A program made the position numbers and the translations under genes. Below are positions 1 through 64,000 of a stretch of 64,000 bases of DNA, piece after piece. Source of the DNA: an uncultured Ignatzschineria sp. (GTDB lineage Bacteria; Pseudomonadota; Gammaproteobacteria; Cardiobacteriales; Wohlfahrtiimonadaceae); the NCBI GenBank assembly GCA_945639195.1, contig CALZEE010000001.1, positions 62,001 through 126,000 of the forward strand, read 5' to 3'. The stretch's first letter is position 1; each line of letters opens with the position of its first letter. The notes beneath the pieces were generated by a model, which had not been told where the DNA came from, did no database searches, and saw only the letters and a program-made list of their open reading frames with translations.

Positions 1-635
1 ATCTTCAGGGGATTAAACGGATCTTTGCGCTTGGGCGCGATTTTAGGAATAAAGAGGTTAAAGAGTAAGGCTAAGAGATAGCAGACGGTGGTTAAGGCGA
101 TGGCATAACCGACGCCTTTTTCGGCTAATATCCCACCGAGTGCTGCCCCGGAAAGAATCGCGACAATGGTCGATCCTTCTACCAGGCCATTGGCTTTAAT
201 GAGAAGTTTTGTGGAGACAAACTCACTTAGCACCCCAAATTTAGCCGGTGAGTAGATCGCAGCGCCTAAGCCAACGATGGCATAGCAGATAAATGGGCTA
301 ATGCCGGCAAAAAGAAGAAGCACCCCGATAATCTTAATGCCGTTGCCGATCATCAATACATGTGATTTTGCAAGGTTATCCGCAACATGACCGACAAATG
401 GTGCCAGAAGAATATAGAAGATGACAAAGGTTCCTTGCAAGATATAGATCGCTTCTTTGCCGTAGCTGCCGTGGCTAATGAGTTCCATTAAGGCAAAGAA
501 GAGTGCGTTATCTGCAAATGCCGAAAAGAATTGGGCATTTAAGGTTGTCATAATCCCGCGATTAAAGAGTTTTTCTGATGGCTCGAGCGGTTGATGTCGC
601 GACTGTGACGGATCCTTCGTCATTAGGTTAGTCAT
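1..635 (-). CDS. lplT: Lysophospholipid transporter LplT (partial, C-terminus off window)
   Basis: Major facilitator superfamily flippase that moves lysophospholipids across the inner membrane so that Aas can re-acylate them. The reading frame runs on the minus strand from an ATG at 635 to the window edge, about 211 codons. It carries the LplT-like first helix (FFSAFADNALFFALME) followed by further hydrophobic helices and the loop GHVADNLAKSH between helices 2 and 3. It starts only 3 bases after the aas stop codon, so the two are almost certainly co-transcribed. E. coli has the reverse order (lplT then aas). The C-terminal half lies outside the window. Confidence 0.9.
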   Translation of the reverse strand, partial: MTNLMTKDPSQSRHQPLEPSEKLFNRGIMTTLNAQFFSAFADNALFFALMELISHGSYGKEAIYILQGTFVIFYILLAPFVGHVADNLAKSHVLMIGNGIKIIGVLLLFAGISPFICYAIVGLGAAIYSPAKFGVLSEFVSTKLLIKANGLVEGSTIVAILSGAALGGILAEKGVGYAIALTTVCYLLALLFNLFIPKIAPKRKDPFNPLK

Positions 636-638
636 GAT

Positions 639-2771
639 TTAAGCATCCTCTTCAGTCGTCAGCAATTGTGTGAGTGCCGGATAATCAAGCTTTCCAGATC
701 CCAAACGCGGAAGTTCTTTGATAGGTCGTACATCACGGCTGATTGCAAGCTCTGGAGAGCCGAGTTTTCTAGCCATTTGTGTGAGGGTGCTACGATCGGT
801 TTCAGGGGCGGTGGTAAAGATGACGATAGCCTCGCCTTTTGCGCGGTCTTCACGTGTGATCGCAGCATGTTGGTAATCAGGGTAAGCTTCTCGGAAGATT
901 CGTTCAGCGGTCTCTAACGCAACCATTTCTCCGGCAATTTTTGCAAAACGTTTTGCACGACCTTCGATAGTGAGGAAGCCTTCTTCATCAATCGCAACGA
1001 TATCACCGGTATCATACCAACCTTCATTCTTATCGAGCTCATCTGTATTTAAAATGCCGGGATTATCATATAGTAGATAGCCTTTCATGACGTTCCCACC
1101 TTTTACAAGTAATCGTCCCCCATGTTCAATGCCTTCTACGGGAAGGAGTTTAGAATCAAGATTAGGGAGAAGTTTACCGATGGTATGTTCTTTGTAGTCC
1201 ATAGGGACATTGATAGAGATTACCGGTGCACATTCTGTTGCGCCATAACCTTCTAAGATACGAATGCCAAATTTCTCATTCCATGTCTGTTTCACACTCA
1301 TACTGAGTTTTTCAGCGCCGGCAACGACATAGCGAAGGGTTGTGAAATCAACGGGATTTGCATAACGCGCGTAGTTTTGTAGGAAGGTTGAGGTCCCAAA
1401 TAGTACGGTTGCACGAAGCTCGTAAATCATCTCGGGAATCACGCGATAATGCAGAGGTGAAGGATAGAAAAATGCTTTTGAGCCTGAAAGAATTGCCGTG
1501 AACATGCCTGCAGTGAGCCCAAAAGCATGGAATAGAGGGAGTGCAACCATGAAAAGATCTTTAGTTGTGAAGTCCGCGACAGTTTTAAGTTGCTCAACAT
1601 TGGTGAGAATTGAGCGATTAGAGTGAGCGACGCCTTTAGGTTTTCCTTCTGATCCAGAGGTGAAGAGTACGATAGCTTCATCATCTGCCTGAATTTCAGG
1701 GAGGTGCTTTATGGGATTCCGTCTTGCTTTTAGCACCCAGAGCTTATCTTTTAGCGTGATCTCTTTTCGAGATTCTTCTAGATAGATCCAGGTGATTTGT
1801 GGAAATGCATCAACTAAGTGCGTTAATTTCCCCTCTTTTAGGAATTTCTTAGAAGTGATCACAGTTTTAATATTTGCAGCCGTAAGTGCTGCATCGATAC
1901 CATCAACACCCGCGCTAAAATTGAGAAGTGCGCTAACGCGATTAATAGCATTTAGCCCAAGAACAGTGAGCGCAGCAGCGGTGGTATTAGGGAGCAATAC
2001 GCCGACACGGTCTTTCTCTGATGTATGGCGAGAGAAGACACGAGAGAGCGCTAAAGAACCCTCAATGAGCGCCTGATAGCTCAATGGTTTACGTGTAATA
2101 TCTTCCACGCAGTGAGTCTCTTTTCCAAATTCTGTACGCGCTTTAACGACACTCTCAAAAAGAGAGGTTGGCTGATATACTTCAAGGCGTGTTCTCATCA
2201 AGCAATCTTGGGTATATTTCGCTAAATAGTGACGAGAACTTTGAGCCGAGAGATTTTCTGGAATATCGATATAGATAGGCGCTTGCATAATAATACGAAT
2301 CGGGGCAAAGAGGCGTTGTTTCACAATCCCTTTTAATCGACTAAAGTGCGTTTTTTCTGCCCCATCAATAAATACAGGAATAAGCGGACGATTCGTTTTA
2401 TGGGCAATAAATGCAGCGCCTTCATAAAACTTCATAAAGCTCCCTGTTAGCGTAATTCTTCCTTCAGGGAAGATCGCAATACTTTGTCCTTGTTTGGCTT
2501 TTTGTAAGATCGATTTCATCGCCATAGGATGAAAGGGATCGACAGTCATGTGCGGTACAAAACGGAGGAATGGTTTGAGATACCATCTCTTAGCAATATT
2601 ATGATCAATGACAAAAAGTGGTTTTTGCGGAAGGTAGAGTCCGAGTAAAAGACCATCTAAGAAAGATTGGTGATTACAGATAATAACACCTTGTTGATCT
2701 TTGCTCTTCTCGTCGATTTCGACTTCGACGCGATAGAAGAGATTAAATAGTGCACGTAAAAACCATTTCAT
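639..2771 (-). CDS. aas: Bifunctional acyl-ACP synthetase / 2-acylglycerophosphoethanolamine acyltransferase
   Basis: Re-acylates lysophosphatidylethanolamine at the inner membrane using acyl-ACP made in situ. The N-terminal PlsC-type acyltransferase has the HxxxxD motif (NHQSFLD, H34/D39) and FPEGR near residue 102. An AMP-binding (ANL) domain follows, with the P-loop LFTSGSEGKPKG near residue 370 and the YDTGD motif near 590. The length, 710 residues, is close to the 719 of E. coli Aas. The start is supported by an AAAGGAA ribosome site 7 bases upstream. It is first gene of an aas-lplT unit and diverges from a TetR regulator gene at 3092, which is the natural candidate to control it. Confidence 0.95.
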   Translation of the reverse strand: MKWFLRALFNLFYRVEVEIDEKSKDQQGVIICNHQSFLDGLLLGLYLPQKPLFVIDHNIAKRWYLKPFLRFVPHMTVDPFHPMAMKSILQKAKQGQSIAIFPEGRITLTGSFMKFYEGAAFIAHKTNRPLIPVFIDGAEKTHFSRLKGIVKQRLFAPIRIIMQAPIYIDIPENLSAQSSRHYLAKYTQDCLMRTRLEVYQPTSLFESVVKARTEFGKETHCVEDITRKPLSYQALIEGSLALSRVFSRHTSEKDRVGVLLPNTTAAALTVLGLNAINRVSALLNFSAGVDGIDAALTAANIKTVITSKKFLKEGKLTHLVDAFPQITWIYLEESRKEITLKDKLWVLKARRNPIKHLPEIQADDEAIVLFTSGSEGKPKGVAHSNRSILTNVEQLKTVADFTTKDLFMVALPLFHAFGLTAGMFTAILSGSKAFFYPSPLHYRVIPEMIYELRATVLFGTSTFLQNYARYANPVDFTTLRYVVAGAEKLSMSVKQTWNEKFGIRILEGYGATECAPVISINVPMDYKEHTIGKLLPNLDSKLLPVEGIEHGGRLLVKGGNVMKGYLLYDNPGILNTDELDKNEGWYDTGDIVAIDEEGFLTIEGRAKRFAKIAGEMVALETAERIFREAYPDYQHAAITREDRAKGEAIVIFTTAPETDRSTLTQMARKLGSPELAISRDVRPIKELPRLGSGKLDYPALTQLLTTEEDA

Positions 2772-2913
2772 ATATGTATTCCTTTAAATCTTGAACCATC
2801 TTTGGCGTATCGCTGTGATCAATGGATGGTAATAACTTTTAATAACTGAATAATAAGGGTAATTTAACATCTTCCGGATAAATATTGCGGGGCTATTTTA
2901 ATAACATCGCATG

Positions 2914-2989
2914 GTAAACGATAGTTAACCTTTGAGGTAGATTAAGATGGGAAGGGAAATATGTCAAGAGAAAGTAATCGATTGTTAAC
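2914..2989. promoter_or_regulatory. Two operator-like repeats between aas and tetR
   Basis: Two near-identical 16-base sites, GTAAACGATAGTTAAC (2914-2929) and GTAATCGATTGTTAAC (2974-2989), lie exactly 60 bases apart in the aas-tetR intergenic region. Each is a partial palindrome (GTTAAC against GTnAnC). Fourteen of 16 bases are shared. They are probably binding sites for the adjacent TetR protein. This is inference from position and symmetry. Confidence 0.5.
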
Positions 2990-3048
2990 TATTTTTTTAT
3001 AACAAGTAAAACTACTCTTGAAAGAGAATTCCCTGAAGCGTAGAAAAT

Positions 3049-3076
3049 TGCTATACTTGACGTTAACAAACGTTAG
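3049..3076 (+). promoter_or_regulatory. tetR promoter with overlapping third operator-like site
   Basis: An extended -10 (TG-C-TATACT, 3049-3057) sits 35 bases before the tetR start. Directly downstream, GTTAACAAACGTTAG (3062-3076) is the inverse complement of a one-base-shorter version of the two sites at 2914 and 2974. A repressor bound there would cover the transcription start, suggesting autoregulation. The -35 region is weak. Confidence 0.45.
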
Positions 3077-3091
3077 CTAAAAGGAATCGCC

Positions 3092-3676
3092 GTGAAATTT
3101 GATTTTTCCAAAGAAGGTAGTAAAGGACGCTATCTTATTGCGGGTTTAACGCTCTTTGCGAGTCGTGGTTATGATCTGGTCTCTGTTAGAGATATCTCTA
3201 AAGAAGCAGGAACATCTGAAGCGGCGCTTTATAAGCATTTTAAAAGTAAAGAAGATATGGCGCGTCATCTATTTAGAATGATTATCCGTACCTATACGAG
3301 AGAGATTAAGCGGATAGCACTAGATACGAGTAAAGGAACTATCGCGCGTTTACAAGAGATGCAACAGTACACATATGCCCTCTACGAAGCAGATCCGGAG
3401 AGTGTGCAATTTGCACTATTATCTCAATATAAGTTTTGGAAGGAGATGGAAGAAGATCTCAAGCCTCATTCTTGGATGCAACAACTTTTAGAAGAAGGGA
3501 TGGCGACAGGGGAGATCGAGAAAGTTTCGATTCATACGCTTGTATCGCTTTATACCGGCATTATTTTAGAGCCTTTGATTCAGTATCAATTACTCAAAGA
3601 TTGGCATGTCTCTTGGCCTGAGTTTACTGAAGAAGTAACACAGAGTGTTCGCAAGTTGCTCGAAGCAAAGCCATAG
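3092..3676 (+). CDS. TetR/AcrR family transcriptional regulator
   Basis: One-domain repressor of the TetR class, 194 residues. The N-terminal helix-turn-helix spans about residues 27-50 (VSVRDISKEAGTSEAALYKHF). The rest is a helical ligand-binding and dimerisation domain whose ligand cannot be read from the sequence. It is transcribed divergently from aas-lplT, and three related operator-like sites occupy the intergenic region, so control of phospholipid repair genes and of itself is likely. A hairpin terminator follows 50 bases after the stop. Confidence 0.85.
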   Translation: MKFDFSKEGSKGRYLIAGLTLFASRGYDLVSVRDISKEAGTSEAALYKHFKSKEDMARHLFRMIIRTYTREIKRIALDTSKGTIARLQEMQQYTYALYEADPESVQFALLSQYKFWKEMEEDLKPHSWMQQLLEEGMATGEIEKVSIHTLVSLYTGIILEPLIQYQLLKDWHVSWPEFTEEVTQSVRKLLEAKP

Positions 3677-3728
3677 ATGAGAAGTGAATAGGGGCATTGC
3701 TATCGGTAAACTTTTAAATACCTTCGTA

Positions 3729-3762
3729 AAAAGGCGCTTCCTTTCACAGAAGCGCCTTTTTG
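3729..3762. terminator. Bidirectional terminator between tetR and usp
   Basis: The stem AAGGCGCTTC/GAAGCGCCTT with an 8-base loop is flanked by A and T runs on both sides. It can serve both convergent genes. Confidence 0.85.
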
Positions 3763-3784
3763 TAATGTCGATATTCTATAGATC

Positions 3785-4228
3785 TTAAGAGACTTTTACT
3801 GTCAGGATGTCACAAGGTGAGTCGTTAATGATTGACCCAGATGTTGATCCTAGTAAAACGCCTAAGCCTGAACGAGTATGAGAACCGATTACTAAAAGAT
3901 CTGCTTTTAACTCTTCAGAGGCACGTAAAATCCCTTCTTTTGTTGAGAGCGCTGAAATTACCATTGTGTCAGCATCAGGAATGCCAAGCTTCATTGAGAG
4001 CTCGCGCATAGATTTTTTTGCTTCAGCAATAATTTCGCTATCAGAGACTTGAGGAATAATGGGCATTAATTCATACCCAGCACTGATACTAATGCCTTCA
4101 AGAATGTTGAGTAATGTAATTTTTGCATGATTACGTCTTGCCACAATGAGGGCTTTTCTTCCTACTTTTTCGGCGTCTTGAGATTGATCGACCGCGACAA
4201 GAATATGTTGATATTCATTTTCAGACAT
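3785..4228 (-). CDS. Universal stress protein (UspA family)
   Basis: Small cytoplasmic stress protein of 147 residues with a single Usp domain. The ATP-binding signature G-2x-G-9x-G-S/T is visible at the C-terminus as GSHTRSGLGVLLGSTSGSI, so it probably binds nucleotide rather than being UspA-like and ATP-free. It begins with the usual hILVAVDqS strand. A GGAG ribosome site lies 8 bases before the ATG. The gene is divergent from prfC. No specific stress role can be inferred. Confidence 0.9.
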   Translation of the reverse strand: MSENEYQHILVAVDQSQDAEKVGRKALIVARRNHAKITLLNILEGISISAGYELMPIIPQVSDSEIIAEAKKSMRELSMKLGIPDADTMVISALSTKEGILRASEELKADLLVIGSHTRSGLGVLLGSTSGSIINDSPCDILTVKVS

Positions 4229-4417
4229 TTTTAAATCTCCATAATGTGCATTAAAACTTTAATGCGATGGTGTTATTGTGCAACGAGTGTCTCTCTTTTT
4301 GTTATATCAAGAGATCATTGATATAGCAATTCAAATACGCCGAAAAAGCGACCTAGGCTAAAAAAACGTGTACAATACGAACACCTATTTTTAGTAAGAT
4401 ATTGAAAAAATATAATC

Positions 4418-6007
4418 ATGAGTAAATTAGCGAAAGAAGTTGCCAGACGTAGAACCTTTGCCATTATTGCCCACCCGGATGCCGGTAAGACAACAATGAC
4501 CGAAAAACTCCTCCTCTTTGGAGGTGCGATTAATCTCGCCGGTTCTGTTAAAGGAAGAAAGGCCGCGCGCCATGCGACTTCTGACTGGATGGAGCTAGAG
4601 CAACAGCGTGGGATCTCTGTGACCTCATCTGTGATGCAGTTCCCTTATCGTGATTGTATGATCAACTTACTTGATACCCCAGGGCACCAAGACTTCTCGG
4701 AAGATACTTACCGTACTTTAACGGCAGTAGACTCTGCGCTCATGATGATCGACTGCGCGAACGGGGTTGAAGAACAAACCATTAAATTAATGAACGTTTG
4801 TCGCCTCCGTGATACGCCGATTATTACCTTTATTAATAAACTCGACCGTGACGGAAAAGATCCGATCGATCTCCTTGATGAAGTGGAAGATGTCTTAAAA
4901 ATTAACTGCTCACCAGTGACGTGGCCGATCGGTATGGGCCGTGATCTTAAAGGGGTTTATCATATCCTAGAAGATTATATCCATCTCTATGATTCAGTTG
5001 AGCGTGGTACTAAGAGTAAAGGCCGTATTGTGAAAGGCCTTGAGAGCAAAGAGCTGGATGAAGTATTAGGCGAAAAACTCGCTAATGACTTCAGAGAAGA
5101 AGTAGAGCTTGTTCGTACCGCAAGCCATGAATTTGATTTAGAAGCATACCTTGCCGGAACTTTAACGCCGGTTTACTTTGGATCTGCAATCACGAACTTC
5201 GGTGTGCAAGAGATGCTTGATGGTTTCGTTGAGATTTCACCAGCGCCCAAAAAACAAGCAACCTTAACGCGTGATGTAATGGCAGATGAAGAGCCTTTAA
5301 CAGGTTTTGTCTTCAAAATTCAAGCGAACATGGACCCCCGTCATCGTGACAGAATCGCCTTCATGCGTATCTGTTCTGGGAAATATACCCCAGGAATGAA
5401 TGCACGCCATGTCCGTATTGGGAAAAACATCCGTATTCCTGAAGCAATGACCTTCATGGCCTCAGACCGTGGACATCTTGAAGAAGCATATGCCGGCGAT
5501 ATTATCGGAATCTATAACCACGGTACGATTCGTATCGGGGATACATTTAGTGAAGGGGAAGAGATCAGCTTCAAAGGGATTCCAGACTTCGCACCAGAAT
5601 TATTCCGCCGAGCGCGCCTCCGTGATCCGCTTAAAATGAAGCATCTTGAGCGTGGATTACAACAGCTCTGTGAAGAAGGGGCGACACAGCTCTTTAAACC
5701 ATTCCGTAATAATGATCTCATCATTGGTGCAGTAGGGATTCTTCAGTTTGACGTTGTCGCGCATAGATTAAAACTGGAATATAACGTGGATTGTATCTTT
5801 GAACATGTGGATGTTTCAACGGCGCGTTGGGTTCACTCAACTGATGCGAAGAAATTTGCAGAGTTTAAGAAACGTGCAGAAGATAACCTCGCGCTCGATC
5901 ACCATGGTGAATATGTCTATATTGCACCAACCCGTGTGAACTTACATTTAGCACAAGAGCGCTATCCTGATATCTCATTTGATGCATTCCGTGAGATTCA
6001 TGGTTAA
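4418..6007 (+). CDS. prfC: Peptide chain release factor 3
   Basis: Translational GTPase that removes RF1/RF2 from the ribosome after termination. Its 529 residues equal the E. coli RF3 length. The P-loop HPDAGKT is at 19-25, the switch [18 protein letters not shown] near 87, and the NKLDRDG base-recognition motif near 142. Domain II and III sequence follows without interruption. A likely -10 (TACAAT at 4371) precedes it. A strong hairpin terminator follows 56 bases after the stop, so it is probably monocistronic. Confidence 0.97.
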
Positions 6008-6062
6008 ATAAATTTACATCTAAAGAGATCAACACTCTTTATTGATGAAATATCTATTATTG

Positions 6063-6100
6063 AAAAGTCTATTAATGAAATGAATTAATAGACTTTTTTT
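6063..6100 (+). terminator. Rho-independent terminator of prfC
   Basis: Perfect 14-bp stem (AAAAGTCTATTAAT with its complement), 7-base loop, then a T run. Confidence 0.85.
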
Positions 6101-6273
6101 TGTCTGATTTATTTGTTATTAGTTATGTTAACAATAAGCTTCTATGGTATAAATAATTTTACAGATGATTCGTTAAAATACTCTTCTGTAGGAAAAGGAA
6201 TAGAGCATCGGCGTCAAAGAATAGTCGTAGTAATTGACGAGAGATGCCTCACTGTATGACTTAAGGGGTTACT

Positions 6274-6945
6274 ATGAAAAAGACAATATTGATTTTGGCG
6301 ATGTTTTCAGTGAGCGGAAGTGTGCTCATGGCGCAAGATTTTGAGCAGTATGTTTCAGCAAAAGGTGCATTATCTTATGTACAGAATAATTACGCGGGAA
6401 CAACAGCGCTCAGTGGTAAAGCTGTTAATAATTTTGATCATAAAAAGTCTCACTCGGTAGCGGGCTTACGCTTAGCGTACGGACTTGATTGGCAGTGGGG
6501 CTGGACAGATCTTCGCACAGAGATTGAATATGGGTATAACGGTAAGGCAAAACTCAACTTACGTGATGATCATGCGAATGCGAGAAATACGGTTAATTCA
6601 CACACAATGATGGTGAATGCTTATTATGATATTGATTTAGAGAGTGCGTGGAAACCTTACGTCGGAGTCGGAGTTGGGGTTGCGCAAGTAAAATCTGATA
6701 ACCGTGTCGGGAATGTCTATTTTTCTGATAAGAGTAATAATTTTGCGTGGAACATCAGTGCAGGCGTGACTTATCAAGTCAACGAGAAACTCGCAATTGA
6801 TGCCGGATATCGTTACACGGATTATGGTAAAGCAAAATCAGACGGTAATATGGGTAATCGCCACGTAAAAACAGAATCGAAGATTCGGGGTAATGAGCTT
6901 AATATTGGGGTTCGCTATACCTTTAAAGAGACCAATGATTATTAG
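6274..6945 (+). CDS. Small outer-membrane beta-barrel protein (opacity/OmpA-barrel type)
   Basis: A 223-residue secreted protein. A signal peptide ends near residue 20 (VLMA-QDFEQY). Alternating hydrophobic strands typical of an eight-stranded barrel follow: GLRLAYGLDWQ, TEIEYGYNG, YVGVGVGVAQVK, ISAGVTYQVNEKLAIDAGYRYTDYG and a last strand ELNIGVRYTF. It matches the general porin-like/Opa-like OM protein pattern. It ends in KETNDY after the last barrel strand, not in an aromatic residue within the strand. The gene is flanked by terminators on both sides, so it is a single-gene unit. The specific role is unknown; adhesion or membrane stability are the usual family roles. Confidence 0.75.
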   Translation: MKKTILILAMFSVSGSVLMAQDFEQYVSAKGALSYVQNNYAGTTALSGKAVNNFDHKKSHSVAGLRLAYGLDWQWGWTDLRTEIEYGYNGKAKLNLRDDHANARNTVNSHTMMVNAYYDIDLESAWKPYVGVGVGVAQVKSDNRVGNVYFSDKSNNFAWNISAGVTYQVNEKLAIDAGYRYTDYGKAKSDGNMGNRHVKTESKIRGNELNIGVRYTFKETNDY

Positions 6946-7034
6946 GTGATTGAGAGATTCTAAAATAGAGGATATGGATTATAGGGATGATTGTTGATTA
7001 TATAATTTATGACTTATAACTTTAAGATTATGAG

Positions 7035-7066
7035 AAGCTGAAGATGATGTTATCTTCAGCTTTTTT
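7035..7066 (+). terminator. Terminator after the outer-membrane barrel gene
   Basis: Stem AAGCTGAAGAT/ATCTTCAGCTT with a 6-base loop, then seven Ts. Confidence 0.8.
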
Positions 7067-7174
7067 TATATCTTTAAAAAGCGCTAAAAGAGGAAGTTAT
7101 CGATAGCCTTACTAGTCCTGATTCCTTGAGATATACTAGATAGATCACTTAAACGAGGTCTATTACGATATAAC

Positions 7175-8104
7175 ATGGCAAAAATCGCATTAAATAAAAT
7201 CGGTACAGAGCAGCGTAACCCGCGTACGATAGAGATTGATACGCTTAGCACGTTAGAGATGGTGCGTTTAATTAATCGAGAAGACCGCACGGTCATTACA
7301 GCAATCGAAGAGGCAACGCCGGCGATTGCGAGGGCGGTTGATGCGATTACATCGACGCTTAAATCTGGGGGGCGATTAGTCTATATTGGCGCCGGAACCT
7401 CTGGACGCTTAGGTGTCTTGGATGCCTCTGAATGCTTGCCGACGTTTGGCGTGGGTGAAGAGATGGTGATCGGATTAATTGCCGGTGGTGATAGAGCGCT
7501 TCGTAATCCTGTTGAAGCGGCCGAAGACAGCACGGATGCCATTATCCGAGATCTGGATGCGATTGGGTTTAATGAAAAAGATATTTTATGCGCCATTGCC
7601 TCATCAGGACGGACGCCTTACTGTGTGGGCGGGCTCCACTATGCCACGCAGCTAGGAGCGAAAAGTATTGCGCTGGCATGCGTTTCGATGAGTGAGATTG
7701 GGCAACTCGCCGATTTTCCGATTGAAGCCGTGGTGGGTGAAGAGGTAATTACAGGCTCTACTCGCATGAAGTCGGGCTCGGCGCAAAAGATGATTCTGAA
7801 TATGCTCTCAACGGGTGCGATGATTCAGCTCGGAAAGGTATACAGCAATTTAATGGTAGATGTTCGTTCGACCAATGAGAAACTCATCGAGCGTTCGCGC
7901 CGGATGTTAATGGATGCGACAGATTGTACTTATGATGAAGCCGTAGCGCTCTTAATTGCCTCGAAGCAACATGTGAAAAGTGCGATTGTGATGTATCTAT
8001 TATCCTTAGATTATGCAGCCGCAACGGCGCTTCTTGCGAAGCATGAGGGGCATATTCGTAGATTACTACAGGCGGAAATGCCGGCAATTGATCGAGGGAT
8101 TTAA
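7175..8104 (+). CDS. murQ: N-acetylmuramic acid 6-phosphate etherase
   Basis: Cleaves the lactyl ether of MurNAc-6-phosphate to GlcNAc-6-phosphate and D-lactate during cytoplasmic peptidoglycan recycling. The SIS fold has the signature GAGTSGRLGVLDASECLPTFG, with the likely catalytic Glu at 86 and a second acidic site in the EAAEDST segment near 117. The length is 309 residues (E. coli 298). It is followed 3 bases later by anmK, which makes its substrate, a classic recycling pair. Upstream ribosome site is weak (AGGT about 20 bases away). Confidence 0.96.
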   Translation: MAKIALNKIGTEQRNPRTIEIDTLSTLEMVRLINREDRTVITAIEEATPAIARAVDAITSTLKSGGRLVYIGAGTSGRLGVLDASECLPTFGVGEEMVIGLIAGGDRALRNPVEAAEDSTDAIIRDLDAIGFNEKDILCAIASSGRTPYCVGGLHYATQLGAKSIALACVSMSEIGQLADFPIEAVVGEEVITGSTRMKSGSAQKMILNMLSTGAMIQLGKVYSNLMVDVRSTNEKLIERSRRMLMDATDCTYDEAVALLIASKQHVKSAIVMYLLSLDYAAATALLAKHEGHIRRLLQAEMPAIDRGI

Positions 8105-8107
8105 GCG

Positions 8108-9316
8108 ATGAAATCACTATTTGCAGTGGGTTTAATGACGGGGACATCGCTTGATGGCGTGGATGTTGCATTGGTTAAATTAACCGGTGAAGGGTTTGAG
8201 ACACAGTGTGAATTGCTCCATTTCTTGGCGCTTCCGTTAGAAGAATCCCTGAAAGAGGAGATTCAGATAGCGTGTGATAATACGCGGGCGAGCGTTGCTT
8301 TGATCTGCTCGTTAAATATGAAGCTTGGTCAACTCTATAGCGATAGCGTTACGGCATTATTGGCGGATGTTGTGAGGTTGCAAAAAGAGGATGAGACGTT
8401 ATTCAAGGGGTTTTCCGGCAAGCTGGATTTTATCGCTTCTCATGGGCAAACGATCTATCATCTGCCGCATAAAAATGCCGAAGCAGAAGGATTAACCCCT
8501 TCTACATTACAGATTGGAGATCCTTCAATCATGGCGTATCAGCACAAAACGGATATCTATTTTAATTTTAGAATGATGGATATTGCCGCTGGTGGAGATG
8601 GTGCGCCCCTTGTTCCTTTAACAGAGCTGATTCTTTATCGAGATTCTCGAAAAAATCGTCTGCTTCAAAATATTGGCGGGATTGGGAATGTGACTATTTT
8701 GCCTAAAAATGCCGGGATTAATGAGGTTTGGGCCTTTGATACAGGACCGGGCAATATGATGATCAATGATGCGATGATGCATTATTTCCAAAAGCCCTTT
8801 GATAATCAGGGTGAAATTGCCGGAAAAGGGCAGATTATTCCGGCATTATTTACCCAACTCAAAGCGCATGCTTATTTGGCGGAGAAACCCCCTAAATCAA
8901 CAGGGCGAGAGATCTTTGGGGCAAACTATACACTGCCACTTTTAGCCCAGTTTGCAGTGGAGAAGCCTGAAGATGTGATTCATACATTAACGCGGTTTAC
9001 AGCCTTTACCATTGCCGAGAGTTATCGGCAATTTATCATGCCTCAATTAAGGATAGATGAGGTGATTATCGGGGGTGGCGGCGCTTATAATACTTCGCTT
9101 CTTACATACTTGCGTGCAGAATTGCCAGGAACGACAATACTTACGAATGAAGATATTGGTATTTCAAGTGATGCGAAAGAAGCCATTGCCTTTGCGCTAT
9201 TAGGGCATCAGACACGTTGCCTGAAAATTGGTAATGTTCCAGGTGCAACAGGGGCGCGAGAATCAGTTGTATTAGGTCAAATTTGCCCTAATCCTTTCCC
9301 CGCATCGTTTGATTAA
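8108..9316 (+). CDS. anmK: Anhydro-N-acetylmuramic acid kinase
   Basis: Phosphorylates and hydrates 1,6-anhydro-MurNAc to MurNAc-6-phosphate, the substrate of MurQ encoded just upstream. The family signature GLMTGTSLDGVDVAL is at the N-terminus. ASHGQTIYHLP, the sugar-binding AAGGDGAPLVP and FDTGPGNMMIND follow in order, and a late IIGGGGAYN nucleotide loop is present. At 402 residues it is longer than the E. coli enzyme (369). The extra sequence appears mainly in the region around residues 85-105 and a longer C-terminus. The gene is second in the murQ-anmK operon. Confidence 0.95.
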   Translation: MKSLFAVGLMTGTSLDGVDVALVKLTGEGFETQCELLHFLALPLEESLKEEIQIACDNTRASVALICSLNMKLGQLYSDSVTALLADVVRLQKEDETLFKGFSGKLDFIASHGQTIYHLPHKNAEAEGLTPSTLQIGDPSIMAYQHKTDIYFNFRMMDIAAGGDGAPLVPLTELILYRDSRKNRLLQNIGGIGNVTILPKNAGINEVWAFDTGPGNMMINDAMMHYFQKPFDNQGEIAGKGQIIPALFTQLKAHAYLAEKPPKSTGREIFGANYTLPLLAQFAVEKPEDVIHTLTRFTAFTIAESYRQFIMPQLRIDEVIIGGGGAYNTSLLTYLRAELPGTTILTNEDIGISSDAKEAIAFALLGHQTRCLKIGNVPGATGARESVVLGQICPNPFPASFD

Positions 9317-9540
9317 TGATAGAATTATGCGTTAGTAACGTTTTGATGCGATGCGAAATTTTCATTTTTTTTAAAATGACATCTATTTGATAAAGGTCTT
9401 GATGATCTTGTGTTGCATTCCAAAGCGATAATGTTTTTAAGCGATAATCATGAGGGTATCTTGTCTCTTTTACGTGAGCAGTTAACGGTACCGGGATTAT
9501 CAATGAGTAAAGAGCACTACTATTTTTTAGGAGGTTCATC

Positions 9541-10467
9541 ATGTCAATTGAGACAGATTCACAGCAGCCAGAAGTATCCACTAAAGCGCCAATTTTATCG
9601 CTTGGAATCACAAAGTGGGAAGCCGATACGAGCGATCATGACAATATTGTGAGTAGTTTAGAGCGTGGAGAAGTGCTCTATTTCCCTGAGCTGCCATTTG
9701 TTCTTCAATCTGATGAAGCCGAGTTATTAGATCCTGCTTTGGTAAGCCCTAAGCGTAAAAATATTATGTACCAAACGGATAAAGACACGATCCGCGGGGT
9801 AGCTGAGGAGGTTTCTGCTGAGAAGCAAGCGCTACTCAAAGGATTGTTAAAACGCTATTCTGAGGCGAGTCTGAAGCTCATTACTGATTTGATTCCTGAA
9901 TATAAAGGGAAATTGCATAGCCCGATGAATACGCTTCGTTTGAATGCGATTGATGAATGGAGTGATAGTCATTCATTCCGCAAAGATGACCGTCGTCTGC
10001 ACGTAGATGCTTTCCCTTCAAGACCGCTTCATGGCAAACGTATTATTCGAATTTTTAATAATATTAATCCGAATGGTGTTCCTCGAAAATGGCGCGTGGG
10101 AGAAGCATTCCCTGACTTAGCCAAAAGATTATTGCCGGGGGTAAAGAGTTATTCGAGCTTAGGTGCAACTTTACTTGATTCCCTGAAAATTACTAAAAGT
10201 CGCCGTACGCATTACGACCATATTATGTTGCAGTTCCATGACATGATGAAAGAAGATCAGAACTATCAAGACAACGGTGTGCAGTGGGATGTGAACTTTA
10301 TGCCGGGCTCAACTTGGATCTGCTTCTCTGATCAAACACCACACGCTGCAATGAGTGGGCAATTTATGCTAGAGCAAACATTCCAGCTCGATGTAGAAGA
10401 TATGATTGATAGTGAGCAATCTCCCTTAAAAGTTTTAGAAAAGATGGTAGGAAAGCCACTTCTTTAA
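9541..10467 (+). CDS. kdoO: Kdo 3-hydroxylase (Fe(II)/2-oxoglutarate dioxygenase)
   Basis: Probably hydroxylates the outer Kdo sugar of Kdo2-lipid A, turning it into Ko, at the cytoplasmic face of the inner membrane. The 308-residue protein matches the Kdo_hydroxy family. It has a likely iron site HVDAF (H154, D156), a distal His in TPHAAMSG near 263, and the conserved RIFNNINPNGVPRKWRVGE stretch. The very strong AGGAGG site 6 bases before the ATG fixes the start. The 224 bases upstream hold no other gene. The change alters lipopolysaccharide core acidity and susceptibility in other bacteria (family knowledge). Confidence 0.88.
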   Translation: MSIETDSQQPEVSTKAPILSLGITKWEADTSDHDNIVSSLERGEVLYFPELPFVLQSDEAELLDPALVSPKRKNIMYQTDKDTIRGVAEEVSAEKQALLKGLLKRYSEASLKLITDLIPEYKGKLHSPMNTLRLNAIDEWSDSHSFRKDDRRLHVDAFPSRPLHGKRIIRIFNNINPNGVPRKWRVGEAFPDLAKRLLPGVKSYSSLGATLLDSLKITKSRRTHYDHIMLQFHDMMKEDQNYQDNGVQWDVNFMPGSTWICFSDQTPHAAMSGQFMLEQTFQLDVEDMIDSEQSPLKVLEKMVGKPLL

Positions 10468-10492
10468 AAGGAAAGACTCACATTAATGGATT

Positions 10493-10524
10493 ATGAATAT
10501 CGATGATATTCGATCGATATTCAT
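10493..10524. repeat. Perfect 12-bp inverted repeat without U-tract
   Basis: ATGAATATCGAT and its exact complement are separated by 8 bases, 25 bases after kdoO. There is no T run after it, so it is not a standard terminator. A proper terminator follows at 10599. It could be an RNA 3'-end stabiliser or protein site. Confidence 0.6.
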
Positions 10525-10598
10525 CGATAACAGTAGCTTTAGAGATGTATGTGAAATTAATTTAGGGTTATTGTGAGAAGTGTATAAAGCTTGAAAGA

Positions 10599-10628
10599 AA
10601 ATGCTGATATGATGTATATCGGCATTTT
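10599..10628 (+). terminator. Terminator after kdoO
   Basis: Stem AAATGCTGATAT/ATATCGGCATTT (one G-U pair), 5-base loop, T run. Confidence 0.75.
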
Positions 10629-10676
10629 TTTATGCACATTATTTTTGAATGAACGCCCCCTGTTTATAAAGGATCT

Positions 10677-11390
10677 ATGAATATGTACGAAGCCACAATG
10701 TTACTGATTACCGTTGCCGGCATTCACTTAATGGCGCTGGTAACGCCCGGGCCGGATCTATTTTTGATCACCCAAGTTGCCGTAAGTCATTCACGCCGAG
10801 ATGCGATGATGGCTGTTATTGGCATTACGCTGGGTGTAGCGGTATGGGCGATTGTGGCGTTACTTGGCTTACATGTGCTTGTAGAAAGATTGCCGTGGAT
10901 TCAAACCATGCTCTATTTTGCAGGGGGAGGATATTTAAGCTATCTCGGCATTATTCTATTACGAGCAAGTATTCGGCAGTTGAAACGCTCGCACATTAGG
11001 GCAAATGATGACTCTACAGACGTATTAGGAGAAGGGGATCTTGCGCTGGGTGAATCAGAGAATAAATCGTCTGCGAAAGCAGGATATCAATTTCTTTTAA
11101 AGGGACTTTTCACCAATCTTGCTAATCCTAAAGCGCTGATCTATTTTGGAAGCGTCTTTGTGATTTTTGTGGGCGGACAAGTTTCAAATATTGTGCGAGG
11201 AGAGATTTTTACACTTGTCGTGATTGAGACATTCCTCTGGTTTACTTTAGTCACTATTCTTTTTTCATTGCCAAAACCCAAAGCAGTTTATCTTAAAGCG
11301 GGGGCTTATATTGATGGAACTGCCGGCATTTTCTTCTTAGGATTTGGGGTTAGCCTTATTTATCAGGCCATCATGCAGGTGATTAATTAA
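10677..11390 (+). CDS. LysE/RhtB family amino-acid exporter
   Basis: Inner-membrane efflux protein of the LysE superfamily, 237 residues with about six hydrophobic helices. The family signature is present at the start (LVTPGPDLFLITQVA) and in the second half (NLANPKALIYFGSVF). The hydrophilic stretch at about 108-138 (acidic, Ser-rich) is the usual central loop but rather long. The substrate is probably an amino acid or derivative and cannot be named. A second in-frame ATG at 10683 is better spaced from the AAAGGA site and may be the true start. It stands alone between terminators. Confidence 0.88.
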   Translation: MNMYEATMLLITVAGIHLMALVTPGPDLFLITQVAVSHSRRDAMMAVIGITLGVAVWAIVALLGLHVLVERLPWIQTMLYFAGGGYLSYLGIILLRASIRQLKRSHIRANDDSTDVLGEGDLALGESENKSSAKAGYQFLLKGLFTNLANPKALIYFGSVFVIFVGGQVSNIVRGEIFTLVVIETFLWFTLVTILFSLPKPKAVYLKAGAYIDGTAGIFFLGFGVSLIYQAIMQVIN

Positions 11391-11421
11391 TAGACAGTAA
11401 TTATACGTTATACACAGGTTT

Positions 11422-11449
11422 AAAAAGAGAGGCGATAAGCCTCTTTTTT
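11422..11449 (+). terminator. Terminator of the LysE-type gene
   Basis: Stem AGAGGC/GCCTCT, 5-base loop, then a run of Ts. Confidence 0.75.
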
Positions 11450-11655
11450 GTTTTCGAGAAGGTTATAAAATATAGTAATATCAATAACCTTGATGAGGGT
11501 TATACATTGGTAAAGACTTTATTTTCTCAATAATAGAAGGGATATCAAAGTTATTATCCCGTCATACGCAGAGTTGTCCAGAAAGTTATCCATAGAAAAT
11601 GTGCATAACTCTAAGGTTATCCTCAATGGTCGATTCGCTTTTGGATAGGTATGAA

Positions 11656-11688
11656 AAAAGCGAATGCCGTTGGACATCCGCTTTAAGG
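11656..11688 (-). terminator. Terminator of the GntR regulator gene
   Basis: On the minus strand AAAGCGGATG pairs with CATTCGCTTT (one G-U), followed by a T run. It lies 35 bases after the gnt-type regulator's stop. Confidence 0.7.
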
Positions 11689-11722
11689 AGAGAGAAATTA
11701 GGTTCTCTCTCATCGAATTTTT

Positions 11723-12424
11723 CTAATTAGGAGATGCTTGATAGAGCCCGATGGTATCTTCGATATGACGTCTCATCAGTTCAGTCCCTTTATCTGCATC
11801 GCGCGCGAGAAGTGCTTCGTAGAGCTCTCTATGAACATCAACAAAGTGATCAACATTCGCAAGCTTGCGAAGCGAGGTTCTTGTTTCATTGAGGGACTCA
11901 AAGAGTTGCTTGAAGATAATTTCCACAACACGGACGAGTGTTGGGTTATGGCTTGCTCTTACGAGTGCAAGATGGAAACGAAGATCCTCTTTTGTTGCTG
12001 CTTTATGAAGTTTAATACGCTCTTCAAGGGCGATCAATGCCGCTTCAATATCTTTAAGGTCATCATTTGACGCACGTTTTGTCGCTAAGACAAAGGCGCG
12101 CGTTTCTAGACCTTCACGAATTTCCAGGAGATCTATAATATCCGCAGAGTGGATATTGAGGACGCGGTTACGCAAACGGCTCAGGATGAGATCTTTGTCA
12201 CTCAATGTGAGGAAAAGTAGTCCTTCACGATCTAAGAAGATATTCTCGCCCTTTAATACTTCAATGGCTTTTGTAATATCTGCTTCTGGTTTGTTGATGG
12301 TCTCTACAATTTCAGGCATTGCGGGGAGAATTTCTCCTGGCAGAAAAGCACCTGATTCGATCATCTCCATGAATTCAACAATCACTTCTTCGTGGGGTAA
12401 GCGTTCAATAACCGATAATTTCAT
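11723..12424 (-). CDS. GntR family transcriptional regulator, FCD (FadR C-terminal) type
   Basis: Transcription factor with an N-terminal winged helix (about residues 10-65) and a C-terminal FCD ligand domain (about 90-225). The FCD metal/ligand residues look present: EDLRFHLALVRASHNP (D and H), DVHRELYEAL (H) and a later RRHIEDT (H). FCD regulators usually respond to small carboxylates or sugar acids. I take the ATG at 12424 because the GGAGG site lies 8 bases before it; an ATG 6 bases further up would overlap too closely. No adjacent catabolic gene reveals the target. Inverted repeats upstream could be its own operator. Confidence 0.88.
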   Translation of the reverse strand: MKLSVIERLPHEEVIVEFMEMIESGAFLPGEILPAMPEIVETINKPEADITKAIEVLKGENIFLDREGLLFLTLSDKDLILSRLRNRVLNIHSADIIDLLEIREGLETRAFVLATKRASNDDLKDIEAALIALEERIKLHKAATKEDLRFHLALVRASHNPTLVRVVEIIFKQLFESLNETRTSLRKLANVDHFVDVHRELYEALLARDADKGTELMRRHIEDTIGLYQASPN

Positions 12425-12798
12425 AATCATTCCTCCGACTCTGGGCCAAGCGTCTCAATTGAGTAGACTTAGCGAGTATTTAACGATCAATCTCTCTTTT
12501 GAGAGAGAAATTGTCACTTTTATTATTAGTAAGGTTGGTGTTGTTTATAACGCAACCTTTTTGTAAAACGAAATATAAGGTAGATGGTTTATGTGAAAAA
12601 AGCATTGAAAAATAGTGAGTAAAGAACAGGTAAGTTGCTGTTTTTAGTGATGTTTATATACTTTTTTATCAGCAAGTATTTTCTTTATTAGAATTTCTTT
12701 TAGTGTTTGGATCTCTTAAATTCACTTTTACATAAAAAGCGTCAAGGCGCAAACATTTATGAATAATATTGTTGAGCACGAGAATATTTGGGTATGAA
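12425..12798. other. Intergenic region with two inverted repeats
   Basis: No gene seen in this AT-rich stretch. It holds TCTCTC-TTTT-GAGAGA (12491-12506) and a hairpin AAGGTTG/CAACCTT (12531-12557) followed by five Ts on the plus strand. Both lie upstream of the GntR gene and could be operator or a small plus-strand terminator. No plus-strand gene that would need one is visible. Confidence 0.5.
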
Positions 12799-12825
12799 AA
12801 AAGAGCCTTAAAAGAAGGCTCTTTG
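12799..12825 (-). terminator. Terminator of the MipA-like gene
   Basis: On the minus strand AAAGAGCCTT pairs with AAGGCTCTTT, loop of 5, then TTTTTT. Confidence 0.8.
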
Positions 12826-12886
12826 AATGATATTACGTACTCTTATCCTCCAAAGCAGGAGGATAATAGATCAATCGCAATTGACC

Positions 12887-13633
12887 TTAGAAGTTGTAGT
12901 TAATCCCGAGTGCGAAGCTCGAAAGCGTTGAGCGATTTGTCATCGGACTATCTTTTACTTTACTCGGCAAGAAGTTGAATTCCATACCGCCAAATACATG
13001 GAAGCGATCGGTTGCTTTTACAGCCATACCAATCCCGATATGTGGTGTAATGCTTGCGCCTGGATCGTATTGATTAAGGCCTGTGCGGGCAGACTCATCT
13101 GCAGAAATACCGTAGTAGTAACGGTTATGTTTTTTGTTATCCCACGTGAGTCCCGCGCGTGGAATTAAGGTAAAGTGATCATTCACTTTATAGACATACC
13201 CAACATTAGCATTGGCAACAAGGTCTTTACTGCGACCTAAAATATCGCCCCCAATATCCCCGCTAACAAACATTTTATTATCAAAATGATGGGTTACACC
13301 TGCGCCTAAATGAATCGTTGATTTACGGCGATCAAGCTCTTTAAAAACACCATGAGAATCGCCAGGCTTAAAGTTGAGCGCTTGATAATTAAAGTGGATA
13401 TCGAATTTTGTTTGATCTAATTCAATGACATTGACACCGAGTTTAAGGCCTTTGATAAAGAATGCGCCAGATTGATACTCAAGGTGTGGAACAGGAACCC
13501 AATTAGAGTCATCGCCAACATAAGGCTTTTGTTGATAACCAACACCTACGCCAAGACTGAGACCTTTGAGGTCATCCGCAGCAGCAAAGCCTGCAAAAGA
13601 GAGCAGAAGTGTGCAAAGAAGCGTTTTTTTCAT
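12887..13633 (-). CDS. MipA/OmpV family outer-membrane protein
   Basis: Outer-membrane beta-barrel of 248 residues, the same length as E. coli MipA. The signal peptide ends at about residue 19 (FAAA-DDLKG). The opening GLSLGVGVGYQQKPYVGDDSNWVPVPHLEYQ is characteristic of the family, and the last residue is Phe after INYN, as required for barrel assembly. MipA in E. coli scaffolds murein enzymes; other members bind antibiotics or act as porins, so the precise role here is open. Its own terminator follows, and no operon partner is present. Confidence 0.9.
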   Translation of the reverse strand: MKKTLLCTLLLSFAGFAAADDLKGLSLGVGVGYQQKPYVGDDSNWVPVPHLEYQSGAFFIKGLKLGVNVIELDQTKFDIHFNYQALNFKPGDSHGVFKELDRRKSTIHLGAGVTHHFDNKMFVSGDIGGDILGRSKDLVANANVGYVYKVNDHFTLIPRAGLTWDNKKHNRYYYGISADESARTGLNQYDPGASITPHIGIGMAVKATDRFHVFGGMEFNFLPSKVKDSPMTNRSTLSSFALGINYNF

Positions 13634-13941
13634 AATATATCTCTCACAATAAAAGAATGTGGTGATTGTCAGGAAGTTTCATGGAATCGGTATTCTGATT
13701 GCCGGAAAGTTGACAACATTGTTGCACAGTATGGTAAACGGATTGTGCTGTTAAAGAAAGCCTTTTTCTAATTTTTACAAACTATTAGCTTCAAGCATAG
13801 ATATCTAAAAGAGCGGTGTTTATTCGAAAATAACCATGTGTAGGGCATCTTCATACATTTGTGTTTCATTCATGATTATTGTAAAGAGAAAGGGAGAATA
13901 CGAATGGATCATAAATAGATCAATTATGAACGGACAATAAA
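13634..13941. other. Intergenic region upstream of the MipA-like gene
   Basis: About 300 AT-rich bases with no credible ORF. It must hold the promoter of the MipA-like gene, but I cannot point to convincing -35/-10 boxes. Confidence 0.4.
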
Positions 13942-13980
13942 AACGCCGATAAAGGAAAGTGCTTTATCGGCGTTATATTT
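13942..13980 (-). terminator. Terminator of the CoA-disulfide-reductase-like gene
   Basis: Perfect 13-bp stem AACGCCGATAAAG/CTTTATCGGCGTT with a 7-base loop. Read on the minus strand it ends in TTTTATT. Confidence 0.85.
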
Positions 13981-14010
13981 TTATGCATTTTTATACGGTT
14001 TTTATCTGCT

Positions 14011-15357
14011 TTATTTAGCGGTATTTGCCGCAATATTGATAGCTTCCCACGTAGTGGTGAAGGGCGGTGCATACCCTAAATCAATCAATCCTAATTCATC
14101 TGTGGTCATGCCGGCATGAATAGCAACGGTAAAGGCATGCAGCCTTAATGCCGCATCTTTTTTACCAAAGATCTGTGCTCCTACGAGGACTTTGGAATCT
14201 GCTTCATAGACAAGCTTGATCGTTAAAGTCGTTTGTCCGCGGTAATAGTTAGTATGATTTGGAGTGGTGATGAGGGTTGTTTTATAGTGATTTTCGAGCG
14301 TTTTTGCCATTTTTTCAGTCAACCCTGTACTTCCAGCTTCGCAATCTCCCACTTTGATTAAACTAGAGCCAAGGCTTCCGGGGTAGGTAAGATACTCGGA
14401 TTTTTCTGAGACGATATTTGTGCCAATCACTCTGCCGAGCTTGTTCGCTGAGGTTGCAAGTGGAATATAGCGATTTCCTAAAAATCTATGAGGAACGGTG
14501 GCACAATCTCCTCCACTAAAGACATTAGGGATCGATGTTTCACCATACTCATTAATCACAATTGCGCCATTCGCAAGTTTTTCTAAGCGCGGATCAGTGA
14601 TGAAGTCCGTATTCGGTTTAAAGCCAATCGCGACAACGACCGCATCAGTTGCGATCTGATCATTGTCTGTTATAACAGCCGAAACCTTACCCGAATCGAG
14701 TGCTAAGTCGACCACTTTTTGTGACAGACGAATATCAATGGATGCATCTTGCAATGCTGTTTCCATGAGTTCAGAGAATTCCGTATCAAAAGGTCCTTGC
14801 ATAATATGCTCACCACTTTGAATAATGGTGACCTTTTTCCCTAAATGCGCCAGCTGATCAGCAACCTCAACACCAATAAAACCGCCCCCAATAATGGTGA
14901 TCGACTGATAGGTTTCTAGCGCTGCTTTTAGTGCATCCGCATCTTGAAGCTTCGTATGTAGATAGACATTTTCAGCCTTCATCCCTTCAAAAGGAAGCTG
15001 ATTAGGGGATGCGCCTGTAGCGATCATTAATCGGTCATAATGAAGCGCTGAAACTTCTCCGTCATGCGATTGTAGTGAGATACGCTGAGCATCAAAATCA
15101 ATGGCTGTGGCACTTGTTTGGAGGCGTAGATGAATGCCGCTTTTTTCAATTTGTGCCGGCGTTCGAGCAAACATGAAGCGAGAATCCTCAAATTCTCCAC
15201 CCAGATAATAAGGCAGACCACAGGCGCCAAAGGAGATGTAATTCTCCTTTTCAATGACGGTGATAGTGGCTGTCGGATCTTCTCTACGGGCTTTTGCGGC
15301 AACGCTCATTCCCGCAGCGATTCCTCCGATGATGACGATATTACGTGATTGACTCAT
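14011..15357 (-). CDS. CoA-disulfide reductase / NADH oxidase-like flavoprotein
   Basis: FAD- and NAD(P)H-dependent pyridine nucleotide-disulfide oxidoreductase, 448 residues. The FAD-binding IIGGIAAGMSVA is at 9-20. The single redox Cys is C46 in SFGACGLPY. The NAD-binding site is IIGGGFIGVEVA near 155, the second FAD motif VFSGGDCA near 285, and the C-terminal dimerisation domain is complete. One Cys rather than a CxxxxC pair places it with CoA-disulfide reductases and Nox-type oxidases. The ATG at 15357 is set by GGAGG 5 bases upstream; the longer TTG-start frame overlaps that site. It likely protects thiol balance or oxygen use. Substrate cannot be decided. Confidence 0.85.
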   Translation of the reverse strand: MSQSRNIVIIGGIAAGMSVAAKARREDPTATITVIEKENYISFGACGLPYYLGGEFEDSRFMFARTPAQIEKSGIHLRLQTSATAIDFDAQRISLQSHDGEVSALHYDRLMIATGASPNQLPFEGMKAENVYLHTKLQDADALKAALETYQSITIIGGGFIGVEVADQLAHLGKKVTIIQSGEHIMQGPFDTEFSELMETALQDASIDIRLSQKVVDLALDSGKVSAVITDNDQIATDAVVVAIGFKPNTDFITDPRLEKLANGAIVINEYGETSIPNVFSGGDCATVPHRFLGNRYIPLATSANKLGRVIGTNIVSEKSEYLTYPGSLGSSLIKVGDCEAGSTGLTEKMAKTLENHYKTTLITTPNHTNYYRGQTTLTIKLVYEADSKVLVGAQIFGKKDAALRLHAFTVAIHAGMTTDELGLIDLGYAPPFTTTWEAINIAANTAK

Positions 15358-15415
15358 GATGACCTCCAAAATGATAATTGAGACTAAGCAGAAAGGGCGT
15401 TAATCAGCGGGGGAC

Positions 15416-16084
15416 TTAATCGAGTGGCGGCAGAATATCCACAAGCCAGTTGGCGATATCTTGCAGTTCCTCATTAATCACCTCATGACGCATGGGGTAA
15501 TCATGCCAAGTTGTTGCAACGCCGCGGCTACGAAGGAAACTTTCTGCGCTTCTTCCGAGTTCGATATTGACAACATCATCCATGCGCCCATGAAGATGTA
15601 GCGTAGGAATGGTTTTAAGCGCGTCGTTGATTGCTAAAGATTCATCAAATGTAGCGCTATAGGTTGAGAGCGCCATAACGCCGGCAATAGGTTGGTCAAA
15701 CGCGATAAATGCCGTATTTAAAACGACAGCACCACCTTGAGAGAAGCCCGCGAGGACGATTCTATCAAGTGAGATGCCTTTATTGACCTCATCATTGATG
15801 AGAGAGATAACATATTGGCTGGACTCATCGAGTTCTGATTGTTTGATTTCACGGGGAGACGTGAGCGCAATAATGTCATACCAAGAGGGCATCGGAAATC
15901 CATTATTAAGCGATACAGGACGAACCGGCGCTTGTGGCAAAATAAAGCGAGTGCTTGGGAGAATGCGATCTTGTAAGATCTTGGCAACGGGTAAAAAATC
16001 CTCTTTTGAGGCACCTAATCCATGAAGCCAGATAACGGCTGCATCAGCCTTTTGAATAGGATCTAAAATAATAGGGGATTCCAT
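15416..16084 (-). CDS. Carboxylesterase/phospholipase-type alpha/beta hydrolase (YpfH-like)
   Basis: Serine esterase of the acyl-protein thioesterase/carboxylesterase family, 222 residues, with no signal peptide. The catalytic triad is visible: S115 in GFSQGG, Asp in GRMDD (about 169) and H200 in MRHEV. The oxyanion segment WLHGLGASKEDF is at 19-30. The start at 16084 has AAAGGA 7 bases upstream; a longer frame begins 33 bases earlier without such a site. It lies 58 bases upstream of the flavoprotein gene on the same strand and may be co-transcribed. The natural ester substrate is unknown. Confidence 0.87.
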   Translation of the reverse strand: MESPIILDPIQKADAAVIWLHGLGASKEDFLPVAKILQDRILPSTRFILPQAPVRPVSLNNGFPMPSWYDIIALTSPREIKQSELDESSQYVISLINDEVNKGISLDRIVLAGFSQGGAVVLNTAFIAFDQPIAGVMALSTYSATFDESLAINDALKTIPTLHLHGRMDDVVNIELGRSAESFLRSRGVATTWHDYPMRHEVINEELQDIANWLVDILPPLD

Positions 16085-16302
16085 AAAAATTCCTTTGTCT
16101 TTTAAAGTGATCGTCATAAATCATCAAAATGTCGAAATGAGTCTGTATCGGGCGATCATTTGTAGCCCGGAGAATAATATCGTTTAGCCTAAAGACCGAC
16201 GATATCCGCTGATATCAACGGCAATAAATGTATCGATGTGTAGATAAACTCTATCAGTTCTTGAGAAGAGATACGATCACGTACCGCTTATAAAGAGGCT
16301 AT

Positions 16303-16770
16303 TTATGCATCTAGCGAAGAATCAAAACCGAGACTTTCTCCGGCATCTGCAATAAGTGCTAGCCAAGTAGGGATGACGAAGCTTGTCATGAGAGGGGCAA
16401 AATCAAGATTCGGAATCTCTTTGGGTGTAATCCAGATTGCTTCAGCGATCTCTGCTTCTGGGGTAACGTCTACTAATTCAGGTAGCAGTACAAAGAAGAG
16501 GTTCGAGCGGACAAAGTAGCCGGGCTCATTTGCCGCAGGGGCTTCATAAGTTCGAATGAAATGGGCTAGCATTGGCGGAATCATCAGGCCAACTTCTTCT
16601 TTTAACTCTCTAATAAGAGCTTCAATGGGAGTTTCACCTTCATCAATTTTGCCACCAGGAAGCATATATTTGTGTGTGTTCTCTTTTCTAACAACGAGTA
16701 ATCGGCCCTTTGGATCGATAATAATGCCGGCAGCAAGAATAAAGAGTTTTTGTTCGTCAAGAGTTGTCAT
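16303..16770 (-). CDS. Nudix hydrolase
   Basis: A 155-residue pyrophosphohydrolase with a complete Nudix box (GGKIDEGETP, then REL-K-EEVGL, residues 39-62), the Mg-binding REXXEE helix included. The rest of the fold is short, with no extra domain. The substrate is probably a nucleoside diphosphate derivative but cannot be named. It lies on the same strand as the esterase downstream, with a gap of about 220 bases. Confidence 0.9.
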   Translation of the reverse strand: MTTLDEQKLFILAAGIIIDPKGRLLVVRKENTHKYMLPGGKIDEGETPIEALIRELKEEVGLMIPPMLAHFIRTYEAPAANEPGYFVRSNLFFVLLPELVDVTPEAEIAEAIWITPKEIPNLDFAPLMTSFVIPTWLALIADAGESLGFDSSLDA

Positions 16771-17126
16771 ATTGGTCCCATTGATGCGTTGAAAGTTGGT
16801 CGAAAAAATCGTTGATAGAATTTGAAAGTTTAATTGTACGGCATTTCAGATTTGAAATAGTGCAAGATGCTTGTAAAGTGGCAAAAAAATCCGTTAAAAG
16901 TGATCAATCGCATATGTGAAATGGATGAAAACGCGGTATGATTATGAAGGTAATAGGCAACGTTAGAATGAAATAGTCAAGGCTGGCTATAATACCTAAT
17001 GGTTGAATCAGGATTGAGATGATTAAATAGTATTCATGATGATTACTATTTAAGATCTAATCGATTATTTGAATCCTATAAATGAATTGATTTTATATTT
17101 TATGGGCAGATGCGCAAGGAGCAGAG
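16771..17126. promoter_or_regulatory. Divergent intergenic region with a 10-bp inverted repeat before the DyP gene
   Basis: No gene is seen here. A consensus -10 (TATAAT, 16988-16993) points toward the DyP gene, though the -35 is weak. Downstream, TTAAATAGTA (17023-17032) and its perfect complement (17044-17053) flank an 11-base spacer. The repeat sits between the possible start of transcription and the gene, as expected for an operator or leader hairpin. Confidence 0.55.
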
Positions 17127-18047
17127 ATGAGTGAACTAAATTTTCAAGAAGGGTTAGTAGTTGAGAACCGCGATCATGCAATCTATTTCGAGATAAACTT
17201 CAAAAGTGAAGATTTAGAGGCGATAAAAGAAGCAATTTCTGGGTTATTGGCGCGTCAAAGATCTTATCTTACTCGCTTTGGATCTTGTGGTTTACAGGTC
17301 GTTGTCGCATTTGGGCGTGATGCTTGGACAAAGCTATCAGGCAATGCAGAGAGCGCCCCTGAGCTTGTTGACTATAGAGAACTAGGTTTTGGCATGGCAA
17401 AAGCCACGCAACGCGATATGTTTGTGCATATAAATTCTCATGAACAGAAGATTAACTTCTCTGTTGCCCAAGATTTGGTCAAGCTCTTTAAAGGACTTGT
17501 AACGATTGAAGAGGAAGTCCATGGTTTCCGCTGTTTAGAAGCACGTGACTTAAGTGGATTTGTCGATGGTACAGAAAACCCAAAAGGCTTAAAAGATCGT
17601 ACAGAGGTTGCTGTCATTAATGCGGGAATTGATGCGGGTGGGAGTTATGTGATTGCCCAGAAATGGATTCACTCATTAGAGCAGATTCATCACTTTGATG
17701 CTAAAGGACAAGATGAAGTCTTTGGTCGTCATAAAGAATCTGATATTGAGATGGATGATGACGCCAAACCGATGGGTGCGCATACTGAACGTGTAGTAAT
17801 TGATGAAGAGGGCGAAGAGCTTGAGATCGTTCGTCAAAGCTTACCTTATGGTTATGCAAGCGGCGAGAAAGGGTTGTATTTTATTGCTTATAGTGCAGAG
17901 TTAACCCGTTTCGAGAAGATGCTTGCCAGAATGTTCGGCGAAGAAGATGAGCATTTTGACCGCATGCTCTCATACACACATGCAGTGACAGGTAGCTATC
18001 TCTATGCACCTTCACTAGATCAATTAGAAGAAATTGGTGCGGCGTAA
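17127..18047 (+). CDS. Dyp-type haem peroxidase
   Basis: Haem peroxidase of the dye-decolorising family, 306 residues, no secretion signal, so cytoplasmic (YfeX-like class). The GxxDG motif with the distal Asp is GFVDGTENP (D147). The likely proximal haem His is H219 in MGAHTERV, and the distal Arg is R236 in RQSLPYG. The C-terminal haem-pocket helix HFDRMLSYTHAVTG is present. Members use hydrogen peroxide to oxidise diverse compounds or porphyrinogens. GGAGC-type site (aaggagcagag) lies just before the ATG. It stands alone with its own terminator. Confidence 0.93.
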   Translation: MSELNFQEGLVVENRDHAIYFEINFKSEDLEAIKEAISGLLARQRSYLTRFGSCGLQVVVAFGRDAWTKLSGNAESAPELVDYRELGFGMAKATQRDMFVHINSHEQKINFSVAQDLVKLFKGLVTIEEEVHGFRCLEARDLSGFVDGTENPKGLKDRTEVAVINAGIDAGGSYVIAQKWIHSLEQIHHFDAKGQDEVFGRHKESDIEMDDDAKPMGAHTERVVIDEEGEELEIVRQSLPYGYASGEKGLYFIAYSAELTRFEKMLARMFGEEDEHFDRMLSYTHAVTGSYLYAPSLDQLEEIGAA

Positions 18048-18124
18048 TCGCTGAGAAGAATCAATGTAACAGCTTATCTATAAGGTGTTGTCGCATTTAA
18101 AGAAACGAATTTAAAAAAGAATCT

Positions 18125-18165
18125 AAAGAGAGATTAATGTGAAGATATTAATCTCTCTTTTTTTA
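18125..18165 (+). terminator. Terminator of the DyP gene
   Basis: Perfect 14-bp stem AAAGAGAGATTAAT/ATTAATCTCTCTTT, 8-base loop, T run. Confidence 0.85.
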
Positions 18166-18316
18166 TGTCTGAGATTTTTTAAAATGAGCATCTGCTCGAT
18201 GAACTCTCGCTGTATCTTATTGTTCTATATCTCAAATAAAGACTCTCTAAAGAACGGCTGATTGTCGGTAAAACGGTAATTTCCGGCATTTTCTAAAGAT
18301 TAATCTGTTCAGATAC

Positions 18317-18380
18317 TTGCCGGCATTGAATGATTACTATATAGTCACACTTCTCAAAACTACCTAACGGACGGTAGGTA
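18317..18380 (+). promoter_or_regulatory. Promoter and palindromic operator of the Bcr/CflA efflux gene
   Basis: TTGCCG (-35, 18317-18322) and TATAGT (-10, 18340-18345) are 17 bases apart. Directly after the expected start lies a 20-base palindrome, TACCTAACGGACGGTAGGTA (18361-18380), matching its own complement at 16 of 20 positions with perfect TACCTA/TAGGTA ends. This is the typical arrangement for TetR-family repression, and a TetR gene follows the efflux gene. The pairing with that regulator is inference. Confidence 0.65.
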
Positions 18381-18456
18381 AAGAGCGTTAAAGTTGTAAT
18401 CGGTTTTTTTAACAGCGGGTTAGCAATTTTTAATCAAAAAAATCACGACATTTTAG

Positions 18457-18482
18457 GGCGCTATTCGGAGTCAAATAGCGCC
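18457..18482 (+). promoter_or_regulatory. Stem-loop in the efflux gene leader
   Basis: GGCGCTATT pairs with AATAGCGCC around an 8-base loop, about 55 bases before the efflux gene start. There is no U run, so it is not a terminator as it stands. It lies within the roughly 185-base leader expected from the promoter at 18317. Confidence 0.5.
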
Positions 18483-18537
18483 TTAGAATTTCGTGAGATC
18501 CATTAAAAAATAACGAGATAAATAGAAATAGGGTTTT

Positions 18538-19755
18538 ATGAGTGCGAAAATAGTCACAAGTAATCGTCGAGCGGTTAGTATTGCTCTCTTAATGCTGATG
18601 GCATTGTTAACAGCATTAGATTCAATGGCGATTGATATGTATCTTCCTGGAATGCCGGATATTGCGGAAGATTTAAATGTTCCTTTTGGGCGCGTACAGC
18701 AAACGCTCGCGATCTTCCTTGGGGGATTAGCGATTGGGCAGGGGATTTATGGCCCATTACTGGATCGCTTTGGGCGCCGTTTACCGCTTCTTATCGGGAT
18801 CTTGATCTTCATCGGTGGATCAATCATGGGCGCAATGGCACCGACGGCTGAGTGGTTACTCGTTGCGAGATTTATCCAAGCGATCGGCGCATCGGCAGGG
18901 CTTGTAACGCCGCGAGCGATTGTGGCAGATACGTGTAACTTAAAAGAATCCGCACATGTCTTCTCACTCTTAATGCAAGCGATGATGTTAGGACCGATTT
19001 TAGCGCCGGTATTGGGCGGGATTGTGTTAGATATCGCTGATTGGCGCATGATCTTCTGGGTTATTGCTTTTGTGGGCGGTATTAGTTTTGTCTGGGCATG
19101 GAAATTAGTGCCGGATTCATTGCCGGTATCAGAGCGTGCACCTATTAATTTAGGCTACGTCTTAAAAACCTATTTCACGCAGATGAGTAACTATAACTTT
19201 ATGCTCTATGCGCTCGCATCAGGCTTTGCGATGAGTGGACTTTTCCTTTATGTGAGTAGTTCGGCGTATATCTTTAGAGAACATTTCGGGCTCTCATCCT
19301 CAATGTTCAGCTACCTCTTTGCGATGAACTCTATCGGCCTTGTCGTGAGCGGAATGATCTCGAATGTATTCTTAGTTCGCGGGGTTTCTGCAAGACGACT
19401 CTTAATGATCGGGATGTTTATTCATACACTTTTCTCCGGCATTTTATTTGTCTTAACGCAACAAGCGGAGTTATCGCTCTTGTATTACACCTTCTTTATT
19501 GCGATCTCAATTTCAGCGCTGGGGCTTGTGCTTGGGAATATCACGGCGTTGACGATGAGCAATGGCGGTAAACAAGCTGGCGCAGCTTCATCAGTAATGG
19601 GTGTATTGCAATATCTATTGCCGGCAATTACAGGTTACATTGTGAGCCTCTTTGTCCAGAGCATTGCGATTTTACCGATCTCGATCGCGCTTTGTGGGCT
19701 CTTTGGCTTGGGCTTATTGCTCCTTTGCCGTAAAGAGAAGGTCGAAGTCGTTTAA
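18538..19755 (+). CDS. Bcr/CflA family multidrug efflux transporter
   Basis: Twelve-helix MFS drug:proton antiporter, 405 residues, inner membrane. The Bcr/CflA start LTALDSMAIDMYLPGMPDI is distinctive. The MFS motif A appears as GPLLDRFGRRLPLL in loop 2-3, and the antiporter helix 5 segment is GPILAPVLGG. Likely exports antibiotics or similar toxins. Its leader holds a palindromic operator, and a TetR gene follows 214 bases downstream, so it is probably an inducible efflux unit. Confidence 0.93.
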   Translation: MSAKIVTSNRRAVSIALLMLMALLTALDSMAIDMYLPGMPDIAEDLNVPFGRVQQTLAIFLGGLAIGQGIYGPLLDRFGRRLPLLIGILIFIGGSIMGAMAPTAEWLLVARFIQAIGASAGLVTPRAIVADTCNLKESAHVFSLLMQAMMLGPILAPVLGGIVLDIADWRMIFWVIAFVGGISFVWAWKLVPDSLPVSERAPINLGYVLKTYFTQMSNYNFMLYALASGFAMSGLFLYVSSSAYIFREHFGLSSSMFSYLFAMNSIGLVVSGMISNVFLVRGVSARRLLMIGMFIHTLFSGILFVLTQQAELSLLYYTFFIAISISALGLVLGNITALTMSNGGKQAGAASSVMGVLQYLLPAITGYIVSLFVQSIAILPISIALCGLFGLGLLLLCRKEKVEVV

Positions 19756-19795
19756 TCTTTTTAAGATTGAAATAGATCGAACAAAGACAAGTCAG

Positions 19796-19830
19796 GAGAT
19801 CAGCAGTGTTGCATTGCTGATCTCTTTGTT
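19796..19830 (+). terminator. Terminator of the efflux gene
   Basis: Perfect 10-bp stem GAGATCAGCA/TGCTGATCTC, 9-base loop, followed by a short T-rich tail (TTTGTTT). Confidence 0.65.
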
Positions 19831-19969
19831 TATCCGCCGCGTTATCTCTGCTAACTTGTGATATGCGTGAGAGGGATGGCATTAACATTGATGAGGATAT
19901 TGTGCATAATAGAGATCACGTGAAACAGCGATTCAAACGATTAGCCGTAATCCGCAACGAGGGGACAAC

Positions 19970-20548
19970 ATGACAGCTTCTAAATTACAAAGTGCCGCAT
20001 TAATCAGATTTGCCGAGCAAGGGTTTAATGCCACGACAATGAATGAGATTGCGAGTGATGTCGGCATTAAAAAAGCCTCTATATATGCGCATTTTCGGAA
20101 TAAAGATGAGCTCTTTCTCAGTCTTATTCCGCTCATGATCGACAATGAATTGCACTATGTGAAAGCGATGATTCATGGTGGTGAGCAGGTGAAGACACAG
20201 CTCTACACTTATCTTGAGAGTATTGATAGCCGGTTTGATAGCTCGCACCATGTGCAGTTTTGGCTCCGTATTCTCTTTGCACCACCGATTCATCTTTATG
20301 ATCAAGTTGTGACACCTATGCACCAGTTTATGGATGGACTCGAAGATTATATTCGGGAAGTGATTGCGGCTTCAACTTTGCAAAATTTAGAGAATGGACT
20401 CTCGGTATCGGTCATTACGTCTACCTATATGGCGATGATTGATGCTCTGCAGACAGAGCTACTGTTTGGTGGACATGCTCGATATGAGAAGCGCTTACAA
20501 GCGATTTGGCAGATGTTTGAGATGGCGATTACGGCAAAGAGTGCTTAA
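19970..20548 (+). CDS. TetR/AcrR family transcriptional regulator
   Basis: Repressor of 192 residues. The helix-turn-helix covers about 23-46 (TTMNEIASDVGIKKASIYAHF), and the C-terminal helices form an AcrR-like ligand pocket. It follows the Bcr/CflA pump on the same strand but with a terminator between them, so it has its own promoter. The natural target is the TACCTA palindrome in front of the pump gene, inferred from location only. An AGGGG ribosome site lies 6 bases before the ATG. Confidence 0.88.
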   Translation: MTASKLQSAALIRFAEQGFNATTMNEIASDVGIKKASIYAHFRNKDELFLSLIPLMIDNELHYVKAMIHGGEQVKTQLYTYLESIDSRFDSSHHVQFWLRILFAPPIHLYDQVVTPMHQFMDGLEDYIREVIAASTLQNLENGLSVSVITSTYMAMIDALQTELLFGGHARYEKRLQAIWQMFEMAITAKSA

Positions 20549-20607
20549 AGCCATTATGTAAGAAGACGATTATCAATAATTTCTGTGATAGGGAATGATC
20601 CGGTCAT

Positions 20608-20646
20608 AAAAAAGCCACTCAAATTTTTATCTGAGTGGCTTTTTTT
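20608..20646. terminator. Bidirectional terminator between tetR and the alcohol dehydrogenase
   Basis: Stem AAAAGCCACTCA/TGAGTGGCTTTT with a 10-base loop and A/T runs on both flanks, between convergent genes. Confidence 0.88.
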
Positions 20647-20696
20647 GAGCACTCGGGACTTAAAATGTCCCGAGAACTGGTAATTTTAAATCAAAA

Positions 20697-21845
20697 TTAC
20701 ATTGCAGCTTTGAAGATGTTCTCAACGTCTGCTTGTGAACCTTGAACAGGGTTTGTTACTGAACAAACATCAAGGAGCGCATTTTTTGCAAGAAGTGGAA
20801 TATCTTCTGCTTTTGCATTTAAGAGCGTGAGGTTTGCAGGGATATTGATTGTTGCAGAGAGTTCGCGGATTTTTGCGATTGCTGCATTCGCGCCATCCAT
20901 ATCACTCATATTTGCCACATCAAGTTTAAGGGCAACCGCAACGTCTTTAAGGCGTGCTGATGCGTTTTGCTTGTTGAAGTCTAATACGTGTGGAAGAAGC
21001 ACTGCGTTACAAACACCGTGTGGAAGGTCATACATACCGCCTAACTGATGCGCCATTGCATGTACATAACCAAGTGATGCGTTGTTAAATGCCATACCTG
21101 CTAAGAATTGCGCATATGCCATGTTATCACGTGCTGTGATGTTGTCGCCTTGCTCAACTGCTGTTTGAAGGTTTTCAACAATTAACGTAATCGCTTTAAG
21201 GGCACAAGCATCTGTAATAGGATTTGCAGCTGTTGAGATATAAGCTTCAACTGAGTGCGTTAACGCATCCATTCCTGTTGCTGCTGTTAAACCTTTTGGC
21301 ATGCCTTTCATTAAATGTGGATCATTTACAGAAAGAATTGGGGTTGAGTTTTTATCAACGATTGCCATTTTTACGTGACGCTCTTCATCAGTGATGATGC
21401 AGAAACGCGTCATTTCACTTGCAGTACCTGCAGTTGTGTTGATCGCAACCATTGGAAGTTGTGGGTTCTTCGTTTTGTCTAAACCTTCAAATGCACTGAT
21501 GTCGTCGCCATTTGTTGCACAAAGCGCGATGCCTTTTGCACAGTCATGTGGAGAACCACCACCGAGTGAGATTACGAAGTCACAATCATTTGCTTTTAAA
21601 ATCGCTAAACCATCTGCCACATTTTTAGTGGTTGGGTTAGGGTTTGTACCATCGAATACAACGGCTTCGATATTGTCTTTGTTTAAAAGCGCGATAACTT
21701 CATCAGACATTCCTGATTTAGAGAGGAAACCATCGGTAACGATGAGAGCTTTTTTAAAACCATAACCTTTAAGGGTTGCAACTGCGTCAACTAAAGCATT
21801 TTCACCAATAACGTTTACAGGTGGCATAAAGAAAGTACTACTCAT
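20697..21845 (-). CDS. Iron-containing alcohol dehydrogenase (AdhB/YiaY/FucO class)
   Basis: NAD(P)-dependent group III alcohol dehydrogenase, 382 residues, cytoplasmic. The nucleotide-binding [16 protein letters not shown] is near 96-111. The iron ligands fall in [12 protein letters not shown] (Asp and His, near 194-198) and [23 protein letters not shown] (two His, near 262 and 276). It resembles ethanol or lactaldehyde reductases; which alcohol is used cannot be told. The codon choice is strongly biased, suggesting high expression. An AGGAG site precedes the ATG, and the gene ends at a strong shared terminator. Confidence 0.92.
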
Positions 21846-22082
21846 AATGAAACTCCTTTTATGACAGCGATTACTCGCTGAATTTAATGAAAAAACAAAA
21901 TTATGAATCTAAAATAAGTTTAGTCGGCCAACTCGTAAGATATTGAAACCGGACGTAAATAGAAATCTTTATATGTATTCATTATAGAATATTCAAGAAT
22001 GATGTGACAGTGCTTTATACGACCAAAGATTGATGTCACTAGGGTTTTGGGGCGAAAAAAATGAGTATTTGAGAAGGGTTGA

Positions 22083-22874
22083 TTAAATATTGTGCGGTTG
22101 TGTGTTTTTTTGTTCGCTCGTATCTGTTGGTGCGGGCGCTGCGCTGAGTGCAAGGTGGCGAGCACGATCTTTAGCATTCCATGCTTGAATGATAGTGGTG
22201 ATATAAACGGTGAATATCGGGAAGATGGTAATGCCGGTCACGGCTAAAATCGCGGTACTAATCTTACCAACGCCGGTTATCGGAATAATGTTTGAACCCA
22301 AGGTGGTAACCGTCATAGATGCCCACCATAGGACATCATAATAACTGGTGATCTCTTTGTTAATCGGCGCCTCAAAGAGATAAAAAATGAGGGTTTGAAT
22401 ATAAGCAATCGAGATGAAAATTGAGAGATAGGCGATAAAGAGCCCCGTTATTTTGTTACTGATCAGTAGATTAATCAGCAAAATCAGCGCGACAACCCCG
22501 CGGATAATGGGAATAAATTTCAGCAGATAGAGCGCATCATGCGAGAGATCAACAGAATAGTGGCTGAGGAGTGAAATATAGGGGATCGAGAGCGGCACGA
22601 GTAAAAAGTAGCGCCGGAAATATTGCCATCGATTGTCTGCGACTAACATGAGCAGGACGAAATCAATTAAGAAATAGATACAGATCCAAAATTGTAATTG
22701 CGTAGGTGTCACATCAATATTGCGTTGAATATTGGGAAGATCGACAATTGTAATATCGGCAATAAAGAGGATAGAGGCAATAATCGTGAAGATATAGAGT
22801 GTTTTTCTTGCCAATAATCGAAAGTGAAAGTGCAGTTTTGTCATAAGCGATTCAATCATTAAGAGGAAAGTCAT
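22083..22874 (-). CDS. Potassium-channel-family ion channel with non-canonical filter
   Basis: A 263-residue membrane protein with about six hydrophobic segments, in the S1-S6 layout of voltage-gated-like channels. The pore loop and last helix are clear: DVLWWASMTVTTLGSNI near 180-196, then a long inner helix. Where potassium channels have TVGYGD, this protein reads TLGSNI, so the Tyr, second Gly and Asp of the filter are all replaced. It may be non-selective or sodium-conducting, or regulatory. The S4-like segment (near 115-130) has only a lysine and an arginine, so voltage sensing is doubtful. AGGAGG is 4 bases before the chosen ATG; ATGs at codons 6 and 11 are alternatives. Confidence 0.75.
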   Translation of the reverse strand: MTFLLMIESLMTKLHFHFRLLARKTLYIFTIIASILFIADITIVDLPNIQRNIDVTPTQLQFWICIYFLIDFVLLMLVADNRWQYFRRYFLLVPLSIPYISLLSHYSVDLSHDALYLLKFIPIIRGVVALILLINLLISNKITGLFIAYLSIFISIAYIQTLIFYLFEAPINKEITSYYDVLWWASMTVTTLGSNIIPITGVGKISTAILAVTGITIFPIFTVYITTIIQAWNAKDRARHLALSAAPAPTDTSEQKNTQPHNI

Positions 22875-23117
22875 CCGGCCTCCTGCCCGATGATCTAATA
22901 ATGATTATACCGATCACAGATAGATAGCGGTATTAATCCTTACGATCTTCATTGAAAGAGGTCAGGTTTAGGATGCAGTTTGCGTGATCGTGATAAGGGA
23001 CGGGTAAGCAGCCTGGTGAGTATATTCAACAGATGATTAGAGTGATGCATATAGACAATGGGCAATAAGCGCGTTATATCTACAAATCACTATAACCTTA
23101 AATGGGAGGAGACAATC

Positions 23118-23921
23118 ATGCCTAATCACACCATGGATGAACTCATAAAGTTATCGCCGAGTGCGGTAAGGACGTTGATTCGCGCGGGACAATTACGAAG
23201 ACCTACTGCGGGGCTTGCACCGGGGTATGCGCAAGGTAACTTGGTGGTGTTACCGCAGAAATATGCTTATGATTTTTTACTTTTTGCGCAACGAAATCCT
23301 AAACCATGCCCTATTTTGGAAGTGAGTGATGTGGGATCTCGTGAGTTTTGTATGACGGCAAAGGGTTCCGATATTGCACGCGATATTCCGCGTTATTGTA
23401 TCTATAAGGAAGGGCAACTCATCGAGACCGTAGATTCTGTAGAATCCTATTGGCGCGATGATCTCGTAAGCTTTCTTTTAGGCTGTAGTTTTAGCTTTGA
23501 AGCCCCTTTAATCGATGCGGGGATTCCGATACGTCATATTGAAGAACAGCGGAACGTGCCAATGTTTGTAACGAATATTGAGACAACGCCGGCAGGTATA
23601 TTTAGCGGCCCTTTAGTGGTGAGTATGAGACCGATTCCGGCGCATCAAGTGGTTAAGGCGGTCACTATTACGAATCAATTGCCGGAGGTTCATGGCGCGC
23701 CGATTCATATTGGTGATCCTGCTTTAATCGGGATTCAAGATCTACAAAAACCAGACTTTGGCGATGCAGTAACGATTAAGCCCGGTGAAGTTCCTGTGTT
23801 TTGGGCCTGTGGTGTCACACCGCAGGCGGCTGTAATGCGCTCTAAGCCAGATTTCGTGCTGACCCATGCGCCGGGGCATATGTTTATTACGGATATAAAA
23901 AATAGCGATCTATCCTCTTAA
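23118..23921 (+). CDS. D-glutamate cyclase family / putative hydro-lyase (DUF1445)
   Basis: A 267-residue cytoplasmic protein of the family formerly called DUF1445, whose mammalian member converts D-glutamate to 5-oxo-D-proline. Conserved blocks are visible: TAGLAPGYAQGNLVVLP, FLLGCSFSFE, VSMRPIPAHQV, HGAPIHIGDPALIGI and FWACGVTPQ with THAPGHMFITD at the end. I take the ATG at 23118, preceded by GGGAGGAG, not the longer frame from 23058. Its stop codon shares the sequence TTAA with the recG stop on the other strand. A role in D-amino-acid turnover fits the recycling genes elsewhere but is inference. Confidence 0.85.
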   Translation: MPNHTMDELIKLSPSAVRTLIRAGQLRRPTAGLAPGYAQGNLVVLPQKYAYDFLLFAQRNPKPCPILEVSDVGSREFCMTAKGSDIARDIPRYCIYKEGQLIETVDSVESYWRDDLVSFLLGCSFSFEAPLIDAGIPIRHIEEQRNVPMFVTNIETTPAGIFSGPLVVSMRPIPAHQVVKAVTITNQLPEVHGAPIHIGDPALIGIQDLQKPDFGDAVTIKPGEVPVFWACGVTPQAAVMRSKPDFVLTHAPGHMFITDIKNSDLSS

Positions 23922-25969
23922 CTCCAGACAAACTCACCGCTATCACCAATCCAACGGTCGATAATCTTTTGGCTGAGTGCATTATCATCGATGATCTTAT
24001 CGGCAATGCCGGTCGCTTGTTCGATAAGATCTTGATGATGGAATAGATCGGCCATTCTAAAGCGGAACTCACCTGTTTGCCTTGTCCCAAAGATATCGCC
24101 AGCGCCTCGAAGCTCGAAATCTTTCTCGGCAATTTCAAAACCATTGTTAGTTGCTTGCATGATCTCAAGGCGTTCTCTGGTCATATGGGAGAGTGGTGGC
24201 GCGTAGATCAGGAGGCAAAATGAGGCTTTCGTACCACGACCAACGCGGCCTCGTAATTGGTGCAGCTGGGATAAACCTAAACGCTCGGCATTTTCGATAA
24301 TCATAATAGAGGCATTGGGAACATCCACGCCTACTTCAATCACGGTGGTTGCGACTAAAATATCGAGCTCATGCGCTTTGAATGCCGCCATGATCGATTC
24401 TTTTTCGGCGGCTTTTTGCCGGCCATGGACTAATCCGATTCTTAGATGGGGCAGTCGCTCACAGAGATCCGCATAAGTAATCTCAGCCGCTTTTGCCGGC
24501 AATACTTCAGATTCTTCAATTAAGGTACAGACCCAGTACACTTGGGTGCCTTCTTCGCATTGAGCATTGATTCGCTCGATCACTTTATCGCGTGCTTTTT
24601 CACTGACCACGGACGTTGTGATGGGAATACGATTCGGCGGATACTCATCAATCACAGAGCTTGAAAGATCTGCGTAAAGCGTCATAGCGAGCGTTCTTGG
24701 AATAGGCGTGGCTGTCATCATCAGTTGGTGGGGCGTAAAGCCTGTGGGGGCTTTCTTCTGGAGCGTTAAGCGTTGCTCAACGCCAAAGCGATGTTGCTCA
24801 TCAATAATGACTAAGTTCAGCGCGGCGTACTCAACGCTCTCCTGAAACACTGCGTGTGTGCCGGCAATAATCGATACTTCACCCGCTTTAATGCGCGCAT
24901 GCGCCTCACGTTTCTGTTTCTCGGTAAGTTTTCCGGTGAGGAGGATAGATTCTATACCGAGCGGTTTAAACCATTTTTCTAAGTTAATAAAGTGTTGCTC
25001 AGCGAGCAGCTCCGTGGGCGCCATAAAGACGGCTTGGAATCCGGCTTTAGCGGCGTGAATCAGCGCAGAGGCGGCGACAACTGTTTTACCAGAACCCACA
25101 TCTCCTTGCACAAGGCGCATCATGGGCGCTTGGGATTGAATATCGTTTTCGATCTCAGATACGACGCGGCTCTGCGCGCCTGTCATGGTGAAGGGCAGGT
25201 TATTTCGGAAATCTTGGAGCGCAGTCTCATCTAAATGAATAGGATGCGCTTTTTCACGATTAAAGTGTTCTCGGGATTTTTTAAGCGCCACTTGGTGCGC
25301 TACGATCTCTTCGAGTGCGAGGGTTTGTTGGACGGGATATTGCTTTTTTTCAAGACGTTCAATATTCACATCCGTAGGTGGTTTATGGAGGAAGTAGAGC
25401 GCATCTTTGAGATTTACATCGCTCGATTCCAGATATGCCGGGAAATGCTCCTCTTTTAACTCGGTTAAAAGATTATCGATAAATCCTTGCATCTGCCGTT
25501 GGGTAATGCCGGCAGTGAGCGAGTAGATGGGCGTCATGCGCTCTTCGAGTTCGCTCTCTTTATCGAGGAAGTTTAAGACTTCAGGATGGCTCATTTCAAG
25601 ACGATTCATCCCGTAACGAACTTCGCCATAGCAACGAAGCGTTTTGAGTGCATCGAAGCGTTTAATCATATTGGTGTAGAAGTTAAAGAACCGTACAGCC
25701 ATCACGCCACTCTCATCTTTCAGCCAAACAACGAGGGTCGGTCTTTTGCCGTGGGTCATCTCTTTTTTAAAGATCTCGCCTTCAATAATCGCGATTTGCG
25801 AAGGTTGAACTTCTGCAATGGGGGTAATGCGGGTGCGATCTTGATATCTAAAAGGCAGATGAAATAAGAGATCGAGATAGGTTTTTATCCCGATTTTTTC
25901 AAGGGTTTCAGCCGTTTTAGGACCGATACCTTTTAGTTTAGTAATAGGTTTATCTTTTAAAGTTTCCAC
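23918..25969 (-). CDS. recG: ATP-dependent DNA helicase RecG
   Basis: Branch-migrating helicase that remodels stalled forks and Holliday junctions. At 683 residues it is close to E. coli RecG (693). The wedge (OB) domain precedes helicase motifs: the ATP site LVQGDVGSGKTVVA near 285, DEQHRFGVEQR near 385, TATPIPRTLA, and LRGRVGRGTKASFC near 600. The start is a GTG (25969) with GAGAAG close before it. It is convergent with the DUF1445-family gene, their stops overlapping. Confidence 0.97.
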   Translation of the reverse strand: METLKDKPITKLKGIGPKTAETLEKIGIKTYLDLLFHLPFRYQDRTRITPIAEVQPSQIAIIEGEIFKKEMTHGKRPTLVVWLKDESGVMAVRFFNFYTNMIKRFDALKTLRCYGEVRYGMNRLEMSHPEVLNFLDKESELEERMTPIYSLTAGITQRQMQGFIDNLLTELKEEHFPAYLESSDVNLKDALYFLHKPPTDVNIERLEKKQYPVQQTLALEEIVAHQVALKKSREHFNREKAHPIHLDETALQDFRNNLPFTMTGAQSRVVSEIENDIQSQAPMMRLVQGDVGSGKTVVAASALIHAAKAGFQAVFMAPTELLAEQHFINLEKWFKPLGIESILLTGKLTEKQKREAHARIKAGEVSIIAGTHAVFQESVEYAALNLVIIDEQHRFGVEQRLTLQKKAPTGFTPHQLMMTATPIPRTLAMTLYADLSSSVIDEYPPNRIPITTSVVSEKARDKVIERINAQCEEGTQVYWVCTLIEESEVLPAKAAEITYADLCERLPHLRIGLVHGRQKAAEKESIMAAFKAHELDILVATTVIEVGVDVPNASIMIIENAERLGLSQLHQLRGRVGRGTKASFCLLIYAPPLSHMTRERLEIMQATNNGFEIAEKDFELRGAGDIFGTRQTGEFRFRMADLFHHQDLIEQATGIADKIIDDNALSQKIIDRWIGDSGEFVWS

Positions 25970-26119
25970 GTCTTCTCAATATAAAATGAATTGATTACGA
26001 TGATGAGGCTTAATTTTGCCATGTTTTGAGGAGATTGCGAACTCTTTACTAGCTCCTAACCAAATTTTAGGCTAAAAAGTAGAGAGCAGGGAAATGTGGA
26101 AGATGCCTAGGAGCAATGC

Positions 26120-27514
26120 ATGATTGAACAGAATAATATCTCATTTTGGGTGAAGTCCTTAGCCGCAATTGAGAGCCCATTGCTCTCTTTAGCGGGAGCG
26201 CAATCTTTACCGCCTCACCCAACTTTTGATATCGCAATTGTTGGAGGAGGATTAACAGGGCTGTGGCTTGCTTATTACCTACAACAAGCAGAGCCGGATC
26301 TTTCGATCGCCATTTTTGAAAAAGAACAGGTCGGTTTTGGTGCCTCAGGTCGTAATGGTGGATGGCTTTCCCGGGAAGTCCCGATTGAGGTGAAACCGCT
26401 TTTAAAACGCGCGGGTATTACTGAGATGGATATTGCAGCGCTTTATGATGCGATGGAAGAGGCTGTCTCAGAAGTCATTCGAGTGACCGAAACAGAGGGC
26501 ATTGAGTGCGATATCGCGATAGGTGGCGTCTTGACGATTGCGACTAATCCGGCGCAGCAAGCGCGGTTATCTGCTGATGAGTTACGAATGAGCGAATCTC
26601 TACTTTCAAAAGCGGCGGTACGTTCACGGATTAATATTCCGAGCGCCATTGCCGGACATTATGATGCTGTGGGGGCAAGAATCCATCCCTTAAAGCTCCT
26701 TTTAGGATTAAAGCAATTACTATTAGCACGCGGTATTAAGATCTATGAGCATCGAAAAGTTTCATCGATCTCTTCTGGCGCGTTGATGGTCTGGGAAGGG
26801 ATTGATGAGATAGAGGTTTATGCGAGCAAGATTGTGAGTTGCACAGAAGCCTATAGCCAACCGTTATTGCGTAATAGAAAGGTGATTCCGGTTAATTCTT
26901 CGATTATCGTGACTGAAGTGATAAGCGCGGCTCGTTGGGAAAAAATCGGCTGGGAACAATGTGAGCTTTTAGCAGACGATGCTCATCTCTTTTTCTATGC
27001 CCAAAGAACCTTTGATGATCGGATATTGATTGGTGGCCGCGGCTCACCTTATCAGTTTGGGGGAAAAGATGCCGGCAATGGGACGTTGGATCCAAAGACG
27101 CAGGCACAATTATTAGCGCGTCTTCATGCGTTATTCCCGTGGGAGGATTTTCGGATTGAATATGCCTGGCGAGGATCTATCGGCGTCACGCGAGATTGGT
27201 GCGCGACCGTTACTTATGATGCTTTATCCGGCTTGGGGCAGATCTTTGGATTTGTTGGAAGTGGCGTTACAACGACAAATCTCGCGGCTAGAACAATGGC
27301 TGATCGCCTCTTAGGCAGACGTAGCACATTCACAAAATTACCTTGGAATGATCATGACAGCCCTTGTTGGGAGCCAGAACCGCTCCGCTGGATTGCTATC
27401 CAGAGCATGTATCAATTGTTAGGATATGCCGATTCTCTCGAAATGAAACGCCAATTAACAGATACGGCTTATATTGCAAAACTGACTTATAAAATTTGTG
27501 GACAGGGATATTAA
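26120..27514 (+). CDS. FAD-dependent oxidoreductase of the DAO family (PuuB/OrdL-like)
   Basis: Flavin amine oxidase of 464 residues. The N-terminal FAD-binding motif is IAIVGGGLTGLWLAYYLQ near 38-55, and the GASGRNGGW motif of gamma-glutamylputrescine oxidase and its relatives is near 78. The C-terminal FAD contact is GFVGSGVTTTNLAARTMADRL. It opens a run of amine-catabolism genes (patA, aldehyde dehydrogenase, gabD), which supports an amine such as a gamma-glutamyl or free polyamine as substrate. No puuA glutamylation gene is in view, so the exact substrate is open. A long AT-rich gap separates it from nhaC. Confidence 0.85.
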   Translation: MIEQNNISFWVKSLAAIESPLLSLAGAQSLPPHPTFDIAIVGGGLTGLWLAYYLQQAEPDLSIAIFEKEQVGFGASGRNGGWLSREVPIEVKPLLKRAGITEMDIAALYDAMEEAVSEVIRVTETEGIECDIAIGGVLTIATNPAQQARLSADELRMSESLLSKAAVRSRINIPSAIAGHYDAVGARIHPLKLLLGLKQLLLARGIKIYEHRKVSSISSGALMVWEGIDEIEVYASKIVSCTEAYSQPLLRNRKVIPVNSSIIVTEVISAARWEKIGWEQCELLADDAHLFFYAQRTFDDRILIGGRGSPYQFGGKDAGNGTLDPKTQAQLLARLHALFPWEDFRIEYAWRGSIGVTRDWCATVTYDALSGLGQIFGFVGSGVTTTNLAARTMADRLLGRRSTFTKLPWNDHDSPCWEPEPLRWIAIQSMYQLLGYADSLEMKRQLTDTAYIAKLTYKICGQGY

Positions 27515-28118
27515 AACGCTAGAGAAAATAATGAATAGAGATCAAAATTATTTTTGTTTTTTTGTTTTTTTGTGGGATGTTCAATTGTAAATATATTATC
27601 TGAGAGTAAAGAACCTTTAGAAGTTGTTTTTATTAAAAATTTGGCAGATATTTCATGGTTTTTTTTGAAAATTTTTATCATAAAACGTCATTTTAAATGG
27701 TAAATATACCTCTCGTATGTGTATTTTTTATGCATTTATTGAGGTTTTTATCATAGAGTTAAAGCACTTTTTTTGTGTGTTTTTTAGGTGGGAAGCCTGT
27801 ATTTTACATGCTACTCAACGATGCGATAATTGCTTTGAATCAGCGGGGATTGACGTAAAGTAAACAGCTTGCTTTTGGAATAATTGTATGGATATACTGA
27901 ATTTCCTCTCCACAAAAGAGGGGATTAAATGTGTTAGAGATAACCCTCAAATAGACACAGATAAAAATAAAAAAAATCAACGAAGATAATAACACCCTAT
28001 AACAAAGAAGCACTTCAGAAGTAGCGTAAAAGTAACACCCAAAAGTACCAAAGAGTACTAAAAATATTTACAAAAAATAATAATATAAAAACCAAACAGG
28101 ATGGAAGGGGGGCGCAGC
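27515..28118 (+). promoter_or_regulatory. Long AT-rich region with the nhaC promoter and A/C-rich leader
   Basis: No gene is visible in about 600 bases. A likely promoter is TTGCTT (27869-27874) and TATACT (27893-27898), 18 bases apart. The predicted transcript begins near a small hairpin (CCTCT 27905-27909 with AGAGG 27917-27921) and continues as about 190 bases almost without G or T runs, rich in A and C (AAnAAn-like stretches at 28040-28098). Such a leader is unstructured and suits binding of Hfq-type proteins. Confidence 0.5.
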
Positions 28119-29648
28119 ATGAGTTGTTGTGACAATAGTAAGTTGCAGAGTGATGAAGTCTATATCAAAAGAGACAAACCATTACCGAGCTTAGCAGTTG
28201 CATTAGTACCGATCATCTCAATGGTCGTATTACTTTTCTTTGGTATATTTTGGTTTGGTGCAGAGCCGCATATTCCAATTTTATTAAGTGCTGTCATTGC
28301 CGGTGGTGTTGCTATCTATCTTGGCTATACATGGGCTGAGATTGAGAAGGGAATCACCGCAGGAGTCGCACTCTCTGTTCAAGCATTATTAATTTTAATT
28401 ATCTTAGGAACGTTGATCGCAACATGGCTCGCCGGCGGTATTGTGCCTACCATGATCTACTATGGCCTTAAGATTCTTTCACCAGAATGGTTCTTGCCAT
28501 TAGCTGTAATTATCACCAGTGGCGTTTCCTTAACAGCAGGTAACGCATGGACAGCAGCAGGAACGGTGGGAATTGCCGTAATGGGCGTAGGTGTTGTCTT
28601 AGGTTATAACCCCGCAATGGTAGCAGGAGCGGTAATTTCAGGGGCTTACTTTGGTGATAAAATCTCCCCGCTTTCTGAAACAACGAATATGGCGCCAGGT
28701 ATTATTGGGGTAAACCTCTTTGAACACATCCGTTACATGATGTATACAACGATCCCTTCATGGCTTATTACGGTGGCACTCTTCTTTATCTTAGGGATCT
28801 TCTTTAAAGCAGAAGTCGGAAACCTTTCAGATATCGAAATGCTCCAGTCGCAGTTAGATGAAATCTTCACGATTAGCCCTTGGTTGATCTTAGTACCGGC
28901 GACCGTTTTAACCTTAATTATGTTTAAAGTGCCGGCAATTCCGGGACTCATTATTGGATCACTCTTGGGGGCAATCGTTGCGATTGTCGTGCAGGGCGAA
29001 ACTATTCCCGCAATGCTCAATATGATGATCGTGGGCTTTGAGAAAGATACGGGCAATGAAATGATTGATTACCTCCTCAATAACGGAGGCTTAGAATCAA
29101 TGATGCCAACAGTAAGTCTTGTTATGTTAGCGATGAGCCTTGGGGGGATTTTAGAACTCACAGGTGCGCTTGAGACAATCGTGAATCGTCTCCTTCGCTT
29201 CGCTCGCTCAACAGGAAGTCTTATTGCAACAACGGCTGCTTCATCAATCACGGCAAACATTATTGCGTGTGACCAGTACTTATCAATTCTTTTACCAGGA
29301 CGGATGTATGTTCAAGCGTATAAAGATCAAGGCTTAGAATTAAAGAACCTTTCACGTACGGTGGAAGATGCCGGAACGATGACATCATCATTAGTTCCTT
29401 GGAATACTTGCGGTGCCTTCATGGCATCAACTCTTGGGGTAGCAACCATCGAATATGCACCTTATGTATTCCTTGGCATTATTAGCCCCATTATTGCAGT
29501 GATCTACGGTTATACCGGCTTCAAGATTGCACGAGTACCAAAATCTGAACAGGATGATGAAGTGCTCGATATTACAACCTCAGGCTCAATCTTGATTGAT
29601 GCAAACCCCGCGCTCACAGTGGAAGATATGCATCAACACAAAGTTTAG
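28119..29648 (+). CDS. nhaC: NhaC-family Na+/H+ antiporter
   Basis: Inner-membrane antiporter of the NhaC family, 509 residues and about 11-12 hydrophobic helices. Family features include SLTAGNAWTAAGTVGIA, SGAYFGDKISPLSETTNMAPG and, late, EDAGTMTSSLVPWNTCGAFM. NhaC proteins exchange sodium for protons, and close relatives swap organic acids or amino acids. Placed among putrescine-degradation genes it might move an amine or product, which is inference. The ATG at 28119 is preceded by GGAAGGGGGG; a longer frame from 28101 would start inside that site. No terminator lies between it and patA. Confidence 0.9.
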   Translation: MSCCDNSKLQSDEVYIKRDKPLPSLAVALVPIISMVVLLFFGIFWFGAEPHIPILLSAVIAGGVAIYLGYTWAEIEKGITAGVALSVQALLILIILGTLIATWLAGGIVPTMIYYGLKILSPEWFLPLAVIITSGVSLTAGNAWTAAGTVGIAVMGVGVVLGYNPAMVAGAVISGAYFGDKISPLSETTNMAPGIIGVNLFEHIRYMMYTTIPSWLITVALFFILGIFFKAEVGNLSDIEMLQSQLDEIFTISPWLILVPATVLTLIMFKVPAIPGLIIGSLLGAIVAIVVQGETIPAMLNMMIVGFEKDTGNEMIDYLLNNGGLESMMPTVSLVMLAMSLGGILELTGALETIVNRLLRFARSTGSLIATTAASSITANIIACDQYLSILLPGRMYVQAYKDQGLELKNLSRTVEDAGTMTSSLVPWNTCGAFMASTLGVATIEYAPYVFLGIISPIIAVIYGYTGFKIARVPKSEQDDEVLDITTSGSILIDANPALTVEDMHQHKV

Positions 29649-31348
<1,700 letters not shown>

Positions 31349-31379
31349 TTAGTATGGGAAATCGAGTAAGCTGATTGGG

Positions 31380-31405
31380 TATGCTCAGAAATCATTTTGA
31401 GCATA
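31380..31405 (+). terminator. Weak hairpin after patA
   Basis: TATGCTCA pairs with TGAGCATA around a 10-base loop. The following sequence is only moderately T-rich, so it may attenuate rather than stop transcription into the aldehyde dehydrogenase gene. Confidence 0.45.
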
Positions 31406-31525
31406 TTCAGTTTATTCTTAAGGGTCTAATGTAAATTTAAACAGATACCAAAAAAATACTAATAACAAACAATAAGAATTAACAAGTATATCAATTACGA
31501 CTAATTACCGATAAAGGGAGAGAAA

Positions 31526-33007
31526 ATGGTCAAAGAATTATTAAACTATATTAATGGTGAGTGGGTTCAACCCGACTCAGGTAAAGAAAATATTGTTCTT
31601 AATCCTGCAAATCAGGAAGTGATTGGAAAAGGCTTCCACTCTTCAAAAGCACAAACTGAAGCGGCAATTAAAGTTGCAAAAGAGAACTTTGACAGTGGTG
31701 TTTGGGCAGATCTATCTACGAGAGAAAGAGCAGATGTTCTTTTTGAAATCGCAGATAAAATCGATGAGCGAGCAGAAGAGCTTGCAACCTTAGACACAAT
31801 GGACAACGGTAAAATCTTAGCAGAAGCGCAAGGTGACGTAGCAGATGCTGCTTCAACTTTCCGTTACTACGCAGGATTAATCCGTGGTACACAAGGGGAA
31901 GTATTCAATGCTTCTGAAGATTATCAATCAATGATCGTTCGTGAACCTGCGGGCGTAACAGGATTAATCGTTCCTTGGAACTACCCATTGTTAATGAGTG
32001 TTTGGAAAATTGCACCAGCACTTGCTGCGGGTAACTCAATTGTCTTCAAACCAGCAGAATTAACGCCACTTTCATGTATGGTACTTTTCGAAATCCTCGA
32101 CAGCGTTGAAGGACTTCCAAAAGGCACTATTAACATGATCATGGGTGAAGGTGCTGTTGTAGGTCAAACAATCTCTGAGAGCGATGATGTTGATTTAGTG
32201 TCATTTACCGGTAGTACAGCGGTTGGTAAAAAAATCATGAAAGCATCTGCAGAGGGTAACCTCAAGCGTGTATCACTTGAGTTAGGCGGAAAATCTCCTA
32301 ACGTGATCTTCGCAGATACAGATTTAGATTTAGCAGTAGATTACGGTCTATTTGGAATCTTCTACGGAACAGGTCAAGTATGTTCTGCAGGAAGCCGTAT
32401 CTTAGTTGAAGAATCAATCTATGATGATTATGTGAAGCTTCTTGTTGAGAAAGCAGAAAAAATCAAAGTAGGACCAGGTTTAGACCCAACATCAAACATG
32501 GGCCCAATTGTTTCAGAGATCCAAATGCAACGCGTTCTTGAGTATATCGAGATCGGTAAAGCAGAAGGCGCTAAAGTTGCAACAGGCGGCGTTCGCTTAA
32601 CAGAAGGCGAGCTTGCAAATGGATTCTTCATCGCACCAACAATCTTCGTTGATGTAAACAATGATATGCGTATCGTGCAAGAAGAGATCTTCGGACCGGT
32701 TGTTACCGTTCAGAAGTTCAAAACTGAAGAAGAAGCAATCGAACTTGCAAACTCTACACGTTACGGTTTAGCAGGCGCAGTATTCTCGAAAGATGGTTCA
32801 AGAGCAATGCGTGTGATTAAGAAAATTCGTTCAGGAATTACCTGGATCAATGACTATCACCCAACATTCATCGAAGCACCATGGGGTGGATTCAAGCAGA
32901 GCGGTATCGGTCACAGCTTAGGAACTTACGGTCTAGAAGACTTCCAGGCAGTAAAACAGATCAACGTTCGCTTAAAACCAGAATCACCAGGTTGGTTCCC
33001 ACAATAA
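31526..33007 (+). CDS. NAD-dependent aldehyde dehydrogenase (aminobutyraldehyde/betaine aldehyde type)
   Basis: Aldehyde dehydrogenase of 493 residues. Catalytic Glu in SLELGGKSPN (near 252) and Cys in GTGQVCSAGSR (near 287) are present, as is the NAD-contact VPWNYPLLM. The sequence resembles GbsA/BetB-class aminoaldehyde dehydrogenases, including the C-terminal WGGFKQSGIG. Coming directly after patA, it most likely oxidises 4-aminobutanal to 4-aminobutyrate. Betaine aldehyde is the main alternative. A GGGAG site precedes the ATG, and the leader is A-rich (31435-31510). Confidence 0.9.
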   Translation: MVKELLNYINGEWVQPDSGKENIVLNPANQEVIGKGFHSSKAQTEAAIKVAKENFDSGVWADLSTRERADVLFEIADKIDERAEELATLDTMDNGKILAEAQGDVADAASTFRYYAGLIRGTQGEVFNASEDYQSMIVREPAGVTGLIVPWNYPLLMSVWKIAPALAAGNSIVFKPAELTPLSCMVLFEILDSVEGLPKGTINMIMGEGAVVGQTISESDDVDLVSFTGSTAVGKKIMKASAEGNLKRVSLELGGKSPNVIFADTDLDLAVDYGLFGIFYGTGQVCSAGSRILVEESIYDDYVKLLVEKAEKIKVGPGLDPTSNMGPIVSEIQMQRVLEYIEIGKAEGAKVATGGVRLTEGELANGFFIAPTIFVDVNNDMRIVQEEIFGPVVTVQKFKTEEEAIELANSTRYGLAGAVFSKDGSRAMRVIKKIRSGITWINDYHPTFIEAPWGGFKQSGIGHSLGTYGLEDFQAVKQINVRLKPESPGWFPQ

Positions 33008-33037
33008 GTAGTGTGAAGCACAACATAACATTCAAAG

Positions 33038-33064
33038 AGCATCCCATTGGGGTGCTTTTTTTGT
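33038..33064 (+). terminator. Terminator of the aldehyde dehydrogenase gene
   Basis: Stem AGCATCCC/GGGGTGCT (one G-U), 3-base loop, then eight Ts. Confidence 0.8.
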
Positions 33065-33090
33065 GGGTATATAAAAGAGAAAATGAGGGG

Positions 33091-33204
33091 CTATTTATTG
33101 TAATGAATCGCTTTATCAATGAGGGCGCTTTTAAGTATTGGAACGATGATTGCAATAAGCGTAACGCCTCTTTCTGTAAGTCTATATTTTATGTCGTTTA
33201 AGGG
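33091..33204 (-). pseudogene. Relic of an HTH regulator C-terminus (HxlR/winged-helix-like)
   Basis: A 37-codon minus-strand frame ends with TAG at 33093. It reads IKYRLTERGVTLIAIIVPIL and then a basic helix. This matches the winged-helix wing and last helix of HxlR-type regulators, where a Y-x-LTE-x-G motif is typical. There is no start codon, and an in-frame TAA lies just upstream at 33205-33207. I take it as the remaining tail of a decayed gene. The match is by eye and short. Confidence 0.4.
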
Positions 33205-33246
33205 TTAGAGATTTTCTTCTTAAAAGGGATTTTAAAGACCACAAAA

Positions 33247-33276
33247 AAAGCGAGGAGCTCATGGCTTCTCGCTTTT
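33247..33276 (-). terminator. Terminator of gabD
   Basis: On the minus strand AAAAGCGAG pairs with CTCGCTTTT around a 12-base loop, followed by further Ts. Confidence 0.75.
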
Positions 33277-33331
33277 GTCTTACGATGTTGCTTTAATCTT
33301 TATCGTGCCAAGGATTGCTTGGCGTGGAGGA

Positions 33332-34723
33332 TTAAAGGTTACCGATTGAGAGGTATTTTGTTTCGAGGTAAGGTTGGATACCTTCGATACCGCCTTCGCT
33401 ACCGATTCCGCTCTCTTTCATACCACCAAATGGTGCTTGTGCTGTACTTGGTAAACCGTCGTTCCAGCCAAGGATACCGAAGTTAAGATTTTCTTGGAAG
33501 AAGATCCCATCTTTGTAGTTATCCGTGAAGAAGTATGCCGCTAAACCAAACGGTGTGTTGTTTGCGATTTCAACTGCTTCTTCAAGCGTTTTGAATGATA
33601 CGATCGGAGCAACAGGACCAAAGGTCTCTTCTTGCATGATGTTCATGTCGTGCGTAACATTACCAAGAACGGTTGGGTTGATGAAGAAGAAGCCTTTCTC
33701 AACGCTGTGGTTTGTTGTACCACCCGCTAATACTGTTGCGCCTTTTGCTTTAGCATCTTCGATCTGCTCAACGATTTTGTCGAATCCTTTTTTGTTGATG
33801 ACAGGACCTACTTCAACGCCTGCATCCATACCGTTACCCACTTTAAGTGCGCTTGCCGCAGCTGCGAACTTCGTGCTGAACTCTTCAAGTACGCTTTCAT
33901 GTACTAAGAAGCGGTTCGCACATACGCATGTTTGGCCTGCGTTACGGAATTTAGAAGCAAGTGCTTGTGTTACTGCAAAGTCGATATCCGCATCAGCACA
34001 GATGATGAATGGTGCATGACCACCGAGTTCCATTGAAACGCCTTTTACAGTTTCAGCGCTTTGTTGAATAAGGAGCTTACCAACAGGTGTTGAACCCGTG
34101 AAGGTGATTTTACGAACGTAGTCGCTACCCGTGAAGAGAGGACCAATTTCAGAACCTTTACCATTCACGATCTGTACAACGTCTTTAGGAATCCCTGCTT
34201 CATGCGCAAGTTCTACTAAACGAATCATTGTTAATGGTGTATCTTCCGCAGGTTTTACGATGAAAGTACAGCCGGCAGCGAGTGCTGGACCTGCTTTACG
34301 AGTCATCATTGCCGCAGGGAAGTTCCATGGCGTAATTGCTGCCACTAAACCAATACCTTGTTGTGTAACCATTAAGCGCTTGTTAGTACCTGTTGCAGGA
34401 ATTGTACGACCGTAAAGGCGTTTTGCTTCTTCTGCATACCAAGTTAAGTAGCTCGCAGTATAAGCAGCTTCACCGAGCGATTCAGGAAGTGGTTTACCAT
34501 TTTCCTTTGTCATAATCTCTGCAAGTTCTTCTTTATTTGCAAGGATGAGTTCAGCCCATTTTGTTAAGAGTGCTGCACGCTCATATGCACTTGTTTTAGA
34601 GAAGGTCTTGAATGCTTCATGACCTGCTTTAAGTTTTGCATTTACAGATGCTGCGCTATCAGCTGGAACGTTTGCAATAACTTCACCAGTTGCAGGGTTT
34701 GTGACAATAATTTGTTCGCTCAT
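33332..34723 (-). CDS. gabD: Succinate-semialdehyde dehydrogenase
   Basis: Oxidises succinate semialdehyde to succinate, the last step of putrescine/GABA breakdown. The 463 residues carry the GabD-type start ([12 protein letters not shown]), [14 protein letters not shown], the catalytic Glu in [11 protein letters not shown] (near 247) and the Cys in [11 protein letters not shown] (near 281), where C-V-C is typical of this class. It faces the patA-aldehyde dehydrogenase genes from the other strand. Together they leave only the GABA aminotransferase step missing within the window. Three palindromes lie upstream, so control is probably tight. Confidence 0.92.
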
Positions 34724-34777
34724 TAATATCTCCTTTAATGAATTTATGAATTTTTGCTATTTTGAAGCATCCCTAGC

Positions 34778-34920
34778 TTATCGCGATAAATCACGATAAT
34801 TAAAATGCTATTAGATCCGACAATCAGGGATTTTCCCTATCCCCCTATCATAAAAGAAAGTGCCGTAAAAAGGTAGCAAGATAGTTGGAAAGACGTGAAA
34901 ATTATCAAGGGAGATTCCCT
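34778..34920 (-). promoter_or_regulatory. Operator-like palindromes upstream of gabD
   Basis: TTATCGCGATAA (34778-34789) is a perfect 12-base palindrome followed by a half-site TCACGATAA. Further up are two copies of AGGGA-N3-TCCCT (34826-34838 and 34908-34920), 82 bases apart, about eight helical turns. Spaced pairs of this type suggest cooperative or looping regulators. The proteins involved cannot be named. Confidence 0.5.
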
Positions 34921-35205
34921 GATTTTTTCAGGCTCTTTATAGGTATTTGATTTATCGTATGTTGCATGCAATTAATAGCATCTTTTCGGGTTTCATTCAA
35001 ATAAGGGGAACAGAAATGCCGGCAAAAGATCTTCAATGATTGAGGCAATTGTGTGGTATTCGTGGGGGTATTTCTCACTTATGGTCGGTGTTGTCCGTTA
35101 TTTTTAGAATGTTTCCGGCAGTGGGTTTTTGTCGACTTTCAAAGAAATGGTGTAATTGTGCTATGGTTTAGGATAGTAAGTATTTGAAATAATGGAGGAT
35201 CAAGA
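34921..35205. other. Intergenic region before the first ankyrin gene
   Basis: No gene recognised. A 7-codon frame at 35014 (starting MPAKDLQ) has a good ribosome site and reads on after its TGA for some 45 codons, but that extension resembles nothing I know. The GGAGG of the ankyrin gene is at the right-hand end. Confidence 0.35.
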
Positions 35206-35910
35206 ATGACTATAGACTTTATATTCAAAAAAACGCTATTGATGAGAACACGATTTAAACATTGGGTGCTGATGGCTAGCTTGGCACTGTTTGTAGGAGG
35301 ATCTATGAGTTTTGCTCAAAATAGTGCAGCGCTTCATGAGGCGGTCAACAGAAAAGATAGCGCAGGTTTAAGTGCGCTCTTACAAGAAGGTGCAGTGATT
35401 GATGCACGGGATCATCAAGCAAGAACGGCCCTCATGCTGGCGACGCAGCAAAATGATGCCATGAGTGCCAAGATTTTGATAGAAGCGGGCGCAGACGTTA
35501 ATGCCAAAAACAATATTAAAGATACACCTTATCTTCTAGCTGGCGCACAAGGTTATAACGAAATTTTGAAGATGACGTTAAGTCATGGCGCGAATATTCA
35601 AGATACTAATCGTTATGGGGGTACAGCGATTATCCCTGCAGCCGAAAAGGGGCATTTAGAAACAGTCAAAATCCTTTTAGCGGCAGGATTAAATCCGAAT
35701 CATGTGAATGATCTTGGCTGGACGGCGCTCATGGAAGCCGTGCTTCTCGGTAATGGCTCTCAAAAGTATGTGGATATTGTGGCGCTATTAATGAAAGGAG
35801 GCGCTGATCCGAATATTGCAGATAGAAAGGGCAATACACCGCTTTTTTACGCGAAAGAACGTGGCAATCGCGCGATGATAAAGCTCCTAACGGATAATGG
35901 CGGACAGTAG
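35206..35910 (+). CDS. Periplasmic ankyrin-repeat protein
   Basis: A 234-residue protein with a signal peptide (long basic N-region, hydrophobic core LMASLALFVGGSMS, cleavage near SFA-QN). About five ankyrin repeats follow, for example ARTALMLATQQNDAMSAKILIEAGADVNAK and GWTALMEAVLLGN. Ankyrin repeats bind other proteins; in proteobacteria such exported forms often accompany catalases or act as immunity or adaptor proteins, but none of those is adjacent. The ATG at 35206 has GGAGG before it, and an internal ATG at codon 13 gives a more usual signal peptide. A second protein of this type is at 49803. Confidence 0.85.
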   Translation: MTIDFIFKKTLLMRTRFKHWVLMASLALFVGGSMSFAQNSAALHEAVNRKDSAGLSALLQEGAVIDARDHQARTALMLATQQNDAMSAKILIEAGADVNAKNNIKDTPYLLAGAQGYNEILKMTLSHGANIQDTNRYGGTAIIPAAEKGHLETVKILLAAGLNPNHVNDLGWTALMEAVLLGNGSQKYVDIVALLMKGGADPNIADRKGNTPLFYAKERGNRAMIKLLTDNGGQ

Positions 35911-35978
35911 AATGTCGGATTTCGAAGAGAAATAACTGTCTTTTAATGTAAAGATCATTCAATTAAGATTGTAAAATT

Positions 35979-36008
35979 AAGGGGTCTCTTGATGAGATCC
36001 CTTTTTTA
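35979..36008 (+). terminator. Terminator of the first ankyrin gene
   Basis: AAGGGGTCTC pairs with GAGATCCCTT (one mismatch/G-U), 5-base loop, T run. Confidence 0.75.
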
Positions 36009-36126
36009 TTGGGGTAAAAAACGGCATAATTAGGCATGTAACAGAAGGATTTTCGTAGCCTGTGATAAAGCATATGCTGTACAGGTGATGGGTGAGATTG
36101 ATTAAGATAACGATAGAGAGAGAATT

Positions 36127-37014
36127 ATGCGTTGGGAAAATGAGCGCCGTAGCAATAATATTGAAGATCGCCGTGGACAAGGGCATCAGACACGTAATCG
36201 TGGACAGCGTGGTGCAGGATTACCGATTCCTTTGAAGGGAAAGGGTGGCTTGGCAATATTAGTATTAGTGTTGGCAGCGGGTTATTTTGGTTTTGATTTA
36301 ACGCCCATCCTCAATGGCGAAATGCCGCTTGGCGCACAACAAACAGAGGAACGCCGTGAGTATGTTGCGTCTCCTGCGGAAAGGGAGATGGCGGACTTCA
36401 CCTCGGTTGCGCTCGCAAAGACAGAAGAACTTTGGATTGCGCGCTTTAAAGAGAATGGCCTAAAGTACCGCGAGCCGACGCTCGTAATTTATAACGGCGC
36501 TACAAGTACCGCATGTGGTTATGGGCAATCAGCAATGGGACCTTTTTATTGCCCTGCTGATGAGAAAGTCTATCTCGATTTAAGCTTCTACCAAGATATG
36601 AAGAAAAACCTCGGGGGCGGTGGTGATTTTGCACAGGGTTACGTCATTGCCCATGAAGTCGGGCATCATGTACAGCATCTTTTAGGGATCTCTACCAAGA
36701 TGCGTGAAGCGCAAGCTGGCGCTTCTAAGAAGGAAGCGAACAAGCTCTCTGTGAAACTTGAGCTTCAAGCGGATTGCTTTGCCGGCATTTGGGGACGCAG
36801 TATTCAGGATCAAAATCTGTTAGATATCAATGATCTTGAAGAAGCAATGAATACTGCAGCCGCCATTGGGGATGACCGCTTACAGAAGCAATCACAAGGT
36901 GTTGTGGTGCCAGATAGCTTTACGCATGGTTCTTCTAAAGAGCGTCAAAAGTGGTTTATGCGTGGCTTTAACACAGGTTCTATTAATGCTTGTAATACCT
37001 TTGCTGCCTATTAA
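36127..37014 (+). CDS. ypfJ: Neutral zinc metallopeptidase, YpfJ family
   Basis: A 295-residue membrane-anchored metalloprotease. A basic cytosolic N-terminus is followed by one hydrophobic helix (GLAILVLVLAAGYFGFDL, near 41-58), then the catalytic domain with the zinc motif HEVGHHVQHLLG near 178 and the downstream acidic ligand region ELQADCFAGIWG near 219. The N-terminal RWENERRSNNIEDRRGQ is typical of YpfJ. Substrates are not known for the family. It appears to be a single-gene unit. Confidence 0.92.
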   Translation: MRWENERRSNNIEDRRGQGHQTRNRGQRGAGLPIPLKGKGGLAILVLVLAAGYFGFDLTPILNGEMPLGAQQTEERREYVASPAEREMADFTSVALAKTEELWIARFKENGLKYREPTLVIYNGATSTACGYGQSAMGPFYCPADEKVYLDLSFYQDMKKNLGGGGDFAQGYVIAHEVGHHVQHLLGISTKMREAQAGASKKEANKLSVKLELQADCFAGIWGRSIQDQNLLDINDLEEAMNTAAAIGDDRLQKQSQGVVVPDSFTHGSSKERQKWFMRGFNTGSINACNTFAAY

Positions 37015-37207
37015 GGAATAATATTTATCCGTAGACAAAGGGTGTTTAATTGTCCTGCAGATGAAATAAACGGCAAGAGAGTGTTAGTATCAATAGCAGT
37101 GATAGAAAGAGATAAACACGATCTGCTCCTAAACCCCTTTTATAAAAGTGTAATAGCGGTTTAGGAGAGATTAATAAGAATAAAATACGTTACAATTCAG
37201 GAGTAAG

Positions 37208-38155
37208 ATGAATATGCGTCGCCATTTTAAAAAAGGTCTTTTGCTCTCTGGAGCCGCTGTTTTGTTAGCGGCTTGTCAGCCTCATGGCCCAGAGCTTGAA
37301 GTATTACAGAAACTTAGAGATGTAGATTCTGGCATTGAGATTACCAATAGCCGCATTAAATCGGTCACTGAGATTAACGATACAGTGTCACTTTATGATA
37401 TCGAAGGAATGTTTAAATATCGTGATGGGCGTTATCAATATTTGACGAATCTTGGCAATATCGAGATTTACACCCCGTTAAATGGTGAGGAAGCAAATCC
37501 TTTTAATGCTACGGTTATGGCAAGTGCAGAAGGTAAAACATGGGATATTGTTCGGGAAACGTTACCGACATTTACCGGACCGGTTACAGAAAAACCTACG
37601 GCAGAAAATGTTAATCTGATCACGTATGAAACGCTCTTTAAGGGGAGCGAAGAGTATCAGCCGGGATTCTTTAAACGAGAAGATGGGGTGATTTTTGCGC
37701 TGAATGATAAAGCCCTCGATAAGTCGGTAAAAACGTTAGTTAAAGGGTATGAGTCTCACTTAAAAGAGAATTTGGAGCTGGATAAGCAGCTAATTAAAAC
37801 AGAGAGTGATCTTCAAGCGCTACAAGAAAAGATTGAAAAAGAGACTCGCAAAGATCTCGCTAAAGAGGGATTAAAAGGTGAAGCGCTTGAGCTAAAACTA
37901 TTTGAGACATTAACACAAACCCTCGCTGCAAATGAGCGTTATCAAGTGTTACTCGCTAAAGTCCAAACAGAGCAAGCAGAGATCAAGTTGTTGCATAGTA
38001 AAATGCCGGCACTTTGGGCTGTGGAAGCTTGTTATGAGACGAATTATCGCTTCTATGGCCGACTCTGTAACCAGATTACGGGGGCTAATAGAAGTTATCT
38101 TCCAGAAATTCGTTATCAGAATCGTCCTGATGCAGATCTAAAACTGATCAAATAA
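37208..38155 (+). CDS. Putative lipoprotein with coiled-coil region
   Basis: A 315-residue protein with a lipoprotein signal: basic start, hydrophobic core and lipobox LLAAC (Cys 22). A domain of mixed strands (about 30-165) is followed by a Lys/Glu-rich coiled-coil segment (about 180-270, with heptad-like ETESDLQALQEKIEKET), then a short C-terminal part with two Cys (CYETNY and CNQI). I do not recognise the family. Either of two nearby ATGs (37208 or 37214) could start it. It would sit on the periplasmic side of the outer or inner membrane; residue +2 is Gln, favouring the outer membrane. Confidence 0.8.
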   Translation: MNMRRHFKKGLLLSGAAVLLAACQPHGPELEVLQKLRDVDSGIEITNSRIKSVTEINDTVSLYDIEGMFKYRDGRYQYLTNLGNIEIYTPLNGEEANPFNATVMASAEGKTWDIVRETLPTFTGPVTEKPTAENVNLITYETLFKGSEEYQPGFFKREDGVIFALNDKALDKSVKTLVKGYESHLKENLELDKQLIKTESDLQALQEKIEKETRKDLAKEGLKGEALELKLFETLTQTLAANERYQVLLAKVQTEQAEIKLLHSKMPALWAVEACYETNYRFYGRLCNQITGANRSYLPEIRYQNRPDADLKLIK

Positions 38156-38258
38156 TAGCGGAAGAATCCTCGCACGGAGATACTCGTAACGAGCAGGGAT
38201 TAAAAAAGTGAAACCATTGATTTGTGGCTAAACGTTTTTCGATATTATTCTTTAAATA

Positions 38259-38292
38259 GAAACCTCGGACCTTTAAATGCCGGGGTTTCTTG
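38259..38292 (+). terminator. Terminator after the lipoprotein gene
   Basis: GAAACCTCGG pairs with CCGGGGTTTC, 11-base loop, modest T tail. Confidence 0.65.
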
Positions 38293-38414
38293 TTATTTCT
38301 CTAGAAAGAAAGGCTACCTTTGTCGTAAATAAGCCTTATAATAGAGGCGATATCCATGCGATGATATTCACATGATTATATTCAATTAATTTCAAATATT
38401 AAGGTATTCAGGCA

Positions 38415-39389
38415 ATGTCAATAGAAGCAGTCCAAGCGCTTGCAAAAGATGATTTCTCTGCAGTTAACCAAAAGATTTTAACGGCGCTCTATTCAGAAGT
38501 CGTATTAATCAATCAAGTGGGACAATATATTGTCTCCTCCGGTGGTAAACGTTTAAGACCGCTGATTACATTACTTGCCGCAAGAGCTGCAGGATATGAG
38601 GGTGAAGGTCATATCACGGCTGCGACTTTAATTGAATTTATCCATACAGCAACGCTCCTGCATGATGATGTCGTGGATCACTCAGATATGCGCCGTGGAC
38701 GTGAAACAGCGAATGAGCTTTGGGGTAATGAAGCGGCGGTTTTAGTCGGGGACTTTATCTACACAAGATCTTTCCAAATGATGGTGAGCCTTCAATCGAT
38801 GCCGATTATGAACATTCTCTCTGACGCAACGAACATCATTGCAGAAGGTGAAGTGATGCAGCTGATGAATATCGGTGATCCTGATACCACAGAAGAGAAC
38901 TACATGAACGTGATCTACTCGAAGACCGCAAAACTCTTCGAAGCATCAGGCGCTGTTGCCGGCATTTTAACCCGTGAAGCGGGTGGTGCAGATTACGAGA
39001 AAGCGCTCTCTACGTACGGAATGTACTTAGGAACGGCCTTCCAACTTGTTGATGATATCTTAGATTACACAGCGTCAGCAGAAGAGATGGGAAAAAACAC
39101 CGGCGATGATTTGGCAGAAGGTAAGCCAACATTACCACTTATCTATGCGATGAAAGCAGGAACAGCAATTGATGCGGCGCTTATTAAAGATGCGTTAGTG
39201 AATGCTGATATCTCAAAGCTTGATTCGATCTTAGAAGTTGTAGCACGTACGAAGTCACTCGATTACACGCATGAAGTGGCGGTTAAGCAAGCAGAACTTG
39301 CGATTGAAGCACTTTCTCCGCTACCAGAATCCCCTTATAAAGAGGCGCTTAAAACACTTGCGAACTATGCGGTAATCCGTAAGTTTTAA
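38415..39389 (+). CDS. ispB: Octaprenyl diphosphate synthase
   Basis: Trans-polyprenyl synthase that builds the side chain of ubiquinone. It has 324 residues (E. coli 323). The two Asp-rich motifs are LLHDDVVDHSDMRRG (first DDxxD, near 84-95) and LVDDILDYT (second, near 211-219). GGKRLRPL marks the substrate-binding start. Chain length cannot be certain from sequence, but overall similarity favours octaprenyl. A terminator follows. Confidence 0.95.
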   Translation: MSIEAVQALAKDDFSAVNQKILTALYSEVVLINQVGQYIVSSGGKRLRPLITLLAARAAGYEGEGHITAATLIEFIHTATLLHDDVVDHSDMRRGRETANELWGNEAAVLVGDFIYTRSFQMMVSLQSMPIMNILSDATNIIAEGEVMQLMNIGDPDTTEENYMNVIYSKTAKLFEASGAVAGILTREAGGADYEKALSTYGMYLGTAFQLVDDILDYTASAEEMGKNTGDDLAEGKPTLPLIYAMKAGTAIDAALIKDALVNADISKLDSILEVVARTKSLDYTHEVAVKQAELAIEALSPLPESPYKEALKTLANYAVIRKF

Positions 39390-39443
39390 GTTGTGATACG
39401 TTAAAAAGAGGTGGCACAATAGATCACCTCAATGAACGAGCGC

Positions 39444-39473
39444 AAAGAGGATGGGAAACCATCCTCTTTTTTA
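39444..39473 (+). terminator. Terminator of ispB
   Basis: Perfect 11-bp stem AAAGAGGATGG/CCATCCTCTTT with a GAAA tetraloop and T run. Confidence 0.9.
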
Positions 39474-39625
39474 TTGTCTCATTTTAGGGAGAAGGGAGAG
39501 AACTCATCGATAATGTGCGGTAATGGGCATGGCATTTTCTCTATTATGGAAATTTATGCGGTTTGATCGATTTAAATATTCCTTTTTATATAGAATCAGT
39601 TATAAATGTAGCTAGAAATAATCTG

Positions 39626-39680
39626 TAAAATATTAATGCGCTTAAGGGGTCACGATAAGACCGGGATTAAGTCGTCATGA
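39626..39680 (+). promoter_or_regulatory. Conserved leader motif, copy A
   Basis: From a TAAAAT (-10-like, 39626-39631) through GCGCTT (39638) to GGGGTCACGATAAGACCGGG and ATTAAGTCGTCAT (ending 39678). The same order of blocks occurs before the L,D-transpeptidase gene at 60192-60254, with GTCGCGATAAAGTCCGG and ATTAAGTTGTTAT. It lies about 90 bases ahead of the zinc-ribbon gene. Function is unknown: it could be an RNA leader or regulator site. Confidence 0.5.
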
Positions 39681-39770
39681 AAGGATTGTTTATGCGCATC
39701 ATCGCGCATCAATATCGGAATTTCATAAGAATGCATAATAGGATCATTATCAATTTAGGAGAGAGACATT

Positions 39771-40823
39771 ATGGGTAGATCAAGACGCCGAACCGAGAAG
39801 TGGTTTAATCGCCTTTTATGGTTAATTGCGATCATTTTTGCGGCATTTTTGATTGGGCTTGGTGGCAAAATTATCGGGGATCTTCCGTTAATGAGTCAGC
39901 CGCTCTCTTTAGAGTCATTCTATGAAGAGCCACTCTACTCAGAGACCAAAGCGATTATTCAAGAGAAGAATGATACGCGAAATGCCTTAGCTATAGAAGG
40001 TGAGAAGATCTATGAAGCGCGAGAGTTAGCGAAAGCGACGTATCAAAATGAACGAGATGTCTTTGAAAACTGGCTTAAAACAAGAGAAGCCACATTAGAC
40101 CCTGCGCGAGATAAGGCGTTAATTTCTCGCACAGCACATCTTGAGGCTTTGAAAGAAAAGCTCTCCTTAATGGAAACTGCCTATTCAGAAAATCGTCAGG
40201 CACAGCAAGCGCTCAGCGTTGCAGAGCAAGGGGCGTGGCAGCAGATCAATAAAATGGAGAGCAATGGTTATACGCAATATTATAAGGCGTTAGAAAAGCA
40301 GCAATTAACAGAGTTTTTAATTCGACTCGCCTTAACGTTACCACTATTGCTGATTGCGGCATGGCTCTTTGCAAAGCGTCGCCATGGAAAGTATTGGCCC
40401 TTTAGTTGGGGATTTATCTTCTTTGCGCTCTTTGCTTTCTTCTTTGAACTCGTCCCTTATTTACCAAGTTATGGGGGGTATGTCCGTTTTGGTGTCGGTA
40501 TTATCGGAACCTTTGCGGGAGGATTCTACGCGATTCGCGGCTTTAATCGTTATCGTGCAAAGCAACAAGCAGAGGAAGCGGCAAGTGATACCGATCGTCG
40601 GAAAACGCTTAATTATAGTTTTGTCTTACAGCGCATTGATAAATCGCTCTGTCCTTCGTGTGAGCGAGGGATTAATTATCGTGATCCTTCCATTGATTTC
40701 TGCCCGCATTGCGGCATTACGCTCTTTAAGCGATGTAATCATTGTCATGTTCGCAAGAATGCCTTTTTAAATTTCTGTACGAATTGCGGTACCAAAGAGG
40801 ATAATGGCGTTGTGAATGAATAA
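39771..40823 (+). CDS. Membrane protein with coiled coil and C-terminal double zinc ribbon
   Basis: A 350-residue protein of unknown function. One helix near 14-34 is followed by a charged coiled-coil domain (about 50-180). A second membrane block of about three helices lies at about 183-262. The C-terminus has a zinc ribbon with pairs CPSC, CPHC, CNHC and CTNC, which form two double-Cys fingers (residues about 296-345). The ribbon would be cytoplasmic and may bind nucleic acid or protein. It is preceded by the leader motif at 39626. No informative neighbours. Confidence 0.8.
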   Translation: MGRSRRRTEKWFNRLLWLIAIIFAAFLIGLGGKIIGDLPLMSQPLSLESFYEEPLYSETKAIIQEKNDTRNALAIEGEKIYEARELAKATYQNERDVFENWLKTREATLDPARDKALISRTAHLEALKEKLSLMETAYSENRQAQQALSVAEQGAWQQINKMESNGYTQYYKALEKQQLTEFLIRLALTLPLLLIAAWLFAKRRHGKYWPFSWGFIFFALFAFFFELVPYLPSYGGYVRFGVGIIGTFAGGFYAIRGFNRYRAKQQAEEAASDTDRRKTLNYSFVLQRIDKSLCPSCERGINYRDPSIDFCPHCGITLFKRCNHCHVRKNAFLNFCTNCGTKEDNGVVNE

Positions 40824-40927
40824 AATATTGATACGTTAACGATCTTATTAAAATGTAACGATTTTTGATGAGGTATCGCTTGATAACGGGCGAATAGTAC
40901 CGATGATTGTATCAAATAGATGCCGCC

Positions 40928-41005
40928 ATGAAAGTATTCATAGAAGTATCCATGAAAGCATCGAAAGAAGTAGTACCTAGAGAAGCAATATCTAGCGCAG
41001 CATAG
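40928..41005 (+). other. Short ORF built of degenerate 12-bp repeats
   Basis: The region reads ATGAAAGTATTC, ATAGAAGTATCC, ATGAAAGCATCG, then further AAAGAAGTA and AGAGAAGCA blocks. It is in frame as a 25-residue peptide starting MKVFIEVSMKASKEVV and ending with TAG 45 bases before the antiporter gene. There is no clear ribosome site, so it may be a repeat expansion in the leader instead of a gene. Confidence 0.3.
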
Positions 41006-41049
41006 TAAACATCCACCTGAGATAATCGCTCGAATGAGCAGAGGTTTTA

Positions 41050-42171
41050 ATGAGTACAGCAGTAAACACAGAACACAAAGGAACGCGCCATAAAGAGTAT
41101 GCGCTCTTGCTCGCTATTGTCGTGATCGGTTTCGATCTCTATTTTGGCGCAACACAATCCACCGCTTTTCTATTAGTGATTAACCTTATTTCGCTCGTGG
41201 CGATTCTTTACAGCGCCTTTAGTGTTGTTCGACATGCCGATATCTTTGCCCATCGATTAGGCGAACCTTATGGGTCATTAATCCTCAGTCTTTCGGTGGT
41301 CATTTTAGAGGTTAGTTTGATCACGGCGGTGATGTCTTCTAGCAGTGGTGTCGGTGCCGATGGTATCGATCCCTATGCCACGTTAATGCGCGATACGCTC
41401 TATTCACTCATTATGTTGGTTCTGAGTGGATTTGTGGGAATCTCGCTCATTATTGGTGGACGTAAGTTTAAAACACAACATGTTAATCTTGCGGGTGTAA
41501 CGCAATATACTACTGCGATTATTCCGCTTGTATTGGTTGTGCTGATTATTCCTAGCTTTATTGATGGCGATTATTCACAAGGGCAGTTGATCTTTGTGGC
41601 GATCTTATCGGCGGTGCTTTACGCTGTATTCCTGATTATTCAGACAAAAACGCATCAGAGCCTCTTTATTTACGAGCATGAAGACCAAGATGAAGAGCAT
41701 CATGGTATTCCTTCTGCGCACTCGAATCTCTGGCATGGAGTTTGGCTAGTCATTCACTTGGTATCGGTGGTTGCGATTACTAAAGTCGATTCAACACCAC
41801 TTGAAACGTTACTCTCAAACCTCAATGCGCCTAAAGCGCTCACAGGGTTGATCGTCGCGATCTTGATCTTTGCACCTGAGGGCTTAGGGGCGATTCGTTC
41901 GGTCTTAAATAATAACCTACAGCGTTCAGTCAATATGTACTTCGGCTCGGTGCTTGCAACAATCTCACTGACGGTTCCGGCAGTGGTATTGATCTCGATT
42001 CTTACAGGGCATCAAATTGAGTTAGGCTTGCCCTTAACAGATGTCATTCTCCTCTTTGGGCTCTTCTTACTCTGCCAAGCAACCTTTGATAGTGGACGTA
42101 CGAATCAGATGGATGGTGTTGCGCACTTAGTGATCTTTGGCGCGTATTTAATGCTGATGCTTGGGGGTTAG
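41050..42171 (+). CDS. chaA: Ca2+/H+ antiporter (ChaA family)
   Basis: Cation/proton antiporter of the CaCA superfamily, 373 residues, about 11 hydrophobic helices. The two alpha-repeat signatures are present: GEPYGSLILSLSVVILEVSL (near 75-95) and FAPEGLGAIRSVLNNNLQRSVNMYFGS (near 276-302), each with the essential Glu. A His/Asp/Glu-rich loop (HEDQDEEHH, near 215) separates the halves, as in ChaA. It would expel calcium or sodium at alkaline pH. The gene is followed by a terminator shared with the convergent AEC gene. Confidence 0.9.
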   Translation: MSTAVNTEHKGTRHKEYALLLAIVVIGFDLYFGATQSTAFLLVINLISLVAILYSAFSVVRHADIFAHRLGEPYGSLILSLSVVILEVSLITAVMSSSSGVGADGIDPYATLMRDTLYSLIMLVLSGFVGISLIIGGRKFKTQHVNLAGVTQYTTAIIPLVLVVLIIPSFIDGDYSQGQLIFVAILSAVLYAVFLIIQTKTHQSLFIYEHEDQDEEHHGIPSAHSNLWHGVWLVIHLVSVVAITKVDSTPLETLLSNLNAPKALTGLIVAILIFAPEGLGAIRSVLNNNLQRSVNMYFGSVLATISLTVPAVVLISILTGHQIELGLPLTDVILLFGLFLLCQATFDSGRTNQMDGVAHLVIFGAYLMLMLGG

Positions 42172-42261
42172 TAAAAGCCCAAAAAAATAAGACGATCATC
42201 AAGATCGCCTGACTGTTTTATTGAATAACTATCTATCTTATTAGTCTACTGATGAGATACA

Positions 42262-42314
42262 AAAATACCCTCGAAAAGCCGTGCGGAATGCGCCTCACTT
42301 TTCGGGGGTATTTT
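42262..42314. terminator. Bidirectional terminator between chaA and the AEC carrier gene
   Basis: Seventeen-base stem AAAATACCCTCGAAAAG with its near-complement, 19-base loop, flanked by A and T runs. Confidence 0.8.
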
Positions 42315-42331
42315 GCATTTAGGCATTAAAA

Positions 42332-43252
42332 CTAAAACCCAAAGCCGCCCATAATCATGGGAATCGTGATGATAGAAAGTAGCGTGCTCCAGGTAATCAT
42401 AGATGCCATTGCATCAGAATCCCCGCCCATCTGTCTCGAAAGAATATAAGCATTGCCGGCAGAGGGCATTGTGGCGAAGAGAAGGGCAACGCCTGCAGGT
42501 AATCCGGTAATGTTAAAGAGCGATAAGAAGAGGATCGTGAGGAGTGGCGTAATGAGGAGTTTTAAAAATAACGCTAAGCACACACCACTGGTTTTTTGAC
42601 GATCCATGACAAGAATCAGCCCCGCACCCACAGACATTAAACTCAGGGGCGTTGCGGTATTCCCCAGATAGAGCATCCATTGCTTAAAGGGGCCTGAGAT
42701 CGAGATATTTAGCAGGTTGGCAAAGATCCCAATGAGCACACCGATAATTAAAGGATTCTTAAAGAGCGCGATAATAATTCCGCCAATACTTTTCTTACCA
42801 CTTTGGTTACTGCCGTAAACGTTGAGCACAGAGATCGACAGGATGTTAATCACGATAATCATATACGCCATAAAAACGCCGGCAATAACGATGCCGTTAC
42901 TGCCAAATAAGGACTGAGAAAGCGCCAAAAAGACATAAGAGTTGTAACGAACGCCACCTTGGAAAATCGAGGTAAAGAGCGTGTTCTCGATATTAAATAA
43001 GCGCTTTAAAGGGAAGAGAATAACCGCAATGATGATCGTTGCAATAAACGTCGCCATCAGTCCGCCCCATAATCCGGGTTCGCTAAAGTTCGCTTTTGAG
43101 ACTTCTAAAATCAAGAGTACAGGGAAAAAGAGATAGTAAACCAGCCACTCAATCCCTTTCCAAAGATCACTACTCGGCAGCAGGCGTTTGGCAATAAACC
43201 CCGTCATCACAAGTCCAAAAATAGGGAGAACAGAGAGAAGCGTTTGGAGCAT
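42332..43252 (-). CDS. AEC family transporter
   Basis: Auxin-efflux-carrier family membrane protein of 306 residues, about ten helices in two five-helix halves. The N-terminal PIFGLVMTGFIAKRLLP and the C-terminal TMPSAGNAYILSRQMGGDSDAMASMITWSTLLSI are typical. Bacterial members carry malate, malonate or similar acids. The substrate is not evident. It is a lone gene between terminators. Confidence 0.87.
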   Translation of the reverse strand: MLQTLLSVLPIFGLVMTGFIAKRLLPSSDLWKGIEWLVYYLFFPVLLILEVSKANFSEPGLWGGLMATFIATIIIAVILFPLKRLFNIENTLFTSIFQGGVRYNSYVFLALSQSLFGSNGIVIAGVFMAYMIIVINILSISVLNVYGSNQSGKKSIGGIIIALFKNPLIIGVLIGIFANLLNISISGPFKQWMLYLGNTATPLSLMSVGAGLILVMDRQKTSGVCLALFLKLLITPLLTILFLSLFNITGLPAGVALLFATMPSAGNAYILSRQMGGDSDAMASMITWSTLLSIITIPMIMGGFGF

Positions 43253-43430
43253 GGAATAAGTTCCTAAAGGTCAATACAGGGTCTATCAATATGATCGTGA
43301 GAATTTGATCGCTGATCGCTAGGGTTGAAGCATTATTAGTATCAGATCTTCAAAATTAGCATTAAGCAGAAGAGATTCCTACTACTAAAGTCGGCAGCAT
43401 GGAAATCCCCTTAATTTTATAATCCATAAA

Positions 43431-43467
43431 AAAGCCATATCAATGCTCTTGAGAGACTGATACGGCT
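43431..43467 (-). terminator. Terminator of the downstream PotF-like gene
   Basis: On the minus strand AGCCGTATCA pairs with TGATATGGCT, 15-base loop, then TTTTTT. Confidence 0.75.
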
Positions 43468-43525
43468 AAGTATGTTTTGATTTTTCGCAATATGGAATCG
43501 CAATGCGCGATAAGGTTAAGTGGGC

Positions 43526-44623
43526 TTAACGGCCACTCTTCACTTTTAACCACATACGGGTAATTTTCTTCTGTGCGCGCATATCGTAAGGACGTTTGAT
43601 ATGAACGTTTTGGAGTGATTCTTTTGGCGGGAAGAGAATCGGGTTATCACGTAGGAGCGGATCAAGGAACTCAAATGATGCTTCATTTGCGGTAGGGAAC
43701 ATAATCTTATTCGCCGCTTTCGCACTGTTTTTTGCATCGAGCATGAAGTTGATAAACTCATATGCCTCATCCACATTTTTCGCATCTTTCAATATGACCA
43801 TCTCATCAAACCAGACGATCGTGCCCTCTTTCGGAAGGCTATATTGAATATCATTCTCTCTGCCTGCTTCGTTTGCGCTATTTTTCGCGATAAAGAAATC
43901 ACCCGACCAGCCAATAGCCATGCAGATATCCCCATTTGCCATTGCGCTGATATATTCAGAGGAATGGAATTTCTTCACGTAAGGGCGGAAGCCTTCAACG
44001 AGTGCTTGGACTCTTTCGAGATCTTTATTATCGGTTGATTCCGGATCTTGCCCAAGATACATATTAAAGATCGGCGTAAGTTCTGCCGGGCTATCGAGCA
44101 CATAGATGCCACATTGGCTAATTTGCGCGGCATATTTTGGGTCAAAGATCGCAGCTAAAGAATCAAGGGGCGCATCTGGTACAAGCGCACGGATTTTGGC
44201 TTCATCATAACCGATGCCGGTTGTTCCCCAGAAGTAAGGAATCGCATAATCATTAATCCCCTCAAATGTATCTAAGCTCTCAAGCGCAAAAGACCAAAGG
44301 TTTTTATGATTCGGGATTTTATCTAGATCTAGCTTCAAGAGCTGATCTGCTTCCATAAGGTAGGTAACCGCAAAGTCAGAAGGCACGACAATATCATAAC
44401 CAGAATTGCCGGTAAGCGTTTTAGCGAGCAATGTTTGGTTACTATCAAACGCATCAGAAATTACCTTAATGCCGGTCTGAGCCGTAAACTCATCAATGAG
44501 CTCTTTATCAATATAAGAGACCCAGTTATAAACTTTGAGTTCTCGAGCTTTTTCTTGGGCAACAGAAATAGAGAGAAGCGTGGACATTGCGACTAGCGCA
44601 GTGAGATGGCGAAAAAGATTCAT
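43526..44623 (-). CDS. PotF-like polyamine-binding protein, copy 2
   Basis: Periplasmic substrate-binding protein of a putrescine/spermidine ABC transporter, 365 residues with a signal peptide ending near residue 22 (SVAQ). It resembles E. coli PotF throughout: LKVYNWVSYID, FDSNQTLLAKTLTGNSGYDIVVPS, GDICMAIGWSGDFFIAKN, PKEGTIVWFDEM and the end RMWLKVKSGR. The aromatic and Asp residues that hold the diamine (YNW, WSGD, WFDE) are kept. I place the start at 44623, after AGGAG; the frame extends 19 codons further. It is a close paralogue of the gene just upstream. No permease or ATPase gene is adjacent, so it relies on transporter parts elsewhere. Confidence 0.92.
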   Translation of the reverse strand: MNLFRHLTALVAMSTLLSISVAQEKARELKVYNWVSYIDKELIDEFTAQTGIKVISDAFDSNQTLLAKTLTGNSGYDIVVPSDFAVTYLMEADQLLKLDLDKIPNHKNLWSFALESLDTFEGINDYAIPYFWGTTGIGYDEAKIRALVPDAPLDSLAAIFDPKYAAQISQCGIYVLDSPAELTPIFNMYLGQDPESTDNKDLERVQALVEGFRPYVKKFHSSEYISAMANGDICMAIGWSGDFFIAKNSANEAGRENDIQYSLPKEGTIVWFDEMVILKDAKNVDEAYEFINFMLDAKNSAKAANKIMFPTANEASFEFLDPLLRDNPILFPPKESLQNVHIKRPYDMRAQKKITRMWLKVKSGR

Positions 44624-44748
44624 AATAGATAATTCTCCTTTAAAGTTATGAAAAAGGATTGAGAGTGCGATATTTAGCAAGCGCTTAAATAGGGTACTCT
44701 CAACGTTAAATAATGATGATGAAACGGTACGTGAATACTTATTTCTAG

Positions 44749-45846
44749 CTATCTGCCACTTTTAATTTTCATCCACATACGGACTAATTTCTTTTGAGCC
44801 CCAATGCCGTAAGGGCGCTTTATATGAACGCTTTTTAGGGATTCTTCTGGTGGGAATAGAATCGGATTATCCCGTAATATCGGGTCTAAAAACTCAAATG
44901 CAGCAAGATTTGGCGTCGGTGCCATAGTGGTGTTGGAGGCTTTCGCGCTATTTTTTGCATCAAGCATGAAGTTAATAAATTCATAGGCTTCATCCACATT
45001 TTTCGCATCTTTTAAGATGGCCATCTCGTCAAACCAGAGAATAGAACCTTCTTTGGGAACGCTATATTGAATATCGTGGTTTCGCCCAGTTTCATCGGCA
45101 CTATTTTTAGCGATAAAGAAGTCGCCAGACCAACCGATAGCAACGCAAGCATCGCCATTGGCAATCGCACTAATGTATTCAGAAGAATGGAATTTTTTCA
45201 CATAAGGACGAATGCCTTCCAATACTTTCTGTACATTTTCGAGATCTTGAGTGTCAGTTGATTCAGGATTTTGCCCTAAATACATATTGACTAAAGGAGC
45301 CATTTCTACCGCACTATCTAAGAGATAGATACCGCATGATGCGATTTGAGAAGCGTATTTAGGATCAAACACGAGCGCATAGGAATCTAGTGGCGCATCG
45401 GGTGCGAGCGCTTTGATTTTAAGCGCGTCAAAACCAATACCTGTAGTTCCCCAGAAGTAGGGAACTGCATAATCATTAATGCCCTCAAATGTGGCTAAGC
45501 TTTCTAAGGCAAAAGGCCAGAGATTTTGATAGTTGGGAATTTTATTAAAATCGAGTTTTAACAGTTGATCGGCTTCCATGAGATGCGTTACGACATAATC
45601 AGAAGGGACAATAATGTCATAGCCTGAATTGCCGGTGAGCGTTTTTGCCAACAGTGCTTCATTACTATCGAAAGCATCAGTTAAAACCCTGATCCCCGTT
45701 TGGGCGGTGAACTCATTTAATAGTGGTTGATCGATGTATGAACTCCAATTATAAATCTTGAGTTCACGAGGTTTCTCGTTTGCGAGAGAAAGTTGGAAAA
45801 ATCCGCAGAAAGCGACCAGGGTAGTCAGGCGATGAATAGTGCGCAT
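44749..45846 (-). CDS. PotF-like polyamine-binding protein, copy 1
   Basis: Paralogue of the next gene, also 365 residues from the chosen ATG, with a signal peptide ending near SLAN. Matching blocks are LKIYNWSSYID, FDSNEALLAKTLTGNSGYDIIVPS, GDACVAIGWSGDFFIAKN, PKEGSILWFDEM and RMWMKIKSGR. The ATG at 45846 is 8 bases after AAGGGGG; two earlier ATGs are too close to it. The equal lengths and high identity indicate a local gene duplication. Differences in the front of the pocket (NWSS against NWVS) might shift preference between polyamines, which is inference. Confidence 0.92.
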   Translation of the reverse strand: MRTIHRLTTLVAFCGFFQLSLANEKPRELKIYNWSSYIDQPLLNEFTAQTGIRVLTDAFDSNEALLAKTLTGNSGYDIIVPSDYVVTHLMEADQLLKLDFNKIPNYQNLWPFALESLATFEGINDYAVPYFWGTTGIGFDALKIKALAPDAPLDSYALVFDPKYASQIASCGIYLLDSAVEMAPLVNMYLGQNPESTDTQDLENVQKVLEGIRPYVKKFHSSEYISAIANGDACVAIGWSGDFFIAKNSADETGRNHDIQYSVPKEGSILWFDEMAILKDAKNVDEAYEFINFMLDAKNSAKASNTTMAPTPNLAAFEFLDPILRDNPILFPPEESLKSVHIKRPYGIGAQKKLVRMWMKIKSGR

Positions 45847-46129
45847 AGGCATATCCCCCTTCAAATTAAGAGCTTTTTATGAAGCTAAAATAGTAGGAAC
45901 AACGACAGAATAAGAGGAGTACCGGATAATATATCGGGACTAATGATCTCCGAGAGAGATGCGCCCCATTTTTCTAAAAGTTTGTAGTTATTGTTTTATA
46001 AATTTCTTGTTCTATTCGTTGAGCTGCGTGCGTCATTTTGACGCTAGGGGATTTTTACCATAAAACAGCAGGATATGATAGCTTTAGTTGCTAAATGTGA
46101 GGACTTATTCACTTCATTTAAAAAGAGAT

Positions 46130-46158
46130 TTGCCGAACATGGCGATATCTTCTATACT
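46130..46158 (+). promoter_or_regulatory. Promoter of the thiamine operon
   Basis: TTGCCG (46130-46135) and TATACT (46153-46158) with exactly 17 bases between them, placed so that transcription would start just before the TPP riboswitch. Confidence 0.65.
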
Positions 46159-46175
46159 TTTAAGCTATTGGTATT

Positions 46176-46332
46176 CCCCTAGAGGTGCTGTTTAAAACAG
46201 CTGAGATTGAAGTGTAACTTCGGGACTCTTATGACCTGATCTAGTTAATACTAGCGGAGGAAAGTGGCGAATCACTGCGAATGCAATTTGTCTGCTTGTG
46301 CTGTGCGTGCTTACTTTCTCTGCAATGGAGAA
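46176..46332 (+). ncRNA. TPP riboswitch (thi box) with ribosome-site hairpin
   Basis: The thi-box core is present: GAGGTGCTG, CTGAGAT, and ATGACCTGATCTAGTTAATA followed by CTAGCGGAGGAAAGT (46176-46268). It binds thiamine pyrophosphate and shuts off the genes after it. Between the aptamer and tenI lies TTCTC-tgcaatg-GAGAA (46316-46332), which pairs with the tenI ribosome site GGAG. Control is therefore probably at translation start, as no U-tract terminator is seen. Confidence 0.93.
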
Positions 46333-46335
46333 TAT

Positions 46336-46992
46336 ATGGCTTTACTACATGCAGTAACACGAGGCATTTCGGATATTCCTGATGATAACTTCGTAAAGAT
46401 GATCCAAGCGATCACGCCTTTTGTCGATTTTATTCAAATTCGCGAAAAATCACGCTCCTCAAAATCTTTGGGCTTACTCATTGAGCGCCTCTTTGAACAC
46501 GATGTTCCCGCAGAAAAACTGATCCTGAATGACCGTGCGGATATCGCGCAAGCTTTTGGGATTCCAAGAGTGCATCTCACTGAGCGAAGCCTCTCTATTG
46601 CTCGCCTGCAAGATGCCTTCCCAGACCTGATCTTTGGACGATCTTTCCATTCCGTCAGTGCGATAGAGCGCGAGCTCTCGCATTACGAATATGGCTATTT
46701 GGGACATATTTTTAGAACGAGTGAAAAGAGTTATCCGGCATTAGGGATTGAGCAACTGCGCACCGCTTCTGAAATCTCGCGAGAGAAACAGGGGAAGCTG
46801 ATTGCGATTGGTGGCATGGATCTTGATACGGTCGCAAAAGTTGCGCCGATAGTAGATGGCGTTGCCGTGATGTCAGCCCTTTTTCCTGTAACGAATTACC
46901 TCTTTGATATTGAACGCGGCAGAGAACGTGCAAGTGCCCTTCGCGCGTTGTTAGATCAAGCGGAATCAGTCAATCACACGGATAAGATTTAG
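46336..46992 (+). CDS. tenI: Thiazole tautomerase TenI / thiamine-phosphate synthase-like
   Basis: TIM-barrel protein of the ThiE/TenI family, 218 residues. Blocks include FIQIREKS, LILNDRADIAQAFGIPRVHL, FGRSFHSV, YGYLGHIFRTSEKSYPALG and IAIGGMD. The H in GRSFHS and the GHIF segment are closer to Bacillus TenI than to ThiE, and the neighbours thiS-thiG-thiF belong to the thiazole branch. TenI converts the thiazole carboxylate phosphate to its aromatic tautomer. A ThiE activity cannot be excluded. The start is the ATG at 46336, set by GGAG five bases before; a longer frame from 46264 would begin in the riboswitch. Confidence 0.85.
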   Translation: MALLHAVTRGISDIPDDNFVKMIQAITPFVDFIQIREKSRSSKSLGLLIERLFEHDVPAEKLILNDRADIAQAFGIPRVHLTERSLSIARLQDAFPDLIFGRSFHSVSAIERELSHYEYGYLGHIFRTSEKSYPALGIEQLRTASEISREKQGKLIAIGGMDLDTVAKVAPIVDGVAVMSALFPVTNYLFDIERGRERASALRALLDQAESVNHTDKI

Positions 46993-47102
46993 GTTTTAGC
47001 GCCATTAACGCGCGTTAAAGCATTGTTAGATCACTTTATGGATTCAGATATCGCACTTTGCATATTGCATGCGTGTGCTTGGAAGTTGAGTGAGGAGAAT
47101 AG

Positions 47103-47309
47103 ATGGACATTATCATTAATGGCGAGACGGTTGCGTTAGAAGCCTCAATCGATACGGTTGAGAAGCTCATTGCGCACCTTGATCTTGCCTCAAGGCGATT
47201 TTTCATAGTTGAGAAGAATCGAGAAGTTGTAAAAAAGGACGATTACGCGAAAACCGTTGTGGGTTCGGGTGATCAATTTGAAATCGTACATTTTGTAGGT
47301 GGTGGTTAG
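47103..47309 (+). CDS. thiS: Sulfur carrier protein ThiS
   Basis: A 68-residue ubiquitin-like protein that carries the sulfur for the thiazole ring as a thiocarboxylate. It begins [12 protein letters not shown] and ends in the required Gly-Gly (FVGGG). ThiF (48526) adenylates this end, and ThiG uses the sulfur. Its stop codon is followed one base later by the thiG ATG. Confidence 0.95.
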
Positions 47310-47310
47310 A

Positions 47311-48081
47311 ATGACGCTTAAGATCGGTAATTTTGAATTTAATTCACGTCTCTTTTTAGGAACGGGAAAGTATCGTAACTTTGAAGAGCAAAAAGGGGCT
47401 GTTGAGGCGAGTGAATCAGAAGTTTTAACCTTCGCGGTTCGTCGTATGAATATCTTTGATGAGAGCCAGCCAGATCTCCTTGAGTCTTTGGATCTCTCTA
47501 AATATAAATTACTCCCCAATACTGCCGGCGCAAATACCGCAGAAGAAGCGGTAAGAACCGCGAAATTAGCGCATGCTTCTGGCTTGTGCGACATGATCAA
47601 AGTGGAGATTATCGGCTGCCCGAAAACGCTCCTTCCTGATCCGGTAGAAACTTTAAGAGCAACAGAGATGCTCCTTAATGAAGGGATGACGGTGTTGGTA
47701 TATACCTCAGATGACGTAGTGCTTGCAAGACGCCTTCAAGAGATGGGATGCCATGCAATTATGCCGGGCGCGTCGCCTATTGGTAGCGGGCTTGGGATCA
47801 TCAACCCGATTAACCTAAAGCACATCATCGATCAAGCAACTGTGCCAGTAATTGTTGATGCCGGACTCGGTAGTCCTAAAGATGCGGCTTTTGCAATGGA
47901 GCTCGGTGCAGATGGCGTATTGATGAATAGTGCCGTCGCATACAGCGAAGATCCGATCAAGATGAGTCTTGCGATGAATCTTGCAACAAGAGCTGGGCGT
48001 TTAGCATATGAAGCAAAACGTATGCCGATGAAGACCTATGCAACAGCAAGTAGTCCATTAACAGGATTAATCACGAGTTAA
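47311..48081 (+). CDS. thiG: Thiazole synthase ThiG
   Basis: Builds the thiazole phosphate carboxylate from deoxyxylulose phosphate, dehydroglycine and ThiS-thiocarboxylate. The protein has 257 residues in a (beta/alpha)8 barrel. The Schiff-base Lys lies in MIKVEIIGC near 98; the phosphate-binding segments are [12 protein letters not shown] and [29 protein letters not shown] take the ATG at 47311, right after thiS, in place of the earlier in-frame GTG/ATG codons. The glycine oxidase or ThiH that supplies dehydroglycine is not in view. Confidence 0.96.
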
Positions 48082-48088
48082 TACTCGT

Positions 48089-48247
48089 CTTGTGCTTTTC
48101 AGGGCTGATTCGCTAGCTTAGGGAAGCACTTGTTTCATCTGTTTGTGGCAGTACTATGATTTGAAAAGTGTTTACGCATTGCCAGAATGCCTGACTTGCT
48201 GGCGCGAGATTGCCGGAAGCATGCAAGCATTCTCCCCAGCTTTGAGA
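48089..48247. repeat. 159-bp direct repeat, copy 1
   Basis: Begins CTTGTGCTTTTCAGGGCTGA and ends CCCCAGCTTTGAGA. It is base-for-base identical to 48313-48471. It can fold as two stem-loops: GTGCTT with AAGCAC around a GCTAGC centre, and AGAATG...CTTGC...CTGGC with GCCGG...GCAAGCATTCT. It has no ORF and is not recognisable as an insertion sequence. It sits between thiG and thiF. Confidence 0.9.
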
Positions 48248-48312
48248 ATGGTTTAAGGTGCAGAAGAGATTGCGCATCAAATAGGTTTGCACAGCGCTGG
48301 GGGAGAACGAGC
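48248..48312. other. 65-bp spacer between the two repeats
   Basis: Contains GCTGGGGGAGAA (48296-48307), which is nearly the complement of TTCTCCCCAGC at the end of repeat copy 1 (48229-48239). Copy 1 and spacer can therefore form one more hairpin with a loop of about 56 bases. After copy 2 the complementary half is absent, so this spacer may be the remainder of a longer original element. Confidence 0.6.
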
Positions 48313-48471
48313 CTTGTGCTTTTCAGGGCTGATTCGCTAGCTTAGGGAAGCACTTGTTTCATCTGTTTGTGGCAGTACTATGATTTGAAAAGTGTTTACG
48401 CATTGCCAGAATGCCTGACTTGCTGGCGCGAGATTGCCGGAAGCATGCAAGCATTCTCCCCAGCTTTGAGA
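48313..48471. repeat. 159-bp direct repeat, copy 2
   Basis: Identical to 48089-48247, offset 224 bases. Perfect identity points to a recent duplication or to conversion between copies. It ends 54 bases before thiF; the sequence between is A/G-rich with several AGATCA-like words. Each copy includes one TTGCCGG word. Confidence 0.9.
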
Positions 48472-48525
48472 GGATCTTGAAAGAGATCATAAGATCAACA
48501 AGAAGATCAAAAGAAGAGAAAGATA

Positions 48526-49650
48526 ATGATAAAAGCCCCTGATAATGCCGGCAATATTGCCGAAGCGCCTATCGATGAACGTTATAGTCGATTAGCGCGA
48601 TTTCATCGAATTGGGAATGCCGGCGTTAGGGCTTTTAATCAGGCGAATGTTGTCATTTTGGGTTGTGGCGCGTTGGGTTCTCAGCATGCAGAAACGCTTG
48701 CAAGAGCAGGGTTTGGAAAACTTACGTTGATCGACCGAGATTTTGTAGAGCATTCCAATCTACAACGGCAAACGCTCTTTACAGAAAAAGATGCCGAGCA
48801 GGCTATTCCTAAAGTTATTGCACTAAAAAATCATCTCAGCGAGATCAATGCCGGCATTGAAGTGACGGCGCATATTGCAGATGTTTCCAGCGATAATATC
48901 GAACGCCTGATTGCCGGTCATGATCTGCTTCTTGATGGCACCGATAATCTTGCGCTTCGGATGCTTATCAATGATGCGTGCTATAAACAAGGCATTCCTT
49001 GGATCTTCGGCTCGGCACTTGAGAGTTATGGCATGAGCTATAACTTTAATTTCGTAGCTAAAGAGAGCAATGCCCAAGAGCGCTACGTTCAAGAGCGTGA
49101 GGCGAACAGCCGTAAAGCAAACATGCCGTGCCTGCGTTGCTTGCTGGATGCATTACCCTTAGAAACGCAAGATACATGTAGCTCTGTCGGTGTGATTCAA
49201 CCTATTTTGCAACTGATTTCTAGCGTGCAAACAAGCGAAGCGATGAAGTTCTTCACGGATTTTAGCGCAACAAGAGAAACACTCTTTACGATGGATTTAT
49301 GGCTATCCCATACTCAAAATGTGAAGCTCGACACCTTAAAAGATCCGGCTTGCCAAACATGTGGAGTACAGCCGACCTATCCCAGTTTACATCAGAAAAA
49401 GCGTGAAGCTCAAAGGCTCTGTGGTGATGGATCGGTAATGATCCGCGAAGTCGCGCCGCTGGACCTATATAACATTAAAGACGGTTTAGATCAGCAAAAT
49501 ATCCCCTATAAATTTAATGATTACTTCCTCAATATCCAATTGCCGGGAAATCGGATTATTCTCTTTAGTGATGGCAGAGGGATTGTTTACGATGTAACTG
49601 ATGTGGAAGAAGCTGTAAGGATATATGAGCGCGTATTATTAATAAAATAA
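48526..49650 (+). CDS. thiF: ThiF/MoeB-type adenylyltransferase
   Basis: E1-like enzyme that adenylates the C-terminal Gly of ThiS so sulfur can be loaded. It has 374 residues, longer than E. coli ThiF (251), because of a C-terminal region of about 110 residues after the zinc site, which lacks an obvious rhodanese Cys and may be a degenerate rhodanese-like domain. The ATP site is VVILGCGALGSQHAETLARAG near 43-63. The zinc pairs are CLRC near 206 and CQTC near 287; the likely catalytic Cys is in QDTCSSVGV near 224. It is separated from thiG by 444 bases with the 159-bp repeats, so co-expression is uncertain. Confidence 0.9.
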   Translation: MIKAPDNAGNIAEAPIDERYSRLARFHRIGNAGVRAFNQANVVILGCGALGSQHAETLARAGFGKLTLIDRDFVEHSNLQRQTLFTEKDAEQAIPKVIALKNHLSEINAGIEVTAHIADVSSDNIERLIAGHDLLLDGTDNLALRMLINDACYKQGIPWIFGSALESYGMSYNFNFVAKESNAQERYVQEREANSRKANMPCLRCLLDALPLETQDTCSSVGVIQPILQLISSVQTSEAMKFFTDFSATRETLFTMDLWLSHTQNVKLDTLKDPACQTCGVQPTYPSLHQKKREAQRLCGDGSVMIREVAPLDLYNIKDGLDQQNIPYKFNDYFLNIQLPGNRIILFSDGRGIVYDVTDVEEAVRIYERVLLIK

Positions 49651-49802
49651 GCGCAATATCTTAGGGATAAAGATACTCATTTGTGCTGATTAAGCACGAG
49701 AGAATTTCTTTGTTACTACTGCCGATTCAAAATCCTTTATGTTATTGTTTATAAGGTTATCTTATTTATAAACATGTTAATAATAGTCATGGGAGATTCA
49801 TT

Positions 49803-50558
49803 ATGATGAAAAAGTTAGGTTTGAAAAGCTTAGTTGCAGCAGTCTTTATGGCGCTATCGTTAAGTGCCAATGCACAAGAAGCAAACGTGGATACATCGAA
49901 TGTGGATCTTAGTAAATTCCGTTTTGATTTGGTAGAGATGCAAGATATTGCCTCTCCTACAAAGTTAAAGCATCGTATTTTCTATGCAGCGCCCTCAGAA
50001 GGCCCGGATGCAGCCTGGTTTGATGCAGTAAAACAAGGGAATCTCGCATTAGTGACTGAGATGCTTGAAAACGGGCAAGATATCGAAGCAAAAGATGTTG
50101 GGAGCTTAGATCAAACGGCGCTAGGTTGGGCGGCATTTATCGGTTATGAGGATATTGTTGATCTCTTAGTGGATAAGGGTGCAAACCTCTGGGCTACAGA
50201 TAAGGGCGATGTTTATCATGCGCTTAAATCTGCAGCACTTGGTAAAAATGTGAATATCACGCGTAAAATGCGCGAAGCCTTAAAAGATGAGTACGATATT
50301 AACGATACCTCATACGAGGATGATGGTGAATCATTAGTAATGGTTGCGGCAAGTAACAACCGCATTGAAGTCGTGAAATACTTAATCGGAGAAGGAAACG
50401 ATCTCAATATCGTAACGACCATCGAGGACCCAAGTCGCTTCTCTTATAACCAGAGCGCTTTAAGTTATGCTTGTCAGCAAGGTTATGAAGATATGCAAAA
50501 GCTTCTTATCGAGCATGGTGCGATTAATCATCGTACCGGTGATACTTCTTGCCAATAA
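49803..50558 (+). CDS. Periplasmic ankyrin-repeat protein
   Basis: A 251-residue protein with a signal peptide (KKLGLKSLVAAVFMALSLSANA, cleaved before QEAN). Ankyrin repeats start near residue 72: WFDAVKQGNLALVTEMLENGQDIEAK, TALGWAAFIGYEDIVDLLVDKG, later SLVMVAASNNRIEVVKYLIGEGN and ALSYACQQGYEDMQKLLIEHG. It resembles the 35206 gene in architecture but not closely in sequence. The likely role is protein binding in the periplasm. The target is unknown. It is a lone gene with its own terminator. Confidence 0.85.
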   Translation: MMKKLGLKSLVAAVFMALSLSANAQEANVDTSNVDLSKFRFDLVEMQDIASPTKLKHRIFYAAPSEGPDAAWFDAVKQGNLALVTEMLENGQDIEAKDVGSLDQTALGWAAFIGYEDIVDLLVDKGANLWATDKGDVYHALKSAALGKNVNITRKMREALKDEYDINDTSYEDDGESLVMVAASNNRIEVVKYLIGEGNDLNIVTTIEDPSRFSYNQSALSYACQQGYEDMQKLLIEHGAINHRTGDTSCQ

Positions 50559-50638
50559 ACAGAGGAATGATCTTGTCGATATTGTAATGATGTTTTGATG
50601 ACATTTTACGAATATTAAGATGAGAAAAATGAATAGAG

Positions 50639-50673
50639 AAAGCCACGCAAGTTTAATATTGCGTGGCTTTTTT
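50639..50673. terminator. Bidirectional terminator, ankyrin gene and methyltransferase
   Basis: Perfect 12-bp stem AAAGCCACGCAA/TTGCGTGGCTTT, 8-base loop, with T runs read in both directions. Confidence 0.85.
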
Positions 50674-50695
50674 GATGCGGATTAATAGCAGAAAT

Positions 50696-51412
50696 TTACA
50701 GCGTAACTGCCTCAGGCAGTCCGCGGGTATAAATCAATAAACGCCCTTTATAGGGGGCATCATTGACAGGATCTGTCAGCCTTACCATCTCTTCTAGTAC
50801 AAAGTCATACTTCTCCATCGCGCGGGTGAGTTGATTGTGATAGCCCCGATTAGGATCGATAATCCATACGGTGCAATTTTCTGATCCAAATTGATCAATA
50901 AATTGGGATACTTCTTGTGCACTACAAGGCTCATAAAGAATATCGCTAGCGAGAATATGATCGTATTTATCGACGAGAAGAGGCGAATTAGTATCATCGA
51001 TAGAGGGGATTGGTACATCGCCCCATTGCCCATGAAGAAAGGGGATCGTCTCAATTTGATTGAGCAATGCATTTTTCGTGAGAAATTTTTCAGCTAAAGG
51101 ATGACGATCGCTAGCGGTAATATCATAGCCTAAGCTTTGTGCTGTAAGGCTGGCAATTCCTAAACCACAACCAATTTCAAGAATTTTTGTATCGGGATCA
51201 ATAGGGCGTTTAAGTAGTTTAATCGCGAGCTGAATACTTGAAGGCCAGAGCATTCCAAAGAGTGGCCATGCCGCAGAGCAGATGCCTAAGCGCTGGGCTT
51301 TATTATCAGGATCAAAAAATTGCTGTTGATCTAAGAGAGAAGTGATATTGAAAGAGAGATCATCATAGATCTCGATAAGCTGCTGTTGAGTCTTATAAGG
51401 AGTGCTATTCAT
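50696..51412 (-). CDS. Class I SAM-dependent methyltransferase
   Basis: A 238-residue Rossmann-fold methyltransferase. The SAM motif I is KILEIGCGLGIASLTAQSLG near 78-97. ITASDRHPLA follows, and the post-motif YDHILASDILYEPC resembles the METTL21/PF10294 protein-lysine methyltransferase group, where D-x-x-Y after the fourth strand is typical. The substrate is probably a protein but not identified. It faces the ankyrin gene across a shared terminator. Confidence 0.82.
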   Translation of the reverse strand: MNSTPYKTQQQLIEIYDDLSFNITSLLDQQQFFDPDNKAQRLGICSAAWPLFGMLWPSSIQLAIKLLKRPIDPDTKILEIGCGLGIASLTAQSLGYDITASDRHPLAEKFLTKNALLNQIETIPFLHGQWGDVPIPSIDDTNSPLLVDKYDHILASDILYEPCSAQEVSQFIDQFGSENCTVWIIDPNRGYHNQLTRAMEKYDFVLEEMVRLTDPVNDAPYKGRLLIYTRGLPEAVTL

Positions 51413-51979
51413 GTTTTGTTATCGGACAAAACCTCTTACTTCAATGAAGGAATCTTTACTATCTCAGATTATTGAAATTAAATCTAAATATTAAATAATT
51501 AAGGATAATATTTTTATGAACACTACTTTAGAATCGCTTTTTTAAAGCGATGCAGCGCATTGTGTTCGCAGTACTCACAACCAACTATTAAACAACATTG
51601 GGATTTTCTGCAGTCTATTAAAATTTCATTTATTTGTTTGATATGAACTCATAAATAACAACCTGATAACAACTTAGAAACAACTTAGAAATAATTATTA
51701 CTAACTGTCTTTGTATTAATAAACAATAAATACTATTTAAAAATAGTTTTTATTTAAATATATATAATGTTGTTGTAGCAATATAATATGTTTTGAAGTG
51801 GTTTAAATGGGCAGTTAGATCAAGTTTAGAGGTGTTTTCCTGCATAAAAGGAGGAAGATCTCATTTATTAAGACTCCGTTAAGATTCGCTGCTTACCCTG
51901 ATGTTATCCGGCGAGGATGAGAGATCATCTTCCCCATTAATGAGATAGCTGCGTAAAATAGCAAAAAAGAGAGAGCATC
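51413..51979. other. Long AT-rich intergenic region before the ferric-reductase-like gene
   Basis: No gene is seen in 567 bases. It contains a 9-codon frame (51516, MNTTLESLF) ending in a hairpin ATCGCTT/AAGCGAT at its stop, two tandem copies of ACAACTTAGAA (51669-51690), and in the last 130 bases a possible long-range stem between GGAAGAT-CTCAT and ATGAG...ATCTTCC. These might form a regulated leader for the downstream redox gene. Confidence 0.4.
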
Positions 51980-53281
51980 ATGAGTAGAGAGAAAAAGATT
52001 GTGTGGGGTACGGGTCTATTTGCAGTTTTGCTATGGATCATTGATATTATATGGCGTTATAAAACGAGTGATTGGGGTGTTTGGCTTTGGCGTAAAGAGA
52101 TGATTAATTTAACGGGGATTATCGCTTTTGTGATGATGGGCGTGATTATGCTGTTAGCCCTTCGACCGAAGTTTTTAGAGCCGTTATTTCAAGGGCTCGA
52201 TAAGATCTATTATGTTCATAAATGGCTCGGTATCTGGAGTATTATCGCAGTCGTTTTACATTATGGGATGAAGCTTAGTAAATCAATTTTACAGCCTTAT
52301 TTTGAGAAGGGGCCCAAGCTTGGCGGAGATAAGCTCGCATTATTAGAGGATTATCGCCCCTATGCAAAAGATGCCGGTGAGATTCTTTTTTACCTCTTTG
52401 TTATTACACTAATCATCACGCTTCTAAAGCGTCTGCCTTATCGCTTTTGGCGCTGGACACATAAGATTATGGGATTGCTCTTTTTAGTCGTGGTATTCCA
52501 TTCTGTAGTATTAGCACCTGCACGTTATTGGAGTGAACCCGTCGGGATTGTCTTTGCATTAATATCATTAGTGGGCATCTATGCATCGATCATATCGCTC
52601 TTTGGGCGCATTGGTAAGAAGCGTCAATATGCCGGCATTATTACAGGGCTTGAGTATCAAGGTGATGTAACGTTGGCGACTTGTCAGGCAGAAAAAGGCT
52701 GGATGCATCAGGCAGGGCAATATGCGTTTATTCGCCATAGCGATAGCCATGAATCGCATCCATATACGATTGCCTCTGATGATGCCGGAGATCAAACGGT
52801 ACGTTTTGCTATAAAAGCGCTTGGGCATTATACAAGTCAGATTCAAGCGACTTGGAAAGTTGGCGATAAGGTGCGATTAGAAGGGCCTTATGGGCAGTTC
52901 TTCTTTCTGCATTCGCCATTACCAAAACAAGTATGGATTGCCGGCGGTGTAGGCATTACGCCTTTTATCGCCTGGATGGAATCTCTGCAAGGGCAACAGT
53001 GCGAGAAGGAGATTCATCTCTATTACTGCGTCAATGCCGAGAAAGAGTATCTGGTACCAGAATATCTCCAAGAATTAGCAACGAGTGTTGGAATCACGCT
53101 TCATCCGCATTGTAGTGATGAGAAAGGGTTTTTAGAGAGCGATGCGCTTCCGATTGATGAGGAGACTAGCATCTGGTTTTGTGGGCCTTCTGGCTTTGCA
53201 AAAAGTATTCAAAAATCGATTAAAGTAAAAGGGCTATCGGTCACGAAACACTTCCACCGTGAGTACTTTGATATGCGCTGA
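51980..53281 (+). CDS. Ferric-reductase-like transmembrane / ferredoxin-reductase fusion
   Basis: A 433-residue membrane flavohaem oxidoreductase. Six hydrophobic helices fill residues 8-205, with haem-type His in the helices (VHKWLG, VVLHYGMKL, WTHKIMG, VVFHSVV). A cytoplasmic FAD/NAD(P)H reductase follows: the FAD motif HPYTIAS near 262, the NAD motif IAGGVGITPFIAWM near 316, and FCGPSGFAKS near 406. It probably transfers electrons from NADPH across the membrane to ferric iron or another acceptor. No iron genes are adjacent. The ATG has GAGAG 7 bases before it. Confidence 0.88.
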   Translation: MSREKKIVWGTGLFAVLLWIIDIIWRYKTSDWGVWLWRKEMINLTGIIAFVMMGVIMLLALRPKFLEPLFQGLDKIYYVHKWLGIWSIIAVVLHYGMKLSKSILQPYFEKGPKLGGDKLALLEDYRPYAKDAGEILFYLFVITLIITLLKRLPYRFWRWTHKIMGLLFLVVVFHSVVLAPARYWSEPVGIVFALISLVGIYASIISLFGRIGKKRQYAGIITGLEYQGDVTLATCQAEKGWMHQAGQYAFIRHSDSHESHPYTIASDDAGDQTVRFAIKALGHYTSQIQATWKVGDKVRLEGPYGQFFFLHSPLPKQVWIAGGVGITPFIAWMESLQGQQCEKEIHLYYCVNAEKEYLVPEYLQELATSVGITLHPHCSDEKGFLESDALPIDEETSIWFCGPSGFAKSIQKSIKVKGLSVTKHFHREYFDMR

Positions 53282-53350
53282 TAATGGCAAGGATTTTTCG
53301 GGGAAAATACTGCAATAAATCGAAAATCCTTGTATCCTATGCAGATTCAC

Positions 53351-53377
53351 AATCCCCTCTTTTGTGGGGATTTTTTG
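53351..53377 (+). terminator. Terminator of the ferric-reductase-like gene
   Basis: AATCCCC pairs with GGGGATT around an 8-base loop, followed by a T run. Confidence 0.7.
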
Positions 53378-53525
53378 ACGCAAAAATCATCTTTTATCAC
53401 GATCAGTGCCGGATTTTTCACGCCTTTTAAATCGGCTGTGAGTCTCTATTACGAAAGGGATATTTCCGGAAGAGATGATGAGGTCGATCATTAATCTGTT
53501 TTAGTCTTTTAAGTAATCGAGAATT

Positions 53526-55463
53526 ATGAGCCTGTTATCCCACGAATTAGAATTATTAAGTCCTGCCCGAAATGTTGAGATCGCCCGTGAAGCTATTATT
53601 CATGGTGCGGATGCTGTCTATTTGGGAGGCCCTGAATTTGGGGCGCGTCACGCCGCAGAGAATGATGTCTCCGAAATCGCAAAACTCACGGGATTTGCGC
53701 ATCGTTTTAATTCGAAAGTCTTTATTGCGCTCAATACGATTTTGCACGATAACGAACTCGAATCTGCACGTAAGCTCGTTTATGAGCTCTATGATGCCGG
53801 CGTCGATGCTTTAATTGTGCAAGATATGGGGTTATTAGAACTCGATCTGCCCCCGATTGAGCTTCATGCCTCAACCCAAACCGATATTCGCACACTGGAT
53901 AAAGCCAAATTTATGGCGGATGTCGGTTTCTCTCAACTTGTTTTAGCGAGAGAGCTAAGCTTAAAAGAGATCCGCGCAATTCATGAAGCGCGCCCGAATA
54001 CGGCACTGGAGTTCTTTGTGCATGGTGCGCTGTGCGTGGCATTCTCTGGGCAGTGTTATATTTCCCATGCAGACAATGGACGCTCAGCAAACCGTGGGGA
54101 TTGTTCGCAGGCATGTCGCTTGCCCTATACGTTAAAAGATAGTGAAGGGCGCGTGATTGCATTTGATAAACACTTATTGTCGATGAAAGATAATAACCAA
54201 TCTGCCAATATTGATCAGTTGATTGAAGCCGGCATTCGCTCCTTTAAGATTGAAGGACGTTATAAGGATATGGCGTATGTGAAAAACATCACTGCGCATT
54301 ATCGTCAGCTTATTGATGGTTATTTGGAGAGAAACCCGGCATTTAGCCGTTTATCTCACGGTAAAGTAATGCATCACTTTATCCCAAACCCTGATAAAAC
54401 CTTCCACCGCGGAAGCACAGATTACTTCGTGAATGCGCGTAAAGGCGATATTGGTGCTTTCGATTCACCGAAATTTATTGGGCTACCGATTGGGGAATTG
54501 CTCGATATTAAGAAGAACTTTATCGAAGTGAAAACCACAGAACCTCTCGCCAATGGCGATGGTTTAAACGTCCAGATTAAACGAGAAGTCGTGGGTTTTG
54601 CGGTCAATCGTGCGGATAAAATTGGGGATAATCATTACCTTGTTTATCCAAATGAAATGCCGGAAGCTTTCACAACAGAGCGAGCGAATATTCAGAAAAA
54701 ACACCCGCTCAACCGTAACCATGATCAGGTATGGAGCCAGCTCTTAACGAAAGAATCTGCTGAGCGTCATTTAGAACTATCGATGATGTTTAGCCAAAAA
54801 GAGGGCGCGTATCTGCTCGAGCTCTTCACAAAAGAGGGGCATTACGCTTCGAGTGAATTAACGGGAGCATTTGAGCTTGCGAATGATGCCGAGAAAGGTT
54901 TAGCGAATCTTGAGAAGAATCTCTCTAAATTTGGCGGAACAGGATTTATCTTAACGGATACGCAAATCAGCTTGCCGGAGATTCCATTTATTCCTGCAGG
55001 AATGGTCAACCAGCTTCGCCGTGATGCATTGGAGAAGTTAGAAACCGCGATTCAGGACAACTATGTACGCGGAACGCGCCGAGCAAAAGTTGATCCGCCG
55101 GCAATCTTCCCGTTTGAGAAACTCACATTCTTGGATAACGTCTATAACCAAAAAGCGCGTGAATTCTATAAAAAGCATGGCGTTACAATGATCGAGCCTG
55201 CCTATGAAGCGCACGAAGAGCTCGGCGAAGTGCCGGTGATGATCACAAAGCACTGCTTACGCTTCTCGTACAATCTCTGCCCGAAACAGACGATTGGCGT
55301 CACAGGCGTACAAGGACAAGTAAAACCAACGCCTTTAACGCTGAGCCATCAAGGCGAAGAATACACCCTCAAATTCAACTGCCGACCCTGCGAAATGCAC
55401 GTGATGGGAAAAATCAAACCCCACGTTGTGAAGCAGGCGCAGTTAGGTTCTGAGTTGAAGTAA
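53526..55463 (+). CDS. rlhA: 23S rRNA 5-hydroxycytidine synthase RlhA (peptidase U32 family)
   Basis: Forms 5-hydroxycytidine at position 2501 of 23S rRNA in E. coli (YdcP). The length, 645 residues, matches RlhA (about 653) and not the shorter tRNA enzyme TrhP. Strongly conserved blocks are ELLSPARNVEIAREAI, HGADAVYLGGPEFGARH, IELHASTQ, FFVHGALCVAFSGQCYIS, NRGDCSQACRLPY (with the Fe-S type cysteines), FKIEGRYKDMAYVKNIT and the C-terminal MITKHCLRFSYNLCPKQ plus FNCRPCEMHV. It is a single gene; a hairpin (55482-55504) overlaps its downstream flank. Confidence 0.95.
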   Translation: MSLLSHELELLSPARNVEIAREAIIHGADAVYLGGPEFGARHAAENDVSEIAKLTGFAHRFNSKVFIALNTILHDNELESARKLVYELYDAGVDALIVQDMGLLELDLPPIELHASTQTDIRTLDKAKFMADVGFSQLVLARELSLKEIRAIHEARPNTALEFFVHGALCVAFSGQCYISHADNGRSANRGDCSQACRLPYTLKDSEGRVIAFDKHLLSMKDNNQSANIDQLIEAGIRSFKIEGRYKDMAYVKNITAHYRQLIDGYLERNPAFSRLSHGKVMHHFIPNPDKTFHRGSTDYFVNARKGDIGAFDSPKFIGLPIGELLDIKKNFIEVKTTEPLANGDGLNVQIKREVVGFAVNRADKIGDNHYLVYPNEMPEAFTTERANIQKKHPLNRNHDQVWSQLLTKESAERHLELSMMFSQKEGAYLLELFTKEGHYASSELTGAFELANDAEKGLANLEKNLSKFGGTGFILTDTQISLPEIPFIPAGMVNQLRRDALEKLETAIQDNYVRGTRRAKVDPPAIFPFEKLTFLDNVYNQKAREFYKKHGVTMIEPAYEAHEELGEVPVMITKHCLRFSYNLCPKQTIGVTGVQGQVKPTPLTLSHQGEEYTLKFNCRPCEMHVMGKIKPHVVKQAQLGSELK

Positions 55464-55486
55464 AGGATATCGGTATTGTAAGGATG

Positions 55487-57424
55487 TTAGTTTTTAACAT
55501 CCTGGATACCTAGGCTTTTGATGTATTGATAGATATCATCATATTCTTGTGGCTGGCGAGTATGGTCTGTTGGATCACCCTCTGGAATATAGATTACCAT
55601 CCCCTGGCGAGCCCTCGTTAATAATACGCGATAAGCATTTTTTTTAAATGCTTGTTTATCCGTCTGATTCACATTTTCCCAGCGAGAGCCTCTGAAGTTT
55701 TTATAATCCCAATCGAGTTTACCAACTCTAAAATCAAGATCCCACGCGACACATACCCAATCTAGTTCTAAGCCTTGAATGTCAAATTCAGTTGCAACTT
55801 CCTCTAAGTAATAAGAAGAGCGAACGTCATCTTTAGTATTTAAAAACCAAGGGATTTCTTGAAATTCTCGTCTGACATAAATCCCCTCTTTTTTTAGGCG
55901 ATGAGCACCGGAAGATGCAACAATCCCTGTTCGCTCTAATCCTCTTGCTTTTGATAATAGCCAGTTTCGAGCGATTGTTAATGAGCGGGTGATTTTTATA
56001 GGGTAATTTTGTTTTAAATTTTCATATAGTGCTTGGGACTTTTCTTGTTCGAAATTAAGTAGGGTACTTACCCAATTTGATAACTGCTCACTTCTAAAGG
56101 CCCTGATAGAAACTGATAAATGAAGGTCAGCGTTAACAGTGATGTTTTTTACTATATTTTTATTTTCTTCTAATAACGTATGATTAGGCGTATAGATTTC
56201 CCATGAAGAAAAATCATTAAGGGCATTAAACCATTCGCTGATTCCCGCTTCACCGCTATTTATTTCTTGACCTTCTCCAATTAAGCAAACGATCACAGCC
56301 CAGCTTTCATGGCGATCCATAACACTTAATAGAAAATGAGGCTCAGATTGGTTAAAGTTTTTTTGATCCCTCTTTTTTTGCATGAATTGGCTAGTAGCCT
56401 CTTGATTCCATGCTCGCTGAGCCTCATCGAAGATAATAACTTTTTCTGCTGGAGGAGCGCTGCTTTTTAAAGCATCATCTCTGAAATGGTGAATGTTTTG
56501 TATAAAGCTCGCAACTTTTCGACGAGCATTATCGAGCGTAGTACCTTCACGAGTAGCTTCATCTCTGGCTAATGCTTCTCTTAATACATTTACTAAGGGG
56601 CCATTACCTGATAGAAATGTCGCTAGCTCTTCTTCTTTATAGTCTTGTCGATTATTTGCGATATTGAGACCTGCTAGTGTTTTTCCTGCTCCCGGAACAC
56701 CTGTAATAAAACAGATTGCTTTTCTATTGTTTTTCTTACATTGATCAATCACTTTGTTTACGGCATTAGCTGTAGATGACAGATTATGGATACTTGCATC
56801 TGATCTGGAAATACTCTCAACACCATGACCTCGATAGAGGGTTTGTGCAGCTTCTATTATAGTTGGAGTGGGATAATAACGTGATTTCCCCCACTCTTTC
56901 CCACATAATTTAGGGGCGCTAGGATGATGGCTAGAAATTTTGTTAATTAGCTTGCTGAGCTCAGTGGGAATACAATCAATTGGTTGATAAACATTATCGT
57001 GATTAATACTGGGTAGCACAGATGATTGTAACTTTGTTTTTGTCGCAATTAAAATGGGAACAATAATGCGGTCATGACTAGCTTCATGAAAGTTTTTTAG
57101 GTCTAAGGCATAGTCTTCGACCTGATCTAAGTCTTGTTTCGTTGACTCGGATTTTCCTACTTTAAACTCTAAAAGGAAAATAATCCCCTTATGAATAATG
57201 ACATTATCAATGCGTTTACCAATTCGGGGAATGATATATTCAAAAAATATTTCAGAGTCTGGTGCTGAAGGAAGTGCTGATTTTAGAATATCTATTTGTT
57301 CCTTCCAGGCGCCTTTTTGAGTATACGTATCATCAAAAAGAGAGGATTCAGAGATTTTTCCCATGATTTCCTCAAGATTACTTTCTTTAAAAGACGTTAA
57401 AGAAGATTGATAAAATGCGCGCAT
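55487..57424 (-). CDS. PD-(D/E)XK nuclease fused to DUF2075 (Schlafen-3-like) helicase
   Basis: A 645-residue protein joining two nucleic-acid domains. The N-terminus shows a restriction-type nuclease: D73 in KRIDNVI, E86-x-K88 in LLEFKVG and a RecB-type QxxxY (Q101, Y105). The rest is a DUF2075 helicase with Walker A GVPGAGKT (242-249), Walker B VIIFDEAQ (329-336) and the motif VI-like YRVLLTRARQGMVIYIP near 605. The gene is AT-richer than its neighbours and lacks the TGCCGG word common elsewhere. Such nuclease-helicase fusions are often antiviral; I cannot assign a named system. It has no partner gene beyond the small gene at 57494. Confidence 0.85.
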   Translation of the reverse strand: MRAFYQSSLTSFKESNLEEIMGKISESSLFDDTYTQKGAWKEQIDILKSALPSAPDSEIFFEYIIPRIGKRIDNVIIHKGIIFLLEFKVGKSESTKQDLDQVEDYALDLKNFHEASHDRIIVPILIATKTKLQSSVLPSINHDNVYQPIDCIPTELSKLINKISSHHPSAPKLCGKEWGKSRYYPTPTIIEAAQTLYRGHGVESISRSDASIHNLSSTANAVNKVIDQCKKNNRKAICFITGVPGAGKTLAGLNIANNRQDYKEEELATFLSGNGPLVNVLREALARDEATREGTTLDNARRKVASFIQNIHHFRDDALKSSAPPAEKVIIFDEAQRAWNQEATSQFMQKKRDQKNFNQSEPHFLLSVMDRHESWAVIVCLIGEGQEINSGEAGISEWFNALNDFSSWEIYTPNHTLLEENKNIVKNITVNADLHLSVSIRAFRSEQLSNWVSTLLNFEQEKSQALYENLKQNYPIKITRSLTIARNWLLSKARGLERTGIVASSGAHRLKKEGIYVRREFQEIPWFLNTKDDVRSSYYLEEVATEFDIQGLELDWVCVAWDLDFRVGKLDWDYKNFRGSRWENVNQTDKQAFKKNAYRVLLTRARQGMVIYIPEGDPTDHTRQPQEYDDIYQYIKSLGIQDVKN

Positions 57425-57493
57425 GTTACATCCTATATATTTTAAATATTAATTATATGAGGGTAATAATATAGGGTTATAAAAATATATCCA

Positions 57494-58006
57494 TTAAGCA
57501 ATCACCAATACGCGTTCCATCTCTTCTAGGTTACGAAGATACTCTGCTTGATGTTCCCATTCTGGTTGTAATCCTGCCCAGATTTTTAAGCGATCAATGC
57601 CGACTTGGACATAATATTTATAATCCTCTTCAATGCGACCCTCATCTACCAGCTGACCAAATGCTGTGGCGATGACGGAGGTATCGAGCGTGTAGATATA
57701 TTGGCGGTCATCAAATTCAGGATCTGCCATCAGCGCTTTAATAAGATCTTCATCAATGAGGTCATCTTCATTATATTCATCGTAATCTTCATATCCGCCA
57801 ACGCTCTCAATTACCCAAGCGATGCAGTAACCCACTTCAATATGGGGATTTAGCGCGCGCCATTCTCTAAAACATGCGAGTGCGGTATGCCCGGCATCTG
57901 AGCCAAAAGCGGCGAGGTCATCGGCAGGATTCCAGAAGAAATCTGCGGTAAGCAGCTCAAGCGCTCTTGGGTGGGCTTTTGTTTTGTCGATGCCTAAAAA
58001 TTCCAT
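57494..58006 (-). CDS. Conserved hypothetical acidic protein
   Basis: A 170-residue cytoplasmic protein, very acidic in its centre (GYEDYDEYNEDDLIDEDL, near 70-88) and helical. The opening FLGIDKTKAHPRALELL with DFFWNPADDLAAFGSDAGHTAL looks like a conserved family of small cytoplasmic proteins I cannot name. No catalytic motif was found. An AGGAA site 5 bases before the ATG supports the start. It lies 69 bases ahead of the nuclease-helicase gene on the same strand and could be co-transcribed, but its composition is like the ordinary neighbours. Confidence 0.75.
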   Translation of the reverse strand: MEFLGIDKTKAHPRALELLTADFFWNPADDLAAFGSDAGHTALACFREWRALNPHIEVGYCIAWVIESVGGYEDYDEYNEDDLIDEDLIKALMADPEFDDRQYIYTLDTSVIATAFGQLVDEGRIEEDYKYYVQVGIDRLKIWAGLQPEWEHQAEYLRNLEEMERVLVIA

Positions 58007-58153
58007 AAGGTTCCTTATCTTTGAGGGCAGTGAAATGGGCTTCTGTCGCCGGCATTTCAGTGATATTGTGGGCAGATTGACGTCAATCGGTCATTTGATC
58101 ATTGCAGAAACCCGTCTAATATACCTGAACTTTGGCGATATAAAGGATCTATT

Positions 58154-59521
58154 ATGCAGTTTTATTCTTCCATACGAGCACTCAATAATGCGTATCAATC
58201 TGGCGAAACAACGCCTTTGCGTTATGTTACAGGGTTGTTAGAAAGGGCGAAGCAGATGGAAAAGGGCGTTTTTATCACACTTTTAGAAACGCGAGCGCTA
58301 CAAGAAGCAACGGCCAGTACGGCGCGTTGGAATGCCGGCAATCCGCTGGGGCTCTTTGATGGTGTGCCAACGGTTTGGAAGGATCTTTTTGATATCGAAG
58401 ATACCGTCACCACAGGCGCTTCATTGGCGTATGCAAATGCCCCCGTAAAGACAAAGGATGCACCCGCTGTGGCTTTTTATAGCGCGCAGGGCGGCATTAA
58501 CTTAGGCAAGGTGGGGTTATCTGAATTGGCGTATTCGGGACTGGGGATTAACCCTGAGATGGGAACGCCGAGCAACCCAAGAGATGCGGAAAATACGCGT
58601 ATTCCAGGTGGCTCATCAAGCGGTACGGCAGTTGCGGTTGCCCGTGATATCGTGAGCTTTGGCATGGGAACAGATACGAGCGGATCGATCCGAATTCCGG
58701 CATCGATGCAAGGATTATATGGCTATAAACCGCAAGGGGATTTTTTCCCTGATACGGCCGGCATTATGCCACTTTCTACAACGCTTGATGTGTTTGGCCC
58801 GATTGCCGGAAGCCTGCAAGATTGCTTTGATCTCTTTAGTCTGTTTCAGGGGCGTGAGCAAACTTTGTTAGAAAAGATGCCGGTGGAAACCTCGCCTTAT
58901 CGTTATATTGTGCCAAGCAATTTATCCAGGATGCCGATTGATACGGATGTTTTAGAGAACTTTGAAGCTGTGATTGTCATGCTACAAAATGCCGGCATTC
59001 AGGTTGAATACAGTGAAATTCCGGCAATCGATGCGGTTGCTGACATTACGCAAAAATACGGAACCTTTGCAGCGGTAGAGGCAACTTATTATCATCAAAA
59101 CATATTGGCGGATGAACGCAGAAATCTTATTAATCCTCGTGTTTCTAGCCGAATGGCGCGGGTTGAAACGATGAGTGCATTGGATTTTTATACACTCCAA
59201 ACGCTTCGAGAATCATGGGTGCAAGCGGTCAAAGCGCAATATGCAAACGCTTGTATCTTAATGCCCACTGTGCCGATGGAAGCACCTTTACAAGCACCTC
59301 TTGAAGCAGATGATGCGCTGTTTAATCAAGAGAACCTGCGGGCGATGAGCTTAACGGTTATCGCCAACTTTTTAGCATGGGATAGCATCACTATCCCGAT
59401 GGGGCTTGGGGATGAGAATATGCCCTTAGGGCTGATGCTATCAAGCGTCGATGGCGATGCTGGCAAGCTCTTTAGCGCGAGCAATTTTATCGATCGGTTA
59501 TTGACGGGTAATCAGAAATAA
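58154..59521 (+). CDS. Amidase (amidase signature family)
   Basis: Cytoplasmic amide hydrolase of 455 residues. The Ser-Ser-Lys triad is visible: Lys in TVWKDLFDI (near 76), Ser in the GTDTSGSIRIPA loop (near 178) and Ser in PGGSSSGTAVAVA (near 154). It has no signal peptide. Relatives include allophanate hydrolase and aryl amidases; the substrate is not clear. No urea or carboxylase gene is adjacent. Confidence 0.9.
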   Translation: MQFYSSIRALNNAYQSGETTPLRYVTGLLERAKQMEKGVFITLLETRALQEATASTARWNAGNPLGLFDGVPTVWKDLFDIEDTVTTGASLAYANAPVKTKDAPAVAFYSAQGGINLGKVGLSELAYSGLGINPEMGTPSNPRDAENTRIPGGSSSGTAVAVARDIVSFGMGTDTSGSIRIPASMQGLYGYKPQGDFFPDTAGIMPLSTTLDVFGPIAGSLQDCFDLFSLFQGREQTLLEKMPVETSPYRYIVPSNLSRMPIDTDVLENFEAVIVMLQNAGIQVEYSEIPAIDAVADITQKYGTFAAVEATYYHQNILADERRNLINPRVSSRMARVETMSALDFYTLQTLRESWVQAVKAQYANACILMPTVPMEAPLQAPLEADDALFNQENLRAMSLTVIANFLAWDSITIPMGLGDENMPLGLMLSSVDGDAGKLFSASNFIDRLLTGNQK

Positions 59522-59721
59522 TTATCAATAGAATATTGAGAGATACAAATTGGTCTTTGGTAATGAATGATATTTGGATATTAATGAGGATATTAATCAA
59601 TTAATGTATTTAAAATCATGTCGTTGACTATTATTTTATAGTCTTGTGTTATATTCTTCTGCGCCCAATTTTGGGGAGGTCAGATTGTACGACCTTATTA
59701 TCTGAGCAGAAATAGAGGGAT

Positions 59722-60183
59722 ATGATGACAGCGCATAAAGATTCGCAAGGTATTGATCAAGATTTAAAGAATGAAACGCCTATCGTTATTCAAGAGACAA
59801 TCGTTGAAGAGACCATTGTGGTAAATGAAACGGTAACGGCACAGACAGAAGGATTAGTGGTAGCGCCCCAGAAAGTCTTAGGAAAAGATGATGTAATGAT
59901 TGTTTATATTGCCTTGGGGAGCATTGTCGTCACTGGATTTGTGGGCTGGATTGTGGCGGTAATTTATGCTTATATGCGTAAAGATGATTTGAAGGACACC
60001 ATTTATTATAGTCATATGACCTATCTGTTAAGAACAGCTTGGTGGCTCTTTTGGACTTTTATTATCGGTTTGGTTTTATCCCTCGTTTTAGTCGGATTTG
60101 TGATTCTAGGGTTGAACTTTATTTGGTATGTTTATCGTATTATTAAAGGCTATCTTTACTATAAAGATGATAAGCCTATTTAA
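59722..60183 (+). CDS. Small membrane protein of unknown function
   Basis: A 153-residue protein with a hydrophilic Glu/Val/Thr-rich N-terminus (IVIQETIVEETIVVNETV) of about 50 residues, then three hydrophobic helices (about 58-85, 104-135 with a short loop). It resembles the DUF4870-like small membrane proteins common in proteobacteria. Either of two adjacent ATGs may start it. The leader at 59675-59710 can pair (CCC with GGGG; GGTC with GACC). Function unknown. Confidence 0.7.
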   Translation: MMTAHKDSQGIDQDLKNETPIVIQETIVEETIVVNETVTAQTEGLVVAPQKVLGKDDVMIVYIALGSIVVTGFVGWIVAVIYAYMRKDDLKDTIYYSHMTYLLRTAWWLFWTFIIGLVLSLVLVGFVILGLNFIWYVYRIIKGYLYYKDDKPI

Positions 60184-60191
60184 TTTTCATA

Positions 60192-60254
60192 TAAAATGCG
60201 AGATAGCGCTTCTCTTTGGAGTCGCGATAAAGTCCGGCGATTAAGTTGTTATAG
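60192..60254 (+). promoter_or_regulatory. Conserved leader motif, copy B
   Basis: TAAAAT (60192-60197), GCGCTT (60206-60211), then GAGTCGCGATAAAGTCCGGC and ATTAAGTTGTTAT (ending 60252). The same blocks in the same order occur at 39626-39680 before an unrelated membrane protein gene. It lies 40 bases before the L,D-transpeptidase-like gene. Confidence 0.5.
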
Positions 60255-60294
60255 AATCGTTACATGAGTCATGTAATCATTAAGGGAATACTTT

Positions 60295-60996
60295 GTGAAA
60301 ATAGTTTTAAAACGACTCTTTAAGGGAATAGTTATTCTCTTGGTTATTGCGGCAATTGCCGGCGGATTCTATTTTAAAGATCGCCTATGGCTTGTGATGA
60401 AGTATTTTGAAGCCGGAACGAGTTCGCCGATTACGCTTGAAAAAGAGAAAGACGCAACCTATGAAGGGATTGCTTTAGAAGTGCGGGCGAAAGAAGCGTA
60501 TGAGTATGCAAAAGCGCATGGCTATGATCTTGAACATGCGATTTTGATCGATTTTGGCCGGCATTCTGGTAAGAATCGCTTTTTTGTATGGAACTTTGCA
60601 GAAAATCGCGTGGAGATTGAGAGCTTGGTCGCTCATGGTTACGGGAATACCGGTTATGAGAGTAGTAATCAGCAGATTGTCTTTAGTAATGTCCCCAATA
60701 GCTACACCTCATCTTTGGGAAAATATAAGATCGGGGCGCGTTCTTGGAGTCAGTGGGGCATCAATGTGCATTATAAAATGCATGGTTTAGAAGCCACCAA
60801 TGACAAAGCTTTTGAGCGCTATATCGTGCTTCATTCTTTTAAGCATGTGCCAAATGAAGAGGTTTATCCGGCATACTTGCCAATGGGCTTTAGCCAAGGT
60901 TGCCCGGTGATTAATGATGATACGATGCGTGAAGTGGATGCTTTGCTACAGACGAAAAAGAAGCCTGTTTTAATGTGGATCTATTATTTAGAGTAG
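60295..60996 (+). CDS. L,D-transpeptidase-like (YkuD_2 family) murein protein
   Basis: A 233-residue periplasmic protein with a single N-terminal membrane anchor (GIVILLVIAAIAGGFYF). The catalytic segment MGFSQGCPVIND near 200-211 holds the conserved Cys, and the upstream His is in VLHSFKHVPNEE near 178. It would act on peptidoglycan cross-links or attach proteins. The start is a GTG at 60295 after a weak ribosome site. It follows the leader motif at 60192. Confidence 0.85.
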   Translation: MKIVLKRLFKGIVILLVIAAIAGGFYFKDRLWLVMKYFEAGTSSPITLEKEKDATYEGIALEVRAKEAYEYAKAHGYDLEHAILIDFGRHSGKNRFFVWNFAENRVEIESLVAHGYGNTGYESSNQQIVFSNVPNSYTSSLGKYKIGARSWSQWGINVHYKMHGLEATNDKAFERYIVLHSFKHVPNEEVYPAYLPMGFSQGCPVINDDTMREVDALLQTKKKPVLMWIYYLE

Positions 60997-61017
60997 GGTG
61001 CCTTTCGCCCGAATGAT

Positions 61018-61062
61018 AAAACGCCCATTTCATAATGAATTTCATGATGAGATGGGCGTTTT
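61018..61062. terminator. Bidirectional terminator between the transpeptidase and gltS genes
   Basis: Stem AAAACGCCCAT/ATGGGCGTTTT with a 23-base loop, flanked by A and T runs. Confidence 0.75.
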
Positions 61063-61101
61063 GTTATGTGTGAATGACACGTTTTAAAGAAGATGAGGGG
61101 C

Positions 61102-62307
61102 TTACGAGAAGAGATTAATCAGATATGTGTGATAAGGAATCGACACGATATCGATCAACACGGCGCCACTGAGTGGCACGATCATCAACGCTTTGGTGGA
61201 TACTAACTTATAACGATCACATACTGCCGTCATATTTGCCATCGCGTTGGGGGTTGCCCCTAAGCCGTGACCCATTAATCCCGAACACATTACCGCTGCA
61301 TCGTAGTTCTTGCCTAAAAGTCTAAAGACCACGAATACCGTCATTAAGACGAGGGCAATAACTTGTAACCCAAGGATAATAAAGAGCGGAAGCGCCACGC
61401 CACTGAGCTTCCAGATTTCTAGTGTCATCATCGCCATGGTTAAGAAGAGCCCAAGCGAAGCGCCTGAGATAAGGTCGATACTCTTTTCATGAATCTCCAT
61501 GAATTTAAAGCCATCGTTAAGGTTACGGAAGATAACCGCAACGAGCATCGCGCCAACATAGCTCGGGAGTGAAAATCCCGTTGATTCTGTAAAGAGCGTT
61601 GAGAGCATACGGCCCACAACCATGATTAAGAGAATCACTGCGAGCATTTTTAAGAATGAAGGCGTTTCAATGGTAGCTGAGAGCAGAGGGTTACTTCTGA
61701 CAGGTGAGTCAATTTTAAAGTCATCATCGGCTTCAATTTTAACGTTATGCTTTTTGATGAGATAACTGGCGATAGGGCCTCCGAGTAAGCTTCCGGCAAT
61801 CAGCCCAAAGGTGGCTGAAGCAATGGCTGCAATCGAGGCTGAGCTGTGGCCAAGTTCTTCAGCCATGCTCCCAAATGCCGCCGCGCCTCCATGACCGCCC
61901 GTTAGCGAAACAGCGCCGGCCATAACGCCTAATACTGGGTCGATATCCAACGCCATTGCGAGCCCTAGTCCAAATGTGTTTTGGAAGAAAGCGATAAACC
62001 AACAGACGCAAAGGTAGATGAGCAGTAGCTTACCGCCAGATTTAAGAATCTTAAAGCTTCCGCCGAGCCCAACAGTGGTGAAGAAGGCAATCATCAGATA
62101 CGACTGAATAGACGTATCAAATTTAAAAGCCGCAAGATCTGTAATGCGCAGTAACCAGATGATAATACTGACTAAGAACCCTCCGATGACAGGGGAAGGG
62201 ATACAGAAGCGTTGCAAAATAGCCACGCGTTTTTTGAGCTCACTCCCACCAAGTAAGCATAAGATTGTGAGCAGTAGTGTGCTGAGGACGTCGAATTGAA
62301 AAACCAT
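61102..62307 (-). CDS. gltS: Sodium/glutamate symporter GltS
   Basis: Na+-coupled glutamate uptake carrier, 401 residues, the same as E. coli GltS. It has about ten helices in two inverted halves. Typical loops are GAVSLTGGHGGAAAFG (near 131-146) and, in the second half, CSGLMGHGLGATPNAMANM (near 342-360). It follows hutG by 18 bases, with GGAGG before its ATG, making it the third gene of an iclR-hutG-gltS unit. Uptake of glutamate beside a glutamate-producing enzyme fits. Confidence 0.96.
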   Translation of the reverse strand: MVFQFDVLSTLLLTILCLLGGSELKKRVAILQRFCIPSPVIGGFLVSIIIWLLRITDLAAFKFDTSIQSYLMIAFFTTVGLGGSFKILKSGGKLLLIYLCVCWFIAFFQNTFGLGLAMALDIDPVLGVMAGAVSLTGGHGGAAAFGSMAEELGHSSASIAAIASATFGLIAGSLLGGPIASYLIKKHNVKIEADDDFKIDSPVRSNPLLSATIETPSFLKMLAVILLIMVVGRMLSTLFTESTGFSLPSYVGAMLVAVIFRNLNDGFKFMEIHEKSIDLISGASLGLFLTMAMMTLEIWKLSGVALPLFIILGLQVIALVLMTVFVVFRLLGKNYDAAVMCSGLMGHGLGATPNAMANMTAVCDRYKLVSTKALMIVPLSGAVLIDIVSIPYHTYLINLFS

Positions 62308-62325
62308 ATAAAATCCTCCAGAGAA

Positions 62326-63273
62326 TTATAAGATGCTATTGATATAGCGGTAGGTGATATAGGCCGCGAGTTTTGCGGTGCGGTTGTCGATATCAAATTG
62401 CGGATTGCATTCGGCAATATCGAGAAGGATCACTTTTTTGGATTCAAGGATCTTTGTGAAGAGCGTTTCAAAAGTCTCTAAAGAGAGCCCTTTGGCAGCA
62501 GGCGCACTAACGCCGGGTGCAAGATATGCCGGGAAGACATCCATATCGACCGTGATGTAGAGATAATCCATTTTATCCACGAACGCTTGGAGCTTTTGGA
62601 GCGCCGCTTCGAGTTTATGTGCCGTAAGATCGCGGTCTTCAATGTAGGTAACCCCGAGTTTATCGGCGGTATCAAACAGTACGCGCGTATTGCCATGCTC
62701 GGCAATGCCAAGGCAGAGATAGTTAAAGGTTTGATGATGCGCTTTAGCGAGATCATGGGCATTTAAGAAAGGCGTACCAGAGGTCACGAGATCGGCTTCT
62801 CTTAAATCAAAATGGGCATCGAAATTGATAATGCCAAGATTAAAGGGCGTATTGTTAGGGTCGGCTGCTTGCGCAGCTAAGAGATAATTAAACGCGCCTT
62901 GGAAGCTTCCGAAAGCCACTTCATGACCGCCTCCGAGTACAATCGGACGGCTCTTTTTGGTCAGTGCTTCGGTAATATTGGCGGCAAGTGCTTTTTGTGC
63001 GGATTCTAAATTTTCATTCTGGCAAACCGTATCGCCCCCGTCATTGAGTGAAAAGGGACGATGCACGGGCAGACTCGCAAGTTGCTGACGAATATGGTTC
63101 GGTCCATTCACGGCGCCGAGTCTTCCTTTATTACGTCTAACGCCCTCATCAGAGGCAAAGCCGAGGAGCGTAAAGTCTGCGTGAGGTTGTTGATTGACGA
63201 TTTGAAAGAAGCGTTTATGTGCCTCTTCATGGCCATCAAATCTGCCATCCCATAGGAAGTCGGTTGTATTCAT
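62326..63273 (-). CDS. hutG: Formimidoylglutamase
   Basis: Arginase-fold enzyme that converts N-formimino-L-glutamate to glutamate and formamide, the last step of histidine breakdown. It has 315 residues. The manganese ligands appear as GGGHEVAFG (His), NFDAHFDLR (Asp, His, Asp) and TVDMDVFPAYLAPG (two Asp). FDAHFD in place of the arginase DAHxD pattern is usual for HutG. It stands in one unit with the upstream IclR regulator and gltS; hutH, hutU and hutI are not in the window. Confidence 0.93.
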   Translation of the reverse strand: MNTTDFLWDGRFDGHEEAHKRFFQIVNQQPHADFTLLGFASDEGVRRNKGRLGAVNGPNHIRQQLASLPVHRPFSLNDGGDTVCQNENLESAQKALAANITEALTKKSRPIVLGGGHEVAFGSFQGAFNYLLAAQAADPNNTPFNLGIINFDAHFDLREADLVTSGTPFLNAHDLAKAHHQTFNYLCLGIAEHGNTRVLFDTADKLGVTYIEDRDLTAHKLEAALQKLQAFVDKMDYLYITVDMDVFPAYLAPGVSAPAAKGLSLETFETLFTKILESKKVILLDIAECNPQFDIDNRTAKLAAYITYRYINSIL

Positions 63274-63299
63274 GGTGGAATCCTTTGTGATTATCTCGG

Positions 63300-64000
63300 T
63301 TAGCCGTTATTAATAATTTCGGTAATGTCTTGTGCCGTGCGCGTGACGAGCCTAATAAAGTCCGCTTCTTTATCGCTTGAGCGGAAGAAAGGCGCCATTA
63401 AGGTCACGACAGCAATCGCCTGTTTTTGTCTAAATATAGGGGCAGAAATTCCCAGAACGCCTTCATCAATTTCGCCAACACTTCGGCCAAAACCCGCTTG
63501 ATGAATGATCTCAAGATCTTGTATAAGCGATATCCTTTCAGGGGAAAGTGCATCTGGAAATGCTTGATTGAGAATTTTGTCTCGAATCTCTTTAGGGGTG
63601 AATGCAAGGAGCGTCTTTCCACTTGCACCTCGCGTTAAAACATCCCCTTTGCCGGGAATAAAAGAGCAACGAAGGGCTTGATGGCTCTCAATCATCGAAA
63701 CGCAGATGGTTTGTGAGAGATCGCTGACAATAATCGCTGCCGATTCATTGCTCTTTTCCATCAGTGTTCTCAACACCTTTTCAACATTGGGCGTTAAGAA
63801 GGCATATTTATGATAGAGATCTCGCCCTTTAAGGCTCTGCGCTCCGAGCGTATAGAATCCCAAGATATGGGAATGCGTAACGTATTCCCACAAAATGAGG
63901 GTATTCAAAATCCGATAGATGGTCGATGCCGGGATATTGAGATGTGTTTCTAACTCTTTGGGAGAGACAGGTTTTTCTGCATTCCCAATATATGAGAGAA
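63300..64000 (-). CDS. IclR family transcriptional regulator (partial, N-terminus off window)
   Basis: Regulator with a winged helix and IclR ligand domain. The frame is open to the window edge. The beginning seen is LSYIGNAEKPVSPKEL, the helix-turn-helix region, and the ligand domain follows: YHKYAFLTPNVEKVLRTL, RGASGKTLLAF, GRSVGEIDEGVLGISAPIFR. About 233 codons are present; only a short N-terminal segment is missing. Internal starts such as the TTG at 63908 are too late. It lies 26 bases ahead of hutG and probably controls hutG and gltS. Confidence 0.88.
   Translation of the reverse strand, partial: LSYIGNAEKPVSPKELETHLNIPASTIYRILNTLILWEYVTHSHILGFYTLGAQSLKGRDLYHKYAFLTPNVEKVLRTLMEKSNESAAIIVSDLSQTICVSMIESHQALRCSFIPGKGDVLTRGASGKTLLAFTPKEIRDKILNQAFPDALSPERISLIQDLEIIHQAGFGRSVGEIDEGVLGISAPIFRQKQAIAVVTLMAPFFRSSDKEADFIRLVTRTAQDITEIINNG

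What the first reader, a model, noticed from the sequence alone, without database searches (positions are those of the whole stretch)
55487..57424. Solitary nuclease-helicase fusion as a candidate defence gene
A PD-(D/E)XK nuclease (D73, E86, K88, Q101, Y105) is fused to a DUF2075 helicase with intact Walker motifs. The gene is AT-richer than its flanks, lacks the TGCCGG word, and is inserted between ordinary genes. One-gene nuclease-helicase fusions in other bacteria are antiviral.
Basis: partly seen in the sequence, partly recalled or inferred. Interest (0 to 1): 0.6.

Follow-up and report, generated by a model that had tools for sequence, protein, structure and literature searches.

The report
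Solitary nuclease-helicase defence gene in hotspot
One bacterial gene fuses a DNA-cutting domain to a motor domain, belongs to an already catalogued but untested family of candidate anti-virus genes, and sits in a chromosomal slot where related species keep other anti-virus genes instead.

Summary
The 645-aa ORF at 55487-57424 (-) carries an N-terminal PD-(D/E)XK nuclease (core residues invariant in 78 homologues) fused to an SF1 helicase of Pfam PF09848 (SLFN-g3_helicase). It is AT-rich (lowest GC3 of 51 window ORFs) and lacks TGCCGG, though that gap is only the fourth longest.

The protein matches PADLOC's candidate family PDC-S41 over its full length (916.8 bits). I found no experimental test of PDC-S41.

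Among 8 congeners none has an intact copy, and one (G007) has an IS630-truncated C-terminal remnant at the same site. The slot behind the U32-peptidase gene holds different restriction systems in three congeners (McrBC; Eco47II-like R-M; HaeII-like R-M plus the remnant) and is empty in four.

Full-length homologues at 42-52% identity occur in about 17 phyla, one archaeon included, on plasmids and viral contigs, and inside or next to Mza-like, R-M and McrBC loci. In 7 of 81 loci a NUDIX gene (PDC-S07) abuts it.

Most likely it is a one-protein, ATP-driven nuclease that destroys phage or plasmid nucleic acid. Substrate and trigger are not shown.

The parts
55487..57424 (-). PDC-S41 nuclease-helicase gene, 645 aa
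   Evidence: PADLOC PDC-S41 residues 1-643 of 645, 916.8 bits; Pfam PF09848 282.9 bits
56930..57424 (-). N-terminal PD-(D/E)XK nuclease domain (about residues 1-165; E62, R67, D73, E86, K88, Q101, Y105, D108)
   Evidence: invariant in 78 homologues; AlphaFold2 core and Foldseek matches to PD-(D/E)XK nucleases; weak NERD match in 14 of 74 members
55583..56722 (-). SF1 helicase domain, residues 235-614 (Walker A 242-249, Walker B 333-334, R604)
   Evidence: PF09848; conservation; best PDB matches SLFN11/SLFN14, Upf1, RecD
55464..57494 (.). unique insert of about 2.03 kb relative to congeners; contains only this gene
   Evidence: blastn against G004 and G008: similarity ends 55462, resumes 57495 (G008) or 57591 (G004)
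53526..55463 (+). left flank: U32-family peptidase gene, conserved in the genus and fixing the hotspot's left edge
   Evidence: PF01136 244 bits; found in 7 of 8 congeners at 85-93% identity
57494..58006 (-). right flank: 170-aa gene without a family match; present in G004 and G008 without the nuclease-helicase, so not part of the system

Best explanation
The gene is a horizontally mobile, single-gene anti-phage or anti-plasmid system of the PADLOC candidate family PDC-S41, lodged in a small defence hotspot behind a U32-peptidase gene. Shown: its domain make-up, intact active-site residues, sporadic distribution, turnover of restriction systems in the same slot, and association with defence loci elsewhere. 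Inferred: the helicase loads on an exposed end or a replication/recombination intermediate of invading nucleic acid, ATP hydrolysis moves the protein along it, and the fused PD-(D/E)XK domain cuts or nicks it. With no methylase or guide partner, discrimination probably rests on structure (ends, ssDNA, phage proteins), as described for Nhi, Gabija and Shedu. Confidence given is for the immune role; the DNA-cutting details are less certain.
For: PADLOC PDC-S41 full length, 916.8 bits. Invariant nuclease and ATPase residues in 78 homologues, so both activities are under selection. Confident models and PDB fold matches. Sporadic: 10 of 369 genomes of the class; none intact in 8 congeners, one remnant beside an IS630-type transposase at the same site. 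The same slot holds McrBC in G008, Eco47II-like R-M in G002, HaeII-like R-M plus the remnant in G007, and no defence gene in G003-G006. Homologues in about 17 phyla with phyla intermixed on the tree. Context elsewhere: Mza-like operon and BglII-like R-M on viral contigs, type I R-M and McrBC on plasmid pCXA, restriction locus with Dcm-like and Vsr-like genes on a gut 'Bacteriophage sp.' scaffold. PADLOC hits at E <= 1e-30: 46 models among 140 immediate neighbours against 14 models among 91 genes at least 7 kb away. Single-gene precedents are reviewed in PMC12904381.
Against: No experiment here or in the papers found tests PDC-S41. Most immediate neighbours of homologues are not defence genes. 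PADLOC's PDC families are themselves defined by association, so the match is not independent proof of function. Substrate (DNA or RNA) and trigger are not determined; the helicase resembles RNA-acting Upf1 and Schlafens as well as RecD.
Confidence: 0.75

Rival explanations
1. It is a defence protein that acts on RNA: a Schlafen-like helicase senses phage or stress RNA and the nuclease cleaves RNA, shutting down the infected cell (abortive infection).
For: Best PDB fold matches are human SLFN11/SLFN14, followed by Upf1; Pfam names the domain Schlafen group 3 DNA/RNA helicase.
Against: The N-terminal domain resembles PD-(D/E)XK nucleases, mostly DNA enzymes, and no Schlafen core domain was detected. 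The SLFN match has TM-scores of only about 0.3.
Confidence: 0.15
2. It is an accessory DNA-repair helicase-nuclease (RecB/AddAB-like role) without immune function.
For: The helicase also matches RecD folds; nuclease-helicase fusions are typical of end-processing repair enzymes.
Against: Absent from most congeners and from 359 of 369 genomes of the class, gained and lost at a slot shared with restriction systems, carried on plasmids and viral contigs.
Confidence: 0.07
3. It chiefly protects mobile elements against rival plasmids or phages, and its chromosomal copy is a passenger.
For: Found on plasmids and viral contigs; weak Foldseek matches of its nuclease domain to the plasmid-defence protein DdmD.
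Against: The window insert holds only this gene, with no mobility gene, and most of the homologues found lie on ordinary genome contigs.
Confidence: 0.1

Closest known systems
PADLOC PDC-S41 (phage defence candidate, single gene)
   Same: Full-length match, residues 1-643 of 645, 916.8 bits.
   Different: Nothing that I could detect; it is a typical member. The family has no experimental validation that I could find.
Nhi (single-gene nuclease-helicase immunity)
   Same: One protein with a nuclease and a helicase, described as a phage-SSB-linked DNA nicker and unwinder (PMC12904381).
   Different: Only a weak local match around the Walker A motif, 20.1 bits, so a different helicase family.
Gabija (GajAB)
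   Same: Nuclease plus helicase defence linked to DNA ends (PMC12904381).
   Different: Two genes, an ATPase-nuclease and a UvrD-like helicase (PADLOC names).
Schlafen proteins (SLFN11, SLFN14)
   Same: Closest solved helicase fold; shared Pfam helicase naming.
   Different: The Schlafen RNase core is absent; the N-terminus is a PD-(D/E)XK nuclease.
NERD-domain nucleases
   Same: Weak Pfam NERD match in 14 of 74 members, best E 0.021.
   Different: Not significant; the window protein itself has no NERD hit at E <= 1.

Membership tests
PADLOC PDC-S41 | match to the PDC-S41 profile over its whole length | tested here: met
   916.8 bits, E 1.7e-276, profile 1-653 of 657
PADLOC PDC-S41 | demonstrated antiviral activity | not testable with these tools
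   no experiment possible; no paper naming PDC-S41 found in the library
SF1 helicase of Pfam PF09848 | profile match above the curated cut-off with intact Walker A and B | tested here: met
   282.9 bits against a cut-off of 24; motifs conserved
PD-(D/E)XK nuclease superfamily | D...ExK triad on an alpha-beta-beta-beta-alpha-beta core | tested here: met
   D73, E86, K88 invariant; model core and fold matches (weak E-values)
Schlafen | N-terminal Schlafen RNase core domain | tested here: not met
   no such domain among the Pfam hits shown; N-terminus matches PD-(D/E)XK folds
Nhi | full-length match to the Nhi profile | tested here: not met
   20.1 bits, best stretch 228-259 only
mobile defence gene | sporadic presence and turnover at a shared slot | tested here: met

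The most novel reading that the evidence does not exclude
PDC-S41 and the NUDIX family PDC-S07, catalogued as separate single-gene candidates, are two parts of one system in some lineages: a nuclease-helicase whose activity is tuned by a nucleotide-hydrolysing partner, with the window gene a partner-free version. The seven NUDIX ORFs grouped by BLAST in the 10-kb flanks of 81 loci all abut the gene (within 15 bp, upstream or downstream), and a Niallia homologue overlaps an HNH-NUDIX fusion gene.
Probability: 0.25. Interest if true: 0.6.

Novelty: new member of a known kind. Interest (0 to 1): 0.4.

Why it matters
If it restricts phages it would validate a widespread but, as far as I could find, untested candidate family found in bacteria and an archaeon, and add a one-protein system without an evident self/non-self mark. 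The locus also defines a small, testable defence hotspot in this genus, where four different contents and empty versions can be compared.

Tried and rejected
Literature searches for PDC-S41, DUF2075 with phage defence, and Schlafen anti-phage helicase-nucleases found no paper on this family. NCBIfam gave no meaningful hit. Sequence searches of the PDB gave only weak matches, the best limited to the Walker A region. The missing TGCCGG word was examined and judged weak. The 170-aa neighbour was considered as a partner and rejected, because congeners have it without the gene. A simple promoter scan near the start gave no more sites than shuffles. The BFVD fold search gave only generic helicases among the matches listed.

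Full report
The observation. The ORF at 55487-57424 (-) is a complete 645-aa gene. Residues 235-614 are a superfamily 1 helicase of Pfam PF09848 (282.9 bits). Residues 1-165 are a PD-(D/E)XK nuclease. In an alignment of 78 homologues E62, R67, D73, E86, K88, Q101, Y105, D108, most Walker A residues (G242, P244, G245, G247, K248, T249), D333, E334 and R604 are invariant. AlphaFold2 models are confident (mean pLDDT 91.3 whole, 94.5 for the N-terminal domain). Foldseek places the helicase nearest to SLFN11/SLFN14, Upf1 and RecD. It places the N-terminal domain among PD-(D/E)XK enzymes (a repair endonuclease of P. abyssi, Can2, Cdn1, BspD6I, McrC, Bax1, DdmD), though with weak E-values. Composition supports acquisition from elsewhere: GC 37.7% and the lowest GC3 of 51 ORFs. 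The absence of TGCCGG is real, but that gap is only the fourth longest in the window.

What it is. PADLOC-DB holds a profile, PDC-S41, which the protein matches along its whole length at 916.8 bits. PDC stands for phage defence candidate (PMC11514479); a 2026 archaeal survey describes PDCs as putative, mostly single-gene candidates found by a guilt-by-embedding approach and largely unvalidated (PMC12988326). No paper naming PDC-S41 was found. The gene is therefore a member of an already catalogued candidate family.

The locus. The genome has one copy. Of 8 congeners none has an intact copy. G007 keeps about 135 C-terminal residues (65-69% identical) directly beside an IS630-type transposase and at the same place. 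The slot starts at the stop codon of a U32-peptidase gene, found at 85-93% identity in 7 of the 8 congeners; in G001, a fragmented assembly, no orthologue was found. G008 holds a McrBC pair there, G002 an Eco47II-like methylase and endonuclease, and G007 a HaeII-like methylase and endonuclease plus the remnant. G003, G004, G005 and G006 show no defence gene there. At nucleotide level the window's insert runs from about 55463 to 57494 and contains only this gene. The 170-aa right-hand neighbour is flank, as G004 and G008 have it without the nuclease-helicase. Because outside homologues are at most 52% identical, the G007 remnant points to an older shared presence, or transfer within the genus, followed by replacement. 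That is turnover typical of a defence hotspot (inference).

Distribution. A scan of the genome collection found 180 relatives and kept 80, nearly all full-length, at 42-52% identity, from about 17 phyla including one thaumarchaeon. On a maximum-likelihood tree phyla are intermixed: 30 label changes against a minimum of 16. Labels are still more clustered than chance (shuffled mean 43.5), so transfer looks frequent but not unlimited, and binned metagenomes may add contamination. Within the class 10 of 369 genomes match. Copies also occur on plasmids, on a gut 'Bacteriophage sp.' scaffold and on several IMG/VR contigs.

Company it keeps. Exiguobacterium plasmid pCXA has it between type I R-M genes and McrBC. 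The gut scaffold has it on the same contig as Dcm-like, helicase, endonuclease and Vsr-like genes (the Dcm and Vsr names are read from the translations, not from a profile). One viral contig has it as the last gene of an Mza-like operon (Z1, DUF4420, AIPR, cytosine methylase), another beside a BglII-like R-M pair. Immediate neighbours of homologues match 46 PADLOC models at E <= 1e-30 (140 proteins) and far neighbours 14 models (91 proteins). Several models can hit one protein and the table does not resolve members, so this is a modest enrichment and no exact rate can be given. The one recurrent partner is a NUDIX hydrolase that abuts the gene in 7 of 81 loci, upstream or downstream, in Bacteroidota, Bacillota, Kiritimatiellota, Pseudomonadota and the gut scaffold; the five tested match PADLOC PDC-S07. 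A Niallia homologue overlaps an HNH-NUDIX fusion. The window gene has no such partner.

Mechanism. Shown: architecture, conserved active sites, mobility and context. Inferred: an ATP-driven motor that engages ends or intermediates of invading nucleic acid and a fused nuclease that cuts it. With no methylase, guide or sensor partner, recognition is probably structural, as discussed for Nhi, Gabija and Shedu in PMC12904381. The resemblance of the helicase to Schlafens and Upf1 keeps an RNA-acting model open. A housekeeping role is unlikely given the sporadic distribution.

Verdict. The gene is a new member of a known candidate kind, so interest is moderate. The added findings are the U32-peptidase defence hotspot and the PDC-S41/PDC-S07 pairing.

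Noticed in passing
window 1-64000: TGCCGG occurs 125 times (about 15 expected from base composition), extended as AWTGCCGGCAWT; AATGCCGG and ATTGCCGG are the commonest 8-mers. It is also enriched in congeners, like an uptake-signal word.
   Followed up: partly
L128:4122-8078, L122:10704-12559, L127:10074-13509: The slot behind the U32-peptidase gene holds McrBC, an Eco47II-like R-M, and a HaeII-like R-M with IS630 and a PDC-S41 remnant in three congeners.
   Followed up: yes
L005:2660-3061, L106:12088-12483, L121:12061-12450, L045:5030-5434, L112:7712-8224, L113:9604-9990, L057:11959-12390: A NUDIX hydrolase gene (PDC-S07 in the five tested) abuts PDC-S41 homologues in distant phyla.
   Followed up: partly
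L054, L080, L105: In three Burkholderiales loci a PDC-S41 homologue lies close to a gyrB-like gene (23-795 bp), possibly another insertion hotspot.
   Followed up: no
L133 (G046:C40:105592-107573): A PDC-S41 homologue split into two open frames (453 and 236 aa), apparently a decaying copy.
   Followed up: no
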